Of a stretch of 64,000 nucleotides of DNA, positions 1 to 64,000 are shown piece after piece. The stretch spans positions 144,501 to 208,500 of the forward strand of contig JAYKKM010000205.1 of the NCBI GenBank assembly GCA_035772405.1. Direction: 5' to 3'. A model generated the notes under the pieces. The model did not search any database. It was not told the DNA's origin and saw nothing but the letters and a program-made list of their open reading frames with translations. Made by a program: the position numbers and the translations under genes. Positions within the stretch are counted from its first letter, which is position 1; every line of letters begins with the position of its first letter. Source of the DNA: Chrysogorgia sp. JL179-B06. Lineage: Eukaryota > Cnidaria > Anthozoa > Scleralcyonacea > Chrysogorgiidae.

Positions 1-3000
1 GCAGCACAACATTGTTCACAGTTGGCAGCACAACATTGTTCACAGTTGGCAGCACAACATTGTTCACAGTTGGCAGCACAACATTGTTCACAGTTGGCAG
101 CACAGCATAGTTCACAGTTGGCAGCACAACATTGTTCACATTTGGCATTACAACATTGTTCACAGTTGGCAGCACAACATTGTTCATAGTTGGCATCACA
201 ACATTGTTCACAGTTGGCAGCACAGCATTGTTCACAGTTGGCAGCACAACATTGTTCACAGTTGGCAGCACAGCATTGTTCAAATTTGGCATTGCAACAT
301 TGTTCACAGTTGGCAGCACAACATTGTTCACAGTTGGCAGCACAGCATAGTTCACAGTTGCAGCACAACATTGTTCACATTTGGCATTATAACATTGTTC
401 ACATGTGGCAGCAAAGCGTTGTTCAGAGTTGGGAGCACAACATTGTTCACAGTTGCAGTACAACATTGTTCACAGTTGCAGCACAACATTGTTCACAGTT
501 GGCAGCACAACATTGTTCACAGTTGGCAGCACAGCATAGTTCACAGTTGGCAGCACAACATTGTTCACATTTGGCATTACAACATTGTTCACAGTTGGCA
601 GCACAACATTGTTCATAGTTGGCATCACAACATTGTTCACAGTTGGCAGCACAGCATTCAGTTCACAGTTGCAGCACAACATTGTTCACAGTTGGCAGCA
701 CAGCATTGTTCACATTTGGCATTGCAACATTGTTCACAGTTGGCAGCACAACACTGTTCATAGTTGACACTACAACATTTTTCACAGTTGGCAGCACAGC
801 ATTGTTCACAGTTGGCAGCACAACATTGTTCACAGTTGGCAGCACAACATTCTTCACAGTTGGCAGCACAGCATAGTTCACAGTTGCAGCACAACATTGT
901 TCACAGTTGCCAGCACAACATTGTTCACAGTTGACAGCACAACATTGTTCACAGTTGGCAGCACAACATTGTTCACAGTTGGCAGCACAACATTGTTCAC
1001 AGTTGGCATCACAACATTGTTCACAGTTGGCAGCACAACATTGTTCACAATTGGCAGCACAACATTGTTCACAGTTGGCAGCACAACATTGTTCACAGTT
1101 GGCAGCATAACATTGTTCACAGTTGGTAGCACAACATTGTTCACAGTTGGCAGCACAACATTGTTCACATTTTGTAGTACAACATTGTTCACAGACTTTG
1201 GCAGCACAACATTGTTCCTAGTTGACACTACAGCATTTTTCACAGTTGGCAGCACAACATTGTTCACAGTTGGCAGCACAACATTGTTCACAGTTGGCAG
1301 CACAACATTGTTCACAGTTGGCAGCACAACATTGTTCACATTTTGTAGTACAACATTGTTCACAGTTGGCAGCAGAACATTGTTCATAGTTGACACTACA
1401 GCATTTTTCACAGTTGGCAGCACAACATTGTTCACAGTTGGCAGCACAACATTGTTCACAGTTGGCAGCACAACATTGTTCACAGTTGGCAGCACAGCAT
1501 AGTTCACAGTTGCAGCACAACATTGTTCACATTTGGCATTATAACATTGTTCACATGTGGCAGCAAAGCGTTGTTCACAGTTGGCAGCACAACATTGTTC
1601 ACAGATGGCAGCACAGCATTGTTCACAGTTGGCAGCACAACATTGTTCACAGTTGGCAGCACAACATTGTTCACAGTTGGCAGCACAGCATAGTTCACAG
1701 TTGGCAGCACAACATTGTTCACATTTGGCATTACAACATTGTTCACAGTTGGCAGCACAACATTGTTCATAGTTGGCATCACAACATTGTTCACAGTTGG
1801 CAGCACAGCATTGTTCACAGTTGGCAGCACAACATTGTTCACAGTTGGCAGCACAGCATTGTTCACATTTGGCATTGCAACATTGTTCACAGTTGGCAGC
1901 ACAACATTGTTCACAGTTGGCAGCACAGCATAGTTCACAGTTGCAGCACAACATTGTTCACATTTGGCATTATAACATTGTTCACATGTGGCAGCAAAGC
2001 GTTGTTCACAGTTGGCAGTACAACATTGTTCACAGTTGCAGCACAACATTGTTCACAGTTGGCAGCACAACATTGTTCACAGTTGGCAGCACAGCATAGT
2101 TCACAGTTGGCAGCACAACATTGTTCACATTTGGCATTACAACATTGTTCACAGTTGGCAGCACAACATTGTTCATAGTTGGCATCACAACATTGTTCAC
2201 AGTTGGCAGCACAGCATTGTTCACAGTTGGCAGCACAGCATAGTTCACAGTTGCAGCACAACATTGTTCACATTTGACATTATAACATTGTTCACAGTTG
2301 GCAGCACAACATTGTTCATAGTTGGCATCACAACATTGTTCACAGTTGGCAGCACAGCATTGTTCACAGTTGGCAGCACAACATTGTTCACAGTTGGCAG
2401 CACAGCATTGTTCAAATTTGGCATTGCAACATTGTTCACAGTTGGCAGCACAACATTGTTCACAGTTGGCAGCACAGCATAGTTCACAGTTGCAGCACAA
2501 CATTGTTCACATTTGGCATTATAACATTGTTCACATGTGGCAGCAAAGCGTTGTTCACAGTTGGGAGCACAACATTGTTCACAGTTGCAGTACAACATTG
2601 TTCACAGTTGGCAGCACAACATTGTTCACAGTTGGCAGCACAACATTGTTCACAGTTGGCAGCACAGCATAGTTCACAGTTGGCAGCACAACATTGTTCA
2701 CATTTGGCATTACAACATTGTTCACAGTTGGCAGCACAACATTGTTCATAGTTGGCATCACAACATTGTTCACAGTTGGCAGCACAGCATTGTTCACAGT
2801 TGGCAGCACAACATTGTTCACAGTTGGCAGCACAGCATTGTTCACATTTGGCATTGCAACATTGTTCACAGTTGGCAGCACAACACTGTTCATAGTTGAC
2901 ACTACAACATTTTTCACAGTTGGCAGCACAGCATTGTTCACAGTTGGCAGCACAACATTGTTCACAGTTGGCAGCACAACATTCTTCACAGTTGGAAGCA

Positions 3001-5237
3001 CAGCATAGTTCACAGTTGCAGCACAACATTGTTCACAGTTGCCAGCACAACATTGTTCACAGTTGACAGCACAACATTGTTCACAGTTGGCAGCACAACA
3101 TTGTTCACAGTTGGCAGCACAACATTGTTCACAGTTGGCATCACAACATTGTTCACAGTTGGCAGCACAACATTGTTCACAATTGGCAGCACAACATTGT
3201 TCACAGTTGGCAGCACAACTTGTTCACAGTTGGTAGCACAGCATTGTTCACAGTTGGCAGCACAACATTGTTCACATTTTGTAGTACAACATTGTTCACT
3301 GTTGGCAGCACAACATTGTTCACAGTTGACACTGCAGCATTTTTCACAGTTGGCAGCACAACATTGTTCACAGTTGGCAGCACAACATTGTTCACAGTTG
3401 GCAGCACAACATTGTTCACAGTTGGCAGCACAGCATAGTTCACAGTTGCAGCACAACATTGTTCACATTTGGCATTATGACATTGTTCACAGTTGGCAGC
3501 ACAACATTGTTCATAGTTGGCATCACAACATTGTTCACAGTTGGCAGCACAGCATTGTTCACAGTTGGCAGCACAACATTGTTCACAGTTGGCAGCACAG
3601 CATTGTTCACATTTGGCATTGCAACATTGTTCACAGTTGGCAGCACAACATTGTTCACAGTTGGCAGCACAGCATAGTTTACAGTTGCAGCACAACATTG
3701 TTCACATTTGGCATTATAACATTGTTCACATGTGGCAGCAAAGCGTTGTTCACAGTTGGCAGCACAACATTGTTCACAGTTGCAGCACAACATTGTTCAC
3801 AGTTGGCAGCACAACATTGTTCACAGTTGGCAGCACAACATTGTTCACAGTTGACAGCACAGCATAGTTCACAGTTGGCAGCACAACATTGTTCACATTT
3901 GGCATTACAACATTGTTCACAGTTGGCAGCACAACATTGTTCATAGTTGGCATCACAACATTGTTCACAGTTGGCAGCACAGCATTGTTCACAGTTGGCA
4001 GCACAACATTGTTCACAGTTGGCAGCACAGCATTGTTCACATTTGGCATTGCAACATTGTTCACAGTTGACAGCACAACACTGTTCATAGTTGACACGAC
4101 AATATTTTTCACAGTTGGCAGCACAGCATTGTTCACAGTTGGCAGCACAACATTGTTCACAGTTGGCAGCACAACATTCTTCACAGTTGGCAGCACAGCA
4201 TAGTTCACAGTTGCAGCACAACATTGTTCACAGTTTCCAGCACAACATTGTTCACAGTTGACAGCACAACATTGTTCACAGTTGGCAGCACAACATTGTT
4301 CACAGTTGGCAGCACAACATTGTTCACAGTTGGCATCACAACATTGTTCACAGTTGGCAGCACAACATTGTTCACAATTGGCAGCACAACATTGTTCACA
4401 GTTGGCAGCACAACATTGTTCACAGTTGGTAGCACAACATTGTTCACAGTTGGCAGCACAACATTGTTCACATTTTGTAGTACAACATTGTTCACTGTTG
4501 GCAGCACAACATTGTTCACAGTTGACACTGCAGCATTTTTCACAGTTAGCAGCACAACATTGTTCACAGTTGGCAGCACAACATTGTCACAGTTGGCAGC
4601 ACAACATTGTTCACAGTTGGCAGCACAGCATAGTTCACAGTTGCAGCACAACATTGTTCACATTTGGCATTATAACATTGTTCACATGTTGCAGCAAAGC
4701 ATTGTTCACAGTTGGCAGCACAACATTGTTCACAGTTGGCAGCACAGCATTGTTCACAGTTGGCAGCACAACATTGTTCACAGTTGGCAGCACAACATTG
4801 TTCACAGTTGGCAGCACAACATTGTTCACAGTTGGCAGCACAGCATAGTTCACAGTTGGCAGCACAACATTGTTCACAGTTGGCAGTACAACATTGTTCA
4901 CATTTGGCAGCACAAAATTGTTCATAGTTGGCAGCACAGCATTGTTCACAGTTGGCAGCACAACATTGTTCACAGTTGGCAGCACAGCGTTGTTCACAGT
5001 TGACAGCACAAAATTGTTCACAGTTGGCAGCAAATTATTGTTCATAGTTGGCAGCACACCATTGTTCACAGTTGGCAGCACAAAATTGTTCACATTTGGC
5101 AGCACAACATTCTTCACAGTTGGCAGCACAAAATTGTTCACATTTGGCAGCACAACATTCTTCACATTTGGCATTACAACATTGTTCACAGTTGGCAGCA
5201 CAACATTGTTCACAGTTGACAGCACAACATTGTTCAC
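1..5237. repeat. 24-bp satellite/minisatellite array
   Basis: About 218 head-to-tail copies of a 24-bp unit (core TTGGCAGCACAACATTGTTC plus ACAG), with point variants and occasional 21-bp units. Because 24 is a multiple of three, long open frames appear on both strands, giving Cys-rich or AAQHCSQL-like repeats; these are by-products, and in-frame TAG and TAA variants recur. Blocks are duplicated at about 2,132 and 1,195 bp, so the array has higher-order structure. It ends at about 5237; its left end is outside the window. Confidence 0.97.
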
Positions 5238-6252
5238 GCCTGTTGACAACTTTCAAACCTCGAACATTTCCATACGTATTATGTTACGTATTATGTAACT
5301 GCACACACGAGTTTAACTTTCCAGGGTCAAGTTGTTCAGCGATTATCTCTAATCTCGGGTTAAAATTTAATCGGCTGTTTATTTTAGTATGTTCTGTTGG
5401 ATAAATTAACTGTTCAAAGTTTCTAGAACAAAGCTTTTTAAAATTTGTATTATATGTCTGAAAAGAAAACTTCGAAGATGGTTGTCATATCTTATAAATA
5501 TAATATCTTATAAATTTGCACGGTTTCGCGTTCCGTTTGCACGGGACCCACGGAACCAGACGAATTCAACTACGGTTATAATCAGACGAATTCGAATATA
5601 AAAAGCAGGTCTAGTTTTTGACCTGTTCCAAACTTGCACGGTACCGTGTAAACAGCGCAACCGGTCTTGTTTTTGAACGGATAGCGCGGTAGAGGATTGG
5701 GTATGAGAAGAATATTGTCATCAGGGTTACTAACATGAAGTATACTCCAGTCATAAAGGACAGCCCCCATTTAGGCTGCGTTTACACTAGAGCAAAAGTT
5801 ATCGGATTCGTATTGTTTTTTATTCCCATGAGGATGCAAAACAATATGAATCCGGATACTTTTGCTCTAGTGTAAACGCAGCCTTATAAAGCGTTCACAA
5901 AACAAGCGATGTTTGGCATATTTCTCTCAGACTTCTCAGGAAAAGGACGAAATTACGAGAAGCTTTCAGCCTTCTGGTCTTACTGGCAGCGATGACTAGG
6001 CTAATTCAATTAACCACTCATGCGCATGATAACAAATACTCGCAGGTCTACAATTCGTCTGCTACCGTGTAAAAACCTCAAAACAGATGACCGGAATGTG
6101 ACCGTTTCTGTGTAAACGGATGGAACCGAACAGGTCTCGAATTCGTCCGAACCCGAGTAAACGTATAATCTAAATCCACTGACAAAATGTACGTCTAAAG
6201 TATCCCTTTATGGACCTCCCGGCAATTGAATAGCATATATGTATTTTTGCAG
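5238..6252. other. Non-coding, with MITE remains
   Basis: No exon is recognised here. The stretch has several GTAAAC and ACGAATTCG motifs in both orientations between about 5520 and 6170, which look like an eroded inverted-repeat element, and a clean 110-bp MITE (5774-5883). It is probably intron or 5' flank of the downstream ankyrin gene. Confidence 0.5.
5774..5883. mobile_element. 110-bp palindromic MITE with TTA target duplication
   Basis: Left end GGCTGCGTTTACACTAGAGC is matched by its reverse complement at the right end, and both sides are flanked by TTA. A 3-bp TTA duplication is the usual footprint of PIF/Harbinger transposons, so this is probably a Harbinger-type MITE. It has no coding capacity. 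Confidence 0.8.
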
Positions 6253-6549
6253 ATAAGAAAGGTAAATATCCAGTGCATATTGCATCAGCTTCTGGAAATT
6301 TGGAAGCTCTTCAAATTCTCATCGCAAATGGAGCAGATTTAAACAGACGAGACATGTTTGGCAGAGGATGTTTACATTGGGCAACAATGCTGAATCATTT
6401 GGAATGTGTTAAAGAACTTCTTAAGGCAGGCGCGGAAGTTGTGTGTGAAGGAAACTGGCAGCCATTACACGAAGCTGCTAAGGCGGGACATAATGAAATT
6501 ATTCAAGTATTATTAAATGCTGGTTGTGATGTAAAGAATCCTTCAAAAT
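6253..6549 (+). CDS. ASB-like exon: ankyrin repeats
   Basis: Exon after the acceptor TATTTTTGCAG. It encodes three ankyrin repeats ([51 protein letters not shown]) and ends at donor GTATGT in phase 1. An unspliced reading would stop within three codons. Confidence 0.85.
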
Positions 6550-9500
6550 GTATGTAACAATGTGCTGATCACAGACTGAAGTGTTTTAAGCATTATTTCC
6601 CAGTCCGTATATATCCGACGATATGGTCCTCGCATGCTAAATCCATCCGCAAAAAGTTTAATTTAAGTGTAGAAAAAGAGTGTTTGCAAAACAATCTGCC
6701 TCGTTTATCTTCAAAGAAAGCAGATAAAAATAAACACGTTATTCACCGGCCAAGATTGGTCCGTATAGTTAACACTATGCCCAAAAACCTCGGCCATAGT
6801 TTTTCCTTATACAGACCTCCCGCGGTTAGTAAATAACATATTTATTGTTATTTAGCTCAGCATAGTCAATGGAGGTATGGTCCTGAAACTCAACGATAGT
6901 CTTTGTTCTATTTTTTGGTCGCCTTTATGCAAATTTTTGTGCACGCTGACTGAACACATTGTATTTTTCGTATAATGAAGCAATCATCCAATAGCAACGT
7001 TTAGGTTCAATTGTGTGTAGCGTAGCCAATCAGATTACAGCATTTACATTAGACTACTAGGAAGTTCTTACTAAATACAAATCTATTTCGTATTTTATTT
7101 TGTGTTATATATTTAATTAATATAGTCCCTGGTCCTAAACGTCCTTGGTCTCCGTTACACGTTGCCTGTCGTCAAGGTAATTTGGAAACAGTGAAGCTAT
7201 TGATAAGTTCAGGGGCAAATGTGAACACTGTTAATGCTGGTGGACATTCCCCACTTCATGAAGCCGCATACAGAGGATATGATAAGATTTTGATTGAACT
7301 TTTAAAGAAAGGTGCTAAGCCAAATATGAAAAGTAATCAACTAAGAACACCACTTCACGAGGCGTGCATTCAAGGTAACAGTAAACAATGCTTACTTTGT
7401 TTAATCAGGGTTATATCTAGGATTTTGCCATTGAAATTTGAAAAAGAGTAGCCAAAGACGCGATTCTGTAAAAACCAACAAAGAATGACTTTGCCCAGAA
7501 AAATGTTTTGTATTTTGAAATTTATATATTTTGAAATGAATATATTTTGAAATATAATCTGGTGCATTTAGGGACACAACATTGTTTCATGATTACATTT
7601 TAAAACGTAACATAAATACAGAGGTTTCTACACTGCGGTGAAATGCAAATGTTTTGTGTTATGTATAGAATTGACGGTACCGAAAAAAGGCGACTGTACA
7701 TTTTACCAGAATGCTTTGCGACCCTAAATCACCTGTTAATAACAGCTAAACATTGTCTACCTTATAAACATGAATTAAATACGTAAAAGCTTCCTTTTTA
7801 CCAACTTAATCTAATTTTTGAAACTCTATCTTCTGCTATTTCTACGAGATTCAATGTTTGCTGCGCGCAAGGAATTATTGGTTTTATGTTATTTACACAA
7901 ATTCATATTATCTCTCATGATTCCCATGATGCTGTAATAGTCTATGGAGGCGTTTTTAGTTTGTGTCAGTCAATACCATTTGGCTCATTTCCGTTCTGCC
8001 GCATGTTTATAAAAATGGTGCAAATAATTAATTCAATAGTGCATGAAATGTGGTCTTGTAACGCATGGATTTAATAATTTGGTAGTAGTCTTTAGTAGTA
8101 GTAGTCTGCATTTGTGTTCAGAAAAAATCATATTGAAACATATATTTCAATATTTCATTTGAAGGGAAACGGACTTGTGCTGCGTTGCTTTTGGATGCTG
8201 ATTCAGATATTCATGCCCAGGACATTGTTATGGACACACCGTTAAACTACGTCGTAAGATCTGAACATTCGAAAGAAACTAAATTACAGCTGGTTCAGTT
8301 ATTGCTGCGGTATGGTGCAAACGCTATATTCCTAGGAAAGGATGACGAAAGTCCTGTCGATGTTGCATACTCTAATTATTTCATGGAGGCTGTTGACCTT
8401 ATGCGTGAAAGTCTAGGTATGTTTCTCCTCTGGATAAGATTATGGAAAGTATTATTATTGTTATTATTATTTTCAGTTTTCGCACAGCTTCAGTTTTCGC
8501 AAAGTTACAGTACATCCCGCACCCTTAGGTGTCTGGCACATATCTCAGTATTCTTGCAGTCTCCAACAAACAAGCTTTTTGAAGTATCTGGAAATCAATT
8601 CTGATGTCTAGCCCTCCTAGCAACATATCGAAATGGTTGTTTACTTTTCCGAGTGTTCCAATAGCAACTAATATCGTAAAAGTTATCAGAGGATTATGTA
8701 TCTCATAGTGATGTTTGTCTTCTTATATAATCAGGCTATATTAAATATATATAAATATTAAATATATACAGGCTATATTAAATATAATAAATCTTTCATC
8801 TGATTTGACTTCCTTTCATGTAATGACTTTAAATGTTCGTGCGATGTTTAGGGTACTGGAGATCACTAATCTCTGCATCCTTAATAGTATGTCTCTTCCA
8901 CGAGGCCCCTGCGTCTTTCGCATTGTAGTATCCAAATCTCTGGACCATCCTCCCAGGATATCAATAATCACATTGTACTGTTCCACTTGTACCCAGGGTA
9001 CTGTTGTTTAAGTTCGCATCTCAGTGGGCCGTACTTTAGCGTTTTCTCCTCATCTTTCTTTTCACGGTTGTTAATCCACGGACAGCTCATCTCTACAGCC
9101 ATTACTTTCTTACTTTTGTGATCTACGAACCAAGCATCTACTCTATTCGCTGTCACATGGTTGTACTCTGCATATATCGGTACATCCCAGAATCCCGGTA
9201 CTTTTGGGGAATACCACCTTCAGCATCTCGAAGAAGAGGATTTTTAAGGCTGCATTGTGTCTTGAGAGGTACTTGTTTTGTGCCAGTGCTGAACACCCTG
9301 CTAACACATGTGCAAGGCTCTCCGCGGCCTTACCACACAATCTGCACATGACGTCATCAATCTGACTTGTCTTCGTTTTATGTGATGTGTACAACTTCGT
9401 TCGAGTTAACTGTTCGTAGAGCTCCATCATCCCAGCTATGGTGTGCGAGGGTGCTTGTTTCCACTCCTTCAGCCATGCAAAACATCCTGTTTGGTTCAGT

Positions 9501-10514
9501 TTTTCATCATCCCATCTGGATTTTAGATATTTCCCTTGCCACTTTTCACCTCGGATTTTATCTCGAAGCTGTTCCTCAACTGCTGTCTTCAGTTGTTTCT
9601 TAACCTTCTCTCCAGATGCCATTTCCCCATTGTTGTTACTGGACGTGGGGTGCGGGTGACTTAAGTTTACAGTGATTCCAATCTCGTTAGCATATTTTAA
9701 CACCTCCTTTACTAACGATTGATGGCCTTGATCAACTGCTCTTTCTTCAAACTCCGGAACCAACTGTACTGTTGGATCTGTATTTCTATACTTTGATCTT
9801 GGTTAGCTTGTACTCGCTCTCCGCAAAGCTAAGACCACGCCCTCCTTCGTCTCTCTGTAGGTATACAAAGGCCGTTGATCCCAACTGATGTTTCCCACCA
9901 CTCTCCACGATAATCTTCCGCGCGTCTCTGTCAATCTGTCTCAACTCTGCCAGCGGCCAGAGCTGTGTCCACATGAGATAAGAGAGCACTGGCATTGCAA
10001 ATTGATTGGAAGCTAAGACACGGTTGTAATCGGATAGTGGGCTTGATCAAATGATCGATAATCTTTGGAGGTAGACTTTCGCTGCGCATTCTAGCACCAA
10101 CTTCTCTTCTTGAATCAGCCTCTCTGGAACGCCCAAAAACTTGTACTGTGTCTCCTCTTTAAGATATTCTATTACCGATGATTGATCTAGCTTCAATTTA
10201 TTATTATTATTATTATTATTATTATGAATGAAATGTTGGAACGTTTGAACTCAGACAAGGCTCATGTTAAATATATCATTAGGAAAATCATTAATATTGC
10301 AATAAGGACGACATACTACGTTTTCTGTTCTAGAAACAAGGATTGGACGAATCCAGATTTAATGAACTTCTAGTATCTTACTTTTTATATCATATATTTA
10401 TGTAAATGTGCAGTGTAATATATAACCATTATAGTATATCAAGTAGCCAATTGTAAATTACCTTTAATAGTGAGATTTGCAGTTGTAAGTATATAAAAAA
10501 ATTCATTAAAGTTT

Positions 10515-10549
<35 letters not shown>

Positions 10550-11094
10550 ACGATCGTCCATATATCGTCAATTATTATTATTACAAAATTGTGTGTTCGC
10601 CGTGGGGTTTTTTAACACGCAGTTATAACTGCTTATAATGTTTATATAAAAGGCTAAAGGTAAACTAAGCTATAATACATTAAAATTAGGATCAAAATAC
10701 ATTAAAATAAGGATACATCAATTATGACGAAATCTTCGAGCTAATATAGAAAGTCCACGATGAGAATTCACCAGTTTGAGAGCAGAAAGGCCTCTTGCTT
10801 GCAAGTAGACTACAAGGAAATATGTGTGAGATTGGGGGTTATTGTTGTGTGAGAGGGAGGGTTACTATACTTCTTTCCAGTAAGAGGCGAGATTCCCATG
10901 TGGTTAGACACAGGGAAATTCTTTATTTTTCAATTCTCTTACTTCTTTATTTTTACTTTATTTCAGAAATTCCTCGCTCACTGATTTTATTATGCAAACT
11001 TCGCATTCGTAAAATAATGTTTAAGAGAATGGACAAACTTTATGGACTTCATTTACCATTACCTTTAATAGAATACGTTGTGGAAATTGATTAG
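6253..11094 (+). CDS. ASB-like ankyrin repeat and SOCS box protein, 3' exons
   Basis: Four coding exons can be joined: 6253-6549, 7126-7374, 8165-8416 and 10967-11094. Every junction is phase 1, with good acceptors (TTTGCAG, ATATAG, TTTGAAG, TTTCAG) and GTAT/GTAA donors. Exons 1-3 encode ankyrin repeats with the usual PLHEAA and GADLN-type signatures. The last exon encodes a SOCS box ([16 protein letters not shown] followed by LPLPLIEYV) and a stop. Ankyrin plus a C-terminal SOCS box defines the ASB family, substrate receptors of Elongin B/C-Cullin5 ubiquitin ligases. The 5' exons are not visible; they lie upstream, perhaps beyond the satellite. The last intron holds an antisense LINE fragment, and the coding sequence looks intact. 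Confidence 0.85.
6550..7125 (+). other. Intron of ASB-like gene
   Basis: GTATGT to ATATAG intron of 576 bp. Nothing else recognisable lies in it. Confidence 0.7.
7126..7374 (+). CDS. ASB-like exon: ankyrin repeats
   Basis: The acceptor is ATATAG. The exon encodes two full ankyrin repeats ([17 protein letters not shown] and [17 protein letters not shown]) plus the start of a third. It ends at CAAG/GTAACA in phase 1. Confidence 0.85.
7375..8164 (+). other. Intron of ASB-like gene
   Basis: 790-bp intron, GTAACA to TTTGAAG. It is AT-rich and I see no repeat family or exon inside it. Confidence 0.65.
8165..8416 (+). CDS. ASB-like exon: ankyrin repeats
   Basis: Continues the repeat begun in the previous exon ([16 protein letters not shown]), then [20 protein letters not shown] and [20 protein letters not shown]. 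Donor TCTAG/GTATGT, phase 1. Confidence 0.8.
8800..10195 (-). pseudogene. RLE-type non-LTR retrotransposon, 5'-truncated and frameshifted
   Basis: Minus-strand frames, each broken by shifts, read in order: an RT thumb-like part (about 10,190-9,790, with YKFLGV and [10 protein letters not shown]), then a CCHC knuckle ([18 protein letters not shown], about 9,360-9,310), then an endonuclease-like tail ([20 protein letters not shown], about 9,150-9,085). A C-terminal CCHC followed by a restriction-like endonuclease is the layout of the R2/NeSL/R4 group. The RT palm is missing at the 5' side, as expected for target-primed truncation. It lies antisense in the last intron of the ASB-like gene. Confidence 0.75.
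10198..10225. repeat. (ATT)n microsatellite
   Basis: Nine perfect TTA/ATT units directly next to the 5' end of the LINE fragment. Confidence 0.95.
10516..10549. repeat. (ATT)n microsatellite
   Basis: About eleven ATT units, with a shorter run near 10,570-10,582. Confidence 0.95.
10967..11094 (+). CDS. ASB-like terminal exon: SOCS box
   Basis: The acceptor TTTATTTCAG precedes a 42-residue C-terminal segment. [12 protein letters not shown] and LPLPLIEYV match the BC-box and the downstream part of SOCS boxes. A TAG stop follows, making this the last exon. Confidence 0.85.
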
Positions 11095-11291
11095 AAAGAC
11101 GTGCAATTAATTTTTAATTAAATTTAAAGTGCTAATTATGGAATTTACCAATCGCGCATGCTTTCTGCGCACTAAAACAAAGAAAGTGGCACCTTGTAAT
11201 CATTTTTAGTGGAAGTGGAAAAGAAACATAAGCAACAGGTGCAAGTTTGGCCCAATGTTTTTCGTTTCTCACATCAACTGAAAGAAGAACG

Positions 11292-11710
11292 TTAAGGGGA
11301 ACTGTAGTCAAAAAATCAAATTGCTTTTCAATAAAAGTCCTTTAAGTATGTTTAGAAATGTTAATAGTTTTGCGGTATCTGCTCTTGTACTCGAGAAATA
11401 ACGTTTTTGATCATTCTCATATTTTATGCTTCTGGACGCCGTCATTTTAGAGTTTGTTCGACGGCTCATGTTGATGTACAGCGGTGGTTTTCCTTTCAAT
11501 TTTGACGTCATTGAGTACTTGTCTTTCGATCCTTACACTCAATGACGTCAAAATTCAAAAGAAACCACCGCTGTACATCGAGCTTGAGCCGTCGAGTAAA
11601 CAAGAAAATGGCGGCGTTATTTCTCGACATTATTTCTCGAGTACAAGAGCAGATTAGTTAAAGGACTTTTATTTAAAAATAATTTATTTTTTGACTATAG
11701 TTCCCCTTTA
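11292..11710. mobile_element. ~420-bp palindromic MITE
   Basis: The ends AAGGGGAACTGTAGTC and its near-complement at 11,690-11,709 face each other. Inner arms also pair (GTACTCGAGAAATAACG with its complement; AATGACGTCA twice, inverted, around 11,507 and 11,540). It has no gene; an apparent reading frame in the left arm is a product of the palindrome. Confidence 0.8.
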
Positions 11711-12199
11711 AGGGTTTTTATTAAAATTCTCATGACAGATTACAGTATATAACATTGTAATCTGAAAAACGTGAAATTACAAGTAATATGTAAAAATACA
11801 AAATGCAATAAAAGTGGAAATAATATTAAAAAGGATTATAATAATTAAAAATATATACATTTTTCTATTTAAAAACTGGCACTAATTGGATAGACTCGAT
11901 TCAAATGGTCCCATTTGCTGAAGCAGTAAAATGTAAAACTGTTTTTAAATCGACCAATTCTGCATTTAAATAACGGATACGATCGAGTATTCCTAAAATG
12001 ATACGCTACCAAGGAACGAAATGCAGCGGGATGGAAGGGCTATATGTATTGCCCTTCGGCGGTTTGCATACCCATGTCGTTATAGCGATTTAATTCCACT
12101 ATTTGGGAGGTCTGTTCCTTAACTATCACTCATCTCAAACCAGGTTACTAATTTAATTTATGATCTTCGTGGTCACCGAGTTTTACAATGTAACCAGGA
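11711..12199. other. Unassigned AT-rich spacer
   Basis: No gene, repeat unit or structured element recognised. Confidence 0.4.
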
Positions 12200-12715
12200 C
12201 CTGCTTCAACCTGATAACCTTCAACTTTATGCAAATGCAATTGCACGAAAAGGAGTAGCTCTGCATAATTGTTTTGGTTTTGTCGACAGAACTGGAAAAA
12301 ATCAACGATTTGCGTACAATGGGCACAAACGAGTGCATGCACTGAAGTTGCAGTCAGTCGCATTACCAAACGGAATCATCGCCAATTTATTTGGACCAGT
12401 CGGTAATATATTCAGTACACATTGTGCAATTGTTTTATTAAACGATTTTGAGCCGGTCATATGACCCATATTCTCATTAACTTTTTATTTTAATTATATT
12501 TGCAGAAGGAAAGAAACATGATGCAGGAATGTTGGCTGAATCTGGTCTTCTTATGCGACCCTGCAGCATATCCCCTTCGAGTTCATCTGCAGTCACCTTT
12601 TCGCAATAGATTACTATTTTCGCAATAGATTACTATGGAGGCTTTCAACAAGTCGATGAGTGCAGTTAGAGTGTCAGTCGAGTGGCTGTTTGGGGATGTT
12701 ATAGATTTTCGCGCA
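12200..12715 (+). pseudogene. HARBI1-like (DDE_Tnp_4) transposase relic with one intron
   Basis: The frame around 12,220-12,402 gives FGFVDRTGKNQRFAYNGHKR and ALPNGIIANLFGPV. A GTAATA donor at 12,403 and TTTGCAG acceptor before 12,506 join it to EGKKHDAGMLAESGLLMRP. After an in-frame TAG caused by a 19-bp tandem duplication (12,597-12,635), the frame resumes with MSAVRVSVEWLFGDVI. The D (FVD), D (KHD) and E (VEW) positions match the catalytic triad of PIF/Harbinger transposases. It is cut at about 12,715 where antisense LINE sequence begins. Confidence 0.75.
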
Positions 12716-13747
12716 TCCATATTTCCTCAGTGCCATAGTCCAGTCCTCCCGACTGTATCGAACGCCTTGGTGAAGTCAACAAATACCACGTACAGTGGTC
12801 GGTTCTGCTCAATGCACTTTTCTTGTAGTTGTCTGAGACAAAAGATCATATCCACGGTGCTCCGGTTTGATCTGAAGCAACACTGTCTCCGGAACTACTT
12901 CTGGCACTATGTGAACAGATAGTCTGTTGAGGAGGATCCTGGCGAAGATCTTGCCTGCTATGGAGAGTAGAAAGATTCATCTATGATTCTCACAGTCTTT
13001 TCGATCTCCTCTCTTGTAGAGAGGATATAGGCACCTCCGTGCTTCCATACCTCGGCAGGAATTCCATCACCCCCAGGTGCTTTGCCGTCTTTCAGGCTGT
13101 CGATTGCTCTAGTCATCTCATCCATGGTTGGAATCTCATCGAGGCATGTGTTGGTAATGCGCTGCGGGATGTTGTCAAGACCTTCAGGTTCTATGTCACC
13201 AGGGACATTGAGTAGCTTCTGGGAGTGTTCACTCCATCTTTCTACAACCCTCTTGCAGTCTGAGAAGGTCTCCATTCCATCTGCTGACTTCAGTTGAACA
13301 GGTCCCTTCATCACGGGTCCCCACACTTTCTTCAGTCCATTGTAGAAGCCCTTCATGTCGTTTCTGTCTGCGGCTCTCTGTAGCTGGTTTGCCTTCATTT
13401 CCCACCAGTCTGACTTCAGGGCACGCGTGCGTTTTTGTAGTAGCCTGCAGGCATCTTTGTACGCTGCATCGCTGGATCTAGTGCTCCTGGTCTGCAGCAC
13501 TCTCTGATGGGCTTGATCTCTTCTGCTCATAAGGTTCTGTAGCTCCTGGTAGTTGGGATCGAACCAGTCTTGGTGTTTTCTGTCTGGCTTGCCGAGAGAT
13601 GTTTTAGTTGTGTTGTACACAACCTGCTGTAGAGTTGCCCATTTCTCGTCTGGTGTTGAGCTTTCCTTCTCCACCTGATGGGCGAGAGCGTTGTCCATCG
13701 CATGCTCGAAGCTCTCCCTATGGCTGATAGTGTACAGTTTTGCCTCT
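12716..13747 (-). pseudogene. APE-type LINE, RT part
   Basis: The minus strand encodes the linker and the beginning of a reverse transcriptase. An open frame from 13,698 includes IPTMDEMTRAIDSLKDGKAP and GGDGIPAEVW (fingers). After shifts the palm A motif VFVDFTKAFDTV lies near 12,765. The sequence stops there, so palm B-E and the thumb are absent. It is the downstream half of the LINE whose endonuclease half is at 16,173-17,201; the two were separated by a foldback insertion (13,748-16,172). Confidence 0.8.
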
Positions 13748-16172
13748 CTCCTCCGCAGAGACTTCCAATTCAGTAGAGGGGGCCTATATGGTTCGGATAA
13801 GGAATGCGCTAGAGGGTAATGGGACGAGAAAAACCGCTGAAAATCGGAACGCGGGCGAGCGGAATCGATTTCAGGCGATATCTTAACGAAATCGGCGATT
13901 TCTTGTAATCCGTTTTATATCTCGGCAATCCTTTTGTTTCTCGTTCGGATTTTTCATGTAAGGAGACATGCGACCAAGAGCGTTTGGCTGACGTCTTAAT
14001 TTATGTATTTTAACGTTGTTTTGATGCGATGGAAGAGCCGGATGATAATTCACACTCGAGCCAGAAGGCAGTTGCTGTTGATATGAACTGTTCTATAGAT
14101 TCTAAAGTCGATATTTTATCGTTCCAAGATATCTCGATCAATGGTAAGTTTGTCTAGAACAAACGGGACAACAAGTTTTCCGCTGCGTCTAGCCTGCGTA
14201 GCCGGCGGTTTTTTAGGGTTGGGGTGCGTTGGGGTTTGGGGTGCGTTGGGGTTTGGGGTGCGTTGGGGTTTGGGGTCGAGCAAGCGGGCTGCAGGCAAGG
14301 CGGAATGCGGGCGAGGCGGAATGCGGGAGAAGGGAGAGCCGCAAAACTATGGGTATTTGCATTATCCGTCCACTGGTGAACGGAAAATACTGATTGGTTA
14401 ATATTTCAAGAGGTATCAAATGCAATCAATCAATCAAATGATATAATATTGAAATATTAGTCAACATGGGCTACGTGAAAGAATGTATGGTTTATAAAGA
14501 GTTGGAAACTTATTTTGCGAAATACTTGACGAGAAATTATTCTGAAAGAACAACAAGAAGTTGCTGTAGAGGAACTTCTTTTAGGTAACGGTGTTATCGC
14601 GGTTTGGACGGGTTTTAAAGTGTTTATGAAACGAAAATTGAGATGACATTTTTATTGATTTATTTGAAAGAGCTCCTCAAACGATAAAGAATGGCGTTTG
14701 TAGTTCTTCTATACCTTATCTCGTTCTCGAGTTATTCAAGATTGTGTAATATGACCTATGACGTCACTAGTTGTACCCACCATTATGACGAATCAGAAAA
14801 TGAAGCATATCTTCAAAACTATTGAACAAAATTCCTTGAAGCTTTGCACAAGTGTACAGGTCACTAAACTGAATAACGCACGTAAACTTTATCGTTCCCA
14901 TGGTAACAGATTAGTTCCCAGACTCCTTTATTCCTCTCATAAAATTGTTTATATTCTGCCTTTTCGAATCCAATATTTATAACTGTTGATCAGTGAGGGA
15001 TATTTTCAATAGTATTGCCAACAAAACAGAGCAACTTCGAGTCAAAATTTTTACTCTAGGATGAAAGGTCTGGGAACTAATATATATTGCTATGGTAATG
15101 ATAAAGTTGACGTGGGGATATTCAATTTAGTGACCTATATACTTGTGCAAAGTTTCAAGGAAATTTGTTCAATAGTTTTGTAGATATGCTTCATTTTCTA
15201 ATTCATCATAATGATGGGTACAACTAGTGACGTCATAGGTCATATTACACAATCTTGAATAACTCGAGAACGAGATAAGATATTAAAGAACTACAAACGC
15301 CATTCTTTATCATTTGAGGAGTTCTCTCAAATAAATCAATAAAAAGTCACCTCAATTTTCGTTTCATAAACACTTTAATGAAATTGTACAATTCATGGGC
15401 ATTCCGTATTTTTTCGCGCACACGGTTTACAAACCCGTTCAGAATAATGTGAAGATTAATTGCACAATCTACAGAAATCGCTGGCACTTGCAACGTTTTG
15501 TTTTCTTCCGTTACTGGCCGTTTTCTTTGAAGTTTGCATTTGTTGCACGCAAAAGTGTGTTTGACAGATTCACACGTTAATTTTTACTGTTATTGTTGTG
15601 CTCATATTACAAAACAATCATACGATTGGTTGCTTTTAATTAGATTAAGATAATTGTCGTTGGGGCGTAATGCAAATATCCCTAGTTTTGCGGCAGGCGG
15701 TTTTTCCGCTCGACCCCAAACCCCAACCCCTAAAAAACCGCCGGCAACGCAAGCTACGCTGTGTCAAGCTAGAAGAAACTCTGTCATGAATAATTACTCA
15801 GATTATAAACGTATGTAATGTTGCTTTCTCGAATACATCAACATGAATTATTCAGATTAACGTACGTCGTGTTGCTCTATCGAATATATCACAGCAGGGA
15901 TGAATTATTCAGATTAACGTACGTTTAATGTTGTTCTCTCGAGTCTCGAATATATCAAAGAAGATTGCACCCCCGGTTTGGCGCGATATTTGGCCTGAAA
16001 TCTGGCAGAGGCTTCCTCGCTCTCCTCTCGTTTCTCCGCTCGCCCGCGTTCCGATTTTCAGCGGTTTTTCTCGTCCCATTACCCTCTAGCGCATTCCTAG
16101 CAAAATTATTTCTCTGGTATTTCTATGCTTATCCGAACCATATAGGCCCCCTCTACTGAATTGGAAGCCTCT
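13748..16172. mobile_element. 2.4-kb foldback transposon splitting a LINE
   Basis: Long inverted ends begin CTCTCTCCTCCGCAGAG at 13,748 and are mirrored up to about 16,188. They include GGGGGCCTATATGGTTCGG, a segment with CGGGCGAGCGGA, and inner arms with GGCGGTTTTTTAGGGTTGGG against its complement near 15,720. At most a single C is duplicated at the borders. The LINE reading frame is continuous across the joined flanks, which shows this is an insertion. No transposase is seen inside. Confidence 0.75.
14615..15378. mobile_element. Nested ~760-bp palindromic element
   Basis: Inside the larger foldback: AAAGTGTTTATGAAACG at 14,616 is complemented at 15,360-15,378. The arms run inwards for about 250 bp or more, including TGACGTCACTAGTTGTACCC at 14,759 against GGGTACAACTAGTGACGTCA at 15,216. 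The centre near 15,000 is unpaired. It has no coding capacity. Confidence 0.8.
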
Positions 16173-17201
16173 GCGGAGGAGAGAGCTGTGTTTAGCTTCG
16201 TCGGTTTTCTGGCCCCTTGCCTGATATGCTTTTGACGAATTCGGAATGCCACCTTTGATCTCAGCATCTGGTGATCGGTCCAGCAGTTAGCTCCACGCAT
16301 GACTCGGGTACTGTGGATATCCATCTTATCCCGACATCTCGTGATGATGAAGTCGATCATATGACAGTGACCGGAACGAGGATGCATCCAGGTGGTCTTG
16401 CGTTCATCCTTCTGTTTGAACATGGTGTTCGTCACAATCAATTCGAACTCAGAGCACAGAGCCAGCAGAAGTTAGCCATTGGCCGGAGTTGCGTTTTCCG
16501 ATCCCATGTTTGCCCATGACCAAAGGCCACTTACCATTGTCTTTTCCTATCCTTGCATTGAAGTCACCCATCAACAGCAGCTTATCGTTACGAGGGATGT
16601 ATTTAAGCGTACTTGTCAGCTGGTTGTAGAAGGCCTCCTTGTTATCGTCCGGGTTTGTCATTGTTGGAGCATACACACTAATAATTGTGGCAAAGTTATC
16701 CTTGCTTAGAGGGAGTCTCATTGTCATGATTCTGTCACTTACTGGCCTTGGCATTTCTGTCAGCGTTTTCAAGATGTCTTTCTTGATAGCAAAGCCCACT
16801 CCAGCCTCCCCTCTCTCTCCTTTGCATTTGCCACTCCAGAAGAAAGAGTATTCCAAGTCATTGAGGCTACCAGACTCTGAGAGCCTTGTTTCGCATAGGG
16901 CGGCGATGTCGATGTTGTACTTGTCGAGTTCCATTGCCACTAGTGCAGTACGTCTTTGCGGTCGACAGATTGCGTCTCGATCGAGAAGGGTCCTGACGTT
17001 CCATTGAGAAATTGTCAGTAATTGTGTTCTTCTTCCTAGCTGATTTTTCACCGTCGACGGAAGATAAGATCGAGCAGCGCGGTCCTTGGTAACCCGGGCG
17101 ACGACCGATCCTGTATGGTATTTCGTGCGGTTGTACATTTCATGAAAGCTGCTTGCAAAATTGTTGAAGTGCTGCTGGCTTTTGCAAGTTACCAGTGGCA
17201 C
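16173..17201 (-). pseudogene. APE-type LINE, N-terminal and endonuclease part
   Basis: Open minus frame from 17,201 to about 16,450, then a second frame to about 16,190. It shows the EEP/APE endonuclease order: SQWNVRTLL, ALCETRLSESG, GVGFAIKK, VYAPTM, LLMGDFNARIG and DHQMLRSKVAF. This is the endonuclease found in RTE/CR1-like LINEs. A one-base shift near 16,445 separates the two pieces. The next codons in this element are at 13,747, across the foldback insertion. Confidence 0.85.
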
Positions 17202-17440
17202 TCTCTCGGGGAACTAATAGATGTCTCACGCCGGCAAGAACACGTCAAGACAGGCGCAAACTATTAGTCCCTGCAGTGGCTGATCGGGAGATGTTGGGAG
17301 TTCCATTCATCAGCCGCTCTTGATGCTGCCACATTAACATGTTTTTCTGTTAGGGTTTGCTCCCTTAGCCTTCGGTTCTGTCAAGAGCCTATACCATAAG
17401 GCAATGGTTTACAACTCTGCAAGGCAGGGGCACAATAATA
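17005..17440 (-). repeat. LINE 5' region, copy 1
   Basis: The first ~200 bp encode the start of the LINE protein; the rest is upstream leader. The same ~435 bp recurs at 18,309-19,305, where a MITE interrupts it. Both copies abut a 14-bp minisatellite on their upstream side. Confidence 0.85.
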
Positions 17441-17443
17441 TTT

Positions 17444-18310
17444 GTACCAACACTGTTATACCAACACTGTTATATCAACACTGTTCTACCAACACTGTTA
17501 TACCAACACTGTTATACCAACACTGTTATACTAACACTGTTATATCAACACTGTTATACCAACACTGTTATACCAACACTGTTATACCAACACTGTTATA
17601 CCAACACTGTTATACCAATACTGTTATACCAATATGTTATACCAACACTGTTATACCAACACTGTTATACCTACACTGTTATACCTACACTGTTATACCA
17701 ACACTGTTATACCAACACTGTTATACCAACACTGTTATATCAACACTGTTATACTGTACCAACACTGTTATATCAACACTGTTATATCAACACTGTTATA
17801 CCAACACTGTTATACCAACACTCTTATATCAACACTGTTATATCAACACTGTTATACCAACACTGTTATACCAGCACTTATACCAACACTGTTATACCAA
17901 CACTGTTATACCAACACTGTTATACCAACACTGTTATATCAACACTGTTATATCAACACTGTTATACCAACACTGTTATACCAACACTGTTATACCAATA
18001 ATGTTATACCAATACTGTTATACCAATACTGTTATACCAACACTGTTATATCAACACTGTTATACCAACACTGTTATACCAACACTGTTATACCAACACT
18101 GTTATAAACCAACACTGTTTCAACACTGTTATACCAATATTGTTATACCAACACTGTTATAACACTGTTATATCAACGACACTGTTATACCAACACTGTT
18201 ATACCAACACTGTTATACCAACACTGTTATACCAACACTGTTATACCAACACTGTTATACCTACACTGTTATACCAACACTGTTATACCTACACTGTTAT
18301 ACCTACACTG
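17444..18310. repeat. 14-bp minisatellite array 1
   Basis: About 60 copies of CCAACACTGTTATA with a few variants (ATATCAAC, CCTACAC). 14 bp x 3 = 42, so an open 14-residue periodic frame appears on plus; it is not taken as a gene. Confidence 0.95.
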
Positions 18311-18700
18311 ACGTTCCATTGAGAAATTGTCAGTACTTCTTCCTAGCTGATTTTTCACCGTCGACGGAAGATAAGATCGAGCAGCGCGGTCCTTGGTAAC
18401 CCGGGCGACGACCGATCCTGTATGGTGGTATTTCGTGCGGTTGTACATTTCATGAAAGCTGCTTGCAAAATTGTTGAAGTGCTGCTGGCTTTTGCAAGTT
18501 ACCAGTGGCACTCTCTCGGGGAACTAATAGATGTCTCACGCCGGCAAGAACACGTCAAGACAGGCGCAAACTATTAGTCCCTGCAGTGGCTGATCGGGAG
18601 ATGTTGGGAGTTCCATTCATCAGCCGCTCTTGATGCTGCCACATTAACATGTTTTTCTGTTAGGGTTTGCTCCCTTAGCCTTCGGTTCTGTCAAGAGCCT
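18309..18700 (-). repeat. LINE 5' region, copy 2
   Basis: Near-identical to 17,005-17,396, including the LINE start codon and leader, with small differences (an extra GGT near 18,424 and a 5-bp loss near 18,335). It runs into the minisatellite on its downstream side, so the LINE start here is truncated at about residue 65. Confidence 0.85.
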
Positions 18701-18706
18701 ATACCA

Positions 18707-19250
18707 CAGTGCTGTAATTAAGGGCCGGTAGCCGGCCAAAACGGCCGGCTACTTACACATCTGGGGCCGCCTACTTTTGTCTCAGCAAAATTTATATAAG
18801 TTAAATAAACAAAACGTAGGTCGTAGTGTTACCACAAACTGTCGCTTGCTATTAACTTCCACCATGCAATCATTTCAAGATTTGATAACATTTTCTCACT
18901 TCATGACTACTGTGGATGAAACAATATTGGCAGCATAAGAAACGACATCTAAAGTGAGTACCTTGTACGTAAAGTTTCCATGTTTCATTTCCGACCTACG
19001 TCCGAGTTAGTCCTGAAATGTGTTGTTTTTTGTGCATTTATTTTTATAGGAGGTTTTGTAGTCTTCAGAATTCTGTAAAATCACCTCCCAAAATGCAGGA
19101 AATGGCATTTCAGAGAATCTAGATTTCAAAATTTCCCCCCGGACCCCCCTAGAAGTCTCGGCGCTCCGAATAATCGGATTATAACATTCAAAAATGTGCC
19201 GGCTACTAACACATTTTGGCCACCTACTTCTAAATTTAATTACAGCACTG
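18707..19250. mobile_element. 544-bp MITE, CAGTGCTGTAATTA ends, 6-bp target duplication
   Basis: The ends CAGTGCTGTAATTA and TAATTACAGCACTG are perfect inverted repeats. ATACCA flanks both sides (18,701-18,706 and 19,251-19,256), and copy 1 at about 17,391 has the empty site. CAGTG ends recall hAT elements, but the duplication is 6 rather than 8 bp, so the superfamily is open. Its inner GC-rich part resembles 20,740-20,850 in reverse. Confidence 0.85.
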
Positions 19251-19304
19251 ATACCATAAGGCAATGGTTTACAACTCTGCAAGGCAGGGGCACAATAATA
19301 TTTG

Positions 19305-19903
19305 TACCAACACTGTTATACCAACACTGTTATATCAACACTGTTATACCAACACTGTTATGCCAACACTGTTATACCAACACTGTTATACCAACACTGT
19401 TATACCAACACTGTTATACCAACACTGTTGATATGTGTTATATCAACACTGTTATACCAACACTGTTATATCAACACTGTTATATCAACACTGTTATATC
19501 AACACTGTTATACCAACACTGTTATACCAACACTGTTATACGTACACTGTTATACCAACACTGTTATAAACCAACACTGTTTCAACACTGTTATACCAAT
19601 ATTGTTATACCAACACTGTTATAACACTGTTATACCAACGACACTGTTATATCAACACTGTTATACCAACACTGTTATATCAACACTGTTATACCAACAT
19701 TGTTATACCTACACTGTTATACCAACACTGTTATACCTACACTGTTATACCTACACTGTTATACCTACACTGTTATACCAACACTGTTATACCAACACTG
19801 TTATACCAACATTGTTATACCTACACTGTTATAGCTACACTGTTATACGTACACTGTTATACGTACACTGTTATACCTACACTGTTATACCAACACTGCT
19901 GAG
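19305..19903. repeat. 14-bp minisatellite array 2
   Basis: About 42 copies of the same CCAACACTGTTATA unit as 17,444-18,310, with the same variant types in a similar order (for example ATAAACCAACACTGTTTCAA in both). The array and the LINE leader were therefore duplicated together. Confidence 0.93.
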
Positions 19904-20250
19904 GATATCTTGTGCTGTTTAGGAACCTCGTCTACGCATTGTGACAGCAATTTGTAGAATTTCTCTTTCTCGTGTAATCCCAACACGCATATTATTGACA
20001 TTCAAGTAGACGACCAGTAACCGTGGTCTACACGGTTTGATGTCCTTCATCTCCAGTCCTGGAGCCACACCTGCCTGTTTCTTCCTGGCGTAACCACTCC
20101 ATTTTTATGTCGCTGTCTAGCGTTCTCGTATTAATGTCAGCACGCGGATGTTGTTGGATATGGTTTCTGGAACTCTTGTCAGAAGCTTCTCATATCTCTT
20201 CACATTCCCATTATTTACAGTCTTGTGTGCATAGTTATGTCGTGTCATGA
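19904..20250 (-). pseudogene. Decayed LINE endonuclease-like remnant
   Basis: Broken minus-strand frames give FYKLLSQCVDEVPKQHKI-like text, reminiscent of the FYNQL..VP..DKL stretch of APE-type LINEs. Stops and shifts are frequent, so the assignment is weak. Confidence 0.35.
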
Positions 20251-20909
20251 TGTTTGGGTAATATTAAAGTTCCAAAGTTAATTAAGGAAAGAAAGTCTTC
20301 TAGGTAGCATAAATTAAATGTCATATTGAGGTTTGCTGATCCAACATTATAACTACTTTAGTACAACATTATAGTTACTTTAGTACATGTACATATCTGA
20401 AGTATGCTTTTTAATATGCGCCTAAAAGCCCTACCTGCATGATCCGGCGTCCAAAAGTCGTAAAATGTATGATTTGGTTGTTGAAAGGGGGAACATCTGT
20501 AAAATTTTAGGATGATCAGGCAAAACCGGATAGGAAATTCTTTCTCAGATCAATATGCGAAAAATAATTCGATTAAACAGACTTATAAATTTAGATTTAT
20601 ATCGTTATATATCCAATTCCTGTAAACGCCTAGATGTCAGGGGCGTAAATATTCAATGATGAACTACTCACAGACGAGCACAATAGGCCCCGAAAGTCTA
20701 GTGTCGTAGACACTATAGAGTCGAGCACGTACCAAAGGTGCGAGAACCCTCTAGGGGGTCCGGGGACATCGCCCAGAAAATTCTGAAATCTCGAGTGAAA
20801 TGCTATTTCCTGCTTTTTGAGGGGAGATTTTACAGAATTTTGAAAGTTCTAAAAATGTCATTTAAAATTGCTTTTATTTAAAAACATTTAAAAATTCCAT
20901 ATGAACTAA
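20251..20909. other. Unassigned spacer
   Basis: No gene seen. The part at 20,740-20,850 is a reverse-oriented relative of the inner part of the 18,707-19,250 MITE. Confidence 0.45.
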
Positions 20910-21515
20910 TAGTACGTATTCCATATAAGGACATATCGGATGGGACTGGGAAGAGCAAATACGTTGCCCTAACGAGCATATACGTTGCCCTGATGAGCAA
21001 ATACATTGCCCTCGTAGCGGATAATTAACACGTTACGATATGTTCGATCATCCGCTCTTTTTAAGAAAACTACGTTCGCTAGCCAGATAAGCTGTACGCA
21101 TATTGTAAAGAGATAATTTACCTTTGTTTGAATATATATTGTAGCTTTGGGAGTTGATTATTTCTCAAGAAAACGTTCGTTGAAGACAGCCAAAAGTTCG
21201 TTTACAAGATCCGTAATACGAAAATTATATTTTTGTGCATGTTCGATTATCCGCTTTCAAAGAGAACTAAATTAGCTACCAGGATAAGCTGTATGTATGT
21301 TGTAAATAGATCATTTAACTTTAAAAGAATATATTCTATAGCTTTGTGGGAGGGTTAGGACCTTTGTTGTTTTGGGGTCGGTTACAATCCAATTAACTTG
21401 GAGGCTGGTACGAGGGCAATGTATTTGCTCGTCAGGGCAACGTATATGCTCGTTAGGGCAATGTATTTGCTCTTCCCAGTCCCATCCGATATGTCCTTAT
21501 ATGGAATACGTACTA
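20910..21515. mobile_element. ~605-bp foldback element
   Basis: TAGTACGTATTCCATATAAG at 20,910 is mirrored at 21,496-21,515. The arms are about 110 bp and contain three variants of GAGCAAATACGTTGCCCT. The interior shows no gene. Confidence 0.85.
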
Positions 21516-22343
21516 TAAGTACCTATCAAAAATTCGTGCGGAATCTCGTTCCCAGTTTTGGTCCCAGACCCCACGCCTCACCCTTTACATTCAAAGTGAT
21601 GGACACTGACCAAGTGAAAAAAAGAAATTAGAAATATATACTAGAAATACGAATTCGCAATAATCCCCTCGCCCGCCTTTTCTACCACTACCCCCCACTC
21701 CACCGCTAGAGTTTCTTTTCCATACATGGTCCCCAGTGCCCACCCAGGGTCTCTGAGCTATCAGTTGGCCATAGCATTTGGTCATGCTATGCTAAATTAT
21801 AATCATCTGCATATTTTGAAAACAATATATTTCTGAATTTTGAATAATATGTAATTCATCTTAGAGTTTACATATCATGACCAGCTATCACTACAAAATA
21901 TTGAAAGCTCGAGAAAAAGCTTGTTATCATGTGGGGTTGGGCCGGGCTGGCTGATTGCCGAATAATTTCTAAGTACATAAACCGTTTTTACGAAGGGTAT
22001 GCACGTTCTCGTAATATAAGAGACACGTGCGTTATGTATGTAGAAACTGTTTTCAGAATTGAAATCGAGTAAATATTGGCCGAGATAGCGTTGAAAATCT
22101 ACAATCGACAGACGCAGGAGCGATTATAGAATATCCGTCAACATTTTAACATAAATATACTGACATAAATCAAGAATGTGAAATCGTATTTATTAATAAC
22201 TTTTAGCTAAGTAATTTTAGCTTTGTAATTTTAAAGAACGAAGCAATTCTAGTATGACAATTTTCAACAATTTGACACGGTTTAATGACCATTTAATACC
22301 GGACACAGAAATTTGCATGAGTAAATTTTAGTTAGCACTGTAT
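21516..22343. other. Unassigned, with a short dispersed repeat
   Basis: No gene. About 21,640-21,700 (CTAGAAATACG, then CAATAATCCCCTCGC and GCCTTTTCTACCACTACCCC) recurs near 28,018-28,075, so it is a dispersed repeat fragment. Confidence 0.45.
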
Positions 22344-22460
22344 AGAACTTGCTCGTTCTTTAAAAATCCCGTTTATTTTATCTATAATAGGTTTAATTCA
22401 TAAATTGGAGAACTCCAGGACAAAAATAAACGGGATTTTTTAAAGAACGAAGCAGTTCTA
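22344..22460. mobile_element. Palindromic MITE with AAAGAACGAAGCA ends
   Basis: AGAACTTGCTCGTTCTTTAA at the left and its complement at the right enclose ATCCCGTTTATTTT and its complement. A half-copy of the end lies at about 22,233-22,252, and a longer relative is at 25,820-26,050. Confidence 0.75.
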
Positions 22461-23454
22461 GGTCAGCCCGAGCGTGTGAAAAGCCTGGGTACGAGGTTGC
22501 TAGGTACACGAAGTAAGATCTACCCTTATTTGATTCTAGAAAATTTAATATTATCGAATACTTCTAGCTCACATTTTAATTTCTAGCTTTCCCTCTCCCT
22601 TCTTTCCATACTTGTGTGTCTTAGAATGGTTTCTATTCTTATATAGGTTTCAGGCACAATTGCTCCTTGATTCTGTTTTACTTCAGTGTTTACGTTTCTA
22701 AATGTAAATCGTCGCTTGATTTGACAACTTTGCGTTTCGATCAACATTTCTAAAATCACCTACTGTTTTCCCTTGCATTTGAAGGACTAACTGTTGTGAT
22801 CAATGGCTTATAGATTTACAACAATTTCACAAGATTTGAATAGGTTATATATTTGCTTTTATTTGGCATATCACTCATAAATGAATTGCAGTACGGTGTT
22901 TTGATGTGGAGCAACTGGCAAGCTGGGGCCGTGCGCTCAGGAACGCTTTTGTGCCCGCATATTCATTTTCTGTGCTCGCATATTCATATTCTGTGCTCGC
23001 ATACTCATATTCTGTGCGCATACTGCACTTGACATTTCCTTTTGTTTTTTCTAAAAATTAGTTCCACGCGATATCTCACATAACAAAGGAAAATTTTATT
23101 TTCCGCCCAGTGGAGATTCGACGCTTAGGGCGATTTTCCACTAGGCGAATATTTTCGCGCGAAGCGAATTTCTATATTCATATTTTTGATTAGTTCCAGC
23201 TGAGAGCTCATAAGTAACATGTAGGACGTAATTGGACAACCATACTGTAGTTGGGACAAAGTATTATTTCAATTCATAATATCAGGCTGGGGAATTCAGT
23301 ATAACGAATTTGCAAGTGTAAATAGAAATGCAAATGTCTATTGTGGTTTTAGCCTGATGTTATGAATTAAAATAAGTTTTATCCCGACGCAGAACACGTC
23401 ATTTTGACGCGCAGTGGACATTACGAACTGGCTTATTAGATAAATTTACCCAAG
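22461..23454. other. Unassigned spacer
   Basis: No gene seen. Short local repeats (GTGCTCGCATATTCATATTC three times near 22,950-23,010) are present. Confidence 0.4.
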
Positions 23455-23690
23455 AGTATTGCATAATATGTGGTGATTTCAAGATTGACTGGCTATCAGA
23501 TGAAGGTCAGAAACAGCAGATAGTTAAAATATTTGGTTCCTCATATCAGCAAAAGTTGCATCTACCTTCCTACATGAACCGATAATGGATCACTTCTGGA
23601 TCATCTGCACACCAATATTGAGTGACGAATACGCGTATGAATCATATTTTTCAGATCACAAACCGGTGTGTGCCTTAAAATAGATGAGAC
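23455..23690 (+). pseudogene. CR1/L2-like LINE endonuclease remnant
   Basis: The plus frame gives CIICGDFKIDWLSDEG, then, after stops and shifts, text like a SGS.D..C.NI..YFSDHKPVC end. GDF(N/K)ID and SDHKPV are endonuclease landmarks of CR1/L2 LINEs. Short and degraded. Confidence 0.5.
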
Positions 23691-24111
23691 ATGTATATAC
23701 ATATAATACATACATCATAGTGTTCGCTTCATAATATGTCTGCTACCAAACGTAATTTTCAACTACATGCAATGTCATCTTCAGGACAGCTGAGTGAATA
23801 TTAATCAAACTAAACCTTAATTGTTTAAACAACCTGTTAACAAACATCTTTTGTATACTATTATAAAATTGTCGTATCTTATGTAATAAAAGATTGCTGG
23901 TAGCATATAGGAATAACGAGACCATTGGTTGCGTTATAAAACAACCCATGGTCATAAGCAAGCTTTATAAGCAAGGTTATAAGCGACCTTTAGGGCTTTG
24001 TCACCTATCCCTCGTTTTGAACGTTATCTCGATCAATATTTAACCGTTTTCAATTGTGAAAACAGATTTGGAATTAGCGAGTGTAAATACACAACACACG
24101 TACCTATTATA

Positions 24112-24135
24112 ATATATATATATATATATATATAT
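24112..24135. repeat. (TA)n microsatellite
   Basis: About 12 TA units. Confidence 0.95.
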
Positions 24136-24465
24136 CGCTAAATCGTAGAACACCCGTCCACTTTATACACAAATATCCAGTATATATCAATAGTGTATAC
24201 ATATACGCAAATTACACACAATAAACTGTATACGTTATCTCGATCAATATTTAACCAATTTCAATTCTGAAAACTGATTTGGAATTAGCGAGTCTAAATA
24301 CATAACACACATACCTGTTATTTTACGCAAACGTGTATACCCTTCGGAAAAACCTCTATGTAGTTCTTCTGATCACAAATCGATAATGGCCGCTAGAATT
24401 TCTCTGCTCAAATATGGTCCGACTCAAACGGATCACTCAAAACGACCTTTTACTTCCTACCATGT

Positions 24466-24547
<82 letters not shown>
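24466..24547. repeat. (TA)n microsatellite
   Basis: About 40 uninterrupted TA units; open frames reading IYIYIY here are artefacts. Confidence 0.97.
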
Positions 24548-24548
<1 letters not shown>

Positions 24549-24691
24549 TGTATACGAACTTTTCGTGAGAAATGGATCCCTCGCTTGCGAGGGGATTATA
24601 CGCAGAAACCCTCACAAAATCAAACTAAATATATAACAATTCTTCTCCACAGCATTTTTTTCAAACTGGAAAAAGTGGGGGATAACAATAG

Positions 24692-25351
24692 CAGTGGCGT
24701 AGGCACGCTGGGGTGTAGCAATCACTCCTGGATAAGATCAAGTGAAGAAGATATTTTACAATATAAAACCAACAGCTTTAAAGATTGTAACTCTTGGGAG
24801 ATATAATTGTACACAAGAAACAGGTCAGTGATGCGGTCTTCAATCCGAATGGCGTTTGTATCGCGTTTGTAAAAGTTTGTATCGCGCGCGTGTACAATCT
24901 CGTTCGGCGAAGGCTCTGGGAACGAGATTGGCGCATGTACACTTCCGTTGGCGCGCAATTTTCACGCAAGTACGGATATTCCCATGGCTGCGCAATTTTC
25001 GCAAAGAATTTCCTGAGCTGCACAATTTCTAATTTCTATCTAGCTTAGGCGAAAATATGAAGAAAAGCCGTCATTGGTTGTCGTGGACGCCATTTATTGC
25101 GCGAATGCCCTGGGAACGAGTCATTCTCCTGCATATTTTCGCGAGCTGTTTTATACAAGACAAGCAACAGAAATAAACTTTAACTTGCATAACTAAGAAA
25201 GGCCGCCTGTCAGTTAGTCAGTCAGTCGGCAGAGCTTTCAAATTTTAAAATCCTGTACATGACAGCTCAGTATTACAGTGTACTCAACATCAGAAATTAT
25301 GTTGTGCCTCTGCCGTGCCCAAGCAAGCTGCAATTCCTGGCTACGCCACTG
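24692..25351. mobile_element. 660-bp hAT-type MITE
   Basis: Ends CAGTGGCGTAGG and CTACGCCACTG are inverted repeats. The flanks AACAATAG (24,684-24,691) and AATAATAG (25,352-25,359) are an 8-bp target duplication with one mismatch, the hAT hallmark. No transposase frame is present. Another CGCCACTG end lies near 25,430. Confidence 0.85.
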
Positions 25352-25359
25352 AATAATAG

Positions 25360-25819
25360 TCATCCCCCTTGGCTGAAAAGTGGGGGATGTGTGCCCCCTA
25401 TCCCCCGGGGATTTACAGTACGCCACTGCTATAGGCTGCTATAGGCACATGCTTTAGGGCCTCGAGTTCTTGATGATAAATAAATAAGATTAATTATAAT
25501 TGATCTAAAAAATAGACTTTGCACTTTACAATATTTTCTGGAAACTGGGGGTTTCTGTCGAATTGCCACTGTAATTATAGACGCTTTAATTAGTAGATTA
25601 CTGCCAGGGCTGCTTTCAGCCTGTTGGCACGATACTTTGATGTCGATCTCAGAGAAAGCCGAGTGTGAACAAAGCTATTAGATATAGTCAGTGTAGTGAT
25701 GGCTCACGTACAAATTTCCTGGAATTTTGACCTTTTGCCATATTATTTGGCACAGATACCTGTACTAAAATAACCCAAAATATTACAAACGCGCTCTCCC
25801 CAACAAACAGTGCACCCAG
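25360..25819. other. Unassigned spacer
   Basis: No gene recognised. Confidence 0.4.
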
Positions 25820-26050
25820 GTTATAATTTCATGTTACGAGGTTCTAAATATATTGGCATATATTAGCAACAGAACGATAGATATGTCATGTATTACCTCG
25901 TTCTTTTAAAAAACCCGCTTAACTTTTTGAATGAAAAAAGAAATTTAAAGCTGGGTTTTTTAAAGAACGAGGTATTATACGTAACATATCTATCGTTCTG
26001 TTGCTAATATATGCTAATATATTTGGAACCTCGTAACATGAAATTATAAC
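25820..26050. mobile_element. 231-bp near-perfect palindromic MITE
   Basis: GTTATAATTTCATGTTACGA at 25,820 is answered by its complement ending at 26,050. The arms are about 100 bp with a short loop and share the TCGTTCTTTxAAAAAxCCCG motif with the element at 22,344. It ends 3 bp before the next start codon. Confidence 0.85.
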
Positions 26051-26053
26051 AAG

Positions 26054-26682
26054 ATGGCGGAAAGAAACGTGGCAGGAAGTACTCGTGTGTTTGGAACGAA
26101 GAAACCATTGATCGGCAACAATACCAAACTGAAACTAATGATTGTCTCAAAGTACCCATATGGATATGAAGGACGTCACTGCTATCTTGGTTGGGCTATA
26201 GATCATAATATTTTAGTGAGGCCAATTCCATCAACTGGACCGAATGAACTAAACCTGTTTTGGCTTGATAATTTTAATGTTGGGGGGTACACTCGTTTCA
26301 AGTTGTCTCCTTTAAGCCTGCAGAAATTCCACTCCCGCATAGAAACAACGATGTCCATGTAACTCACCTGAAGAAGGAGTCTGGTGGTATTGAGAATATT
26401 CATGAGATTCTTGCGGGAGCAGCATTTGACACCTTTGGAGATGCATTGAATGTTGATCATGATGAAGATTTAAAGACGAGTTCAGGAGGTAGGCAATATG
26501 TCGAAGAAGGAAAAGATTGTCAGTCGTGCGGCATTTACAAACGTCAGCAGTCGGACAGCAACATGGAGTTTGTCATCTTTGAGTTGGCAAGACCTCTGTC
26601 TGGCGAGAAGGAATTTAACCCAAAACGGTGTTTTCTTTTGCCGGAGGTAATGTTTTATTCCGCGAATTCGGAACAATTTTAG
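26054..26682 (+). pseudogene. Unrecognised protein (possible dual-OB-like fold), frameshifted
   Basis: The first frame (26,054-26,362) reads MAERNVAGSTRVFG and later MIVSKYPYGYEGRHCYLGW and LFWLDNFNVGGYTRFKL, then stops. A second frame resumes at about 26,360 and runs to 26,682 with GRQYVEEGKDCQSCGIYK and ELARPLSG. A one-base shift near 26,345 separates them; a splice (GTAATG at 26,647) may truncate the second. A diverged copy lies at about 28,130-28,300, so the family is repeated. The arrangement vaguely recalls 'dual OB' domain proteins; I would not assign a function. Confidence 0.45.
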
Positions 26683-28129
26683 AAATAGAAACTGTTATAC
26701 AGATACGAGGACGAGTTTAGTATTCATAGTGTTAGTATTCATAGTATCCATTCATGTATTTTTTCTTTCTTTATTGTATTGAGTGATAATTGTGTTATTA
26801 AACATAAACATTAGGAGAATACGAAAGATGTTGAGAGCTATCCGGAACTCCCCGAGTCAAATGGACAATAATAATAAAACGAATAGGCAAAGAAGACCTG
26901 CATGTAACTTTATTTTTATATCTAATGACAAATTCTCCTTAGAATTCTCTAAACCAATCACATCCCTTGTCCGTCAGCAATGAGAACGAATGAGATTTGT
27001 GACGTGTAACGCCTTTGCCTTGTGAAATACGGTAGTATATAATACACATCACTTATAGAGTTGTATATACTTTCATTTACAACACCGAATACGGACCAAG
27101 TGAATAAAAATACACACAACTGGTTAGATTAATATTCCTACTTCATTTGAACAAACGACAGTCTATATGTGCTAAAATTCAAAACGAAAGTGAAACTTAA
27201 TTACTGCATCACTTTCGCAAGTATAAAATTGCAAGTTAATAATGTGACACCCCTTAAAATCTTAAAAATTAATCGTTCTGTTACTGAGTTTATTTCCACT
27301 AAAGAAAGTTCATAGCTGTATGTTGAAAACATGTAAGATTGGCATACAACGTTTTTCCCAGAAAGAATGCGTGGGAACTATTTCGGGTCTGTGATGTAAA
27401 ATCATGTGTAATTGTATGAAAATGTTCTCGTTAAATCATAGAACACGTTTGCCCACACGTGATCGAAACCCGAGTGACGTAATAAAAACACGATAAAAGT
27501 ACAAGGAGAAGCACCATCCGACGGCGACGATGCTAGTGCTTTCCCAAACTTGTCGAGCGTTTTGTTACTTCACAAGGGTTTCGATCACGTTTTTGAGACC
27601 CGGGAAAACGTATTTCTATTATTTTTACAAAATAATTCAAAAACAATTGCCTATACTTTGAATAATTGCGATATATAATGCTTTTGATTTAATGCAAATT
27701 CTCATTAGTTACTGAGGGCATTCCGATCTCTGTAGCCTGATCGAGACCGGCAAGTTGCCCAATCACAACGTTCGTAAAGATACTTTATTTTATAATGGAA
27801 TAGATAAATCTGCAGCTGTCTATTAATCTATAAATTAAAGTACTAGGTTTAGTAGTGATTTGTAACGATTTTGAAACGTCACTGTTGGACACTGGCCACT
27901 TACTTATTAATAGTATTTGATGCCCAGTGCATTTCTCTATGCATCACTTTAGTTTCATTTGCCTCCGAAATATTCGTGACTTCGTGTACACTTTATGAGG
28001 CTAAACTGCAGTATTAACTAGAAATACGAGTCTGCAATAATCCCCTCGCTCGCCTTTTCTACCACTACCCCACTGAGGGGATAAATTCATATTATATAGG
28101 TCAGTATGGTGTGGGCTTAACAAGATCAT
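26683..28129. other. Unassigned spacer
   Basis: No gene. An inverted pair (CGTTTGCCCACACGTGATCGAAACCC near 27,447-27,472 and GGGTTTCGATCACGTTTTTG near 27,575) suggests another small foldback repeat. Confidence 0.4.
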
Positions 28130-28300
28130 GGCAACAACGTTTACAGTAACAGGGCCAAACATTGGCAACAATGTTTCCATGAATGATATTGAATGAAACT
28201 TGTTGTTAATTATCTCAAAGTACATAATATAGAAATCAAGGACATCACTGCTTTTTTGGTTGGGATATGGTGCGTAACATTTTAGTTAAAATGAGTTTTG
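28130..28300 (+). pseudogene. Diverged partial copy of the 26,054 gene
   Basis: Segments GGCAACAATG, AATTATCTCAAAGTAC and AAGGACATCACTGCT...TTGGTTGGGA follow the order of 26,110-26,200 with substitutions and stops. Confidence 0.5.
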
Positions 28301-28694
28301 TCTTCGTTTTTAACGTATTTGCTGCTTTTGGCAATCATTTTTGATTGTCAAAATATTTGAAAGATATTGATCCGAGTTATCGGTGGAATAGAAATGGCTG
28401 ACCAAAATTATACGCTTTAAAGTATTCATCTACTTAAGTTTTGCAACCGAGTTGCTCTCAGTAGCGATATTAAGATTGATGTTTACGTTATTTACCGCTA
28501 ACCGCTGACTGCAGTTTGCGGTTATCGCGGTTTGACGTTCGAGGTTAGTGATATTTTGCTGATTAAGATTATAATTTTCATAAAAATTCTTCAGGTTTTA
28601 GAAAGGTGATATGAAGAGACTCCAGTCTGTCACCAGGGAACAAGCTCATCAGGAATGGAAGCTCTGGTGATTTTATTGGTAAAAATAAAATACT
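28301..28694. other. Unassigned spacer
   Basis: No gene or clear repeat seen. Confidence 0.35.
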
Positions 28695-28835
28695 AGTTTA
28701 TCCAAATAGGTGCAGGTGTGATCTCGCAGCCTTGTTTTTGAGAGCAAAACCAGAGTGACTGCCCCAACCGGGAATTGAATCCTGGTCTCCGAATCAACGT
28801 TTCGGCGCTCTGACTTTTGAGCTAAAGAGACACGG
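28695..28835 (-). mobile_element. tRNA-derived SINE
   Basis: On minus the stretch reads TCTCTTTAGCTCAAAAGTCAG (A-box-like) and GGATTCAATTCCCGGTTGGG (B-box-like), with the acceptor-stem-like ends of a decayed tRNA. The B-box half recurs at 29,044-29,092, which supports a SINE family rather than a tRNA gene. Confidence 0.65.
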
Positions 28836-29043
28836 TCAGAAGAGTCAGTGATTTTCCATATACATATTAAATTCGCCGCTTTCACTTAACACCAACAGGC
28901 AGACATCGCATCTAACCATAATGTGGAGAAAGGCCTCTCGAGCGCACTTCCCAAAGTAGCGAAGCACAACTTCTTGTATATACAGAGGGCTTTAATAATA
29001 ATTAATTGATATATGAGAGGATTTAATATTGTCAAATACATAC

Positions 29044-29095
29044 TACCCCAACCGGGAATCTAACCCTGGTCTCCGAATCAACGTTTCGCATATAG
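29044..29095 (-). mobile_element. SINE fragment (second copy)
   Basis: CCCCAACCGGGAAT, then CCTGGTCTCCGAATCAACGT and TTCG match 28,752-28,803 almost exactly; the A-box half is missing. Confidence 0.6.
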
Positions 29096-30059
29096 CTTTA
29101 CATTAATACTAATAACTTTCTAATTGTAAGAAGAAGAATAAAACTGAAAAACATGATATTAACTGTATTTTAATTGCAAGAAATTAAATGATATTTACAC
29201 ATTTTCAAACAAGCATAATTAAAATATATACGAGCTCAACCCGCAGTAAAAATAATTTTTAAATTAGAAAAAAGTATAGATACCTTTGTGGATGTCTAAT
29301 ACTTATTGCGTCCCTTTGCATTTCTCACAGTGCCACGTCTGCTATTTTGTATAATATATGGGTGGGTAATGGGACCTATACACTGGTGTTGAATATTGTA
29401 AATAATTGGCAAACAGTATATTGAGCATAACGGATATCGCGACAAATCTATTATGGATAACACGGATGATTGACATGGACAATGCGTGCATGAAAATAGA
29501 GCCGAGGGCGGTGGTGTGTTTGCAAATGGAGAAATTGGAATATTTGAATAGAAATGCGTGTAGTTTGTGTTGTTGTTCGTACCGGTATATTAATTGTTTT
29601 CATAAAATTAAATGTAAATAAAATAAAATTTTAAAAGTCAGGTTGTTCAGAAGAGTTATTTAATAGCGAAGCGCGGTAATGACGTCAGTATATGTATGTT
29701 TGTCTGAGTCTATAATTTATTCTTGTTTATTCTTGCATTCCCAACAATAGAAAATGGCTATTTAGGAATCCCTTGAGATTCAATTTTGGTTTGTTTGTCT
29801 GAGTTTTGGTTCCATCTGTGGTGGTATCCGAGTCTACGTTTCAGTGGCATTCCTGTATTTTTTTATTTTTTTTATTTTTTTATTTTTCGGGTCGACAAAT
29901 TGCAATTATTGCATCATCCCGATAGGCTTTGCGAAACCAGGCGCTGTGTGCGCCATCTTCTTTGGTCATTATGGCTCGCCTCTAGATTGTCTATGCTCAA
30001 ACTATCCAAAGAAATATAGTAAATTTGTGCCAGCTACATTCCTTAAATGGATACACATT
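29096..30059. other. Unassigned spacer
   Basis: AT-rich, with a TTTTTATTTT run at 29,860-29,888. Open frames here have no recognisable content. Confidence 0.4.
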
Positions 30060-30490
30060 CCTTATACACATACATGGATACGGTCCTTGGGCCACTTCTG
30101 TACTTGTTATATACAGCTCCCCTTGGTGACATAATAAAAAAACACAATATATTATATCATTTTTATGCTGATGACACTCAAATTTACATGACTTTCCAAC
30201 CGTCCGATGAAAATGAGTCAGATTATTCAAAGTCTTTAATGGAAAGATGTATACAAGATATCAATGACTGGATGACGGCGAACAGATTAAAACTTAATAA
30301 CGACAAGACGGAGCTTATTCTAATCCATGCTAGTAATCGAGCATTACCTTCTTTACATTCAATCAGTGCTGCATGACAGTGAGCTCATTCAAACATCAGA
30401 GTCAATTAAAAATCTTGGCGTTTGGTTAGACAATGGGCTATTGCCTGCACGTAGGCTGTATTGTTTATTGCGATGTCATACTAAATAAAG
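30060..30490 (+). pseudogene. CR1/Jockey-like reverse transcriptase fragment
   Basis: The frame gives [18 protein letters not shown], then [13 protein letters not shown] and [28 protein letters not shown] with the following W...N.LKLN..KTE run is the RT palm of CR1/Jockey LINEs. A one-base shift near 30,372 moves the text ESIKNLGVWLD to another frame. Only the palm is left. It sits just left of the Polinton. Confidence 0.85.
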
Positions 30491-30577
30491 TCGATGCTAT
30501 TCAACAGTTCATTGTATATCGTCGATCTTCTATTAATAAATCATCACTATGCAGTACATTCACTATAGCCTCCTTTG

Positions 30578-30583
30578 CAGACA
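30578..30583. other. Polinton target site duplication, left
   Basis: CAGACA, repeated at 61,955-61,960. Six bp is the normal Polinton/Maverick duplication. The last A may be shared with the element's first base (AGTAGT). Confidence 0.85.
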
Positions 30584-31590
30584 GTAGTAATAATATATAT
30601 ATTATTATTATCAATGTGTTAGGGACTGGACTGAGCTCTAAGCCAATCAGAATCGAGTATGATTTGAATTGACCAATCAGAGCACAGTCCAGTCCCATAT
30701 TTCCAGGGGGGTGTCGTATTTTTAAGGTGTGGTCACCCTGTAAAGAGCGACCAGCCATCAAATCAGGGGGGATATGCACCTGGTCGTATACAAGAGGTTT
30801 TTTGTATAAAATTAGTCAAAAAGTGGTCGCGGTCAAGAGTATATATATCACTTGGGTCGTGTTGTTGTACGACCAGTTTTATAGTCGTCCCTGAGTTGAA
30901 CGACCAGAGAGATTGAAGGTCATTCAAGGTGAATAGTGTTAAGCAAGTACTGACGTCATTTGCTATATGGGGTTGAAAGCGGTGATGAACCAGGAACAGG
31001 ATGTTTAGTTGTAGAATTTAGTGTTCTGACCAACTGAAGATCAGTATGGAAAAGTTCACCGAGAAACCAAACATGTCTAAAATGACATCATTTTAACCAT
31101 GTTTGGTTTCTTGGTAAACTTATCCCTACTGATCATCAATTAATCGGAACACGAAATTCTACGACTAAACTTCCTATTCCTGGTCCATCACCGCTTTCAA
31201 CACTCCATATAGCATCCGTGCCAGCACTTAGTCAAATCATCATCCACACTGTGATATATATACTGACACACACCACGTTTTTGAAAAAAAATACAAAAAA
31301 TTCTATTATACATAACCATCATACCTCACCCGATGTGATGTTATACTTACGTGCACGTGCCATCCAAAAATACCATATTTTTATTTGAAGACTTGTAATG
31401 ATGTTTGAAAATAAAAATAAACAGTTTTGGACTGTCCTATTTTTATTTGGAAAGAGTAGTCATGTTTATTGAAATAAAAATAAGCATTTTGAATTAATCA
31501 TAGAAATTTCTGCCATGGAGCTCTTACCTCGCCGCCATCTTATGGCCGAATGACTGATATTCCTTAGTGACGGTATATTTAAAAAGGATC
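30584..31590 (+). repeat. Left terminal inverted repeat
   Basis: Matches the right TIR in reverse: the blocks around GACCAGCCATCAAATCAGG, the CATACCTCACCC block and GCCATGGAGCTCTTACCTCG occur in the same order. It is about 430 bp longer than the right copy, mostly from a MITE (about 30,946-31,229) and a duplicated AATAAAAATAA segment. Confidence 0.9.
30946..31229. mobile_element. MITE inserted in the left TIR
   Basis: TGCTATATGGGGTTGAAAGC (30,961) and its near complement ending at 31,214 form a palindrome with weaker outer pairing to about 30,946/31,229. Right-TIR sequence runs through without it, so it arrived after the Polinton. Confidence 0.8.
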
Positions 31591-32316
31591 TCAAAATATT
31601 ATCTCATAAAAATTATTTCGGGTATTGCTTCCCAGTTTGAGAGATGGGATCTGGAGAAACCTTAACATTTTTAAAAAGGGATATTTCCCTAAAATATTTT
31701 AAGAGGATATAACTCATAAAAATTATTTCGGGTATTGCTTCGTAAAAAAGTTTGAGGGGTTAGAGTTTTTGAAAAACCTCAAAATAATTTGAGATGAAAT
31801 ATCCAAAATAAAAATAGTAGAGGTGTAAAAGTGTTTTAAATAAATTTGGAGGAAAAATCTCAAATAAATTTTAAGAGATTAGGTGAGTATATAAGCAGCT
31901 GTTGTATCATATTTTATCAGTTGTGTGTGTTTTGCTCGCTTGTAAGTTGTGCTTCGGCACAAGACTCTGACATCTTCCAATGTTCTGTTTATTAGTAAAT
32001 TGCATTGGCGCGCGTTCAACCCGTAGTCGAATTTGCGATTCGAATGAGATTGGCTCAGGTCCATAGCGACAATCTGGTCATCCCTTATTCAATGAATTGC
32101 TTATTTTACGCAAGGGTTGTGCGTTAGCGTATGATGAAAGAGTTAGCTATAGTAAAAACACACACACGATGTAAAAGTTGGATGAATATATATATTTAGA
32201 CACATGAAAACAAAAAAGATTTTTTACGTAAATAAGTTGGTAATGTCTTTGAAGGGTTTCCGTGTTGGGTATAATACCCCTCGATATACCACCCCTACAA
32301 ATTAAAAATATAAATG
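31591..32316. repeat. Subterminal AT-rich region with ~110-bp direct repeats
   Basis: CTCATAAAAATTATTTCGGG, followed by TATTGCTTC, occurs at about 31,601 and again at about 31,710, each followed by a GAGG/GAGA-rich stretch. No gene is seen from here to 32,316. The A/T-rich tail at 32,200-32,316 contains the 3' end region of the next gene. Confidence 0.6.
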
Positions 32317-32696
32317 TCATTTTTTCATTTTGACCATCGTTTGGGTGCTCTCAAAAAACATGAATGCCTCACCCCGAGTGTCCACATATCCCCATACGCG
32401 AGGGTCATCGTCTTCAGGTTCTGGAGGGTCGTATGAGTCGAATGAGTACTCCGACTCCGTTTGGACACGGAAGGCCCACTCGCTCTCACCATCCAAATCT
32501 TGGACCAGGAGTACCCCCGGTACTGTTTCTTGGGTGACTTCGATAGGGGGTGGAGGGATTGTGTCTTTCTAAGAGAAGTATAAAAAACATAATAAATAGA
32601 TGTCGCTTGTATACAGACAGTAAAAACATTTTAGCGCTATCTTACATTGACTTCGGCAGTTTTCTGGACGGTCGGCGGCTTGGGTTGGTTGGACAT
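32317..32696 (-). CDS. Spliced small acidic protein (two exons)
   Basis: Exons 32,646-32,696 and 32,317-32,568 on minus join in phase 0 through a 77-bp intron with GTAAGA donor and CTTCTCTTAG acceptor, giving a 100-residue protein. It starts MSNQPKPPTVQKTAEVN; the second exon is Pro- and acid-rich (DPPEPEDDDPRVWGYVDTRG) and ends MKKK-like before TGA. Without splicing neither part has both a start and a stop of useful length. A TATAAATAT lies about 80 bp upstream on minus. I recognise no family. Codon use is less AT-rich than the Polinton core, which may point to a host or different viral source. Confidence 0.65.
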
Positions 32697-32879
32697 CTTT
32701 TCGCGTTTTTTCTTTTTGCTCTGTGGGTTCAGCTTGAAATCGTTGTGGTGCGAGACGTTCTTACGTGCATATATTTATAATCACGGTCTACGGTCTATTA
32801 CAATGGTTTGCGGCTTTAACCAATCAGAGTTTCTATAATCAAACCTCCCCCGTATCTATCCAATCAGAGTTCGTTCATT

Positions 32880-33140
32880 AAAGCCTTCATGTCAAAGCAT
32901 TTGAATTATTATGGGTAGGGACAATACGTGTTGTTAAACGCTTAAGGACGCGTATATATAATAAGGGTCGTGTTCTATTCCCGCCCTTTATGTCAAAACA
33001 GTCTGATTAATTATAGGGTAGGAACAATACGTGTTGTTAAACGCTTAGGAACGTGTATATATAATAAGCATCTTCTTCTAATTCCTCCCCTTATGTCAAA
33101 ACAGTTGATTCATTATAGGGGCAAGGGACAATGAATTTGT
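32880..33140 (+). repeat. ~105-bp tandem promoter-like repeats
   Basis: Two full copies and a partial: GACAATACGTGTTGTTAAAC, then CGCTTA, then CGTATATATAATAAG occurs at about 32,920-32,965 and 33,020-33,068. TATGTCAAAACAG(T) follows each. The upstream part (CCAATCAGAGTTCGTTC near 32,860) is found inverted at about 37,955. Confidence 0.7.
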
Positions 33141-33544
33141 GTTGCGGGATTAAAGACGGGGAATTATAATTATCAATTGGGTCTACGATATCAAAAGTTT
33201 GATGTATTATACGTGTTGGGGATTAACGGCCATTTTGTTTGTGTACTTGGGTAGCTACGATTTTTTAATGAGTTCTAACCTTAATTACTTGTAGGGATTA
33301 GCGGCCATTTTGAAGGGATTAGTACCTGTGAAATATATATTTCCCGTGTTTAAATACGTCTATTTCTAGATATTTAAGCATTTTTACACTTATTTAAACA
33401 TATTTTTATGCTTTTTGATACTTTATTTTACATTTTTCACACAATTTAGTATATATTTTAAGAAACCCGTGAGCGCGATAAGGAGAGCGTGTTAATTAAT
33501 TCACACATGTCAAAACATATGATAAATGGCTTTTTAATATACAT
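33141..33544. other. AT-rich spacer
   Basis: No gene. Contains GGGATTAACGGCCATTTTG twice with variation (33,222 and 33,297) and A/T-rich DNA. Confidence 0.5.
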
Positions 33545-33898
33545 TTAACGTAATACTTCTACGTGGGTTTTACAACACATTGTGAACGTGTTTCCAAAGA
33601 AGATATGTCTGCCCACGAGATCTTCTTGATTTTCCTGTCGATGAATCACAGCAACAATAATTCCAGCTTCGACTCCCATTCGGGTATTAAGAACAGAGGT
33701 AAGATCAAAATCTTTCAGTATTATCCCGTGTCGGTCATCTAGCCAAGTTTTATCCCGGTCATTTAACCAATTGTTATCGTCGCGCATCAAGCCCACCACG
33801 TAAAAATCAGAGTCTGTGCACACGGCATATAAAAACTCAGAGCTGTATAACTTCACGTTATTAAGTTTAATTTCGTTTATATCTATACTTGTTGCCAT
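33545..33898 (-). CDS. Unrecognised 117-residue protein
   Basis: ATG at 33,898 with a TATATATAG box 36-44 bp upstream, so start and promoter agree. Mixed-charge soluble protein with FLYAVCTDSDFYVVGLM, a DDxxWLxDRDKTWLDDRHG patch and a C-terminal hydrophobic strand (GRHIFFGNTFTM). No membrane segment. First of three minus-strand genes in the left arm; it is separated from the next by its own promoter. No family recognised. Confidence 0.65.
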   Translation of the reverse strand: MATSIDINEIKLNNVKLYSSEFLYAVCTDSDFYVVGLMRDDNNWLNDRDKTWLDDRHGIILKDFDLTSVLNTRMGVEAGIIVAVIHRQENQEDLVGRHIFFGNTFTMCCKTHVEVLR

Positions 33899-33933
33899 CG
33901 TGTCTAATAACTAATGTTTTTGGCTAGAGATGT

Positions 33934-33942
33934 CTATATATA
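33934..33942 (-). promoter_or_regulatory. TATA box for the 33,898 gene
   Basis: TATATATAG on minus, about 40 bp before the ATG. Confidence 0.6.
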
Positions 33943-33950
33943 CAAAGGGA

Positions 33951-34193
33951 TTAGTCTTTCACGATAAATATATTTTGGTTGGTAAGATATATATTTTTAC
34001 CAATCTTAGTATGTTCGGATGAACCGAATTCGATTTTAAAATAATTGTTATGTGCATCGTTAAAGAAAAGTTCATACATCTGTATCGGTTCGCCAGCAGG
34101 TTTGGATATGGGTCTTGAACCCATTAACTGTAGATTTCGTTCACGAGATAGAGCCTTCATAGATATTATATCTATAAATGTTGCTTGATTCAT
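33951..34193 (-). CDS. Unrecognised 80-residue protein
   Basis: Its ATG overlaps the stop of the upstream gene by 4 bp (ATGA-type overlap), so both come from one transcript. The C-terminal half (YELFFNDAHNNYFKIEFG, then IGKNIYLTNQNIFIV) has the strand pattern of the arm-gene family described at 59,711, but the Cys motif is missing, so relationship is only possible. No known domain. Confidence 0.55.
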   Translation of the reverse strand: MNQATFIDIISMKALSRERNLQLMGSRPISKPAGEPIQMYELFFNDAHNNYFKIEFGSSEHTKIGKNIYLTNQNIFIVKD

Positions 34194-34450
34194 GGTTGAT
34201 ACGGCGGAGGTTCCTCGATTGCTACATGTACAAACTGTCCGATCAAATGTGTAAAATCGTCCGATGAGTAGGTATATATATATTTCTCATCCCATAACAG
34301 TATCTTATATAGTATTCTATCGGCACGTGCATTGTTGGGTAACATTTCCACTTTACGACATTCAATCACGTGATATTCAATGTGTGAAAAATACTTTGCT
34401 AAATCGGTTAGTATTACCAACAGTGGATTTTCTTTAGTACCTGCTATCAT
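34190..34450 (-). CDS. Arm paralogous family member (86 aa)
   Basis: ATG at 34,450, with TATATAAA 41-48 bp upstream on minus. The order L..YFSHIEYHVIECRKV, then YKILLW, then SSDDFTHLIGQFVHV follows the pattern of the right-arm family (L..yp.YxYxVxxCxx, yxltLxv, xDxxHLlxxxVkfI). It is the clearest left-arm member. Small soluble protein of unknown role; the family is not one I know. Confidence 0.6.
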   Translation of the reverse strand: MIAGTKENPLLVILTDLAKYFSHIEYHVIECRKVEMLPNNARADRILYKILLWDEKYIYTYSSDDFTHLIGQFVHVAIEEPPPYQP

Positions 34451-34490
34451 TTTGAAAGTGTTTTAAAAAAAATATGACTTCTAACGTGTG

Positions 34491-34498
34491 TTTATATA
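34491..34498 (-). promoter_or_regulatory. TATA box for the 34,450 gene
   Basis: TATATAAA on minus, about 45 bp before the ATG; probably drives both overlapping genes. Confidence 0.6.
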
Positions 34499-34705
34499 TC
34501 TTTCCCTGCAACGTTTCGATAAATATTTTTAAGCAAAGTGTACTGCATTAAGTCAACAAAAAGATTAAAAAGATTTACATGTATAATCGTCGGAGCGCGT
34601 CTTATAATATTGATTTTATCATTCAACCAATGAGAATACTCCGATATTTTATTAGGGAATTAAGTTCAACCAATCAGGATACCCCATTTTTTTTAACGTG
34701 TTTTT

Positions 34706-34711
34706 TATAAA
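34706..34711 (+). promoter_or_regulatory. TATA box for the H3-tail-like gene
   Basis: TATAAA 41 bp before the ATG at 34,747. Confidence 0.6.
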
Positions 34712-34746
34712 CGTTTGTTCCTAATTTCTTTAGTCACAATATCATT

Positions 34747-35901
34747 ATGGCTCGTGTGAAGCAGACTCATAAAAATTTGGAAAGTGGAAAATCAATTGCT
34801 CGGGTTGAAAGTAGGGGAAAAGATATTCCTAAAATGTTAAAACAACGTCGTCTAGAGCGACAAGAATATCGTAATAAGACTCTGGATATTTCAGATGGTG
34901 AATGCTGTCAAGGAAAAAAGAAAGTCAAACATTGTACAATTAAAGACAACATTGCACAGTCGCAATTAAATTTCGCTGTACCGATAGCTCAAGAACAGCC
35001 CAGTTACATTCTACATCCGCAAGCGAAGTATAACGCGTCGCCACAGCAAGCAAAGATACCGTCTTTACCCCAGCAAGTAAATTCACCTCTACTACCGCAA
35101 GCGAAGTATAACGCATCGCCACAGCAAGCAAAGATACCGTCTCTACCCCAGCAAGTAAATTCACCTCTACTACAGCAAGCGAAGTATAACGTGTCGTCGT
35201 GGCAAGCAAAGATACCATCTCTACCCCCGCAAGTAAACCACCTACCTCTACTATCGCAAGAACAGTATAATATACCCCTTCAAACACCGCAAGCAAAGTA
35301 TAATGCATCTCCTATTCCCCCGCAAACGATCTCACCGCCACGGCCCGAAGATGAATTAGATAATTACATATACGATATGCCTATTGATTTCTTTGGACAA
35401 ATCCCTATTCCTTCTCCTGCGAATTTAATACGAATGTGTGATGAAATGGTACCCGTTCAACAAGGAAAACAATTATTACAAATTGTGGATGAATTAGCAA
35501 ATGCTCTTTCCCCAACATTATCTCCTATTCCTCTTTCACCACCACAACTACCACAACCACCTAATTCACCCCAGCCATTATTTCCAGTGTGTGAAGAAGA
35601 GGAAGAAGAAGAAGAGGAAGACGACCGAGAAGTATTGAACGATCCACCATTGAAGAAAAGATGTTATAAACGTTCGTTAATATATATGAAACGTGAAAAA
35701 AAAGGCGATGAACATCGTGAAGAAAAACGAATGACAATCTATTCGAATTATGATCAAGATATTATTTGTACACAACGCGATAAATATCGTGAGTTAGAGG
35801 GTCTCTATATTGAAAAACTATATATAAATAAACAATATTTGCAATGGCGTTCTAGAAAATTTACGAGTGACCTTATGGAAAAAACGATATATAATGGATA
35901 A
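34747..35901 (+). CDS. Histone H3-tail mimic with Pro/Gln-rich repeats
   Basis: 384 residues. The N-terminus MARVKQTHKNLESGK lines up with the H3 tail after Met removal: A1, R2, K4, Q5, T6, G13 and K14 are identical. A basic stretch follows (to about residue 60), then three 26-residue repeats (QAKYNASPQQAKIPSLPQQ) at about 90-175, a Pro-rich linker, an eight-Glu acidic run (about 282-292) and a basic C-terminus (KKRCYKRSLIYMKREKKG). Such a layout fits a nuclear scaffold that presents an H3-like tail to readers or methyltransferases; this is inference. It sits in the left arm with its own TATA box, and the same element encodes a SET protein. The reading frame is intact. Confidence 0.75.
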   Translation: MARVKQTHKNLESGKSIARVESRGKDIPKMLKQRRLERQEYRNKTLDISDGECCQGKKKVKHCTIKDNIAQSQLNFAVPIAQEQPSYILHPQAKYNASPQQAKIPSLPQQVNSPLLPQAKYNASPQQAKIPSLPQQVNSPLLQQAKYNVSSWQAKIPSLPPQVNHLPLLSQEQYNIPLQTPQAKYNASPIPPQTISPPRPEDELDNYIYDMPIDFFGQIPIPSPANLIRMCDEMVPVQQGKQLLQIVDELANALSPTLSPIPLSPPQLPQPPNSPQPLFPVCEEEEEEEEEDDREVLNDPPLKKRCYKRSLIYMKREKKGDEHREEKRMTIYSNYDQDIICTQRDKYRELEGLYIEKLYINKQYLQWRSRKFTSDLMEKTIYNG

Positions 35902-35952
35902 TAATAAGGATTTGAAAAGAAAACATGATTTAAAAAAAAAGAAACCGAAATG

Positions 35953-35959
35953 TATAAAA
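35953..35959 (+). promoter_or_regulatory. TATA box for the 35,999 gene
   Basis: TATAAAA 46 bp before the ATG. Confidence 0.55.
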
Positions 35960-35998
35960 TGATATTGTTCTAAATAAAAATATCAGTAATGTGAAAAC

Positions 35999-36397
35999 AT
36001 GGAGGTGTGGAATGTCATGGTAAAAGAACTGGCACGTTTTGAAATAAAAATCAATAAAAATATGGAACAAAGTGTGTGGAAATGTCTTGACGAACATGAG
36101 AATTTATTTAAAAATATTATTGCCTATTTAAAATGTCCACGTGAACTTTTAGATGTCTATAATCGTATGGATCGCCATGAAATTGGACAAATAATAGCAT
36201 TTTTTGCTTTAATCCTGTGTTTTTTTAGATATAAACACATTGATAATGAGGAATATTATATCAAAATATTTGTACGTCAAACAATTTTAGATTTTAGAAA
36301 TTCACATCTTAAATTAATTTTATTCCCCCATGATAAAAAACACTCGTCGTGGTTTTGGTTGTGGAATATATTCTTTGAATTTTTTAAATTAGTCTAA
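35999..36397 (+). CDS. Unrecognised 132-residue protein
   Basis: ATG placed by a TATAAAA box 46 bp upstream. Helical-looking protein with a charged N-terminal half and a hydrophobic segment (IGQIIAFFALILCFFRY, about residues 62-78) that could be buried or span a membrane, and an aromatic C-terminus (SSWFWLWNIFFEFF). Convergent with the next gene. No family recognised. Confidence 0.55.
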   Translation: MEVWNVMVKELARFEIKINKNMEQSVWKCLDEHENLFKNIIAYLKCPRELLDVYNRMDRHEIGQIIAFFALILCFFRYKHIDNEEYYIKIFVRQTILDFRNSHLKLILFPHDKKHSSWFWLWNIFFEFFKLV

Positions 36398-36570
36398 ATA
36401 CAATTTTTCAATACTCTGTATTATAATGTCAGGATCTTCAAAGTTAATATTATATGATTCTATAATACTCTTAATAATAAAAGTAGTTGATTGTACTGGT
36501 ATTAGATGTAATCCTTACCCTTATAGAATAATTATATATTATATCCATATGCGGGGGGTAATATTGTAAA

Positions 36571-37560
36571 CTAAGGGGGGGTATTATTTTGTATAATACT
36601 ATTATTTTTAACTTGATCTGATAATAAACTGACTTTAAACTTATAGGGTTTACTTGTCTTATAGAATAATTTAAACCAATAAGAGTATTTCTGACAATTT
36701 TTATAACAACAGGTACAGGGTGGGGTTTTCGTTAGCATCAGCTTAACAATCTTATCGAGATTAAAAGTATAAACCCTATCGTTACTAGTTTTAAGTTTTG
36801 ATATAGGGTTATGATTTTCGCAAAAGAAAATAAAACAGCATACAAGTTGATACACTATTTTCTCAAAATTATCTAAATTATGTAGATAATAAAAAGTAGC
36901 CTTTAAATAAAACGGATCTATAAAATATAAATAAATACAGCAATATGTAAATTCATGACTAAAACAACGATTAAGTCTATGTAATGTATTACAAAGATAA
37001 GACCCTCCATACCCTATCGCTTTAGGAATTGTAGTTTGCTCATCATTAATAGTAATAGAAATAAAGTGGTAAATATCATTTCTTGGGTAATAACTGTTTT
37101 GAATTTCAATAAAAAAATTATCAGAATGATTATCATTCAAATGAAAAATAGATTTCATTAATGTTTGAGCGGGTATTAATAGTAATTTGTGATAACGCTC
37201 ACAGAGTTTTTCACCATAAATATAATATTTTCGTTGTGTATGAACAACGGGTATTATATAGTGTTGTTTATCTGTTAAGATTCGCCAATCCATACATTCA
37301 TCTTGATGCATTTCAGGTTTCATTTTTTCAATATAGGCGTAGTCTTTATATCCCCGACCAATTTGTCTCGATTCAAATTCCATACATTCGATAATTCCCC
37401 CATAGTAATAGTCACATAAGTCACAGACGGCAAATAATAATCCAATGTATCGGTTACGAAAATGTTGTATATAATACACAATTTTCAATATCGTCTTAAT
37501 ATTGGGGCCGTGGTCATTAGCTTCTGCATAGTTTCTTTTATCACCAATGTTTAACGACAT
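36571..37560 (-). CDS. Unrecognised 329-residue protein, paralog of the 54,798 gene
   Basis: Start at ATG 37,560 (46 bp after a TATATATA box). Aromatic- and Cys-rich. The N-terminal ILKIVYYIQHF.....GLLFAVCDLCDYY and the C-terminal CCFIFFCENHNP followed by CCYKNCQKYSYWF both recur, in the same order and spacing, in the right-arm gene at 54,798-55,967. The C-terminal CxxC/CxxxC set could bind zinc. Function unknown. This copy is intact, its paralog has a stop. Confidence 0.65.
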   Translation of the reverse strand: MSLNIGDKRNYAEANDHGPNIKTILKIVYYIQHFRNRYIGLLFAVCDLCDYYYGGIIECMEFESRQIGRGYKDYAYIEKMKPEMHQDECMDWRILTDKQHYIIPVVHTQRKYYIYGEKLCERYHKLLLIPAQTLMKSIFHLNDNHSDNFFIEIQNSYYPRNDIYHFISITINDEQTTIPKAIGYGGSYLCNTLHRLNRCFSHEFTYCCIYLYFIDPFYLKATFYYLHNLDNFEKIVYQLVCCFIFFCENHNPISKLKTSNDRVYTFNLDKIVKLMLTKTPPCTCCYKNCQKYSYWFKLFYKTSKPYKFKVSLLSDQVKNNSIIQNNTPP

Positions 37561-37605
37561 TCTCAAAAACGAATGATGGAACGCGTATGTTAAAGAAATC
37601 GACTT

Positions 37606-37615
37606 GTATATATAC
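37606..37615 (-). promoter_or_regulatory. TATA box for the 37,560 gene
   Basis: GTATATATAC about 46 bp before the ATG on minus. Confidence 0.6.
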
Positions 37616-37996
37616 TATTTTCCCATTCTTATAATATATATTTCTACATGTAGAATTTAACACGATTTTTGATCAAAATTTGAAAAAAGTATTATTGTAT
37701 GTATAAACTAATCCCACGAGTATATAATATATCAACTGATTTGACGTGTATGTGTTTTGGAACAACATTAGGGATTCGTGTCGTTAATCCCACAACACAG
37801 CATTGCGGCAACTAATCCCCAATAATTTGTTTAGAAGGAATCGCTAATTAGGGATTCGCGTCTCTAATTCCCACAGCACACATTCATTGTACATGAGTAT
37901 CACAAATCATCGGGATGACATGAAAGCTTTAATCAACGAACTCTGATTGGTCAAACTAATCTACCCACAGTAACACATAGTTACGCAGGATGCAAT
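37616..37996. other. Divergent promoter region, inverted copy of 32,860-33,330
   Basis: Intergenic region between divergent genes. GACATGAAAGCTTTAATCAA and GAACTCTGATTGG (37,919-37,951) are the complement of a block at 32,860-32,900. GGGATTCGTGTC/GGGATTCGCGTC repeats (37,770; 37,850) resemble GATTAACGG-type blocks at 33,150-33,300 in reverse. Confidence 0.55.
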
Positions 37997-38003
37997 TATA
38001 AAA
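37997..38003 (+). promoter_or_regulatory. TATA box for the 38,053 gene
   Basis: TATAAAA. It lies only 5 bp before an ATG at 38,008, so transcripts starting 25-30 bp downstream (an ATCAGTC initiator-like site at 38,026) would use the ATG at 38,053. Confidence 0.55.
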
Positions 38004-38052
38004 CCCGATGTCGAAAATAATTAATATCAGTCTGAGTGTAGGAGAGAGAGAG

Positions 38053-38838
38053 ATGGCAAAAATATTTGAGAAGAAGAGCAGCGAAATTAAAGAAGTAGAT
38101 GACTACATCCCGTTAGAGACAAACCTCCAGGAAGAATCTGAAGGGACGACCATCGAAGAGTTGTATGCGGGTAAATATAATTGTGCATTAAACAAATGTA
38201 AAGAAGAAATATCCCAAGAACGACAGAAATTATTTTTATCGCGTATCACACATATAATGGATTGTGAATGTTACCAGTTTAAGGGAGAGAGACCCAGTTA
38301 TCGTGAAGTAACTCTTCTCGAACTTCAAACGAACAAGTATTTTATTTATCATTGTTATGATGGGAAGTTAAAACCCTACAAAGAACTAACTCGAAGGGAA
38401 CGGTCTACTGTCTACTATCAATATCGATGTCATGGACTAGACTATTTATCTGAAAAAAAATCAAGAGATTATTTTAGTCAAAGTGAACTTATAAATAGAT
38501 TAAGTTATTTATTTCGTAATGTTTTTCCCCCGAATGCTATTATCGGGTATAAAGGTGGTGATAAAGAATCGTCGTTAGTTAAAACACTTCAAGAAAAAAC
38601 TATTTTACATTGTGTGAATCTTGAATATTTTGGAATTGAGAAGTACGATTATTTACTTTCGTTTTATAATCTTAAACCAAGAAATTGTTGGTATCATACT
38701 AGTGAACCCACATGTTTATTGTATCATTGTAGTTTGTTTGAATGTCTTTTATTTGCTGCATGTTTGTTTCGTAAATTAGAAGATGGGGATAATGAACGAT
38801 CTGTACTCTCTATGTATGATAAGGAATTTAATTTTTAA
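38053..38838 (+). CDS. Unrecognised 261-residue protein
   Basis: Start chosen at 38,053 because the TATA box lies too close to the in-frame ATG at 38,008. Charged N-terminus, then CNLEY-like signature IIGYKGGDKES, CVNLEYFGIEKYDYLLSF. That G-Y-K-G-G followed by an NLE motif recalls uncharacterised proteins in invertebrate genomes, but I cannot name the family or a function. AATAAA at 38,868 suggests termination. A splice from a GTAAAT at 38,771 to the acceptor-like TTTTTAG before 38,935 could replace the C-terminus by the next frame; both are open. Confidence 0.6.
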   Translation: MAKIFEKKSSEIKEVDDYIPLETNLQEESEGTTIEELYAGKYNCALNKCKEEISQERQKLFLSRITHIMDCECYQFKGERPSYREVTLLELQTNKYFIYHCYDGKLKPYKELTRRERSTVYYQYRCHGLDYLSEKKSRDYFSQSELINRLSYLFRNVFPPNAIIGYKGGDKESSLVKTLQEKTILHCVNLEYFGIEKYDYLLSFYNLKPRNCWYHTSEPTCLLYHCSLFECLLFAACLFRKLEDGDNERSVLSMYDKEFNF

Positions 38839-38946
38839 AATTTATTCTCTCCTGAACATTTTACCTAAATAAAAAAATACACTTTTTGATTTTAAAATCA
38901 AAAAAATATTGAATGTATTTTCCTTTTATTTTTAGAAACACAAAGA

Positions 38947-39168
38947 TTGTTTAAAAAATTATCAAAAGCACATTTAAGAAATGTTTATATTTTAAAAATA
39001 AAACGTACATTAGAACGTTATTATTTTGTTAATGATGTACATGTTATCAAAAACACTATTTTTGAAAAAATAGAAGGAGAGAGAAGTTTTAAAAAAAATA
39101 AGATGATCATAGAAACTCTTTGTACATTTAAATATATAAAAAATGATATCATTCTACGTATAGTATAA
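38947..39168 (+). CDS. Possible second exon or remnant frame
   Basis: An open 73-residue frame (LSKAHLRNVYILKIKRTLER) with no ATG near its beginning but a good acceptor-like TTCCTTTTATTTTTAG just upstream. It may be the alternative 3' exon of the 38,053 gene (phase 1 join), or a gene remnant. It ends right at the TATA box of the next gene. Confidence 0.35.
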   Translation: MFKKLSKAHLRNVYILKIKRTLERYYFVNDVHVIKNTIFEKIEGERSFKKNKMIIETLCTFKYIKNDIILRIV

Positions 39169-39171
39169 ATA
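39164..39171 (+). promoter_or_regulatory. TATA box for the 39,208 gene
   Basis: TATAAATA 44 bp before the ATG. Confidence 0.55.
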
Positions 39172-39207
39172 AAACGTTCTTATTTTTTTTCTCTTATTGG
39201 AATTAAA

Positions 39208-39891
39208 ATGAGTCAGAAAAAAATCATCCATTATAATGAACGTTTTTCGCTTTATAATCCAAGAAAATACGCGACAATTGCGTTAAAATCAGCAAATAAT
39301 CTATATGCGTTTCAAGAAGTACCTTGGACACACGGTGTAACACCATCGAGTTTTCTTGACGGTTTTAAAATTAAAACAAATATTCGTGCTCCAGGGCCAT
39401 TTACTGATTTTTCATTGACATTTAGTGACAATAGAAGTTTTCAAACAAAAAAAGCGAATTATCTTACGGGAGAATTAGAAGCAAGAAAAAAAGATTGGTA
39501 TAAACGAAAAATAATTCATAGTATTGATGTAAAACTTAAAAATAATATTGTAGAACAATATAACGATGCATTAGGATGGAGTATTGTTCAAGTTAAAAAA
39601 GAGTTATTTGACCAGGGTGAATTTGGAGCATATATTGGAAAACCTAATAAACCCTATTTTAGCTCTAATCAATTGTTTATTGATCCTGAGAAAAATTTCT
39701 TTAACGAGGGTAAACGTTTTGTAGATTTAGCTTATAATTTACCTGCTGACGAAGATTTTATATTGATTCAACGCATTCAATTTGTAGATGAGCATTTTTT
39801 TTTTAAATATGGTCTTAAATTGGCTGAAGCGAATCACCCCTATAATGAATACGATATTCTATTGTTTATTCCGATGGATATACGTAGATAG
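39208..39891 (+). CDS. Unrecognised 227-residue protein
   Basis: ATG 44 bp after a TATA box. A beta-rich soluble protein: GFKIKTNIRAPGPFTDFSLT and KKDWYKRKIIHSIDVKLKN are notable, with no Cys cluster, signal peptide or membrane segment. It could be a virion accessory or host-interaction protein; no family recognised. Intact frame, ending 44 bp before the next ATG. Confidence 0.6.
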   Translation: MSQKKIIHYNERFSLYNPRKYATIALKSANNLYAFQEVPWTHGVTPSSFLDGFKIKTNIRAPGPFTDFSLTFSDNRSFQTKKANYLTGELEARKKDWYKRKIIHSIDVKLKNNIVEQYNDALGWSIVQVKKELFDQGEFGAYIGKPNKPYFSSNQLFIDPEKNFFNEGKRFVDLAYNLPADEDFILIQRIQFVDEHFFFKYGLKLAEANHPYNEYDILLFIPMDIRR

Positions 39892-39894
39892 GGG

Positions 39895-39906
39895 TATATA
39901 TATAAA
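39895..39906 (+). promoter_or_regulatory. TATA box for the 39,936 gene
   Basis: TATATATATAAA overlapping the end of the preceding gene, about 35-40 bp before the ATG. Confidence 0.6.
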
Positions 39907-39935
39907 GATCGTTTTATCAAAGAGGGTCACGTGTC

Positions 39936-40529
39936 ATGGCTATGTTTCAGCGAGTACAAAATCAAGAGGGGTATAAGATTTATCATGATTTAACACAATA
40001 TAGTTATGTGGAATCCGTTTTTTTTTGGCAATTAGTAGGAAGTGTGGAAATTGAAAAATCAAGATATCATCTACTAATATCTATTGCTGATTATGAAAAA
40101 TATTTACGGTATAAATTTATACTGGAAGTAGAATGTTCAAAAAATCCCAAAATGTATATTATACATCAAGAGGAACACGACATTCCAGAAGAATGTTATG
40201 AATTTCTTCGTAAAATATGTGAAGCATGGAATGATGATCTATCCCCACGTATCAACGACAAAAGAATTGGAGAATATTTAAAGATACTAGATTATGATAG
40301 AAAACATTGTTTTAGTTATGAGTGTTTTAGGAGTATTATAGCCTTATATTATGATTTTTGGGTTTATAATAAAACTATAAAATACACTTGTAAAAAATGT
40401 AAAGGGGAATGCGAATGTAATGTGGATTACCCTAATTTCATCAGTGTAAATTTTAATGAAATAAGAGCTTATAATGTAGAAAAAAATTCAATGGACAATA
40501 ACCTCTTATGTAACGAAATAATACACTGA
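39936..40529 (+). CDS. Unrecognised 197-residue protein with Cys cluster
   Basis: ATG at 39,936 after a strong TATA box. N-terminal two thirds are mixed helix and strand; near residue 150 CKKCKGECEC forms a compact Cys set that may bind zinc. The organisation (long N-part, small C-terminal Cys motif) is like the 36,571 gene but no alignment is convincing. Convergent with the basic gene at 40,555. Confidence 0.55.
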   Translation: MAMFQRVQNQEGYKIYHDLTQYSYVESVFFWQLVGSVEIEKSRYHLLISIADYEKYLRYKFILEVECSKNPKMYIIHQEEHDIPEECYEFLRKICEAWNDDLSPRINDKRIGEYLKILDYDRKHCFSYECFRSIIALYYDFWVYNKTIKYTCKKCKGECECNVDYPNFISVNFNEIRAYNVEKNSMDNNLLCNEIIH

Positions 40530-40554
40530 ATGTATGTTTTTTATTTAAAAAAAA

Positions 40555-40838
40555 TTAATACATTAAAAACTTTTCAACATGGTTTCTGGGTTTATGATAT
40601 ACAAGTCCTCCTTTTTGAAAATGTCTTTTGATTTTTTTCGTTCCTAGTTTTGCAATAATTTTTACTACTTTAGCTTTTTTTTAAGCTCTTTTTTAAAATC
40701 GTTTATAAAAAGTTTGCCGTATTTATTGACTGTTTTATTTCCTCCACGTTGCCTTTTTTTCCCTTTAAAAATACCCCCACGTTGCCTTTTTTTCCCCTTA
40801 AAATCACCACCCCGTAATTCTCTTATTCTTCCTACCAT
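40555..40838 (-). pseudogene. Small basic virion-like protein, frame break at A8G
   Basis: ATG at 40,838, 2 bp after the SET stop. The first frame has the repeat FKGKKRQRGG twice and stops at 40,668. The text after the A8 run, in the neighbouring frame, continues basic and carries another IKRHFQKGG site before a stop at 40,555. The run A AAA AAG lies in frame, a classic -1 slippery heptamer, so this could be programmed frameshifting or a one-base loss. The basic stretches ending in GG resemble adenovirus pX/mu-like core precursors cut by the viral protease. Confidence 0.5.
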
Positions 40839-40840
40839 TG

Positions 40841-41392
40841 TTATGAAGGTTGTTTTCTCTGCCAATAGTTATCACCATAGTCTGCAAAAATTTCTTCATG
40901 GGCTTTTATATGTTTTATACTTTCTAAATACATTTTTTTATTATTGGGATCGTAAACAAAATCGGAATTATTTTTATATATAGAACCGGTTTTCCCATTA
41001 TTTGCATAACGTGCTGCGGCGTGAGTTGTCAAATAAGCATCGATACAAGTGTTTGCATCGTTACAAATACTATATACAGCATTTGTGTTTTTACCATATT
41101 TACGATCCAATTTGGACTGTGTTGTTTTTTGACCCGTATAATAAGAAATATTACGATCGGGTTTAAAAGGTTTTTTCCAAGCAAATAATCCTTCACCCGC
41201 ATTTGGGATCGTTGATTTCTTGATACGTAAGTTATTTTGTTTTGCTAAATGAATCCAACATTTTTTTGTTTTTGCTGTTCGTTTACGACATCTTATTTTT
41301 TTTAAGGTTTTACTTCTACATTGAAGAACGTGACGTATACTTTGAGATTTATCATTGTGTCTTTTTTTTCGAGGTAACTTAACTCTTACCAT
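40841..41392 (-). CDS. SET-domain protein (putative lysine methyltransferase)
   Basis: 183 residues. A basic, Cys-containing N-terminus (CRSKTLKKIRCRKRTAKTKK, residues 26-45) is followed by the SET fold: IPNAGEGLFAWKKP (about 63-76; SAM-site glycines), YYTGQ (about 84), AARYANNG (about 127-134, in the place of the NHS/RF-NH substrate loop) and EEIFADYGDNYW (about 166-177), the conserved E-x-x-x-x-Y-G end. The length suits minimal viral SET proteins. Such enzymes methylate lysines, usually on histones. The NHS-type Asn is replaced by an AxYAN form, also seen in some viral and protist SETs. A poly-A tract sits right before the ATG. Frame intact. Confidence 0.8.
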   Translation of the reverse strand: MVRVKLPRKKRHNDKSQSIRHVLQCRSKTLKKIRCRKRTAKTKKCWIHLAKQNNLRIKKSTIPNAGEGLFAWKKPFKPDRNISYYTGQKTTQSKLDRKYGKNTNAVYSICNDANTCIDAYLTTHAAARYANNGKTGSIYKNNSDFVYDPNNKKMYLESIKHIKAHEEIFADYGDNYWQRKQPS

Positions 41393-41398
41393 TTTTTT

Positions 41399-41713
41399 TT
41401 AAAATATAGTTTTTATTCCTAAATAATCATTATTTTTTTCATGTGTCTGAATAAAATTTACCAAACATTCAACTTTATAGATAATATCTTCGGGGCAGTT
41501 GTATATTTCTTTTTTTAATTCTGTTATTCTTTGTTTTAAAATCTTTGATGAAATAGGTATTATCTTTTCTTTATCTTCTGTAAAATTTAGTAAACATTCC
41601 CTTAAAAGATACGGGGTAAATAATATTGAGGGATCATTATCTTGAATTTCATACCCGATATAAGGTAAATTAGACGCTTGTAAATAAATTTCAATATACA
41701 CAATTTCACTCAT
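41399..41713 (-). CDS. Unrecognised 104-residue protein
   Basis: Starts at ATG 41,713 behind an A9 tract and ends 6 bp before the SET start, so both probably share a transcript. Mostly helical, with Leu- and Ile-rich SSKILKQRITELKKEI. No motif recognised. Confidence 0.55.
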   Translation of the reverse strand: MSEIVYIEIYLQASNLPYIGYEIQDNDPSILFTPYLLRECLLNFTEDKEKIIPISSKILKQRITELKKEIYNCPEDIIYKVECLVNFIQTHEKNNDYLGIKTIF

Positions 41714-41754
41714 ATTTTTTTTTACTCTCTTTTTTTTGTTTTAGTTTTTTTTAA

Positions 41755-41925
41755 ATGGGTTCTTTATCATCAAAAAAAATCCCTCCTATACTTACGTTGA
41801 CATGTATTAATATACAGGATTCATACGATGTTACTATTGATCGTGTTGATGGAGAAGACGAAAACATAAATAAAAATAAAACGGCGTGTTTTTCTTGTTT
41901 TAGAAAAAAAAAAGAAGATGAATGA
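41755..41925 (+). CDS. Predicted N-myristoylated mini-protein
   Basis: 56 residues beginning MGSLSSKKIPP: Gly2 with Ser6 and following lysines is the standard N-myristoyltransferase signal. An acidic middle (DRVDGEDEN) and a C-terminal CFSCFRKKK offer palmitoylation or membrane-anchoring residues. It overlaps the polymerase ATG by 8 bp. An A/T tract sits right before its ATG, as for other core genes. In viruses, small myristoylated proteins often act at membranes during entry or assembly; here the role is unknown. Confidence 0.6.
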   Translation: MGSLSSKKIPPILTLTCINIQDSYDVTIDRVDGEDENINKNKTACFSCFRKKKEDE

Positions 41926-44900
41926 TGATCAGAAAAAATTAAAATATAGTCAAAAAGATATAGATAAAATTGTAAGTTTATTTAATAAGAAAAAAGAAAG
42001 TAAGAAAAATGAAAAAATAGACGATTATTTTTCTGTTAATCATATAGAAACTATTAGTAGAGAAAAATTTAAAGTCACTGAACAACATTTTTCTTTGGAT
42101 GTTTCACGGGAAAAAACGGTTAATTTTATTAGTTTTATTCAATCGTTATCGTTGGTTTTTTCTTATTTAATTAACATTGCACGGGCAAATGTAAAAAGTG
42201 ATGATGATTATGTTAGATTTATCTTTAGTAATGCGCCAAAAAGTTTTTTCTCTACAGCCGTTTTACCCGTGAAAGACTTTGACGTTAAATATTTCTTAAA
42301 TATTATGGAAAAATTTATGCAGAGTAATAAAGAAATAATAGCTAATGGATGGAATAGTAAGGTAATAGTTCAAACTTTTCCCGCAGGAATAAGAACAAAT
42401 AAAAAAAAAATTAGTGTATTAAGGAAAAAAAGTATTTATAATAGTTTGAATAAGGGAAATGCTACAGATAAAGGCGGTGTGAAAAGTAATGTAAAAAAAT
42501 ATGGTCGTAAATTTCGCACGGGGGTATTTTATATTCTTAGCCATGTATTATTTCGTACAGTGAAAGATTGCTGTTTTGCTTTAGCAATATTAGTGGGTTT
42601 ATCATTTTTAAAACAAGACGCTAAATATTTTATAATGAAAAGAAAACCCAATAAACCCGTGGATGATTTATTTACGTGTGAAGAAATTCGAAATGTATAT
42701 CGAGAATGTGGGATACCCGAGGGTAATGTTGATGCCACACAGTTTGAGTTAGTATATAATAATTATTTAAAAAAACAGGGTGTTGATTTGTTAGTGTATG
42801 CTGACACTCATTCCGATAATATAATTTATGATTCACGAACTGATAGTGAGGGTAATCTTATTAAATTAACTAATGAAATTGTATGTTTATGGTTAAATAA
42901 TAATCATTACGATGTAGTCTTAAGCATAAAGGAATTTTCTAAACTTAACACCAGTTCTTTTTGTGTTAAATGTATGAGTCATTTTACACGCCATGAATAT
43001 ATCGATAATCACCTATGTACTACAAATAACTTAACTTGTTTACGATGTTATAAATATCCGAATAAGTGTAAAGATAAAAATAATAAACTTATTTGTAGCA
43101 GTTGTGATATAATTTTTTATGATGAAAATTGTTTTACAAATCATTTAACAAATAAAAATGTTAAACCCTCTCAAAGTAATTATGATCGTTTAACACCGTG
43201 TCAATATTTTTTTTATTGCAAAACCTGTAACAAAATTTGTCCTCGATTCTTTTTCATTTTTTCTAATAAAACAGTTAAACATGATTGTAGCAAACGATTT
43301 TGTTTTCATTGTGATAAATACATGAAACAACCTCATTTTTGTTATGTGAAACCCCTTTCACTTGAATATAACAAGAGGAAAGAAAGTGAACCCACTTTAT
43401 TTTTTTTTGATTTTGAAACAAAAGTAACCGAAACTAAATTGCTCGTACCGTTTTATTGTATCGTCCAAAAGGTATGTAAAAAATGTCAACATATTGAATT
43501 TAAAAAAACAAAAATATTTGAAAAAAAGGATCAAGAAATTATCGATAATACTATTGAAAAAGTTAGTTGTTGTGGGAATAGACAATTTATTTTTGATAAC
43601 AATGTTATTGAAACTTTATGTGAATTTATGTTTGAACAAACAAATTCCGTTTGGATAGCTCATAACGGGGGTAGATTTGATACTATTTTTATTTTAAAAT
43701 ATCTTTTAGAAATAAAACAGATAATGCCGAATACTATAATGAACGGTACTAAAATAATGAGTTTAATAATTAAAGAACAAAATATTAGAATCCTCGATAG
43801 TTATTTGTTTTTTAGTATGAAATTAGCGGATATTCCAAAAGCAATGGATCTTCAAGGGGAATGTAAGGGATTTCATCCTTATGAATTTTACGATTTAACT
43901 TATGAGGGTGAAATTGTAGATCGGAAATTTTTTGATACGAAACATATGAATACAGCAACACTTAATGAATTTGAAAAATGGTATTTAGAAAAAAAGAAAG
44001 AGAAATATATATTTCGTAAAGAGATTTATTATTATTGTTGTAGTGATGTAGATATTTTAAGAAAGGGATGTGTTAAATTTTCTACAATGATCGGCACCAT
44101 AGGTCATATCACCCCCTTTTATGCAAAGAATTGTATTACGATTGCTAGTTTAGCTTTGAAAGTGTATAGACTTAATTTTTAAAAAAAACATTGTGTAGGA
44201 ATTATTCCTGCTTCGGGGTATAGGGGGGGTGTAAAACAGAGTTTAATTGCTATTGATTGGTTAGATGAAATTAATCGAGAATTAGGAGGAAATTTAGAAT
44301 ATATCTGTTCACAAAATGGGGAGAAAAAAATTCTAGGCCGTTTTGTCGATGGTTTTTATAATGAAACGATATATCAATTTCATGGGTGTTTTTATCACGG
44401 ATGTCCCAAATGTTTTGACCCCTATGCATTAAACGTTCTTACAAACGAAAAATTTAGTAATTTATATGCAAATACGCAACGTTTTTCTTGGACAATAAAA
44501 AATGCCGGTTACAAATTAATCGAGATGTGGGAATGTGATTATTTAGAAGAAAAAAAATATACACAGAAACAATTAATTGAAAAGAAAAGAAAATTTTATC
44601 CGTTTACTCCTTTAACACCACGTGACGCATTATATGGGGGACGAACTTCCCCCGTATGTTTATTTAAAGAAACAAAACCCAACGAACGAATAAGTTACGT
44701 AGATTTTACATCGCTATACCCTCATGTACAAAAAAATTATGATTTTCCTGTGGGTCATCCTACTATTTTACTGGGCGAGGATTGTAATAAAATAAAAATC
44801 AAGGACATATTTGGTTTAGTAAAATGTTGTATTTCACCTCCTCGAAATATTTACTTTCCTGTTTTACCTGTTAGAATAGATGGGAAATTATTATTTCCAT

Positions 44901-45970
44901 TATGTTATAAATGTGCTGTGGATAAATGTAATAAATGTGAACATAATGAAAGCGATCGATACTTGACGGGTACTTGGACTAGTGTTGAGATTAATGTTGC
45001 TATAGATAAGGGATATAAAATAATTGCTCTTTACGAAATATATCATTTTGAACGCAAAGAAAAAATCTTTTCACAATACGTAAATCAATTTTTAAAAATC
45101 AAACAAGAATCTTCAGGAATTCCTACGGATTGTTTGAACGCAGATGGAAGTAAAAATGATGATAAAATTAAACAGTATTGTAATGATTATTTAAAAAATG
45201 AAAATGTTTTTTTAGATAAAGACAAAATAGAGAAAAATCCCGGATTAAGAACTATTGCAAAAACATTTTTAAATTCGTTATGGGGAAAATTTGCTCAAAA
45301 CGAAAATAATACACAAGTGTGTTTTTTAAAAGATTATGAAGAATTATTAAATATTGCCAATGATAAAAGTAAAAAATTAACATCGATGGAATTTATAAAC
45401 GAAACATTATTACGTTGTACATATGAAAAAATTGATGATGCAACAACCCCTCTAAAAACGGGAAATGTAATCATTGCATGTTTTGTTACTGCATATGCAC
45501 GTTTGAAATTATACGAGTTACTCGTTAAATTAGACGATCGCGTTTTATATTTTGATACAGATTCTGTTATTTATATATCTGATGAAAATAATTATACTGA
45601 TGTTAAAACGGGAAATTATTTAGGAGATTTAACGAATGAATTAAATGAAAATGAATGGATAACAAATTTTTGTTCAACGGGTCCAAAATGTTACGCGTAT
45701 ATAACTAATTTAAATCAGGAATATATTCATGTGAAAGGTTTTACTTTAAAAAATGAAACAATAAAAGAAAAATTGAATTTTTTATCCTTGACACAATGTG
45801 TTAAAAATCAAGATCAGATCATCGAAATTAAATATCACAATAAAATATGTAAAGATAAACTTAATCATATTTTTATTGAGGATGAAATAAAAAAATTTTC
45901 ATTTACATTTAATAAACGTGTTGTTAAAAATAATTTTAATACGATTCCGTTTGGATTTTTAGATAACTGA
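41918..45970 (+). pseudogene. POLB: Protein-primed family B DNA polymerase, one in-frame stop
   Basis: 1,350 codons in one frame, with a TAA at 44,180-44,182 (codon 755). Order: basic N-terminus; Cys-pair region (about 350-490, CVKC, CLRC, CSSC, CKTC); exonuclease ExoI DFET (about 498), ExoII NGGRFD (about 583), ExoIII YYCCSDVD (about 705); then after the stop PolA DFTSLYP (about 929), PolB NSLWGKF (about 1118) and PolC FDTDS (about 1213). This is the pPolB of Polintons and adenoviruses, which replicates linear DNA from a protein primer. The ATG overlaps the preceding mini-gene. Apart from the stop all catalytic residues are present. Confidence 0.93.
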
Positions 45971-45971
45971 A

Positions 45972-46650
45972 ATGAACAATGTTTCATTACCATTTCAACA
46001 CCCTTTTATGTTAACGTTATGCGGTCCTAGTCAAAGTGGGAAAACATATTGGGTATTACAATTATTGAAAAATATTAACATTATGATTACACCAGCAATT
46101 GTTAAAATGGTTTATTTATATTCAATTTATCAACCTCTGTACGCTGAAATGGAAAAAGTTCTTGCGGAAAAAAACAGATATTAGTGTTGAATTTATTGAT
46201 TGTCAAAAGGGTATTCCCCGCATTACTGATATACAAACGAATACCCGTGAAAATACGTTAATAATATTAGATGATCTCATGTTAGTTGCAACATCATCAA
46301 AAGAAAATCTTGAAAGAATAGATAATATTGCAACTCAAGATGTCCATCATCGTAATATTAGTGTTATTTTTACATGTCAAAATTTAACATATGGTAATGG
46401 TAAATTGCGAAATTTACGTGTCAATAGTCAATATTATGTTATGTTTAAAAATTTAAGCGATTATAATAATATGTATACGATATGTGATAATAAAAAAATT
46501 AATAGAAATAGATTTAATAAAGTATTAAGTGAAATTAATGAGAAACCCTATGGTTATTTGGTATTTGATAATTGTAGAAAAGGGTATGAAAATTGTAGAA
46601 TTAGAACCAATGTATTTCCACATGAATCAACGATAATCTATGATTTGTAA
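45972..46650 (+). pseudogene. ATP: Genome packaging ATPase (FtsK/HerA, A32-like), frameshifted
   Basis: ATG directly after the polymerase stop. Walker A GPSQSGKT at residues 18-25; the frame then breaks in an A7 run near 46,168 and continues in another frame with Walker B TLIILDDLM and the sensor-like FTCQNL. Total length about 225 codons, normal for a Polinton ATPase, which pumps the genome into capsids. The break lies between the two Walker motifs, so as written no full ATPase would be made. Confidence 0.88.
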
Positions 46651-46777
46651 ATAAATGTAAAAATATAAATAAATGTTTGTTAAAAAAAATAAAAAGAGTT
46701 GTTGAAAATCGTTTTTTTAAAAAGTATATATAGTATGGGACGTGTATATTGTGTATGAATTTTTTTTTTTAAAAATC

Positions 46778-47023
46778 ATGGCAAGAAGAAGATATAGAAG
46801 CAGGAGGGTCTCTAGAAAAAAGAAACAAAAAGGGGGTAGTGCTCTAGATATTTTTGGACCTTTGGGATCGTTAGTTGGAAATCAATTGGGAATTGGTATT
46901 CGAAAAAGAAAAAGAAAAAGAAAACAAAAAGGGGGTGCTCGAGGTTCTAATTTTGTCAATATGTTGTTTGGAGGGGGTATTCGCAAAAGAAAACAAAAAG
47001 GAGGGTATTGGAGTCTCTGGTAA
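46778..47023 (+). CDS. pX/mu-like basic core protein precursor with three KGG sites
   Basis: 81 residues from the only ATG, which follows a T/A tract. Layout: basic MARRRYRSRRVSRKKKQKGG, a hydrophobic segment (LDIFGPLGSLVGNQLGIG), basic KRKRKRKQKGG, a short hydrophobic piece, KRKQKGG and an aromatic tail. Adenovirus pX has the same basic-GG-hydrophobic build and is cleaved after GG. With the protease encoded next door this is probably a DNA-condensing virion peptide precursor. Similar proteins are at 50,477, 59,405 and 40,555. Confidence 0.7.
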   Translation: MARRRYRSRRVSRKKKQKGGSALDIFGPLGSLVGNQLGIGIRKRKRKRKQKGGARGSNFVNMLFGGGIRKRKQKGGYWSLW

Positions 47024-47143
47024 CGCGGTTCGGCATTCCCTAGGAGGGTAAAGAGCACGTCAACATAGTAAGAAAAAGATATGGAAGGAGTGTTATCATT
47101 AGAAAAAATATAACCACTGTAAATAATTAATTTTTTTGTTTAA

Positions 47144-47755
47144 TTAAAAATTGGCATTATTAAAACTACAACATGACTGATTGTTATTACTCTTACAATT
47201 TTTTTTACATTTTTTATTATATATTCCTACGAGTACACGACCTAAAATTGTTTCTATTTTCTTTTTTAATTTAATATCGTTTTTTAGTTTAATACGTTCA
47301 TTTTTAAATATTTTTTGTTTATTATTATTTTCGATTTCATTACGACATTGATTGTATAAATATAATAAACTCCAATTTCCACACACTGCAGTATTTTTGG
47401 ATTGTAATTGTTTACTTTGAATATATTGAAATGTTAGTCCTTTTTTTACACTATAATCATACCAATATTCACGTTTATAAAACGAGACATCTTTTGCAAA
47501 ACTATCAAAAAAATTCATATGTTTTTCTTTATCCACCCATATAGCAATCCAATGTTGACCGTTTTGATCTGCTTCATCCGTATTCCAAATCCAACACGAG
47601 GGATAATAAATTTTTTTAGGAAAAATATTTGCAGGAAATGTACCCAAATAATATTTATTTAAAAACTTATTTATTTTTGAAATTTTATTAATCTCGTTCG
47701 TAAATAAAAATTGGGTTAAAAAACAATGTAAATTCATTGATTTTTGCGTCGCCAT
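47144..47755 (-). CDS. PRO: Adenain-like cysteine protease
   Basis: 203 residues. His68 in GQHWIAIWV, Asp84 in FFDSF and Cys125 in TAVCGNWSLLYLY give the C5/Ulp1 order His-Asp-Cys with spacings close to adenovirus protease (His54, Glu71, Cys122); Gln115 or Gln118 could form the oxyanion hole. It would mature capsid and core proteins, fitting the GG sites seen elsewhere in the element. The start overlaps the upstream gene by 22 bp. Intact, unlike its neighbours. Confidence 0.88.
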   Translation of the reverse strand: MATQKSMNLHCFLTQFLFTNEINKISKINKFLNKYYLGTFPANIFPKKIYYPSCWIWNTDEADQNGQHWIAIWVDKEKHMNFFDSFAKDVSFYKREYWYDYSVKKGLTFQYIQSKQLQSKNTAVCGNWSLLYLYNQCRNEIENNNKQKIFKNERIKLKNDIKLKKKIETILGRVLVGIYNKKCKKNCKSNNNQSCCSFNNANF

Positions 47756-48417
47756 TTTCTTCGTGTTGTATAGGGTGGTTTTGAGGGTATAGGAATGTGG
47801 GTGGTGAGCGATGTAGAGGGTTCTTCGTTACTCGCAAGATCCGAAGTGGTTTTTCCCAAATTTATATAACGTTGTCGTAATTTTATATTTCGTATATAAT
47901 AGGCAGGCATATGTAATTTTTTCAATTCTTTTAAAGCAGCCGTCTGCTTTTGTTGTGTAAGATTGAATATGTTTTGTTTGCTGACATTATGCGTTAAATC
48001 GTATAATAAATCATGATGGTTTATTGCAACACCGTTTATTTTTATTATATCTGTACCCCCAATTTTAATTTTTTTCCTTTCAAGAAATTCTTTTATTTGT
48101 TGACCACTTGCCACAGTCGGTGTTTTCCTTACCTCGGGTGATTCATCATTGGTCACCTCATTTTCAAGTTCATTACTTTTTCTTTTCATATTTTGTTGTC
48201 TTTTTAAAAAACTAACCATACTCTCTGCGACACGTTGATCATTATTAACTTTTTTCATTTCTTCTTTCATTTTATTTTTACTTTCAATAAGATCGAAATT
48301 ATTTTTGTTGTTAATTCCCTGCAATAATTTTTCGTTTTCATGATCAGTTTTGATTAAATCTAAAATTTCATTTAATTTACTCGGATTAATTAATTGCATT
48401 TTATTTACTTCGGTCAT
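47734..48417 (-). CDS. Unrecognised virion-cluster protein, 227 aa
   Basis: Sits between the protease and capsid genes and overlaps both neighbours (22 bp with protease, 17 bp upstream). N-terminal half is charged and coiled-coil-like (NKMKEEMKKVNNDQRVAESM); the middle has KKIKIGGTDIIKINGV, with a possible protease site at IGG; the C-terminus is Pro/Ser-rich and basic (TTRRKWRRKNQ). The position suggests a minor virion protein such as a pVI/core analogue, but that rests on context only. ATG behind an A9 tract. Confidence 0.6.
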   Translation of the reverse strand: MTEVNKMQLINPSKLNEILDLIKTDHENEKLLQGINNKNNFDLIESKNKMKEEMKKVNNDQRVAESMVSFLKRQQNMKRKSNELENEVTNDESPEVRKTPTVASGQQIKEFLERKKIKIGGTDIIKINGVAINHHDLLYDLTHNVSKQNIFNLTQQKQTAALKELKKLHMPAYYIRNIKLRQRYINLGKTTSDLASNEEPSTSLTTHIPIPSKPPYTTRRKWRRKNQ

Positions 48418-48953
48418 TTTTTTTTATTTGTTGGTTAAGTAATTTGTATGCTTTTTGATATATGTTGATTATACGAAAATCCTCAGATAATAATATTTTT
48501 AAATCTTTTTCTTTTATTTTGTTCTTTGAAAACTTATTCAAAATATATTTATTATCACTGGAAAGTTGGATAGAAATTTTTTTATTTAAAATATTTTTAG
48601 CAATGTATTGTAATTTATTAATTAATTGAGAATCTAACAACGTATTTTTTTTATCAGTATCTGCTTTAAGATATTTTTTTAACGATGGTAGAAAATCCTT
48701 TTTTTTTTTTCAAAAGCTTTTTTCTTTATTTTATTTAATTGAACTAATGTTTCTAAAAATTTTAAATCATCTTCGCAACTTGATGAAGAAGAAGTAACGG
48801 AACTTTCACTATCCATTTCATCACTAACATCATCGCTAACAACATCGCTATCATTTTCACTATCATTCTCCTCATCATCATCATCTCTTGAATTATCAGT
48901 TTTTTCGTCTTTTTTTACTTCTTCTTTTTTTAATTCATCATTTTTTTCTTCAT
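48401..48953 (-). pseudogene. Acidic virion-cluster protein with two frame breaks
   Basis: Two frames make one gene. The first (about 48,953-48,679) is strongly acidic (RDDDDEENDSENDSD, Ser-rich run SSSSSCEDD); it changes frame in an A12 run near 48,704 and continues with a lysine-rich helical part ending at 48,401. The ATG at 48,953 is itself one A-run away from the acidic frame. An acidic protein within a virion cluster could be a scaffold or chaperone for basic core proteins; that is inference. Confidence 0.5.
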
Positions 48954-48962
48954 TCACTTTTT

Positions 48963-49094
48963 TTATGCGTAAACTGAAAACGGTGGAAATACAAGAATAT
49001 GTTCACGATTTTGGGGTATTTTGTTAATAACTGTTTTTTTTATTTTTGGTTTATTTATTCTATTCTTTGTTGTAATGGGTTTTGTGTTCTTCAT
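48963..49094 (-). CDS. Small basic protein, 43 aa
   Basis: ATG at 49,094 behind an A8 tract; basic N-terminal half (TKNRINKPKIKKTVINK) and a hydrophobic end (EHILVFPPFSVYA). Lies between the capsid gene and the acidic gene on the same strand. No family recognised, but the size and charge suit a virion peptide. Confidence 0.4.
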   Translation of the reverse strand: MKNTKPITTKNRINKPKIKKTVINKIPQNREHILVFPPFSVYA

Positions 49095-49130
49095 TTTTTT
49101 TGTACATCCCCTTGTCACAAATGTTGATAA

Positions 49131-50464
49131 TTAAATGCTGTGTAATAATCTTGCAGGGGTATTTAATCCCACTCTAATTTCATTTCGAAATTCACCAACA
49201 AATATTAACGCACCTACAACTGTATTTTGAGAAAAATGAAAATCCACATTAACATTTCCCGAGGGTCTTATGGGTAATACTGCAAGATGAGAGTCTCTAT
49301 TATCTGTTAAATCAAATGCTAATATAGAATACCCGTTTATAAAGTCATTATAAGTCATAGGCATTTCTGAATAGTTGCGATTTAATACCGAACGTAATTT
49401 TGAGTAAGCTTCAGCATGATTTTCAATTCTCCCGACAACAGCGTTATTTACTGAAACTTCAACATTATCATAATTAGGCCAGTTAAACTCAAAAATATTA
49501 TGAGTATATGATCCGTTCCAATTTGCTAATGGAGAAAATACAATATATAAACGTGTAGGAACGCTACCATTAAACACATCGATTACTTGATGCGAATTTC
49601 GTCCTGCAGCTACTGATTCAGTAATACAACGATAATTGGTTGTATAATATAATGTTTCTTTATTATGGGTCACCATCCCTATATTAAGCGCATTTGATAA
49701 TTGTTTTTTTGGGTTTAAATACAGGAATTTTTATTTTAAAATCATCTAGGGTAATTATAGTAGCAGCAACGGGCATATCAGCATGATTGGCACCCATCAT
49801 TACAATTGTATTTAATGCACGCGTTAAACGTAATTCGACTTTATACGCTGTAGGAATATATATTTCAGCACCACCTTCGCTAAATAATGAACAATCAATC
49901 TCATCTATCAAATTCTGTGATTGATTTTGAAATGCAATTGTTTTTTGTCTCCCTCCTGCATTTACGACATTAGCATTATCAGTGAAACCCACGATATCGC
50001 TCATATGTTCGGCTGTATCTAAATATGCTAAATTAAGCTCTTTAGAATCTTTATATCCCGACGGTGTTTTGACGCATTATAAATTGTATCCATGATGCAA
50101 AATGTGCAAAATTATCTGATGGTGTAATTAAATTTTCATTTATTTTTAATTCTTTTGTTTTCCACATTGTACGAAGGGGTAATGTAATCATCGAAAACCC
50201 CGATGCTGCAGGTGCTATAACTCCAGCAGCATTTCTAATCGATACTCTAGCCATTATTTTAGCATCGCTTGTTTTCATTAATCCAACGGCGTTCCCATGT
50301 CTTGTAAACGTGTATACTGACGATTGATTATCGACAGGCGTTGCGATAATTTCAGTTTCACGACATTCCGTAAACGTATCATTATAGGATGATGAAGTAA
50401 AAAATTGTAAAGGCTCGCTAAATAATATGTCATTTTTTTCCACATCTTCAATTTTTTTACTCAT
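49131..50464 (-). pseudogene. MCP: Major capsid protein (hexon-like double jelly-roll), frameshifted
   Basis: Three consecutive frames (50,464-50,051; 50,004-49,684; 49,676-49,131) form one gene of about 440 codons. The C-terminal part has the signature order of Polinton/adintovirus capsids: NSHQVIDVFNGSVPTRLYIV, THNIFEFNWPNYDNVEVSV, YNDFINGYSILAFDLT and NVDFHFSQN. The N-terminal part shows VSIRNAAGVIAPAASGF and PLRTMWKTKEL. Breaks are at a GGG near 50,060 and an A7 run near 49,700. ATG follows AAATAAA. It would form the capsid shell; this copy cannot do so as assembled. Confidence 0.82.
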
Positions 50465-50476
50465 TTTATTTTTTTT

Positions 50477-50638
50477 TTAAACGTTAATTTTAAGAATATT
50501 TGAAAGTGTTCCCAACACTTGTGGAAGAAACATACCCAGTGCCAATGCTCCACCAAAACCTCCTTTTTGTATTTTTCTTCTACGTTTTCTTATTCCTCTT
50601 TTGTTTTTTCTTTTTTTGATATATTTTTTACGCGTCAT
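50477..50638 (-). CDS. pX/mu-like basic core protein
   Basis: 53 residues: basic MTRKKYIKKRKNKRG through RKRRRKIQKGG, then hydrophobic FGGALALGMFLPQVLGTLSN. This is the exact pX/mu layout (basic peptide, GG cleavage site, hydrophobic tail). It lies 12 bp upstream of the capsid gene on the same strand. It would condense DNA in the particle after cleavage. Intact. Confidence 0.72.
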   Translation of the reverse strand: MTRKKYIKKRKNKRGIRKRRRKIQKGGFGGALALGMFLPQVLGTLSNILKINV

Positions 50639-50757
50639 TTATTTTATTTTTAAAAAACAACAATAACCACAACAACAATAAAAATAATAATAATATACAC
50701 AACATTATGATTTTTTTATATAACTTTTTTTTTTATTTATACTTTTTTTTACACAGT

Positions 50758-51018
50758 CTATCTATTTTGTAAAAAACGTATTACATTTGGATCTATTTTT
50801 TTTCTCTTTTTTTTATTATCACTTGTATAATAAGTATCTAAATTTAAATTTGAGGGTAATCCCACACCCTCATTTAATAAAATTTCTTTCTTAGTTGGAT
50901 TTTCTTTATTTTTTCTTTTCACAACAAAATATGATGAGGAATAATTTTTTCCACGATTTCTACCGTTTAACAATTCAGTATAATCTTCTACGGATAGTTC
51001 ATTTATTTTTTCAGTCAT
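50758..51018 (-). CDS. Unrecognised virion-cluster protein, 86 aa
   Basis: ATG at 51,018 overlaps the stop of the upstream gene by 8 bp, so that start is preferred to the one 15 bp earlier. Charged protein with VEDYTELLNGRNRGKNYSSS and a basic end (KKKRKKIDPNVIRFLQNR). In the minus-strand cluster between penton and pX-like genes; role unknown. Confidence 0.6.
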   Translation of the reverse strand: MTEKINELSVEDYTELLNGRNRGKNYSSSYFVVKRKNKENPTKKEILLNEGVGLPSNLNLDTYYTSDNKKKRKKIDPNVIRFLQNR

Positions 51019-51384
51019 TATTTTTTTCTTCAAATAAATTTATATATATCTTAATTTCTTCACCTTTTAACGGCACGTTATTCTCATAGTTAATAAAGAA
51101 CTGTAGTGATTGTTTAGCCTCTTTATCACTCAAATAATAGTAGATGAAGAAACTGAAATCGTTCCATTATTTATTTTTTTTGATTGTGTTATTGCACTGA
51201 AATCCATTTTGTTTGCACACGTAATTCGAAATGAATTTTTGATATTTTTATATTCAATCGAATTTAAATTCCATAAAAATTTTTCCCCACTATTTACTAA
51301 CACGTAAAGAGAAAAAGGATAAAATATTTTATATTCTTTAATTATCATTTCCCCATTTTTTTCTTCAAGAACAATCAAAAGCAT
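51011..51384 (-). pseudogene. Unrecognised virion-cluster protein, frame break
   Basis: ATG at 51,384 overlaps the penton stop (TAATG). The first frame runs to 51,130 (EYKIFYPFSLYVLVNSGEKF); the continuation in another frame (YYLSDKEAKQSLQFF, then INYENNVPLKGEEIKIYI) ends at 51,011. Together about 125 residues, beta-rich then helical. The break is not in a homopolymer. Function unknown. Confidence 0.5.
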
Positions 51385-52342
51385 TATGTTGAATGTATTA
51401 AACAATCAATACTAAGCGTTCCTGAATCAAAAGGAACTAATTTTCCTGTAGTATCTTTAACTTTAATATGAATTTCTCTTATAATGTCTTTTTTAATTTT
51501 CTCAATGATTTTGGGGGACTATAATAAACTAATTGTCCATCCCCCCCACCACCTTGTCGATTCCATTGAATGGGTACTGTTGTTAACAATTCGGAACAAC
51601 TATCACCAACTAACCCCAGTTCTATTTCATCACAATATATAAACATTTTATTTAATCCGTCGGATACATCGGGTAAGTAATCAAAATGTTTAGAAAAAAG
51701 GGTTCGAGGTGTAGGGTTATCTTTTTTTATTTCAAACAAGAGAGGTACGATTTCAAGACCTTTTTCATTTTTTAAACCTAGCATAAAAGCTATTTTTTTT
51801 GAAAATAATATATTAATCTTTTGATTAAAAGAAGCATATTGAATACCCTTTTTTTCTACCGTAGTCTTGTTAGATAATCGAAATTCATTTACCTGTAACC
51901 CATCGGCTGCATTACTCGCATTTTCATATACCCAATACTCAATCTCAACATTAACATTAATAATTACTTTCCCATTTGATCCGATGGTAAAAATAATTTC
52001 AAATCCTTCTAAGATATTATTTAAAAATATAATTAATGAAGACAAATCATAAATTCCGTCGGGTATAATAAATTTATCCGATGTAAAAACGAACTCACTG
52101 TTTGCGTATACCGAATTATTATTTTCTTCAGGTATAAAATTCTTATAGGTTATGATAAATGAAAAAAAACATTCATCACCAACAATATTTTTAGTTGTTT
52201 GAGGATAACAAACTTGTAAAACTTCTAAAAAACATTCATTGTTCAAAGCATCAATGGGTTGTGCAATTTTCATTTCAAAATCATTAATCAAATTCTTTTG
52301 AAGTCCTCTTGATATTGAATTACTAGCAATGTGTAAATTCAT
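51384..52342 (-). pseudogene. mCP: Penton-like minor capsid protein (single jelly-roll), frame break
   Basis: About 320 codons. Polinton penton landmarks in order: IIPDGIYDLSSLIIFLNNIL, FSKKIAFMLGL, then MFIYCDEIELGLVGDS followed by LLTTVPI, and after a shift REIHIKVKD and GTLSIDCLIHST. The frame changes at A AAA AAG near 51,488, an exact -1 slippery heptamer, and the second frame runs to a TAA overlapping the next ATG. The ATG overlaps the integrase stop (ATGA). It would cap capsid vertices. Confidence 0.78.
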
Positions 52343-53255
52343 TTTTTTTTTAAAACTTGTAATTCAGCACGATAAAAAATTCCTTTAATTTCTTCACGTT
52401 GTTCGTCTTCTAATTGATATGTAACGGGATCGGTGATAAATACTTTTTTAATAAAAAATATCTCATTTGTCCATCGTCGAAGACTGCTTTTTTCAAAAAT
52501 ATTATTTTTTACTCTCGCAATACGTACACGAGTACCTTCACGTATCAGATCTTGAGTGGGAATAGGATAATTTATATGGTCACGTACTATTTTATTTTTT
52601 ACTTTACGTATTTTTCCTTTTTTTTCTTCGCGATAAATTTCAAAAGGTGTTGCACCAGCTAATGCTTTATGTGGGGAATTATTATAACGATTAACAATAA
52701 GGGGTAAATACTGAATATAGTCAAATTCTCCAGTCATTGTTAAAACACGACGAACCATTGTTTTCAAAGTTCCAATTACACGTTCCACATGGGATGCTTT
52801 TATTTCTCTATTATACGTATGAAATACTTCAAAATTATATTTTTTACTTAATTTCGTACGTATATCTTGAAATTCTGTTCCTTCATCACTTTGAATTTTA
52901 AGAGGGGCTATTCCTTCTTCAATAAGAATACTTTCAAATTTATTTTTAACATTATTAGACGTTTTCTTTTTTATTAATTTTACCCAACAAAATCTTGAAA
53001 AAATATCAATACACACCAACCAATAACGATATTGATTATTATATCGGGCTAAATCTTTATTTTCAGCTAAATCAATTTCCCATTGTTCATTATTTTTATT
53101 AACAGCATATTTCAAACGTCTATATATTTTTTTTTACTACTACTATGTAATCTATAATTAGAATAATCCTCATCAGTTAATGTCTCTCCTTTTAATAATC
53201 TTGAAGCTTTTTCAATAAAGTCAGCAGAAAATTTAGTTTTTTTCTTTTTACTCAT
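52339..53255 (-). pseudogene. INT: Polinton integrase (rve, DDE), frame break
   Basis: Starts at ATG 53,255 with a lysine-rich N-terminus (ADFIEKASRLLKGETLTDED) and shifts frame in an A9 run near 53,130. Then the RNase-H core: WEIDLAEN (first Asp), LVCIDIFSRFCWVKLI, QSDEGTEF (second Asp), SHVERVIGTLK (Glu). The D-x33-E spacing is the Polinton/retroviral type. C-terminal PHKALAGATPFEIYR and a basic SH3-like part complete it. It catalyses insertion with the 6-bp duplication. Apart from the shift all catalytic residues are present. Confidence 0.9.
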
Positions 53256-53257
53256 TT

Positions 53258-54140
53258 CTATAATAAAGAAATAAAATTAATATAATATTCTTCAAGTTCA
53301 TCAACGAGTTCTTTGTCGCGTAATATCCCCATAAAATCAACTTCTATATTTTTACAGGCTAACTCTTTATTTATAGTATCACCGTACAAACATAATGTAT
53401 CTTGTATATTTTTACAACATCTAAAACGATAATAAAAAATTTCTGAAATTACTGATGGACTTAAACGGTGACAAACCTCATCATCATCACTTTCTACTTT
53501 TATTTTCTTAATCTTTTCGTTGTCGTCGTCATCGTCGACGTCGTCGTCAAAATTGAGTGTGGGTTTCTTTTTCTTCAATACTCGTTTTTTGACGGGGGTA
53601 GGTTGGGATTTATGACCTGTTGCATGATTATACTTTCTTAGGGCAATAATATATTCATCCAAGGAATCTTTCTTTTTTATATGAAAACTACCCCAATACG
53701 ATTTCACTTGGCGTTGCGTTGTTGTTGTTGTTGCTGGTTGTCGGTGTTGGATCATCGTCAAATTCCAATGCATCGGCTAATTCGTTATCTTGATGTTGAT
53801 AACAAATTTCCAAACCACCCCACGCATCTGTACGAACAACCAAACGGCATGTTTGCTTTTTCCAATTTTCAAATCTTACCACTTCAAAAAATATCTGCAC
53901 CAATTTCTCTTGAATGCTAATCTTATTAAGAACATTCAACAATGAAGGAATATGATAATTTTTCACTTCAACAGCGCTATTGTATGTGTACTTGTCACAT
54001 CTTTTATTTGTCGGATATACTTTTGCGAGAATAGCATTACCGTTGATTTTTTTTTGTGCAATTATTTTTGCAGACAAATCTGTATACGATTGCATTTTAT
54101 AAAAATGATCATATTGTTGTCGTGCAAAAAGTTCCACCAT
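53258..54140 (-). pseudogene. Unrecognised acidic protein upstream of integrase, frame break
   Basis: Two overlapping frames. The first (54,140-53,688) contains YKMQSYTDLSAKIIAQKK and RLVVRTDAWGGLEICYQ; it breaks around an AAC/CAA repeat near 53,700-53,740. The second, to 53,258, has KPTLNFDDDVDDDDDNEKIK and SPSVISEIFYYRFRCCKNI. About 290 residues in all, ending 2 bp before the integrase ATG. TATAAAATA on minus at 54,198-54,207 may be its promoter. No family recognised. Confidence 0.5.
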
Positions 54141-54197
54141 CTCTGAATCTGTTACCGAGTGAAGGGTAAATGATGAATCAATGTAGGGACAGTGTTT

Positions 54198-54207
54198 ATT
54201 TTATACC
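54198..54207 (-). promoter_or_regulatory. TATA box upstream of the integrase cluster
   Basis: GGTATAAAAT on minus, about 60 bp before the ATG at 54,140. Confidence 0.45.
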
Positions 54208-54232
54208 CTCCTCACAATTAAAAAAAATTTTA

Positions 54233-54792
54233 TTACACTAATAACATGTATAATTGATTACAACATTTGATATCGAATAAACTATTGTGTTTGCGTTGCA
54301 TAACTCCTAAAATTTTACATAACTTTTTATGTTGTTTTTTTGTTTTTATTTTACATTCTATTTTATTTTCTAGAAATGCAACAAGTGCTTTCCCTATTCT
54401 TCCATTTCCATCGGAAAAAGGATGAATGGTTTCAAAAATAAAATAAATCAAGCCTGATATATTTTTTCTTTGATAGTTTTTTACGTAAAATTCATCTAAA
54501 TGTTCCATATATTGTTGAATATATAAAGGATCAACCCCTCATGAAATCCAACAAATCTTTTTTTTTTACTGTAATGTCCAGTATTCGTTAAATGACTCAT
54601 AGATATTTCATGAATAGTTTTACAACATTCACTTATTTTCCATTTTTCATTTTTTTCCATATAAAATTTTCGAAGGGCAAAACAAAATCTCCCACATCTC
54701 ATCCAAAATTATTTTTCATTTTCTTCGTCTTCTTCCATTCGTATAACATCATACGCAAACACTTTAAATTTTATATAATCTTTTAATTCCAT
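54233..54792 (-). pseudogene. Fic-domain protein (AMPylase-like), broken
   Basis: From ATG 54,792 an acidic lead (MEEDEENEK) meets an in-frame TAA at about 54,709; the frame resumes, shifts near 54,528 and ends at 54,233, about 185 codons. It holds the Fic core: IYFIFETIHPFSDGNGRIGK. HPFxDGNGR is complete, with the catalytic His; the usual final Arg of the motif is Lys. The upstream part has CKTIHEISMSHLTNTG and KKRFVGF (target-binding flap area). Fic enzymes transfer AMP or other phosphates onto host proteins. Either a relic or an assembly-damaged gene. It lies between integrase and the right arm. Confidence 0.75.
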
Positions 54793-54797
54793 TTTTT

Positions 54798-55967
54798 CTA
54801 CATACACGTTTGTTCACTAATACTTTTATAAAAAATATCCCAATTCACATTCGATTCAGTCATTTCATACATAGGATTGTATGCAGCTAAATCATAATTC
54901 AATGTTGTTTTTATATACTTTTTTATCATAGTAAATAATTCTATTACATCTTCCTCAAGCATTATTACATATGCAAATATTTTCTCTTTACACTTAAATT
55001 CACCTATAATCCCCCCATAATCTTGCTTAACACCCACAGAATGATTAACTTGGGTGTGATTTTCATTTAAAACATAATTACTTTTGTTTAAAATACTTAA
55101 TTTCAAAGGATCAAACTCAAAAAAATAACTTTGACTCTTACAATTTTTATACCGACATTTATCAAAGGATACTTTACCCTTTTTTATATAATGTATAAAA
55201 TCCAAAAAAACATATCTAATATTTTGTTCAGAAAGACCTTTTTTTTGTCTATTGAATAAACTTCCTATAGGGTTATGTTCACGACAATAAAATATAAAAC
55301 ATGAAGTGAACATGATAAGATTTTTAATTGAACTACAATAAGCATAAGATCTGAAAATACTAGGTGCTACCATTAACAAATAAATATTTAAAAAAAGAGC
55401 AAAATCACCTTTCTGGCTATGTATGTGCTTAAATTTGCTTACTAAACTTTATTTTCCAAAACCCAGGGTATAAGATAAGTATTTTCTTTCAAAGGTTAGA
55501 TTTTGTACAAAATATGTATAATGATACTTATCATTGGTTTTTAAACATTGAAATAAATCTGAGTCTTGGCTTTCAAGGGGTAATACAATATATAATTCGT
55601 TAAAACAATCGGGAAATGAAAAAAAACTACAGCATAACGTGTCTGATTCAACTAGTATAGTACGTTGTTGAAGCCATGATCTCTTCAAGGAATATTTTCT
55701 TTGACTTGCTTGTAAATTCGGGATCATATAAGAGAAACGATCTTCTAGAATAAAATAGGATTCCATTCCACGGTTTCCCTTGATTTTTTTCATATTGACT
55801 ATATAGCTTTCTTCACCTGGGTGAATGTTTTCACAATTCATCCTGGGACATGTGACATATTTTCCACGATAATAATCAAATAATCCACATACCCAAAATA
55901 AATATCCAATTTCTCCTTGGTTAAAATATTGAAAATAAAGAACAACTCTTAAAATTGTTTCAATCAT
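54798..55967 (-). pseudogene. Right-arm paralog of the 36,571 gene, one in-frame stop
   Basis: A single frame of about 390 codons with a TAA at 55,449. N-terminal ETILRVVLYFQYF and GYLFWVCGLFDYYRG match the left-arm copy, as do CFIFYCREHNPIGSLF and CRYKNCKSQSYFFEF near the C-terminus. It has an extra C-terminal part (IIGEFKCKEKIFAYVIM) not present in the left copy. TATATAAAG 35-40 bp upstream of ATG 55,967. Function unknown; the pair shows arm-gene duplication. Confidence 0.65.
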
Positions 55968-55996
55968 ATTGCTGTGATTTTGAAAAATCTCTTACT

Positions 55997-56007
55997 CTTT
56001 ATATAGC
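55997..56007 (-). promoter_or_regulatory. TATA box for the 55,967 gene
   Basis: GCTATATAAAG on minus, about 35 bp before the ATG. Confidence 0.6.
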
Positions 56008-56107
56008 TTTTTCAAATTCATTAAGCTAAATAAACACATTAATCTAAATAAAATAAAAAACATTGTGTTTTCTGGTTCATTCTTCAGTTGAATCTCATGC
56101 AAGCAAT

Positions 56108-56362
56108 ATGTCAAAACCCAAACAGTATGATCTTCACTATCTTAAAGAAAATTGTCGAAATCAAAAATTTATTGTACGTAAATGTGAACAAATCCTAAAT
56201 CCCTGCTTTCCTATGAATCGATTAAATATAAATTTGGAAGTTATGGAGTATGTAGAAAATAAAAAGCTTAATTATAAACAATATATAACAACACATGTGG
56301 CAGGAGATTGTGGTATACATAATTTCATAGATCAAGAAGTGTATATAAATTCTTTTTTTTAA
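56108..56362 (+). CDS. Arm paralogous family member (84 aa)
   Basis: ATG at 56,108; an upstream in-frame extension has no ATG. Pattern of the family: YLKENCRNQKFIVRKCEQ, then NLEVMEYV, then the loop KQYITTHVAGDCG and a short end. Shortest full member. Divergent from the 54,798 gene, with which it shares the intergenic region. Role unknown. Confidence 0.6.
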   Translation: MSKPKQYDLHYLKENCRNQKFIVRKCEQILNPCFPMNRLNINLEVMEYVENKKLNYKQYITTHVAGDCGIHNFIDQEVYINSFF

Positions 56363-56463
56363 ATAAAAAACGCTTTTCTCGATTTATTTTGAACTGTTTT
56401 ATTTCAAATATTTAATTCATTAAAATTATTACATAATTCCCTACAACAATCTAAATATACATG

Positions 56464-57060
56464 TTATTGCAACATAGATTTATCAAAATGTATTTTATTT
56501 ATTAATGTTACAATATAATTTCCATTACTGCTACCATAAATCACATTAAGTAAAGATAATATATTTTCATCTTTAATAAGAACTAAATAAAGCTCTTCAC
56601 CATCAAAATTTTCACGTAACTGATATGTTACTAATCTAAATCTTGAATCCTTACATTTACCATATAAAAACGTTTTTGAATAACATGGGATATTATTTAT
56701 CTCAAAACAATCAAGGGTTGAAATTAACGTGGGTAATCTCGGTTCTCTATCAATAAATACTACATGTTTTTCCACTAACTGATCATAAAATGACATAGTC
56801 CAGCTAAAACCGGTTATTAAAAATCTATAATATCTTTTTCCACCATATCGTTTCCGAAATATAGATTGTTCATTTTTATCTTCCACATAAATGTTAAAAT
56901 ATTTATAATCATAATCAGCACATCTAAACTGATAGGGATGCTCTCTCCATTCCAAAAAATAAAACGTTGAATCGCGTGTTTTTTCTATCTCAAACAATTC
57001 AGCATGTAATAAATATTGAATGTCGGGGTAAAGAATTTCATCAAAATCACGCTCAGCCAT
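56464..57060 (-). CDS. Unrecognised 198-residue protein, possible relative of 58,681
   Basis: Beta-rich and aromatic; the part RYYRFLITGFSWTMSFYDQL leads to REPRLPTLISTLDCFEI, CKDSRFRLVTYQ and ENILSLLNVIYG. The last three blocks appear in the same order in the 58,681 gene (YEPVIPSLLRYG, GPRYFKLML, ENLQNLLLSLKG), so they are probably distant paralogs. No known domain. Confidence 0.55.
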   Translation of the reverse strand: MAERDFDEILYPDIQYLLHAELFEIEKTRDSTFYFLEWREHPYQFRCADYDYKYFNIYVEDKNEQSIFRKRYGGKRYYRFLITGFSWTMSFYDQLVEKHVVFIDREPRLPTLISTLDCFEINNIPCYSKTFLYGKCKDSRFRLVTYQLRENFDGEELYLVLIKDENILSLLNVIYGSSNGNYIVTLINKIHFDKSMLQ

Positions 57061-57092
57061 TTTAAATCTTTTTTAAAAAAACGTCTTTTCTT

Positions 57093-57302
57093 CTATTCGT
57101 CTATTTCCACAGAAACATTCACTGTATATTTCCACCGTATATTTAACTTGTTTAACACCCGACGTTTAAAACTGTTTAGTCTTGAAAGTTTTAATTCATC
57201 TGGATGAATCGGACACGGGTGTTTGTTAATACATCTTCCACAAGGATGTTTGTTATAATATAATCTTTCAAATCGTTCATCTGCTTTTCCAATACGTTCC
57301 AT
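57093..57302 (-). CDS. Cys-rich mini-protein, 69 aa
   Basis: ERFERLYYNKHPCGRCINKH and PCPIHPDEL give a CxxC...C set that may bind zinc; a basic helical C-terminus follows. It is a paralog of the next gene (57,390-57,566). A TATAAATA lies 40-48 bp upstream on minus. Function unknown. Confidence 0.55.
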   Translation of the reverse strand: MERIGKADERFERLYYNKHPCGRCINKHPCPIHPDELKLSRLNSFKRRVLNKLNIRWKYTVNVSVEIDE

Positions 57303-57341
57303 TGTCTAACAAATATATAAACAATTATTTTTTTTTACTCT

Positions 57342-57350
57342 TATTTATAC
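57342..57350 (-). promoter_or_regulatory. TATA box for the 57,302 gene
   Basis: GTATAAATA on minus, about 44 bp before the ATG. Confidence 0.5.
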
Positions 57351-57389
57351 TGTTTCTTTTTTTTTATGGGGTTTTCTTCTTTAAATCTT

Positions 57390-57566
57390 TTAACACCGTA
57401 TCTTCTTTAACAACCATCTCTTTAATCTAAAACAACGTTTTTGTTTTGGATCTTTCCGCGGTATATAATTCGCACACACTTCCCCACACATATTTCCGTT
57501 AAGACATTGTCCACAGGGATATTTTGAATAGAATAATCTATTATATCGTGCATCCACGGTTTCCAT
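57390..57566 (-). CDS. Cys-rich mini-protein, 58 aa
   Basis: ATG at 57,566, stop at 57,390. It reads ARYNRLFYSKYPCGQCLNGN followed by MCGEVC and a basic end (CFRLKRWLLKKIRC). The sequence up to CGxC aligns with the neighbouring 57,093-57,302 protein, so the two are tandem duplicates. Probably a zinc-binding peptide; no family recognised. Confidence 0.5.
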   Translation of the reverse strand: METVDARYNRLFYSKYPCGQCLNGNMCGEVCANYIPRKDPKQKRCFRLKRWLLKKIRC

Positions 57567-57600
57567 GATATTTTTGTAAAAACCATTTTATTACATTTTT

Positions 57601-57609
57601 ATTTATATC
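57601..57609 (-). promoter_or_regulatory. TATA box for the 57,566 gene
   Basis: GGATATAAAT on minus, about 40 bp before the ATG. Confidence 0.5.
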
Positions 57610-57692
57610 CTACTAAATTTTCTTTTTTCTTTTAGAATATCTGTCTTTTTTAATTTTGATTTTTCTTTTTATATTTTTTTTTTATAAAAAAT

Positions 57693-57702
57693 TATATATA
57701 AA
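57693..57702 (+). promoter_or_regulatory. TATA box for the 57,736 gene
   Basis: TATATATAAA 34-43 bp before ATG 57,736. Confidence 0.6.
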
Positions 57703-57735
57703 CGCGTTACCCACCATGTTAAACGTTATTTGTGA

Positions 57736-58164
57736 ATGATGTCGAATTCACATGTACAGTATCGTGATTGTGATGAACATACCGGTAGAAGGTATCAAAG
57801 AATAATTGCTGATGACTTTAACCCCTACAGAATTGATGATGCAAGTAACTATTATCCAAGTCGTTTTCTTGCCAAAGAATTACACCACTTTACCTATGTT
57901 GTAAAGAAATGTCAACCTACGGTACTATGCGAATGTATTGAAGATATATCCTATGAAGATATACCCTCAACGCCTCAAACATATTATCTAGTTCTGGCAG
58001 TTAAAAAGAAACATGAATATGAAAATGATGAATGGAATTGTTCATGTCTGGGTGAAAACATAACAACAATTGTTGACTATGATGCTTCTGATCTTTTACA
58101 AAAAGAAATTAAACTAATAATAGATTCTAATAATTTCATGAAAGCTGTAGCATATACTCAATAA
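57736..58164 (+). CDS. Arm paralogous family member (142 aa)
   Basis: Family pattern with an N-terminal extension: LAKELHHFTYVVKKCQPTVL, then YYLVLAVKK, then DYDASDLLQKEIKLI. An ATG at 57,717 in another frame stops after three codons, so the ATG at 57,736 (or the adjoining 57,739) is used. Longest full member; an acidic Cys-containing insert (ECIEDISYED) sits after the Cys motif. Function unknown. Confidence 0.62.
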   Translation: MMSNSHVQYRDCDEHTGRRYQRIIADDFNPYRIDDASNYYPSRFLAKELHHFTYVVKKCQPTVLCECIEDISYEDIPSTPQTYYLVLAVKKKHEYENDEWNCSCLGENITTIVDYDASDLLQKEIKLIIDSNNFMKAVAYTQ

Positions 58165-58200
58165 AAACTTTTTTTTAAAAAAATTCGTGTTTTTTTATTT

Positions 58201-58209
58201 ATATATAAG
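58201..58209 (+). promoter_or_regulatory. TATA box for the 58,244 gene
   Basis: ATATATAAG followed by ATTA, 35-43 bp before the ATG; the same ATATATAAGATTA block precedes the paralog at 59,711. Confidence 0.6.
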
Positions 58210-58243
58210 ATTACATATTTGATTTAATCATAGTGATAACAAG

Positions 58244-58591
58244 ATGAATCAAGAACAAGATCTCGTGACCTGTGTCAATTATAGGGGTGTAGCATATTAT
58301 GACTATACTCCTCGTTATTATTCATGTCATTTTCTTCAAAAACATTTTCCTAACTATACATATTTGGTAGAGGATTGTAAACCCGCTATACTATGTAAAG
58401 AATGTAATCCCCCATTTTGTTCTCCACCTCAAGTCTACGAACTAACTCTGAAAATTATTAAACAGGGATTACTTGAAGAGAAGGGAATAACCCTAAAAAC
58501 AATTCTTGAAACTAAAAGTGATCATCTCGTGTATAAAACAATTAAACTAATAAATGGTAACTCGATAATTCCACAACAAATTAATTTGTAA
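58244..58591 (+). CDS. Arm paralogous family member (115 aa)
   Basis: YYSCHFLQKHFPNYTYLVED, then CKPAILCKECNPPFC (extra Cys), YELTLKIIKQG and SDHLVYKTIKLINGNSIIP. Shares VEDCKP and the end NxxIIP with the 59,711 gene, its closest relative here, and the promoter block. Intact; function unknown. Confidence 0.65.
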   Translation: MNQEQDLVTCVNYRGVAYYDYTPRYYSCHFLQKHFPNYTYLVEDCKPAILCKECNPPFCSPPQVYELTLKIIKQGLLEEKGITLKTILETKSDHLVYKTIKLINGNSIIPQQINL

Positions 58592-58680
58592 ACATATTTA
58601 TTTTTCTTGTAATAAAATTTTTACACAAAAATAAAAACTCGATATTCTGTTTCTAACTTTCAAGGTTTATTTTAAAAACA

Positions 58681-59049
58681 TTACAACGAATGAAATATTT
58701 GTTTCCCTCTACCCCTATGGTCAATGAAATTGTAGGGTTTAATGTTTAATATAGGTGTTTGAGTTTTTGCTAATTTTACATTATCATTATTAATATTTAT
58801 ATATTTTCCCTTCAATGATAATAAGAGGTTCTGTAAATTTTCCTCCGGAGCTCCAAACGAGTCTACTAGCATCAATTTGAAATATCGAGGTCCTTGCCAA
58901 TCTTTCAGATATAAATAATATCCATATCTTAACAACGAGGGAATCACAGGTTCATAATTTACTAATTGTATGGGTTGAGCACGATAATAAAATGTAAGAT
59001 AATCATGAGATTCACATTCTCCAAAATCAATCATTGAACGCAACCACAT
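58681..59049 (-). CDS. Unrecognised 122-residue protein
   Basis: Start taken at ATG 59,049 because the TATATAAAC promoter box lies at 59,087-59,100, inside the longer open frame that begins at 59,130. Contains NYEPVIPSLLRYGYYLYLKD, GPRYFKLMLVDSFG and ENLQNLLLSLKG; block order suggests relation to the 56,464 gene. No known domain. Confidence 0.55.
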   Translation of the reverse strand: MWLRSMIDFGECESHDYLTFYYRAQPIQLVNYEPVIPSLLRYGYYLYLKDWQGPRYFKLMLVDSFGAPEENLQNLLLSLKGKYININNDNVKLAKTQTPILNIKPYNFIDHRGRGKQIFHSL

Positions 59050-59086
59050 GTTTGAAAAAATAATAGAAAAAATATATTTGATACCC

Positions 59087-59100
59087 TGTTTATATAGTTT
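59087..59100 (-). promoter_or_regulatory. TATA box for the 59,049 gene
   Basis: AAACTATATAAACA on minus, 40-50 bp before the ATG chosen. Confidence 0.6.
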
Positions 59101-59172
59101 TGCAAAAAATCTATAAAAGTAGGTTGTCAAACTATAAAATTTTCACAAAACGTTCAAAAAAATATTGTCAAG

Positions 59173-59376
59173 ATGGTCTATTGCAGTTTCTGTTGTTGTG
59201 AAGTGAATTCCTTCTATCATTTTTTCATGCATTACAGATGTAAAGAATGCTTTGTAAACCATCATTATTGTTATCCTTGTAAACAGAATTACTCACGACT
59301 TATCTATAGTAGAATAGTTGATCTATGTGAATGTGATGATAGAATACAAAGATGGAAAAAAACTTATTTGAATTAA
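59173..59376 (+). CDS. Zinc-ribbon-like mini-protein, 67 aa
   Basis: ATG at 59,173. Cys/His spacing: CSFCCC, HYRCKECFVNHHYCYPCKQN, CECDD; several CxxC pairs with His between them suggest two zinc sites, as in RING- or B-box-like mini-folds, but the pattern is not a textbook match. Divergent from the 59,049 gene. Role unknown. Confidence 0.55.
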   Translation: MVYCSFCCCEVNSFYHFFMHYRCKECFVNHHYCYPCKQNYSRLIYSRIVDLCECDDRIQRWKKTYLN

Positions 59377-59404
59377 TAAAATTTTTGTATATTAAATACA
59401 TTGT

Positions 59405-59554
59405 CTACCATTTCCAAAATTCATAAAACTTATGATTATAATTCGGATGATCTTTTTTCCATCCTCCTTTTTGAATTTTTTTAGAACGTCGTCGTTTTCG
59501 TATTCGTTTTTTTATTTTCGCTTTTTTTATACATCTCCTACTCCTACACTTCAT
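59405..59554 (-). CDS. pX/mu-like basic protein, 49 aa
   Basis: ATG at 59,554 behind an A7 tract. Basic part with RIRKRRRSKKIQKGGW, then an aromatic tail. The KIQKGG site is identical to that of the 50,477 protein, pointing to cleavage by the same protease; the hydrophobic tail is replaced by a His/aromatic one. Probably a virion DNA-binding peptide. It is in the right arm, away from the core cluster. Confidence 0.6.
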   Translation of the reverse strand: MKCRSRRCIKKAKIKKRIRKRRRSKKIQKGGWKKDHPNYNHKFYEFWKW

Positions 59555-59666
59555 TTTTTTTATGTTAACTGAAGTACGACAAGCAATGGTTTAAAAAAAA
59601 AAAGAAAAAAACCATCTATTTATACTGTTCTGTTTTTTGATTTTTTTTTAATATCTTTTTCTGAGA

Positions 59667-59680
59667 CATATATAAGATTA
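59667..59680 (+). promoter_or_regulatory. TATA box for the 59,711 gene
   Basis: CATATATAAGATTA, about 35-44 bp before the ATG. Confidence 0.6.
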
Positions 59681-59710
59681 AACTAAAAAAACTTTATCAT
59701 TACTGAAACA

Positions 59711-60067
59711 ATGTCCGTATTACGTTATGTTAGTATATGTAGGAAAAGTATAACTTTTTTTGACTGCGCCACAGATACTGTTCAGTGCTATTTATCATGT
59801 GAATCTCTTCTTAAAGAATATCCTGAATATATATATTTTGTAGAGGATTGCAAACCTGTTACAATAATTGAAACAAAACAATGTTCTGTAATAAAAAAAA
59901 ATGGTGTGAAACAACACCCGTATGAAGTAACCCTGAAAGTTATCAATCATGGAGAATCTGGAAAAACACTAAAAATATTATCAGAGGAAGATGTTCCTCA
60001 TCTTTTACATAAAAATGTTAAGTTTATAAAAAATGACAAAGACATAATAATTCCTTCTCTTGTATAA
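59711..60067 (+). CDS. Arm paralogous family member (118 aa)
   Basis: LLKEYPEYIYFVEDCKPVTI, YEVTLKVINHG, then EEDVPHLLHKNVKFIKND and IIPSLV. It best shows the family's pattern: an L-x3-yPxYxYxVxxCkP strand-loop, a y-x-l-t-L-k-v strand, an acidic D-x-x-H-L-L turn and a final strand. Other members: 34,190, 56,108, 57,736, 58,244 and 60,723. Size and lack of signal or membrane parts suggest a small cytosolic or nuclear factor. I know no matching family. Confidence 0.65.
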   Translation: MSVLRYVSICRKSITFFDCATDTVQCYLSCESLLKEYPEYIYFVEDCKPVTIIETKQCSVIKKNGVKQHPYEVTLKVINHGESGKTLKILSEEDVPHLLHKNVKFIKNDKDIIIPSLV

Positions 60068-60114
60068 ATTTATTTAATAAAACATGTTATTTTTTATTAC
60101 ATGAATTTCTTTCT

Positions 60115-60552
60115 TTACTCTAAAAGTTTTTTTCTTTTTTGTTTTTGTCGATGCTGGTTCTTATAATCAGCTAATTTACGGATTCTTTCACTATCCCATA
60201 ATTTTCCCATTTTACCCTGACGTTTTCCATATTGATATAACGTAGACGGATCATATAGTCTACCTTTAAAATGGTAGAAATCATCAGCATAAGAACGAAT
60301 GATTTCTCCCCCATATGGAAGCCAATCAAAAATATCAACTCTTGCTTCTTTGAGATAAACAACCCCTTGAAGAAATCCAATTTCTTTATCTTTTACAATT
60401 TCACGACTACATTCAAAAAACGATATTTCATTTAATTTAAGACAATTCTGTGGAGTGTGAATTAATTTCGCTGCCTCTATCAATTTTTCAGCCTTTTCTT
60501 GATTACGCATTTGAAATGACCAAATCTTTCGCGAGGGTATATACCCTGCCAT
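60115..60552 (-). CDS. Possible degenerate HUH/Rep-like protein, 145 aa
   Basis: ATG at 60,552, about 40 bp after a TATAAAAAA box; an upstream ATG at 60,578 is in another frame. Blocks match, in order and spacing, the endonuclease domain of CRESS-type Rep proteins: KIWSFQMRNQE (motif I-like, residues 9-19), GFLQGVVYLKEAR (motif II-like, 59-71) and LYQYGKRQGK (motif III-like, 105-114). The His of motif II (HLQG) is Phe here, so metal-dependent nicking would be lost. The C-terminus is strongly basic. The relation is only a visual one. Confidence 0.45.
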   Translation of the reverse strand: MAGYIPSRKIWSFQMRNQEKAEKLIEAAKLIHTPQNCLKLNEISFFECSREIVKDKEIGFLQGVVYLKEARVDIFDWLPYGGEIIRSYADDFYHFKGRLYDPSTLYQYGKRQGKMGKLWDSERIRKLADYKNQHRQKQKRKKLLE

Positions 60553-60590
60553 CTTCAACAAAATAACTAACCATTTTTTTTATGATATCG

Positions 60591-60601
60591 TTTTTTATAC
60601 C
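60591..60601 (-). promoter_or_regulatory. TATA box for the 60,552 gene
   Basis: GTATAAAAAAC on minus, 40-48 bp before the chosen ATG. Confidence 0.55.
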
Positions 60602-60722
60602 CCAGGTTTTGTAGAAATGAAAACAAATTTTCTCAAAAAACTTTCATATAAATAAGCTGAAACTTTTCTTTTTCATTTATACGTAAAACATTGTCCCTCT
60701 ACAAACTTAGTTTTAAGAAAAA

Positions 60723-61243
60723 ATGGCTACGAAAGAAGAAATAACGAATGAAGCTTCCGATGGAGAACCCATACCCCTGAATGGTTCCCCTCTCATATGG
60801 GATTACAACGATAAAGGAGAGGGATACGCGTACGGTGTACGTGTACGGGATACGGATACGTATACGTCGAAAGTGTTTAATTTCGAAGACTTTAAACCCG
60901 TCAAACAGCTATTCAGGATAATGGTGATTCTGATAGTGATGATAGTTTGAAAGCATTTTTGGGGATTGACGATGTAAAGGAGGAAAAAGTATTTAATAGA
61001 AACAACATTAAAAAAAAAGTATATACCCGTTGTGATATTAATAGTCTTCGACAGAATTTTCCAAATCAAAAATATATTTTACGACACTGTATATACTTTC
61101 CCTCGGGTAAGCTATCCAGGTATAAATTATATTTAGAAGTGGTAGATGGGGGATTTCTTTATCCGTATAAATATCTAACAACAATTATGATAACTGATGA
61201 TTTCATACTTAGTTCCATTAATAAAGAAATGTATTTAGATTAA
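60723..61243 (+). pseudogene. Arm paralogous family member with acidic lead, frame break
   Basis: The first frame from ATG 60,723 (PIPLNGSPLIWDYNDKGEGY) runs to 60,950; the text shifts frame near 60,900, passes through an acidic DSDSDDS and continues with LRQNFPNQKYILRHCIYF, YKLYLEVVDGG and TDDFILSSINKEMYLD, ending at 61,243. The second part is a family member close to the 56,108 gene. The lead resembles no other protein here. Confidence 0.55.
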
Positions 61244-61383
61244 ATAAAAACAATAAAAAGATTTGTTTTTTCAAAAAAAGTTATTTTATTGTGTGTTAAA
61301 GTACATTTTATTTTTTTTAAAAATATATCTATTTGAAAAACACCAAATAATTTTTGGAACCCTCTACAAATTTTATCATTTTT
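61244..61383. other. AT-rich subterminal DNA
   Basis: Short spacer between the last gene and the right TIR; no gene. Confidence 0.6.
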
Positions 61384-61954
61384 TTAAAAAATACCGTAAC
61401 TAAAGAATATCAGTCATTCGGCCATAAGATGGCGTCGAGGTAAGAGCTCCATGGCGGAAATTTCTATGATTAATTCTATAAACCCAAATTTGATTATTTT
61501 TATTTCAACATCGTACAACTCTTCCAATAAAAATAATATGGACGTTTTTTTGGATGACACGTATAAATCACATTGGGTGAGGTATGATGTTCGTTTATAA
61601 AGTTTTTTTTTTGAATTTTAAAAATATCTATCTCATGAAATTGACTACGATCACCTTGATTGACCTTCTCTCTCTCTGGTTGTCAAACTTAAGGATAAAC
61701 CAAAAACTGGTCGTACAACAACACCAGGTTTCATGAGATAAATAATATCAAAATTCACAAAAAACCTCTTGTATACGACCAGGTGCATATCCCCCCTGAT
61801 TTGATGGCTGGTCGTTCTTTACAGGGTGACCACACCTTAAAAATACGACACCCTCCTGGAAATATGGGACTGGACTGTGCTCTGATTGGTCAATTCAAAT
61901 CATAACGAGATTGATTGATAACATAATAATAATAATATATATATTATTACTACT
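61384..61954 (-). repeat. Right terminal inverted repeat
   Basis: 571 bp, reverse complement of the left TIR with several substitutions and without its MITE. Ends ATTATTACTACT, followed by the CAGACA duplication. Confidence 0.9.
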
Positions 61955-61960
61955 CAGACA
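61955..61960. other. Polinton target site duplication, right
   Basis: CAGACA, matching 30,578-30,583. Confidence 0.85.
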
Positions 61961-62990
61961 GCCTATGTGGGCCATGTACAGGTATAAGAACGTCTGTGAA
62001 GGAGGCTATACATTCGCATATTTTGCCTAATAAATCAGAAAACATATTGCCATTGAATAACCCTGTTTCACTTGATATGTTACCTGTAAATGCGACTGCA
62101 ACATGTTCTGGGTTATCAGTACCAGTTACAGCCAAATGATTGTCACAGATATTTTAAACTATAGAAGATCTTTATATCAGTTTGTGTCTTGGACACACTG
62201 TCACGACAAACATCAGTTCTAGTTCATAGTTCTATATAAATGTTCTTAATCGACAATAATATATTTTTGTAATTTGAGTAGTACTACAGGTATAGCTGTC
62301 TGTTACTTATTGTAAGCTAGAGCTAAAGAGCCTATCAAATTAAATTTATTACGACTGTCTTTTCAAGGGCACTAAATTAAAAATATCGGAAAATATATGG
62401 CCTTTATGAGTAATAACTTGTATATCTTATACCATTCTTAAGTTGTTGCGTAAAATGTGATTTTGAGTTAAAAGTTAAAACATCAATTCTTCCACTACAG
62501 TATGGGACAAAGTCAAAGCATTTGAAGACCACTATTAGGGGAACAATGAAATACCTGTATATGGTAATTCCCCCTATAAATGGCGGTCATTAAATGGTCA
62601 CAGTTTTTTGTCTCCGATCCCTCAACTTCCCTACGATCCAAGCAAAAATAAAAATTGGATGTGAATCGCATCTGGAAATCACATTACGAACAATCGCGCT
62701 CCAGAAAAACAAAATCAGCCAACCCAAATGCTCCTGCAGAGTAGCTTTCTAAGTAACCCGAGTTTACGCCTAGCGGGCGTCTTGTTAATTTTTAAACCGA
62801 TCGAAGGAAGTTTATTATTTCATTATTTATGGTTTATTAAAGTTCTTATAAATTCATATCGTGTGGAGCTATCGTCTACAAAACATATGGCGATCCTGCC
62901 AGGACTCAATTAGGAGATAGATCGGAGCTTCTGAAAGCGTAAGGAACGTTGTTTACCGAGTTCGTTTAATACAGTATTTGAAGAAACTTA
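61961..62990. other. Unassigned flank of the Polinton
   Basis: No gene can be supported. A minus frame (61,950-62,135) is open but its first codons lie in the element. AGGAGGCTATA at 62,000-62,010 echoes the left flank in reverse. Confidence 0.45.
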
Positions 62991-62999
62991 TTCGTGAAT

Positions 63000-64000
63000 A
63001 GTTGAACCGAGAAATTTGAAGATTTCGTCGACAAAGGGACTAAAGGAAGGACGTTTGGAGTACAGTTGTTTCGTATTTAATGTTATTTCTGTGGAACAAT
63101 CTAAGGACGACGCCACTAGTTTATCAAAACAGCATGGTGAGATGCTTGTTAAGTTGAGAAGAGAGAAAAGACTGATCCGTAAAACGAAGGTAACAAAACT
63201 GAAACATCGATTGCAGAAGTTATGCAGTACGAAAGAAGTGGTGCAAGCGAATGACATTGGAAATTGTGTCAACGAGATGGGCAGTTTTGGAGGAGACCCA
63301 ACTTGTAATGGATGAACTGCGTACGTTATTCCTGCAGATGAATAACAAAGATAAGCACAAAAAGAGATCATGAACGATTCGGATCGTTTACAGAAAGATA
63401 TACAGCAAGTTATTGACAATGCCCAAGAGATGTTGACACTTAATACAGCATCTCAAACTATAGTACTGCTGTGACAATTGGTAACACTGCTTCGCCTGAC
63501 ACAGAGCAAGTTGTGACACTTAGTATATCATCTCAATCTGGTAGTGATGTGACAAGTGGTAACACTGCTTCAAGCCCTTCATCACGTTTAAATACCTCTC
63601 CAACGCCTGTTGAACAGCCTTCATGTATACCATAGTGACAGTCCAACTCCTTTATCATCACACGCTGGAAATTCGGTCATCAATCGACATTTGAAACCAC
63701 TTCGAGTTCCCAACAAAGTTTGAAGAGTTTCGGAGCCTGTTTGAAAGTTTAGTAGATTCATCAAATGAGCCAGTGAATCTAAAAATGGCGAGTTTAACCC
63801 TCCAGGATTCACAGGGAATACCAAGGCACCATGTACGTTTTGTGGTCATGCTGGCCATGGGGTATGGAATTGTCGTCAATTTCAACAGATACCTGTCGAA
63901 GAACGATGGAAAACTGCTAAGGAAAAACAGTCATGTTTCCGGTGCCTTTCTATACTGATCACCATGGCAAAGATTGCCGAAGATCCCGCCAATGTGACAT
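63000..64000 (+). pseudogene. BEL/Pao retrotransposon gag, degraded, runs off the window
   Basis: Plus-strand pieces in shifting frames: KLRREKRLIRKTKVTKLKHR (about 63,150), a Ser/Thr-rich linker with an internal duplication (about 63,440-63,600), FEEFRSLFESLVDSSNEP (about 63,715), then CTFCGHAGHGVWNC (about 63,830; CCHC knuckle), EERWKTAKEKQSCFRCL and a HHGKDC-like end. This order is that of BEL/Pao gag proteins. Shifts and stops show decay; pol would lie beyond the window. Confidence 0.7.

Follow-up and report, generated by a model that had tools for sequence, protein, structure and literature searches.

A histone H3-like N-terminus on a Polinton protein of Chrysogorgia sp. JL179-B06

The Polinton and its H3-like open reading frame

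Here we describe an open reading frame (ORF) at 34747..35901 (plus strand) in a 64,000-nucleotide window of the Chrysogorgia sp. JL179-B06 assembly (contig JAYKKM010000205.1, positions 144,501 to 208,500; all coordinates below are those of this window). The Polinton in which the ORF resides spans about 31.4 kb. The element ends at 30583 and 61954, where the outer parts of its terminal inverted repeats lie at 30583..30805 (plus strand) and 61757..61954 (minus strand), each flanked by the 5-bp target duplication CAGAC; the Polinton target duplication is usually 6 bp. A DNA polymerase B (PolB) region at 41918..45970 (plus strand) comprises two ORFs (41918-44182 and 44525-45970), the second of which matches PF03175 at E 2.7e-32 and the first of which has no match. 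A retroviral-type integrase is encoded at 52339..53115 (minus strand; PF00665, E 3.3e-8), which, with a PolB of the organellar and viral type, completes the PolB and rve integrase pair of a Polinton/Maverick. An earlier sequence-only reading had assigned the ORF to a Polinton, and the inverted ends, PolB and integrase agree with this.

Other element genes are less clearly defined. An adenain-like protease at 47144..47755 (minus strand) matches PF00770 at E 5.4e-4, scoring 20.1 bits, just short of the 21.3 cut-off. The likely capsid region ORFs at 49131-49676 and 50051-50464, the two that were tried, gave weak Pfam matches below cut-off, and the Pfam search of the ORF at 46099-46650 gave no match. 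An 81-aa basic ORF at 46778-47023 (plus strand), reading MARRRYRSRRVSRKKKQKGG, contains repeated KQKGG units, and we would guess at a DNA-condensing core protein. Three small ORFs (142, 115, and 118 aa) within 57736-60067 are alike by eye and perhaps represent a duplicated element gene. The Polinton load of this genome is large, with 150 SET matches when the best 150 of 1135 candidates were scored, and all SET matches listed are 97-100% identical.

The 384-aa product of 34747..35901 begins MARVKQTHKNLESGK, and its N-terminal reading is MARVKQTHKNLESGKSIAR. Residues 1-14 after Met (ARVKQTHKNLESGK), encoded at 34750..34791 (plus strand), are identical to histone H3 at seven of 14 positions. Translation and comparison bear out each of the identities claimed earlier, namely A1, R2, K4, Q5, T6, G13, and K14; A1, R2, K4, Q5, and T6, plus G13 and K14, make up a short stretch identical to a functional H3 tail site, as in viral mimics. 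The likeness stops after residue 14, with none of the next four residues matching H3. The remainder contains Pro/Gln repeats, an MPIDFFGQIP block, an acid run, and a basic end, in keeping with its earlier description as unlike a histone, and the Pfam search of the protein found no family at E<=0.1. The protein is not a histone H3. An AlphaFold model built with 12 sequences has a mean pLDDT of 40, which is compatible with disorder and is not proof of it. The C-terminus of the window copy reads MEKTIYNG (35880-35901); most listed matches reach only residue 380, although their open frames are longer, and longer copies of the ORF occur in the same genome.

When residues were resampled from the first 60 of the ORF itself, seven or more H3 identities out of 14 arose in 3e-5 of draws, and the probability of ARxKQT from composition alone is 1.6e-6. 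Among the 49 element ORFs of at least 60 aa, the runner-up H3 score was 4/14, reached by the SET gene described below and the 81-aa basic ORF. One find chosen among many windows could still be lucky; the copies, by their conservation, provide stronger evidence. A KacXXR-type mimic at K14xxR was rejected, as the ORF reads K14-S-I-A-R18 and is one residue too long.

Conservation of the start among genomic copies

The copy search covered the assembly that contains the window (781 Mb, 522 contigs). Scoring the best candidates gave at least 164 matches to the protein, some of which are two pieces of one copy. MARVKQTH[KR] was present in 66 of the 70 loci fetched via whole-protein matches (69 places, as L027 and L031 coincide); the four exceptions read TARVKQT, MARVKHT, MARVK followed by a stop, and MAHVKQT. 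After adding 40 ends, 104 of 110 were anchored and 87 of these read MARVKQT, with the other 17 comprising three types found twice and eleven found once. Positions 7, 8, 9, 10, 12, and 15 differ between subfamilies. Between L001 and L028, codons 2-8 (Met=1) carry three synonymous changes and no amino-acid change. G13-K14 is retained in most copies, with columns 13 and 14 constrained by the anchor.

We also sampled copies in a way that ignored the start, using as queries L099, a diverged copy, and L097, a very diverged one, with their first seven residues removed. Sixty ends (40 and 20) were hand-picked among the listed matches that begin near the query start. Of these, 35 read MARVKQT (in seven cases a frame shift follows or the anchor did not read the body), 8 read MARVKQV, 14 had other starts, and 3 had no start that was found. 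MVRVKQT and MACVKQT each occurred twice among the other starts, and the rest were single: MDRVKQT, MARAQQT, KHLTQQT, WLDVKQT, IARVKQT, MAHVKQT, MTCVKQT, MDRVKQV, MTRVKQV, and KSRVTQT. Clustering on residues 7 onward alone gave 18 representatives, or 15 after dropping three frame-shifted copies; in these three the start and the anchor lie in different frames, yet they read MARVKQT from their own ATG. Mean pairwise identity among the 15 in-frame representatives was 0.83 for residues 1-6 and 0.33 for residues 7-12, compared with 0.42 for residues 7-35 outside anchored columns and 0.57 for all of 7-35; with all 18 the corresponding values were 0.58, 0.35, 0.45, and 0.59. R2 and Q5 are invariant in the 15, and A1, V3, K4, and T6 score 0.66-0.87 versus 0.17-0.53 for residues 7-12. 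Position 3 is usually V and not T among copies, and synonymous variation occurs at all six codons of the hexamer. Within this one genome, the start motif thus appears to be conserved by selection. The expectation that related genes keep ARxKQT holds for most copies and fails in the 14 other starts and in a deep branch with V instead of T6; the wider core is A1-R2-x-K4-Q5.

A pattern search for MARxKQT in the same genome found 491 places versus 5 for the reversed control, and 100 of the 491 were listed. Position 3 was left free in this pattern, from which the MARTKQT, MARMKQT, and MARLKQT copies stem. Two of the seven MARTKQT places read are true H3 genes (L146 and L147); these read KAPRKTLATK, with T at the position of the Q19 that common H3 carries. 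Four pattern-search places (L141-L144) read MARTKQTKRSM. L142, whose hexamer is exactly the ARTKQT of H3, contains EYILDMPIDFFG, and its start runs on into EYILDMPIDFFGH, a block of the 34747..35901 family. Without its first seven residues, L142 scores E 5.5e-6 with the family profile, against 0.5 for the best of 600 shuffles, and judged by its sequence it is a diverged family member. The printed start of L143 is identical to that of L142, and L141 (0.27) and L144 (0.97) fail to match the profile. G13-K14 was rejected as a part of the mimic: since columns 13 and 14 are anchor-constrained and L142 lacks that spacing, we count the core only as A1-R2-x-K4-Q5(-T6).

In eight subfamily representatives (Met=1), pN/pS is 0.17 for residues 2-9, 0.52 for 2-15, 0.43 for 16-42, and 0.95 for 43-80, while residues 201-260 (0.15) and 301-380 (0.10) are at least as constrained as 2-9. 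Comparing the tail with the rest, residues 1-6 are better kept than 7-12, against which stand the equally constrained parts elsewhere and the pN/pS of 0.52 for 2-15. Given equal constraint in other parts of the protein, ARVKQT may belong to a larger interface unrelated to H3. Searches of 5.8 billion proteins gave no hit at E<=1 for the whole protein (3729 candidates) and none at E<=10 for residues 1-60 (5 candidates), and PolB and SET queries found no relative in viral_contigs. With no homologue found beyond its own genome, nothing shows convergence in independent lineages.

The H3-like tip in most related copies suggests histone imitation that would engage host chromatin proteins. Alternatively, the first 40 residues could serve the element itself as a conserved interaction or nucleic-acid-binding segment (in packaging, nuclear import, or replication), the H3 likeness being a coincidental basic start. 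Conserved columns past residue 6 and a repeated GK-x-I pattern (both partly anchor-constrained) would fit this, as would the second basic ORF of the element (46778-47023), which likewise begins MAR, and a large scan yields rare matches through luck. Against it, residues 1-6 are kept while 7-12 change and all six codons vary synonymously, a diverged homologue with T3 carries the exact H3 hexamer, and the theme recurs in SET relatives. We regard this alternative as possible, if somewhat improbable.

The adjoining SET gene

The same element encodes a SET-domain methyltransferase-like protein at 40841..41392 (minus strand), which starts MVRVKLPRKK and matches PF00856 at 26.6 bits, above the cut-off of 22.4. 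It has 39 relatives at E<=0.01, some of them from the octocoral Paramuricea clavata. The best folds for its model (pLDDT 64) are MLL1, SETD8, and SET7/9, with a TM-score of about 0.5 over the query. By sequence profile, EZH2 ranks first, followed by PRDM9, and KMT2A-D are also matched. Legionella LegAS4, likewise a SET enzyme carried by a parasite, is among both the profile and the fold matches. PBCV-1 vSET is a virus-carried SET enzyme, and to our knowledge neither it nor LegAS4 has an H3-like tail.

Taking the starts as given by the databases, with some members being fragments, 12 of 40 SET family members including the window copy begin M[AV]R[TVIS]K, and 28, again some of them fragments, lack an H3-like start. 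MARTKK or MARTKT opens ten of the 40 (P0003, P0004, P0006, P0009, P0010, P0029, P0031, P0034, P0036, and P0037). On a tree of 36 members, the start label needs six changes versus a mean of 8.9 in shuffles, and 10 of 500 label shuffles were as low. Among 20 SET regions beside ORF copies, 12 read MVR[VI]K, one reads IVRIK, four read otherwise in the frame found, and the remaining three yielded nothing. The DNA pattern of MARTK[KT]xPRR had three matches in viral_contigs; all three have Ser for R2 and 19-36 aa open, and we took them as chance.

These starts raise a second alternative, itself compatible with a mimic, in which the element's own SET protein would dock on the tail or use it as a substrate, methylating K4 of the ARxK tail on the ORF product and, in relatives, on the SET protein itself. 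The closest folds, the profile matches to PRDM9 and KMT2A-D, the ten MARTKK or MARTKT members, and the 12 adjoining MVR[VI]K regions are consistent with this. Against it, the best sequence match, EZH2, is an H3K27 enzyme, the start of the window's SET protein offers only VRVK, and 28 of 40 members have no such start; we consider it fairly unlikely. A bolder version, in which SET writer and N-terminal H3-tail substrate, joined in relatives by the H3-like tail of the writer itself, form a self-contained false H3K4 system with a Val3 immune to Thr3 phosphorylation, is doubtful. If true, such a system would draw the host's H3K4 machinery to the DNA of the element or keep silencing away.

The start codon and possible H3 mimicry

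Upstream of the ORF, a CCAAT box (34670..34674) and a TATA box (TATAAA, 34706..34711, 41 nt upstream of the ATG) form a putative core promoter on the plus strand, and CCAAT and TATAA occur in all 15 aligned copies, which were chosen by their start. An initiator-like TCACAA (34734..34739, plus strand) is exact in 8 of the 15. From this layout, transcription would be expected to start about 12 nt before ATG 34747, giving a leader of about 12 nt. Because CCAAT and TATA lie just upstream, ATG 34747 is probably the translation start, and the window copy has no further ATG within 100 nt upstream. An in-frame Met directly precedes the start (ATGATG) in 11 of 70 copies and lies two codons upstream in L095 and L096, as well as in L157 and L163 (2 of 48 ends tested); as a guess, the short leader may permit ribosomes to use the second ATG. 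The sequence-only reading had named a later start as fatal to its claim, and here the upstream layout favors ATG 34747 while the in-frame Met codons of some copies qualify it. That the protein begins elsewhere (at an upstream exon, an upstream Met, or a later Met), leaving the tail internal or absent, is very improbable given this layout, despite those Met codons and an acceptor-like ttctttag immediately 5' of the ATG.

On balance, we think it more likely than not that 34747..35901 encodes a Polinton accessory protein whose exposed N-terminus imitates the H3 tip and docks on H3K4-type chromatin proteins. The initiator Met, which is usually removed before Ala, would be cleaved to leave a free NH2-ARVKQT. 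This end could then fit into the binding pocket of a reader, writer, or eraser of the H3K4 type, with a PHD finger, a KMT2-type SET domain, and an LSD1-type demethylase as candidates. Val3, a conservative replacement for the Thr of H3, resembles it in shape but lacks its hydroxyl and would therefore escape phosphorylation. The protein body would link the factor so caught to DNA or proteins of the element, so that the factor is either recruited or withheld from host chromatin. A cellular parallel is the SNAG domain of the transcription factors SNAI1 and GFI1, an N-terminal H3-like peptide that enters LSD1, although it begins Pro-Arg-Ser.

Histone mimicry is known for a few viral proteins, according to PMC6972770. 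In the same paper, the C-terminal ARSK of influenza A (H3N2) NS1 mimics the H3K4 site; as proposed for the Polinton protein, a few viral residues stand in for the H3 tip, but in NS1 they are four at the C-terminus instead of six at the N-terminus. The KacXXR motif of hepatitis delta antigen, described there as mimicking H3 and H4 tails, is also a short viral imitation of a histone tail, though unlike the Polinton tail it is internal, acetylation-dependent, and bromodomain-directed. A precedent for such binding is described in PMC7060239, in which the free, H3-like N-terminus of PAF15 (PCNA-associated factor 15; VRTK) is read by the UHRF1 PHD finger like H3, with Val accepted at the first position (Kd 2.2 uM, versus 1.5 uM for H3). 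There, T4D, in the place of H3 T3, abolishes PHD binding, and K5A, in the place of H3 K4, has little effect; we count the latter against the mimic reading. PAF15 is a host protein and differs from the window ORF, which carries A1 and V3 and matches H3 at Q5-T6. We found no Polinton H3 mimic in the literature, within open-licence papers.

If true, the mimic would extend histone mimicry to Polintons, in a virus-like transposon with a probable free N-terminus and an adjoining SET gene. The natural variants V3/T3 and T6/V6 could be used to probe which residues matter.
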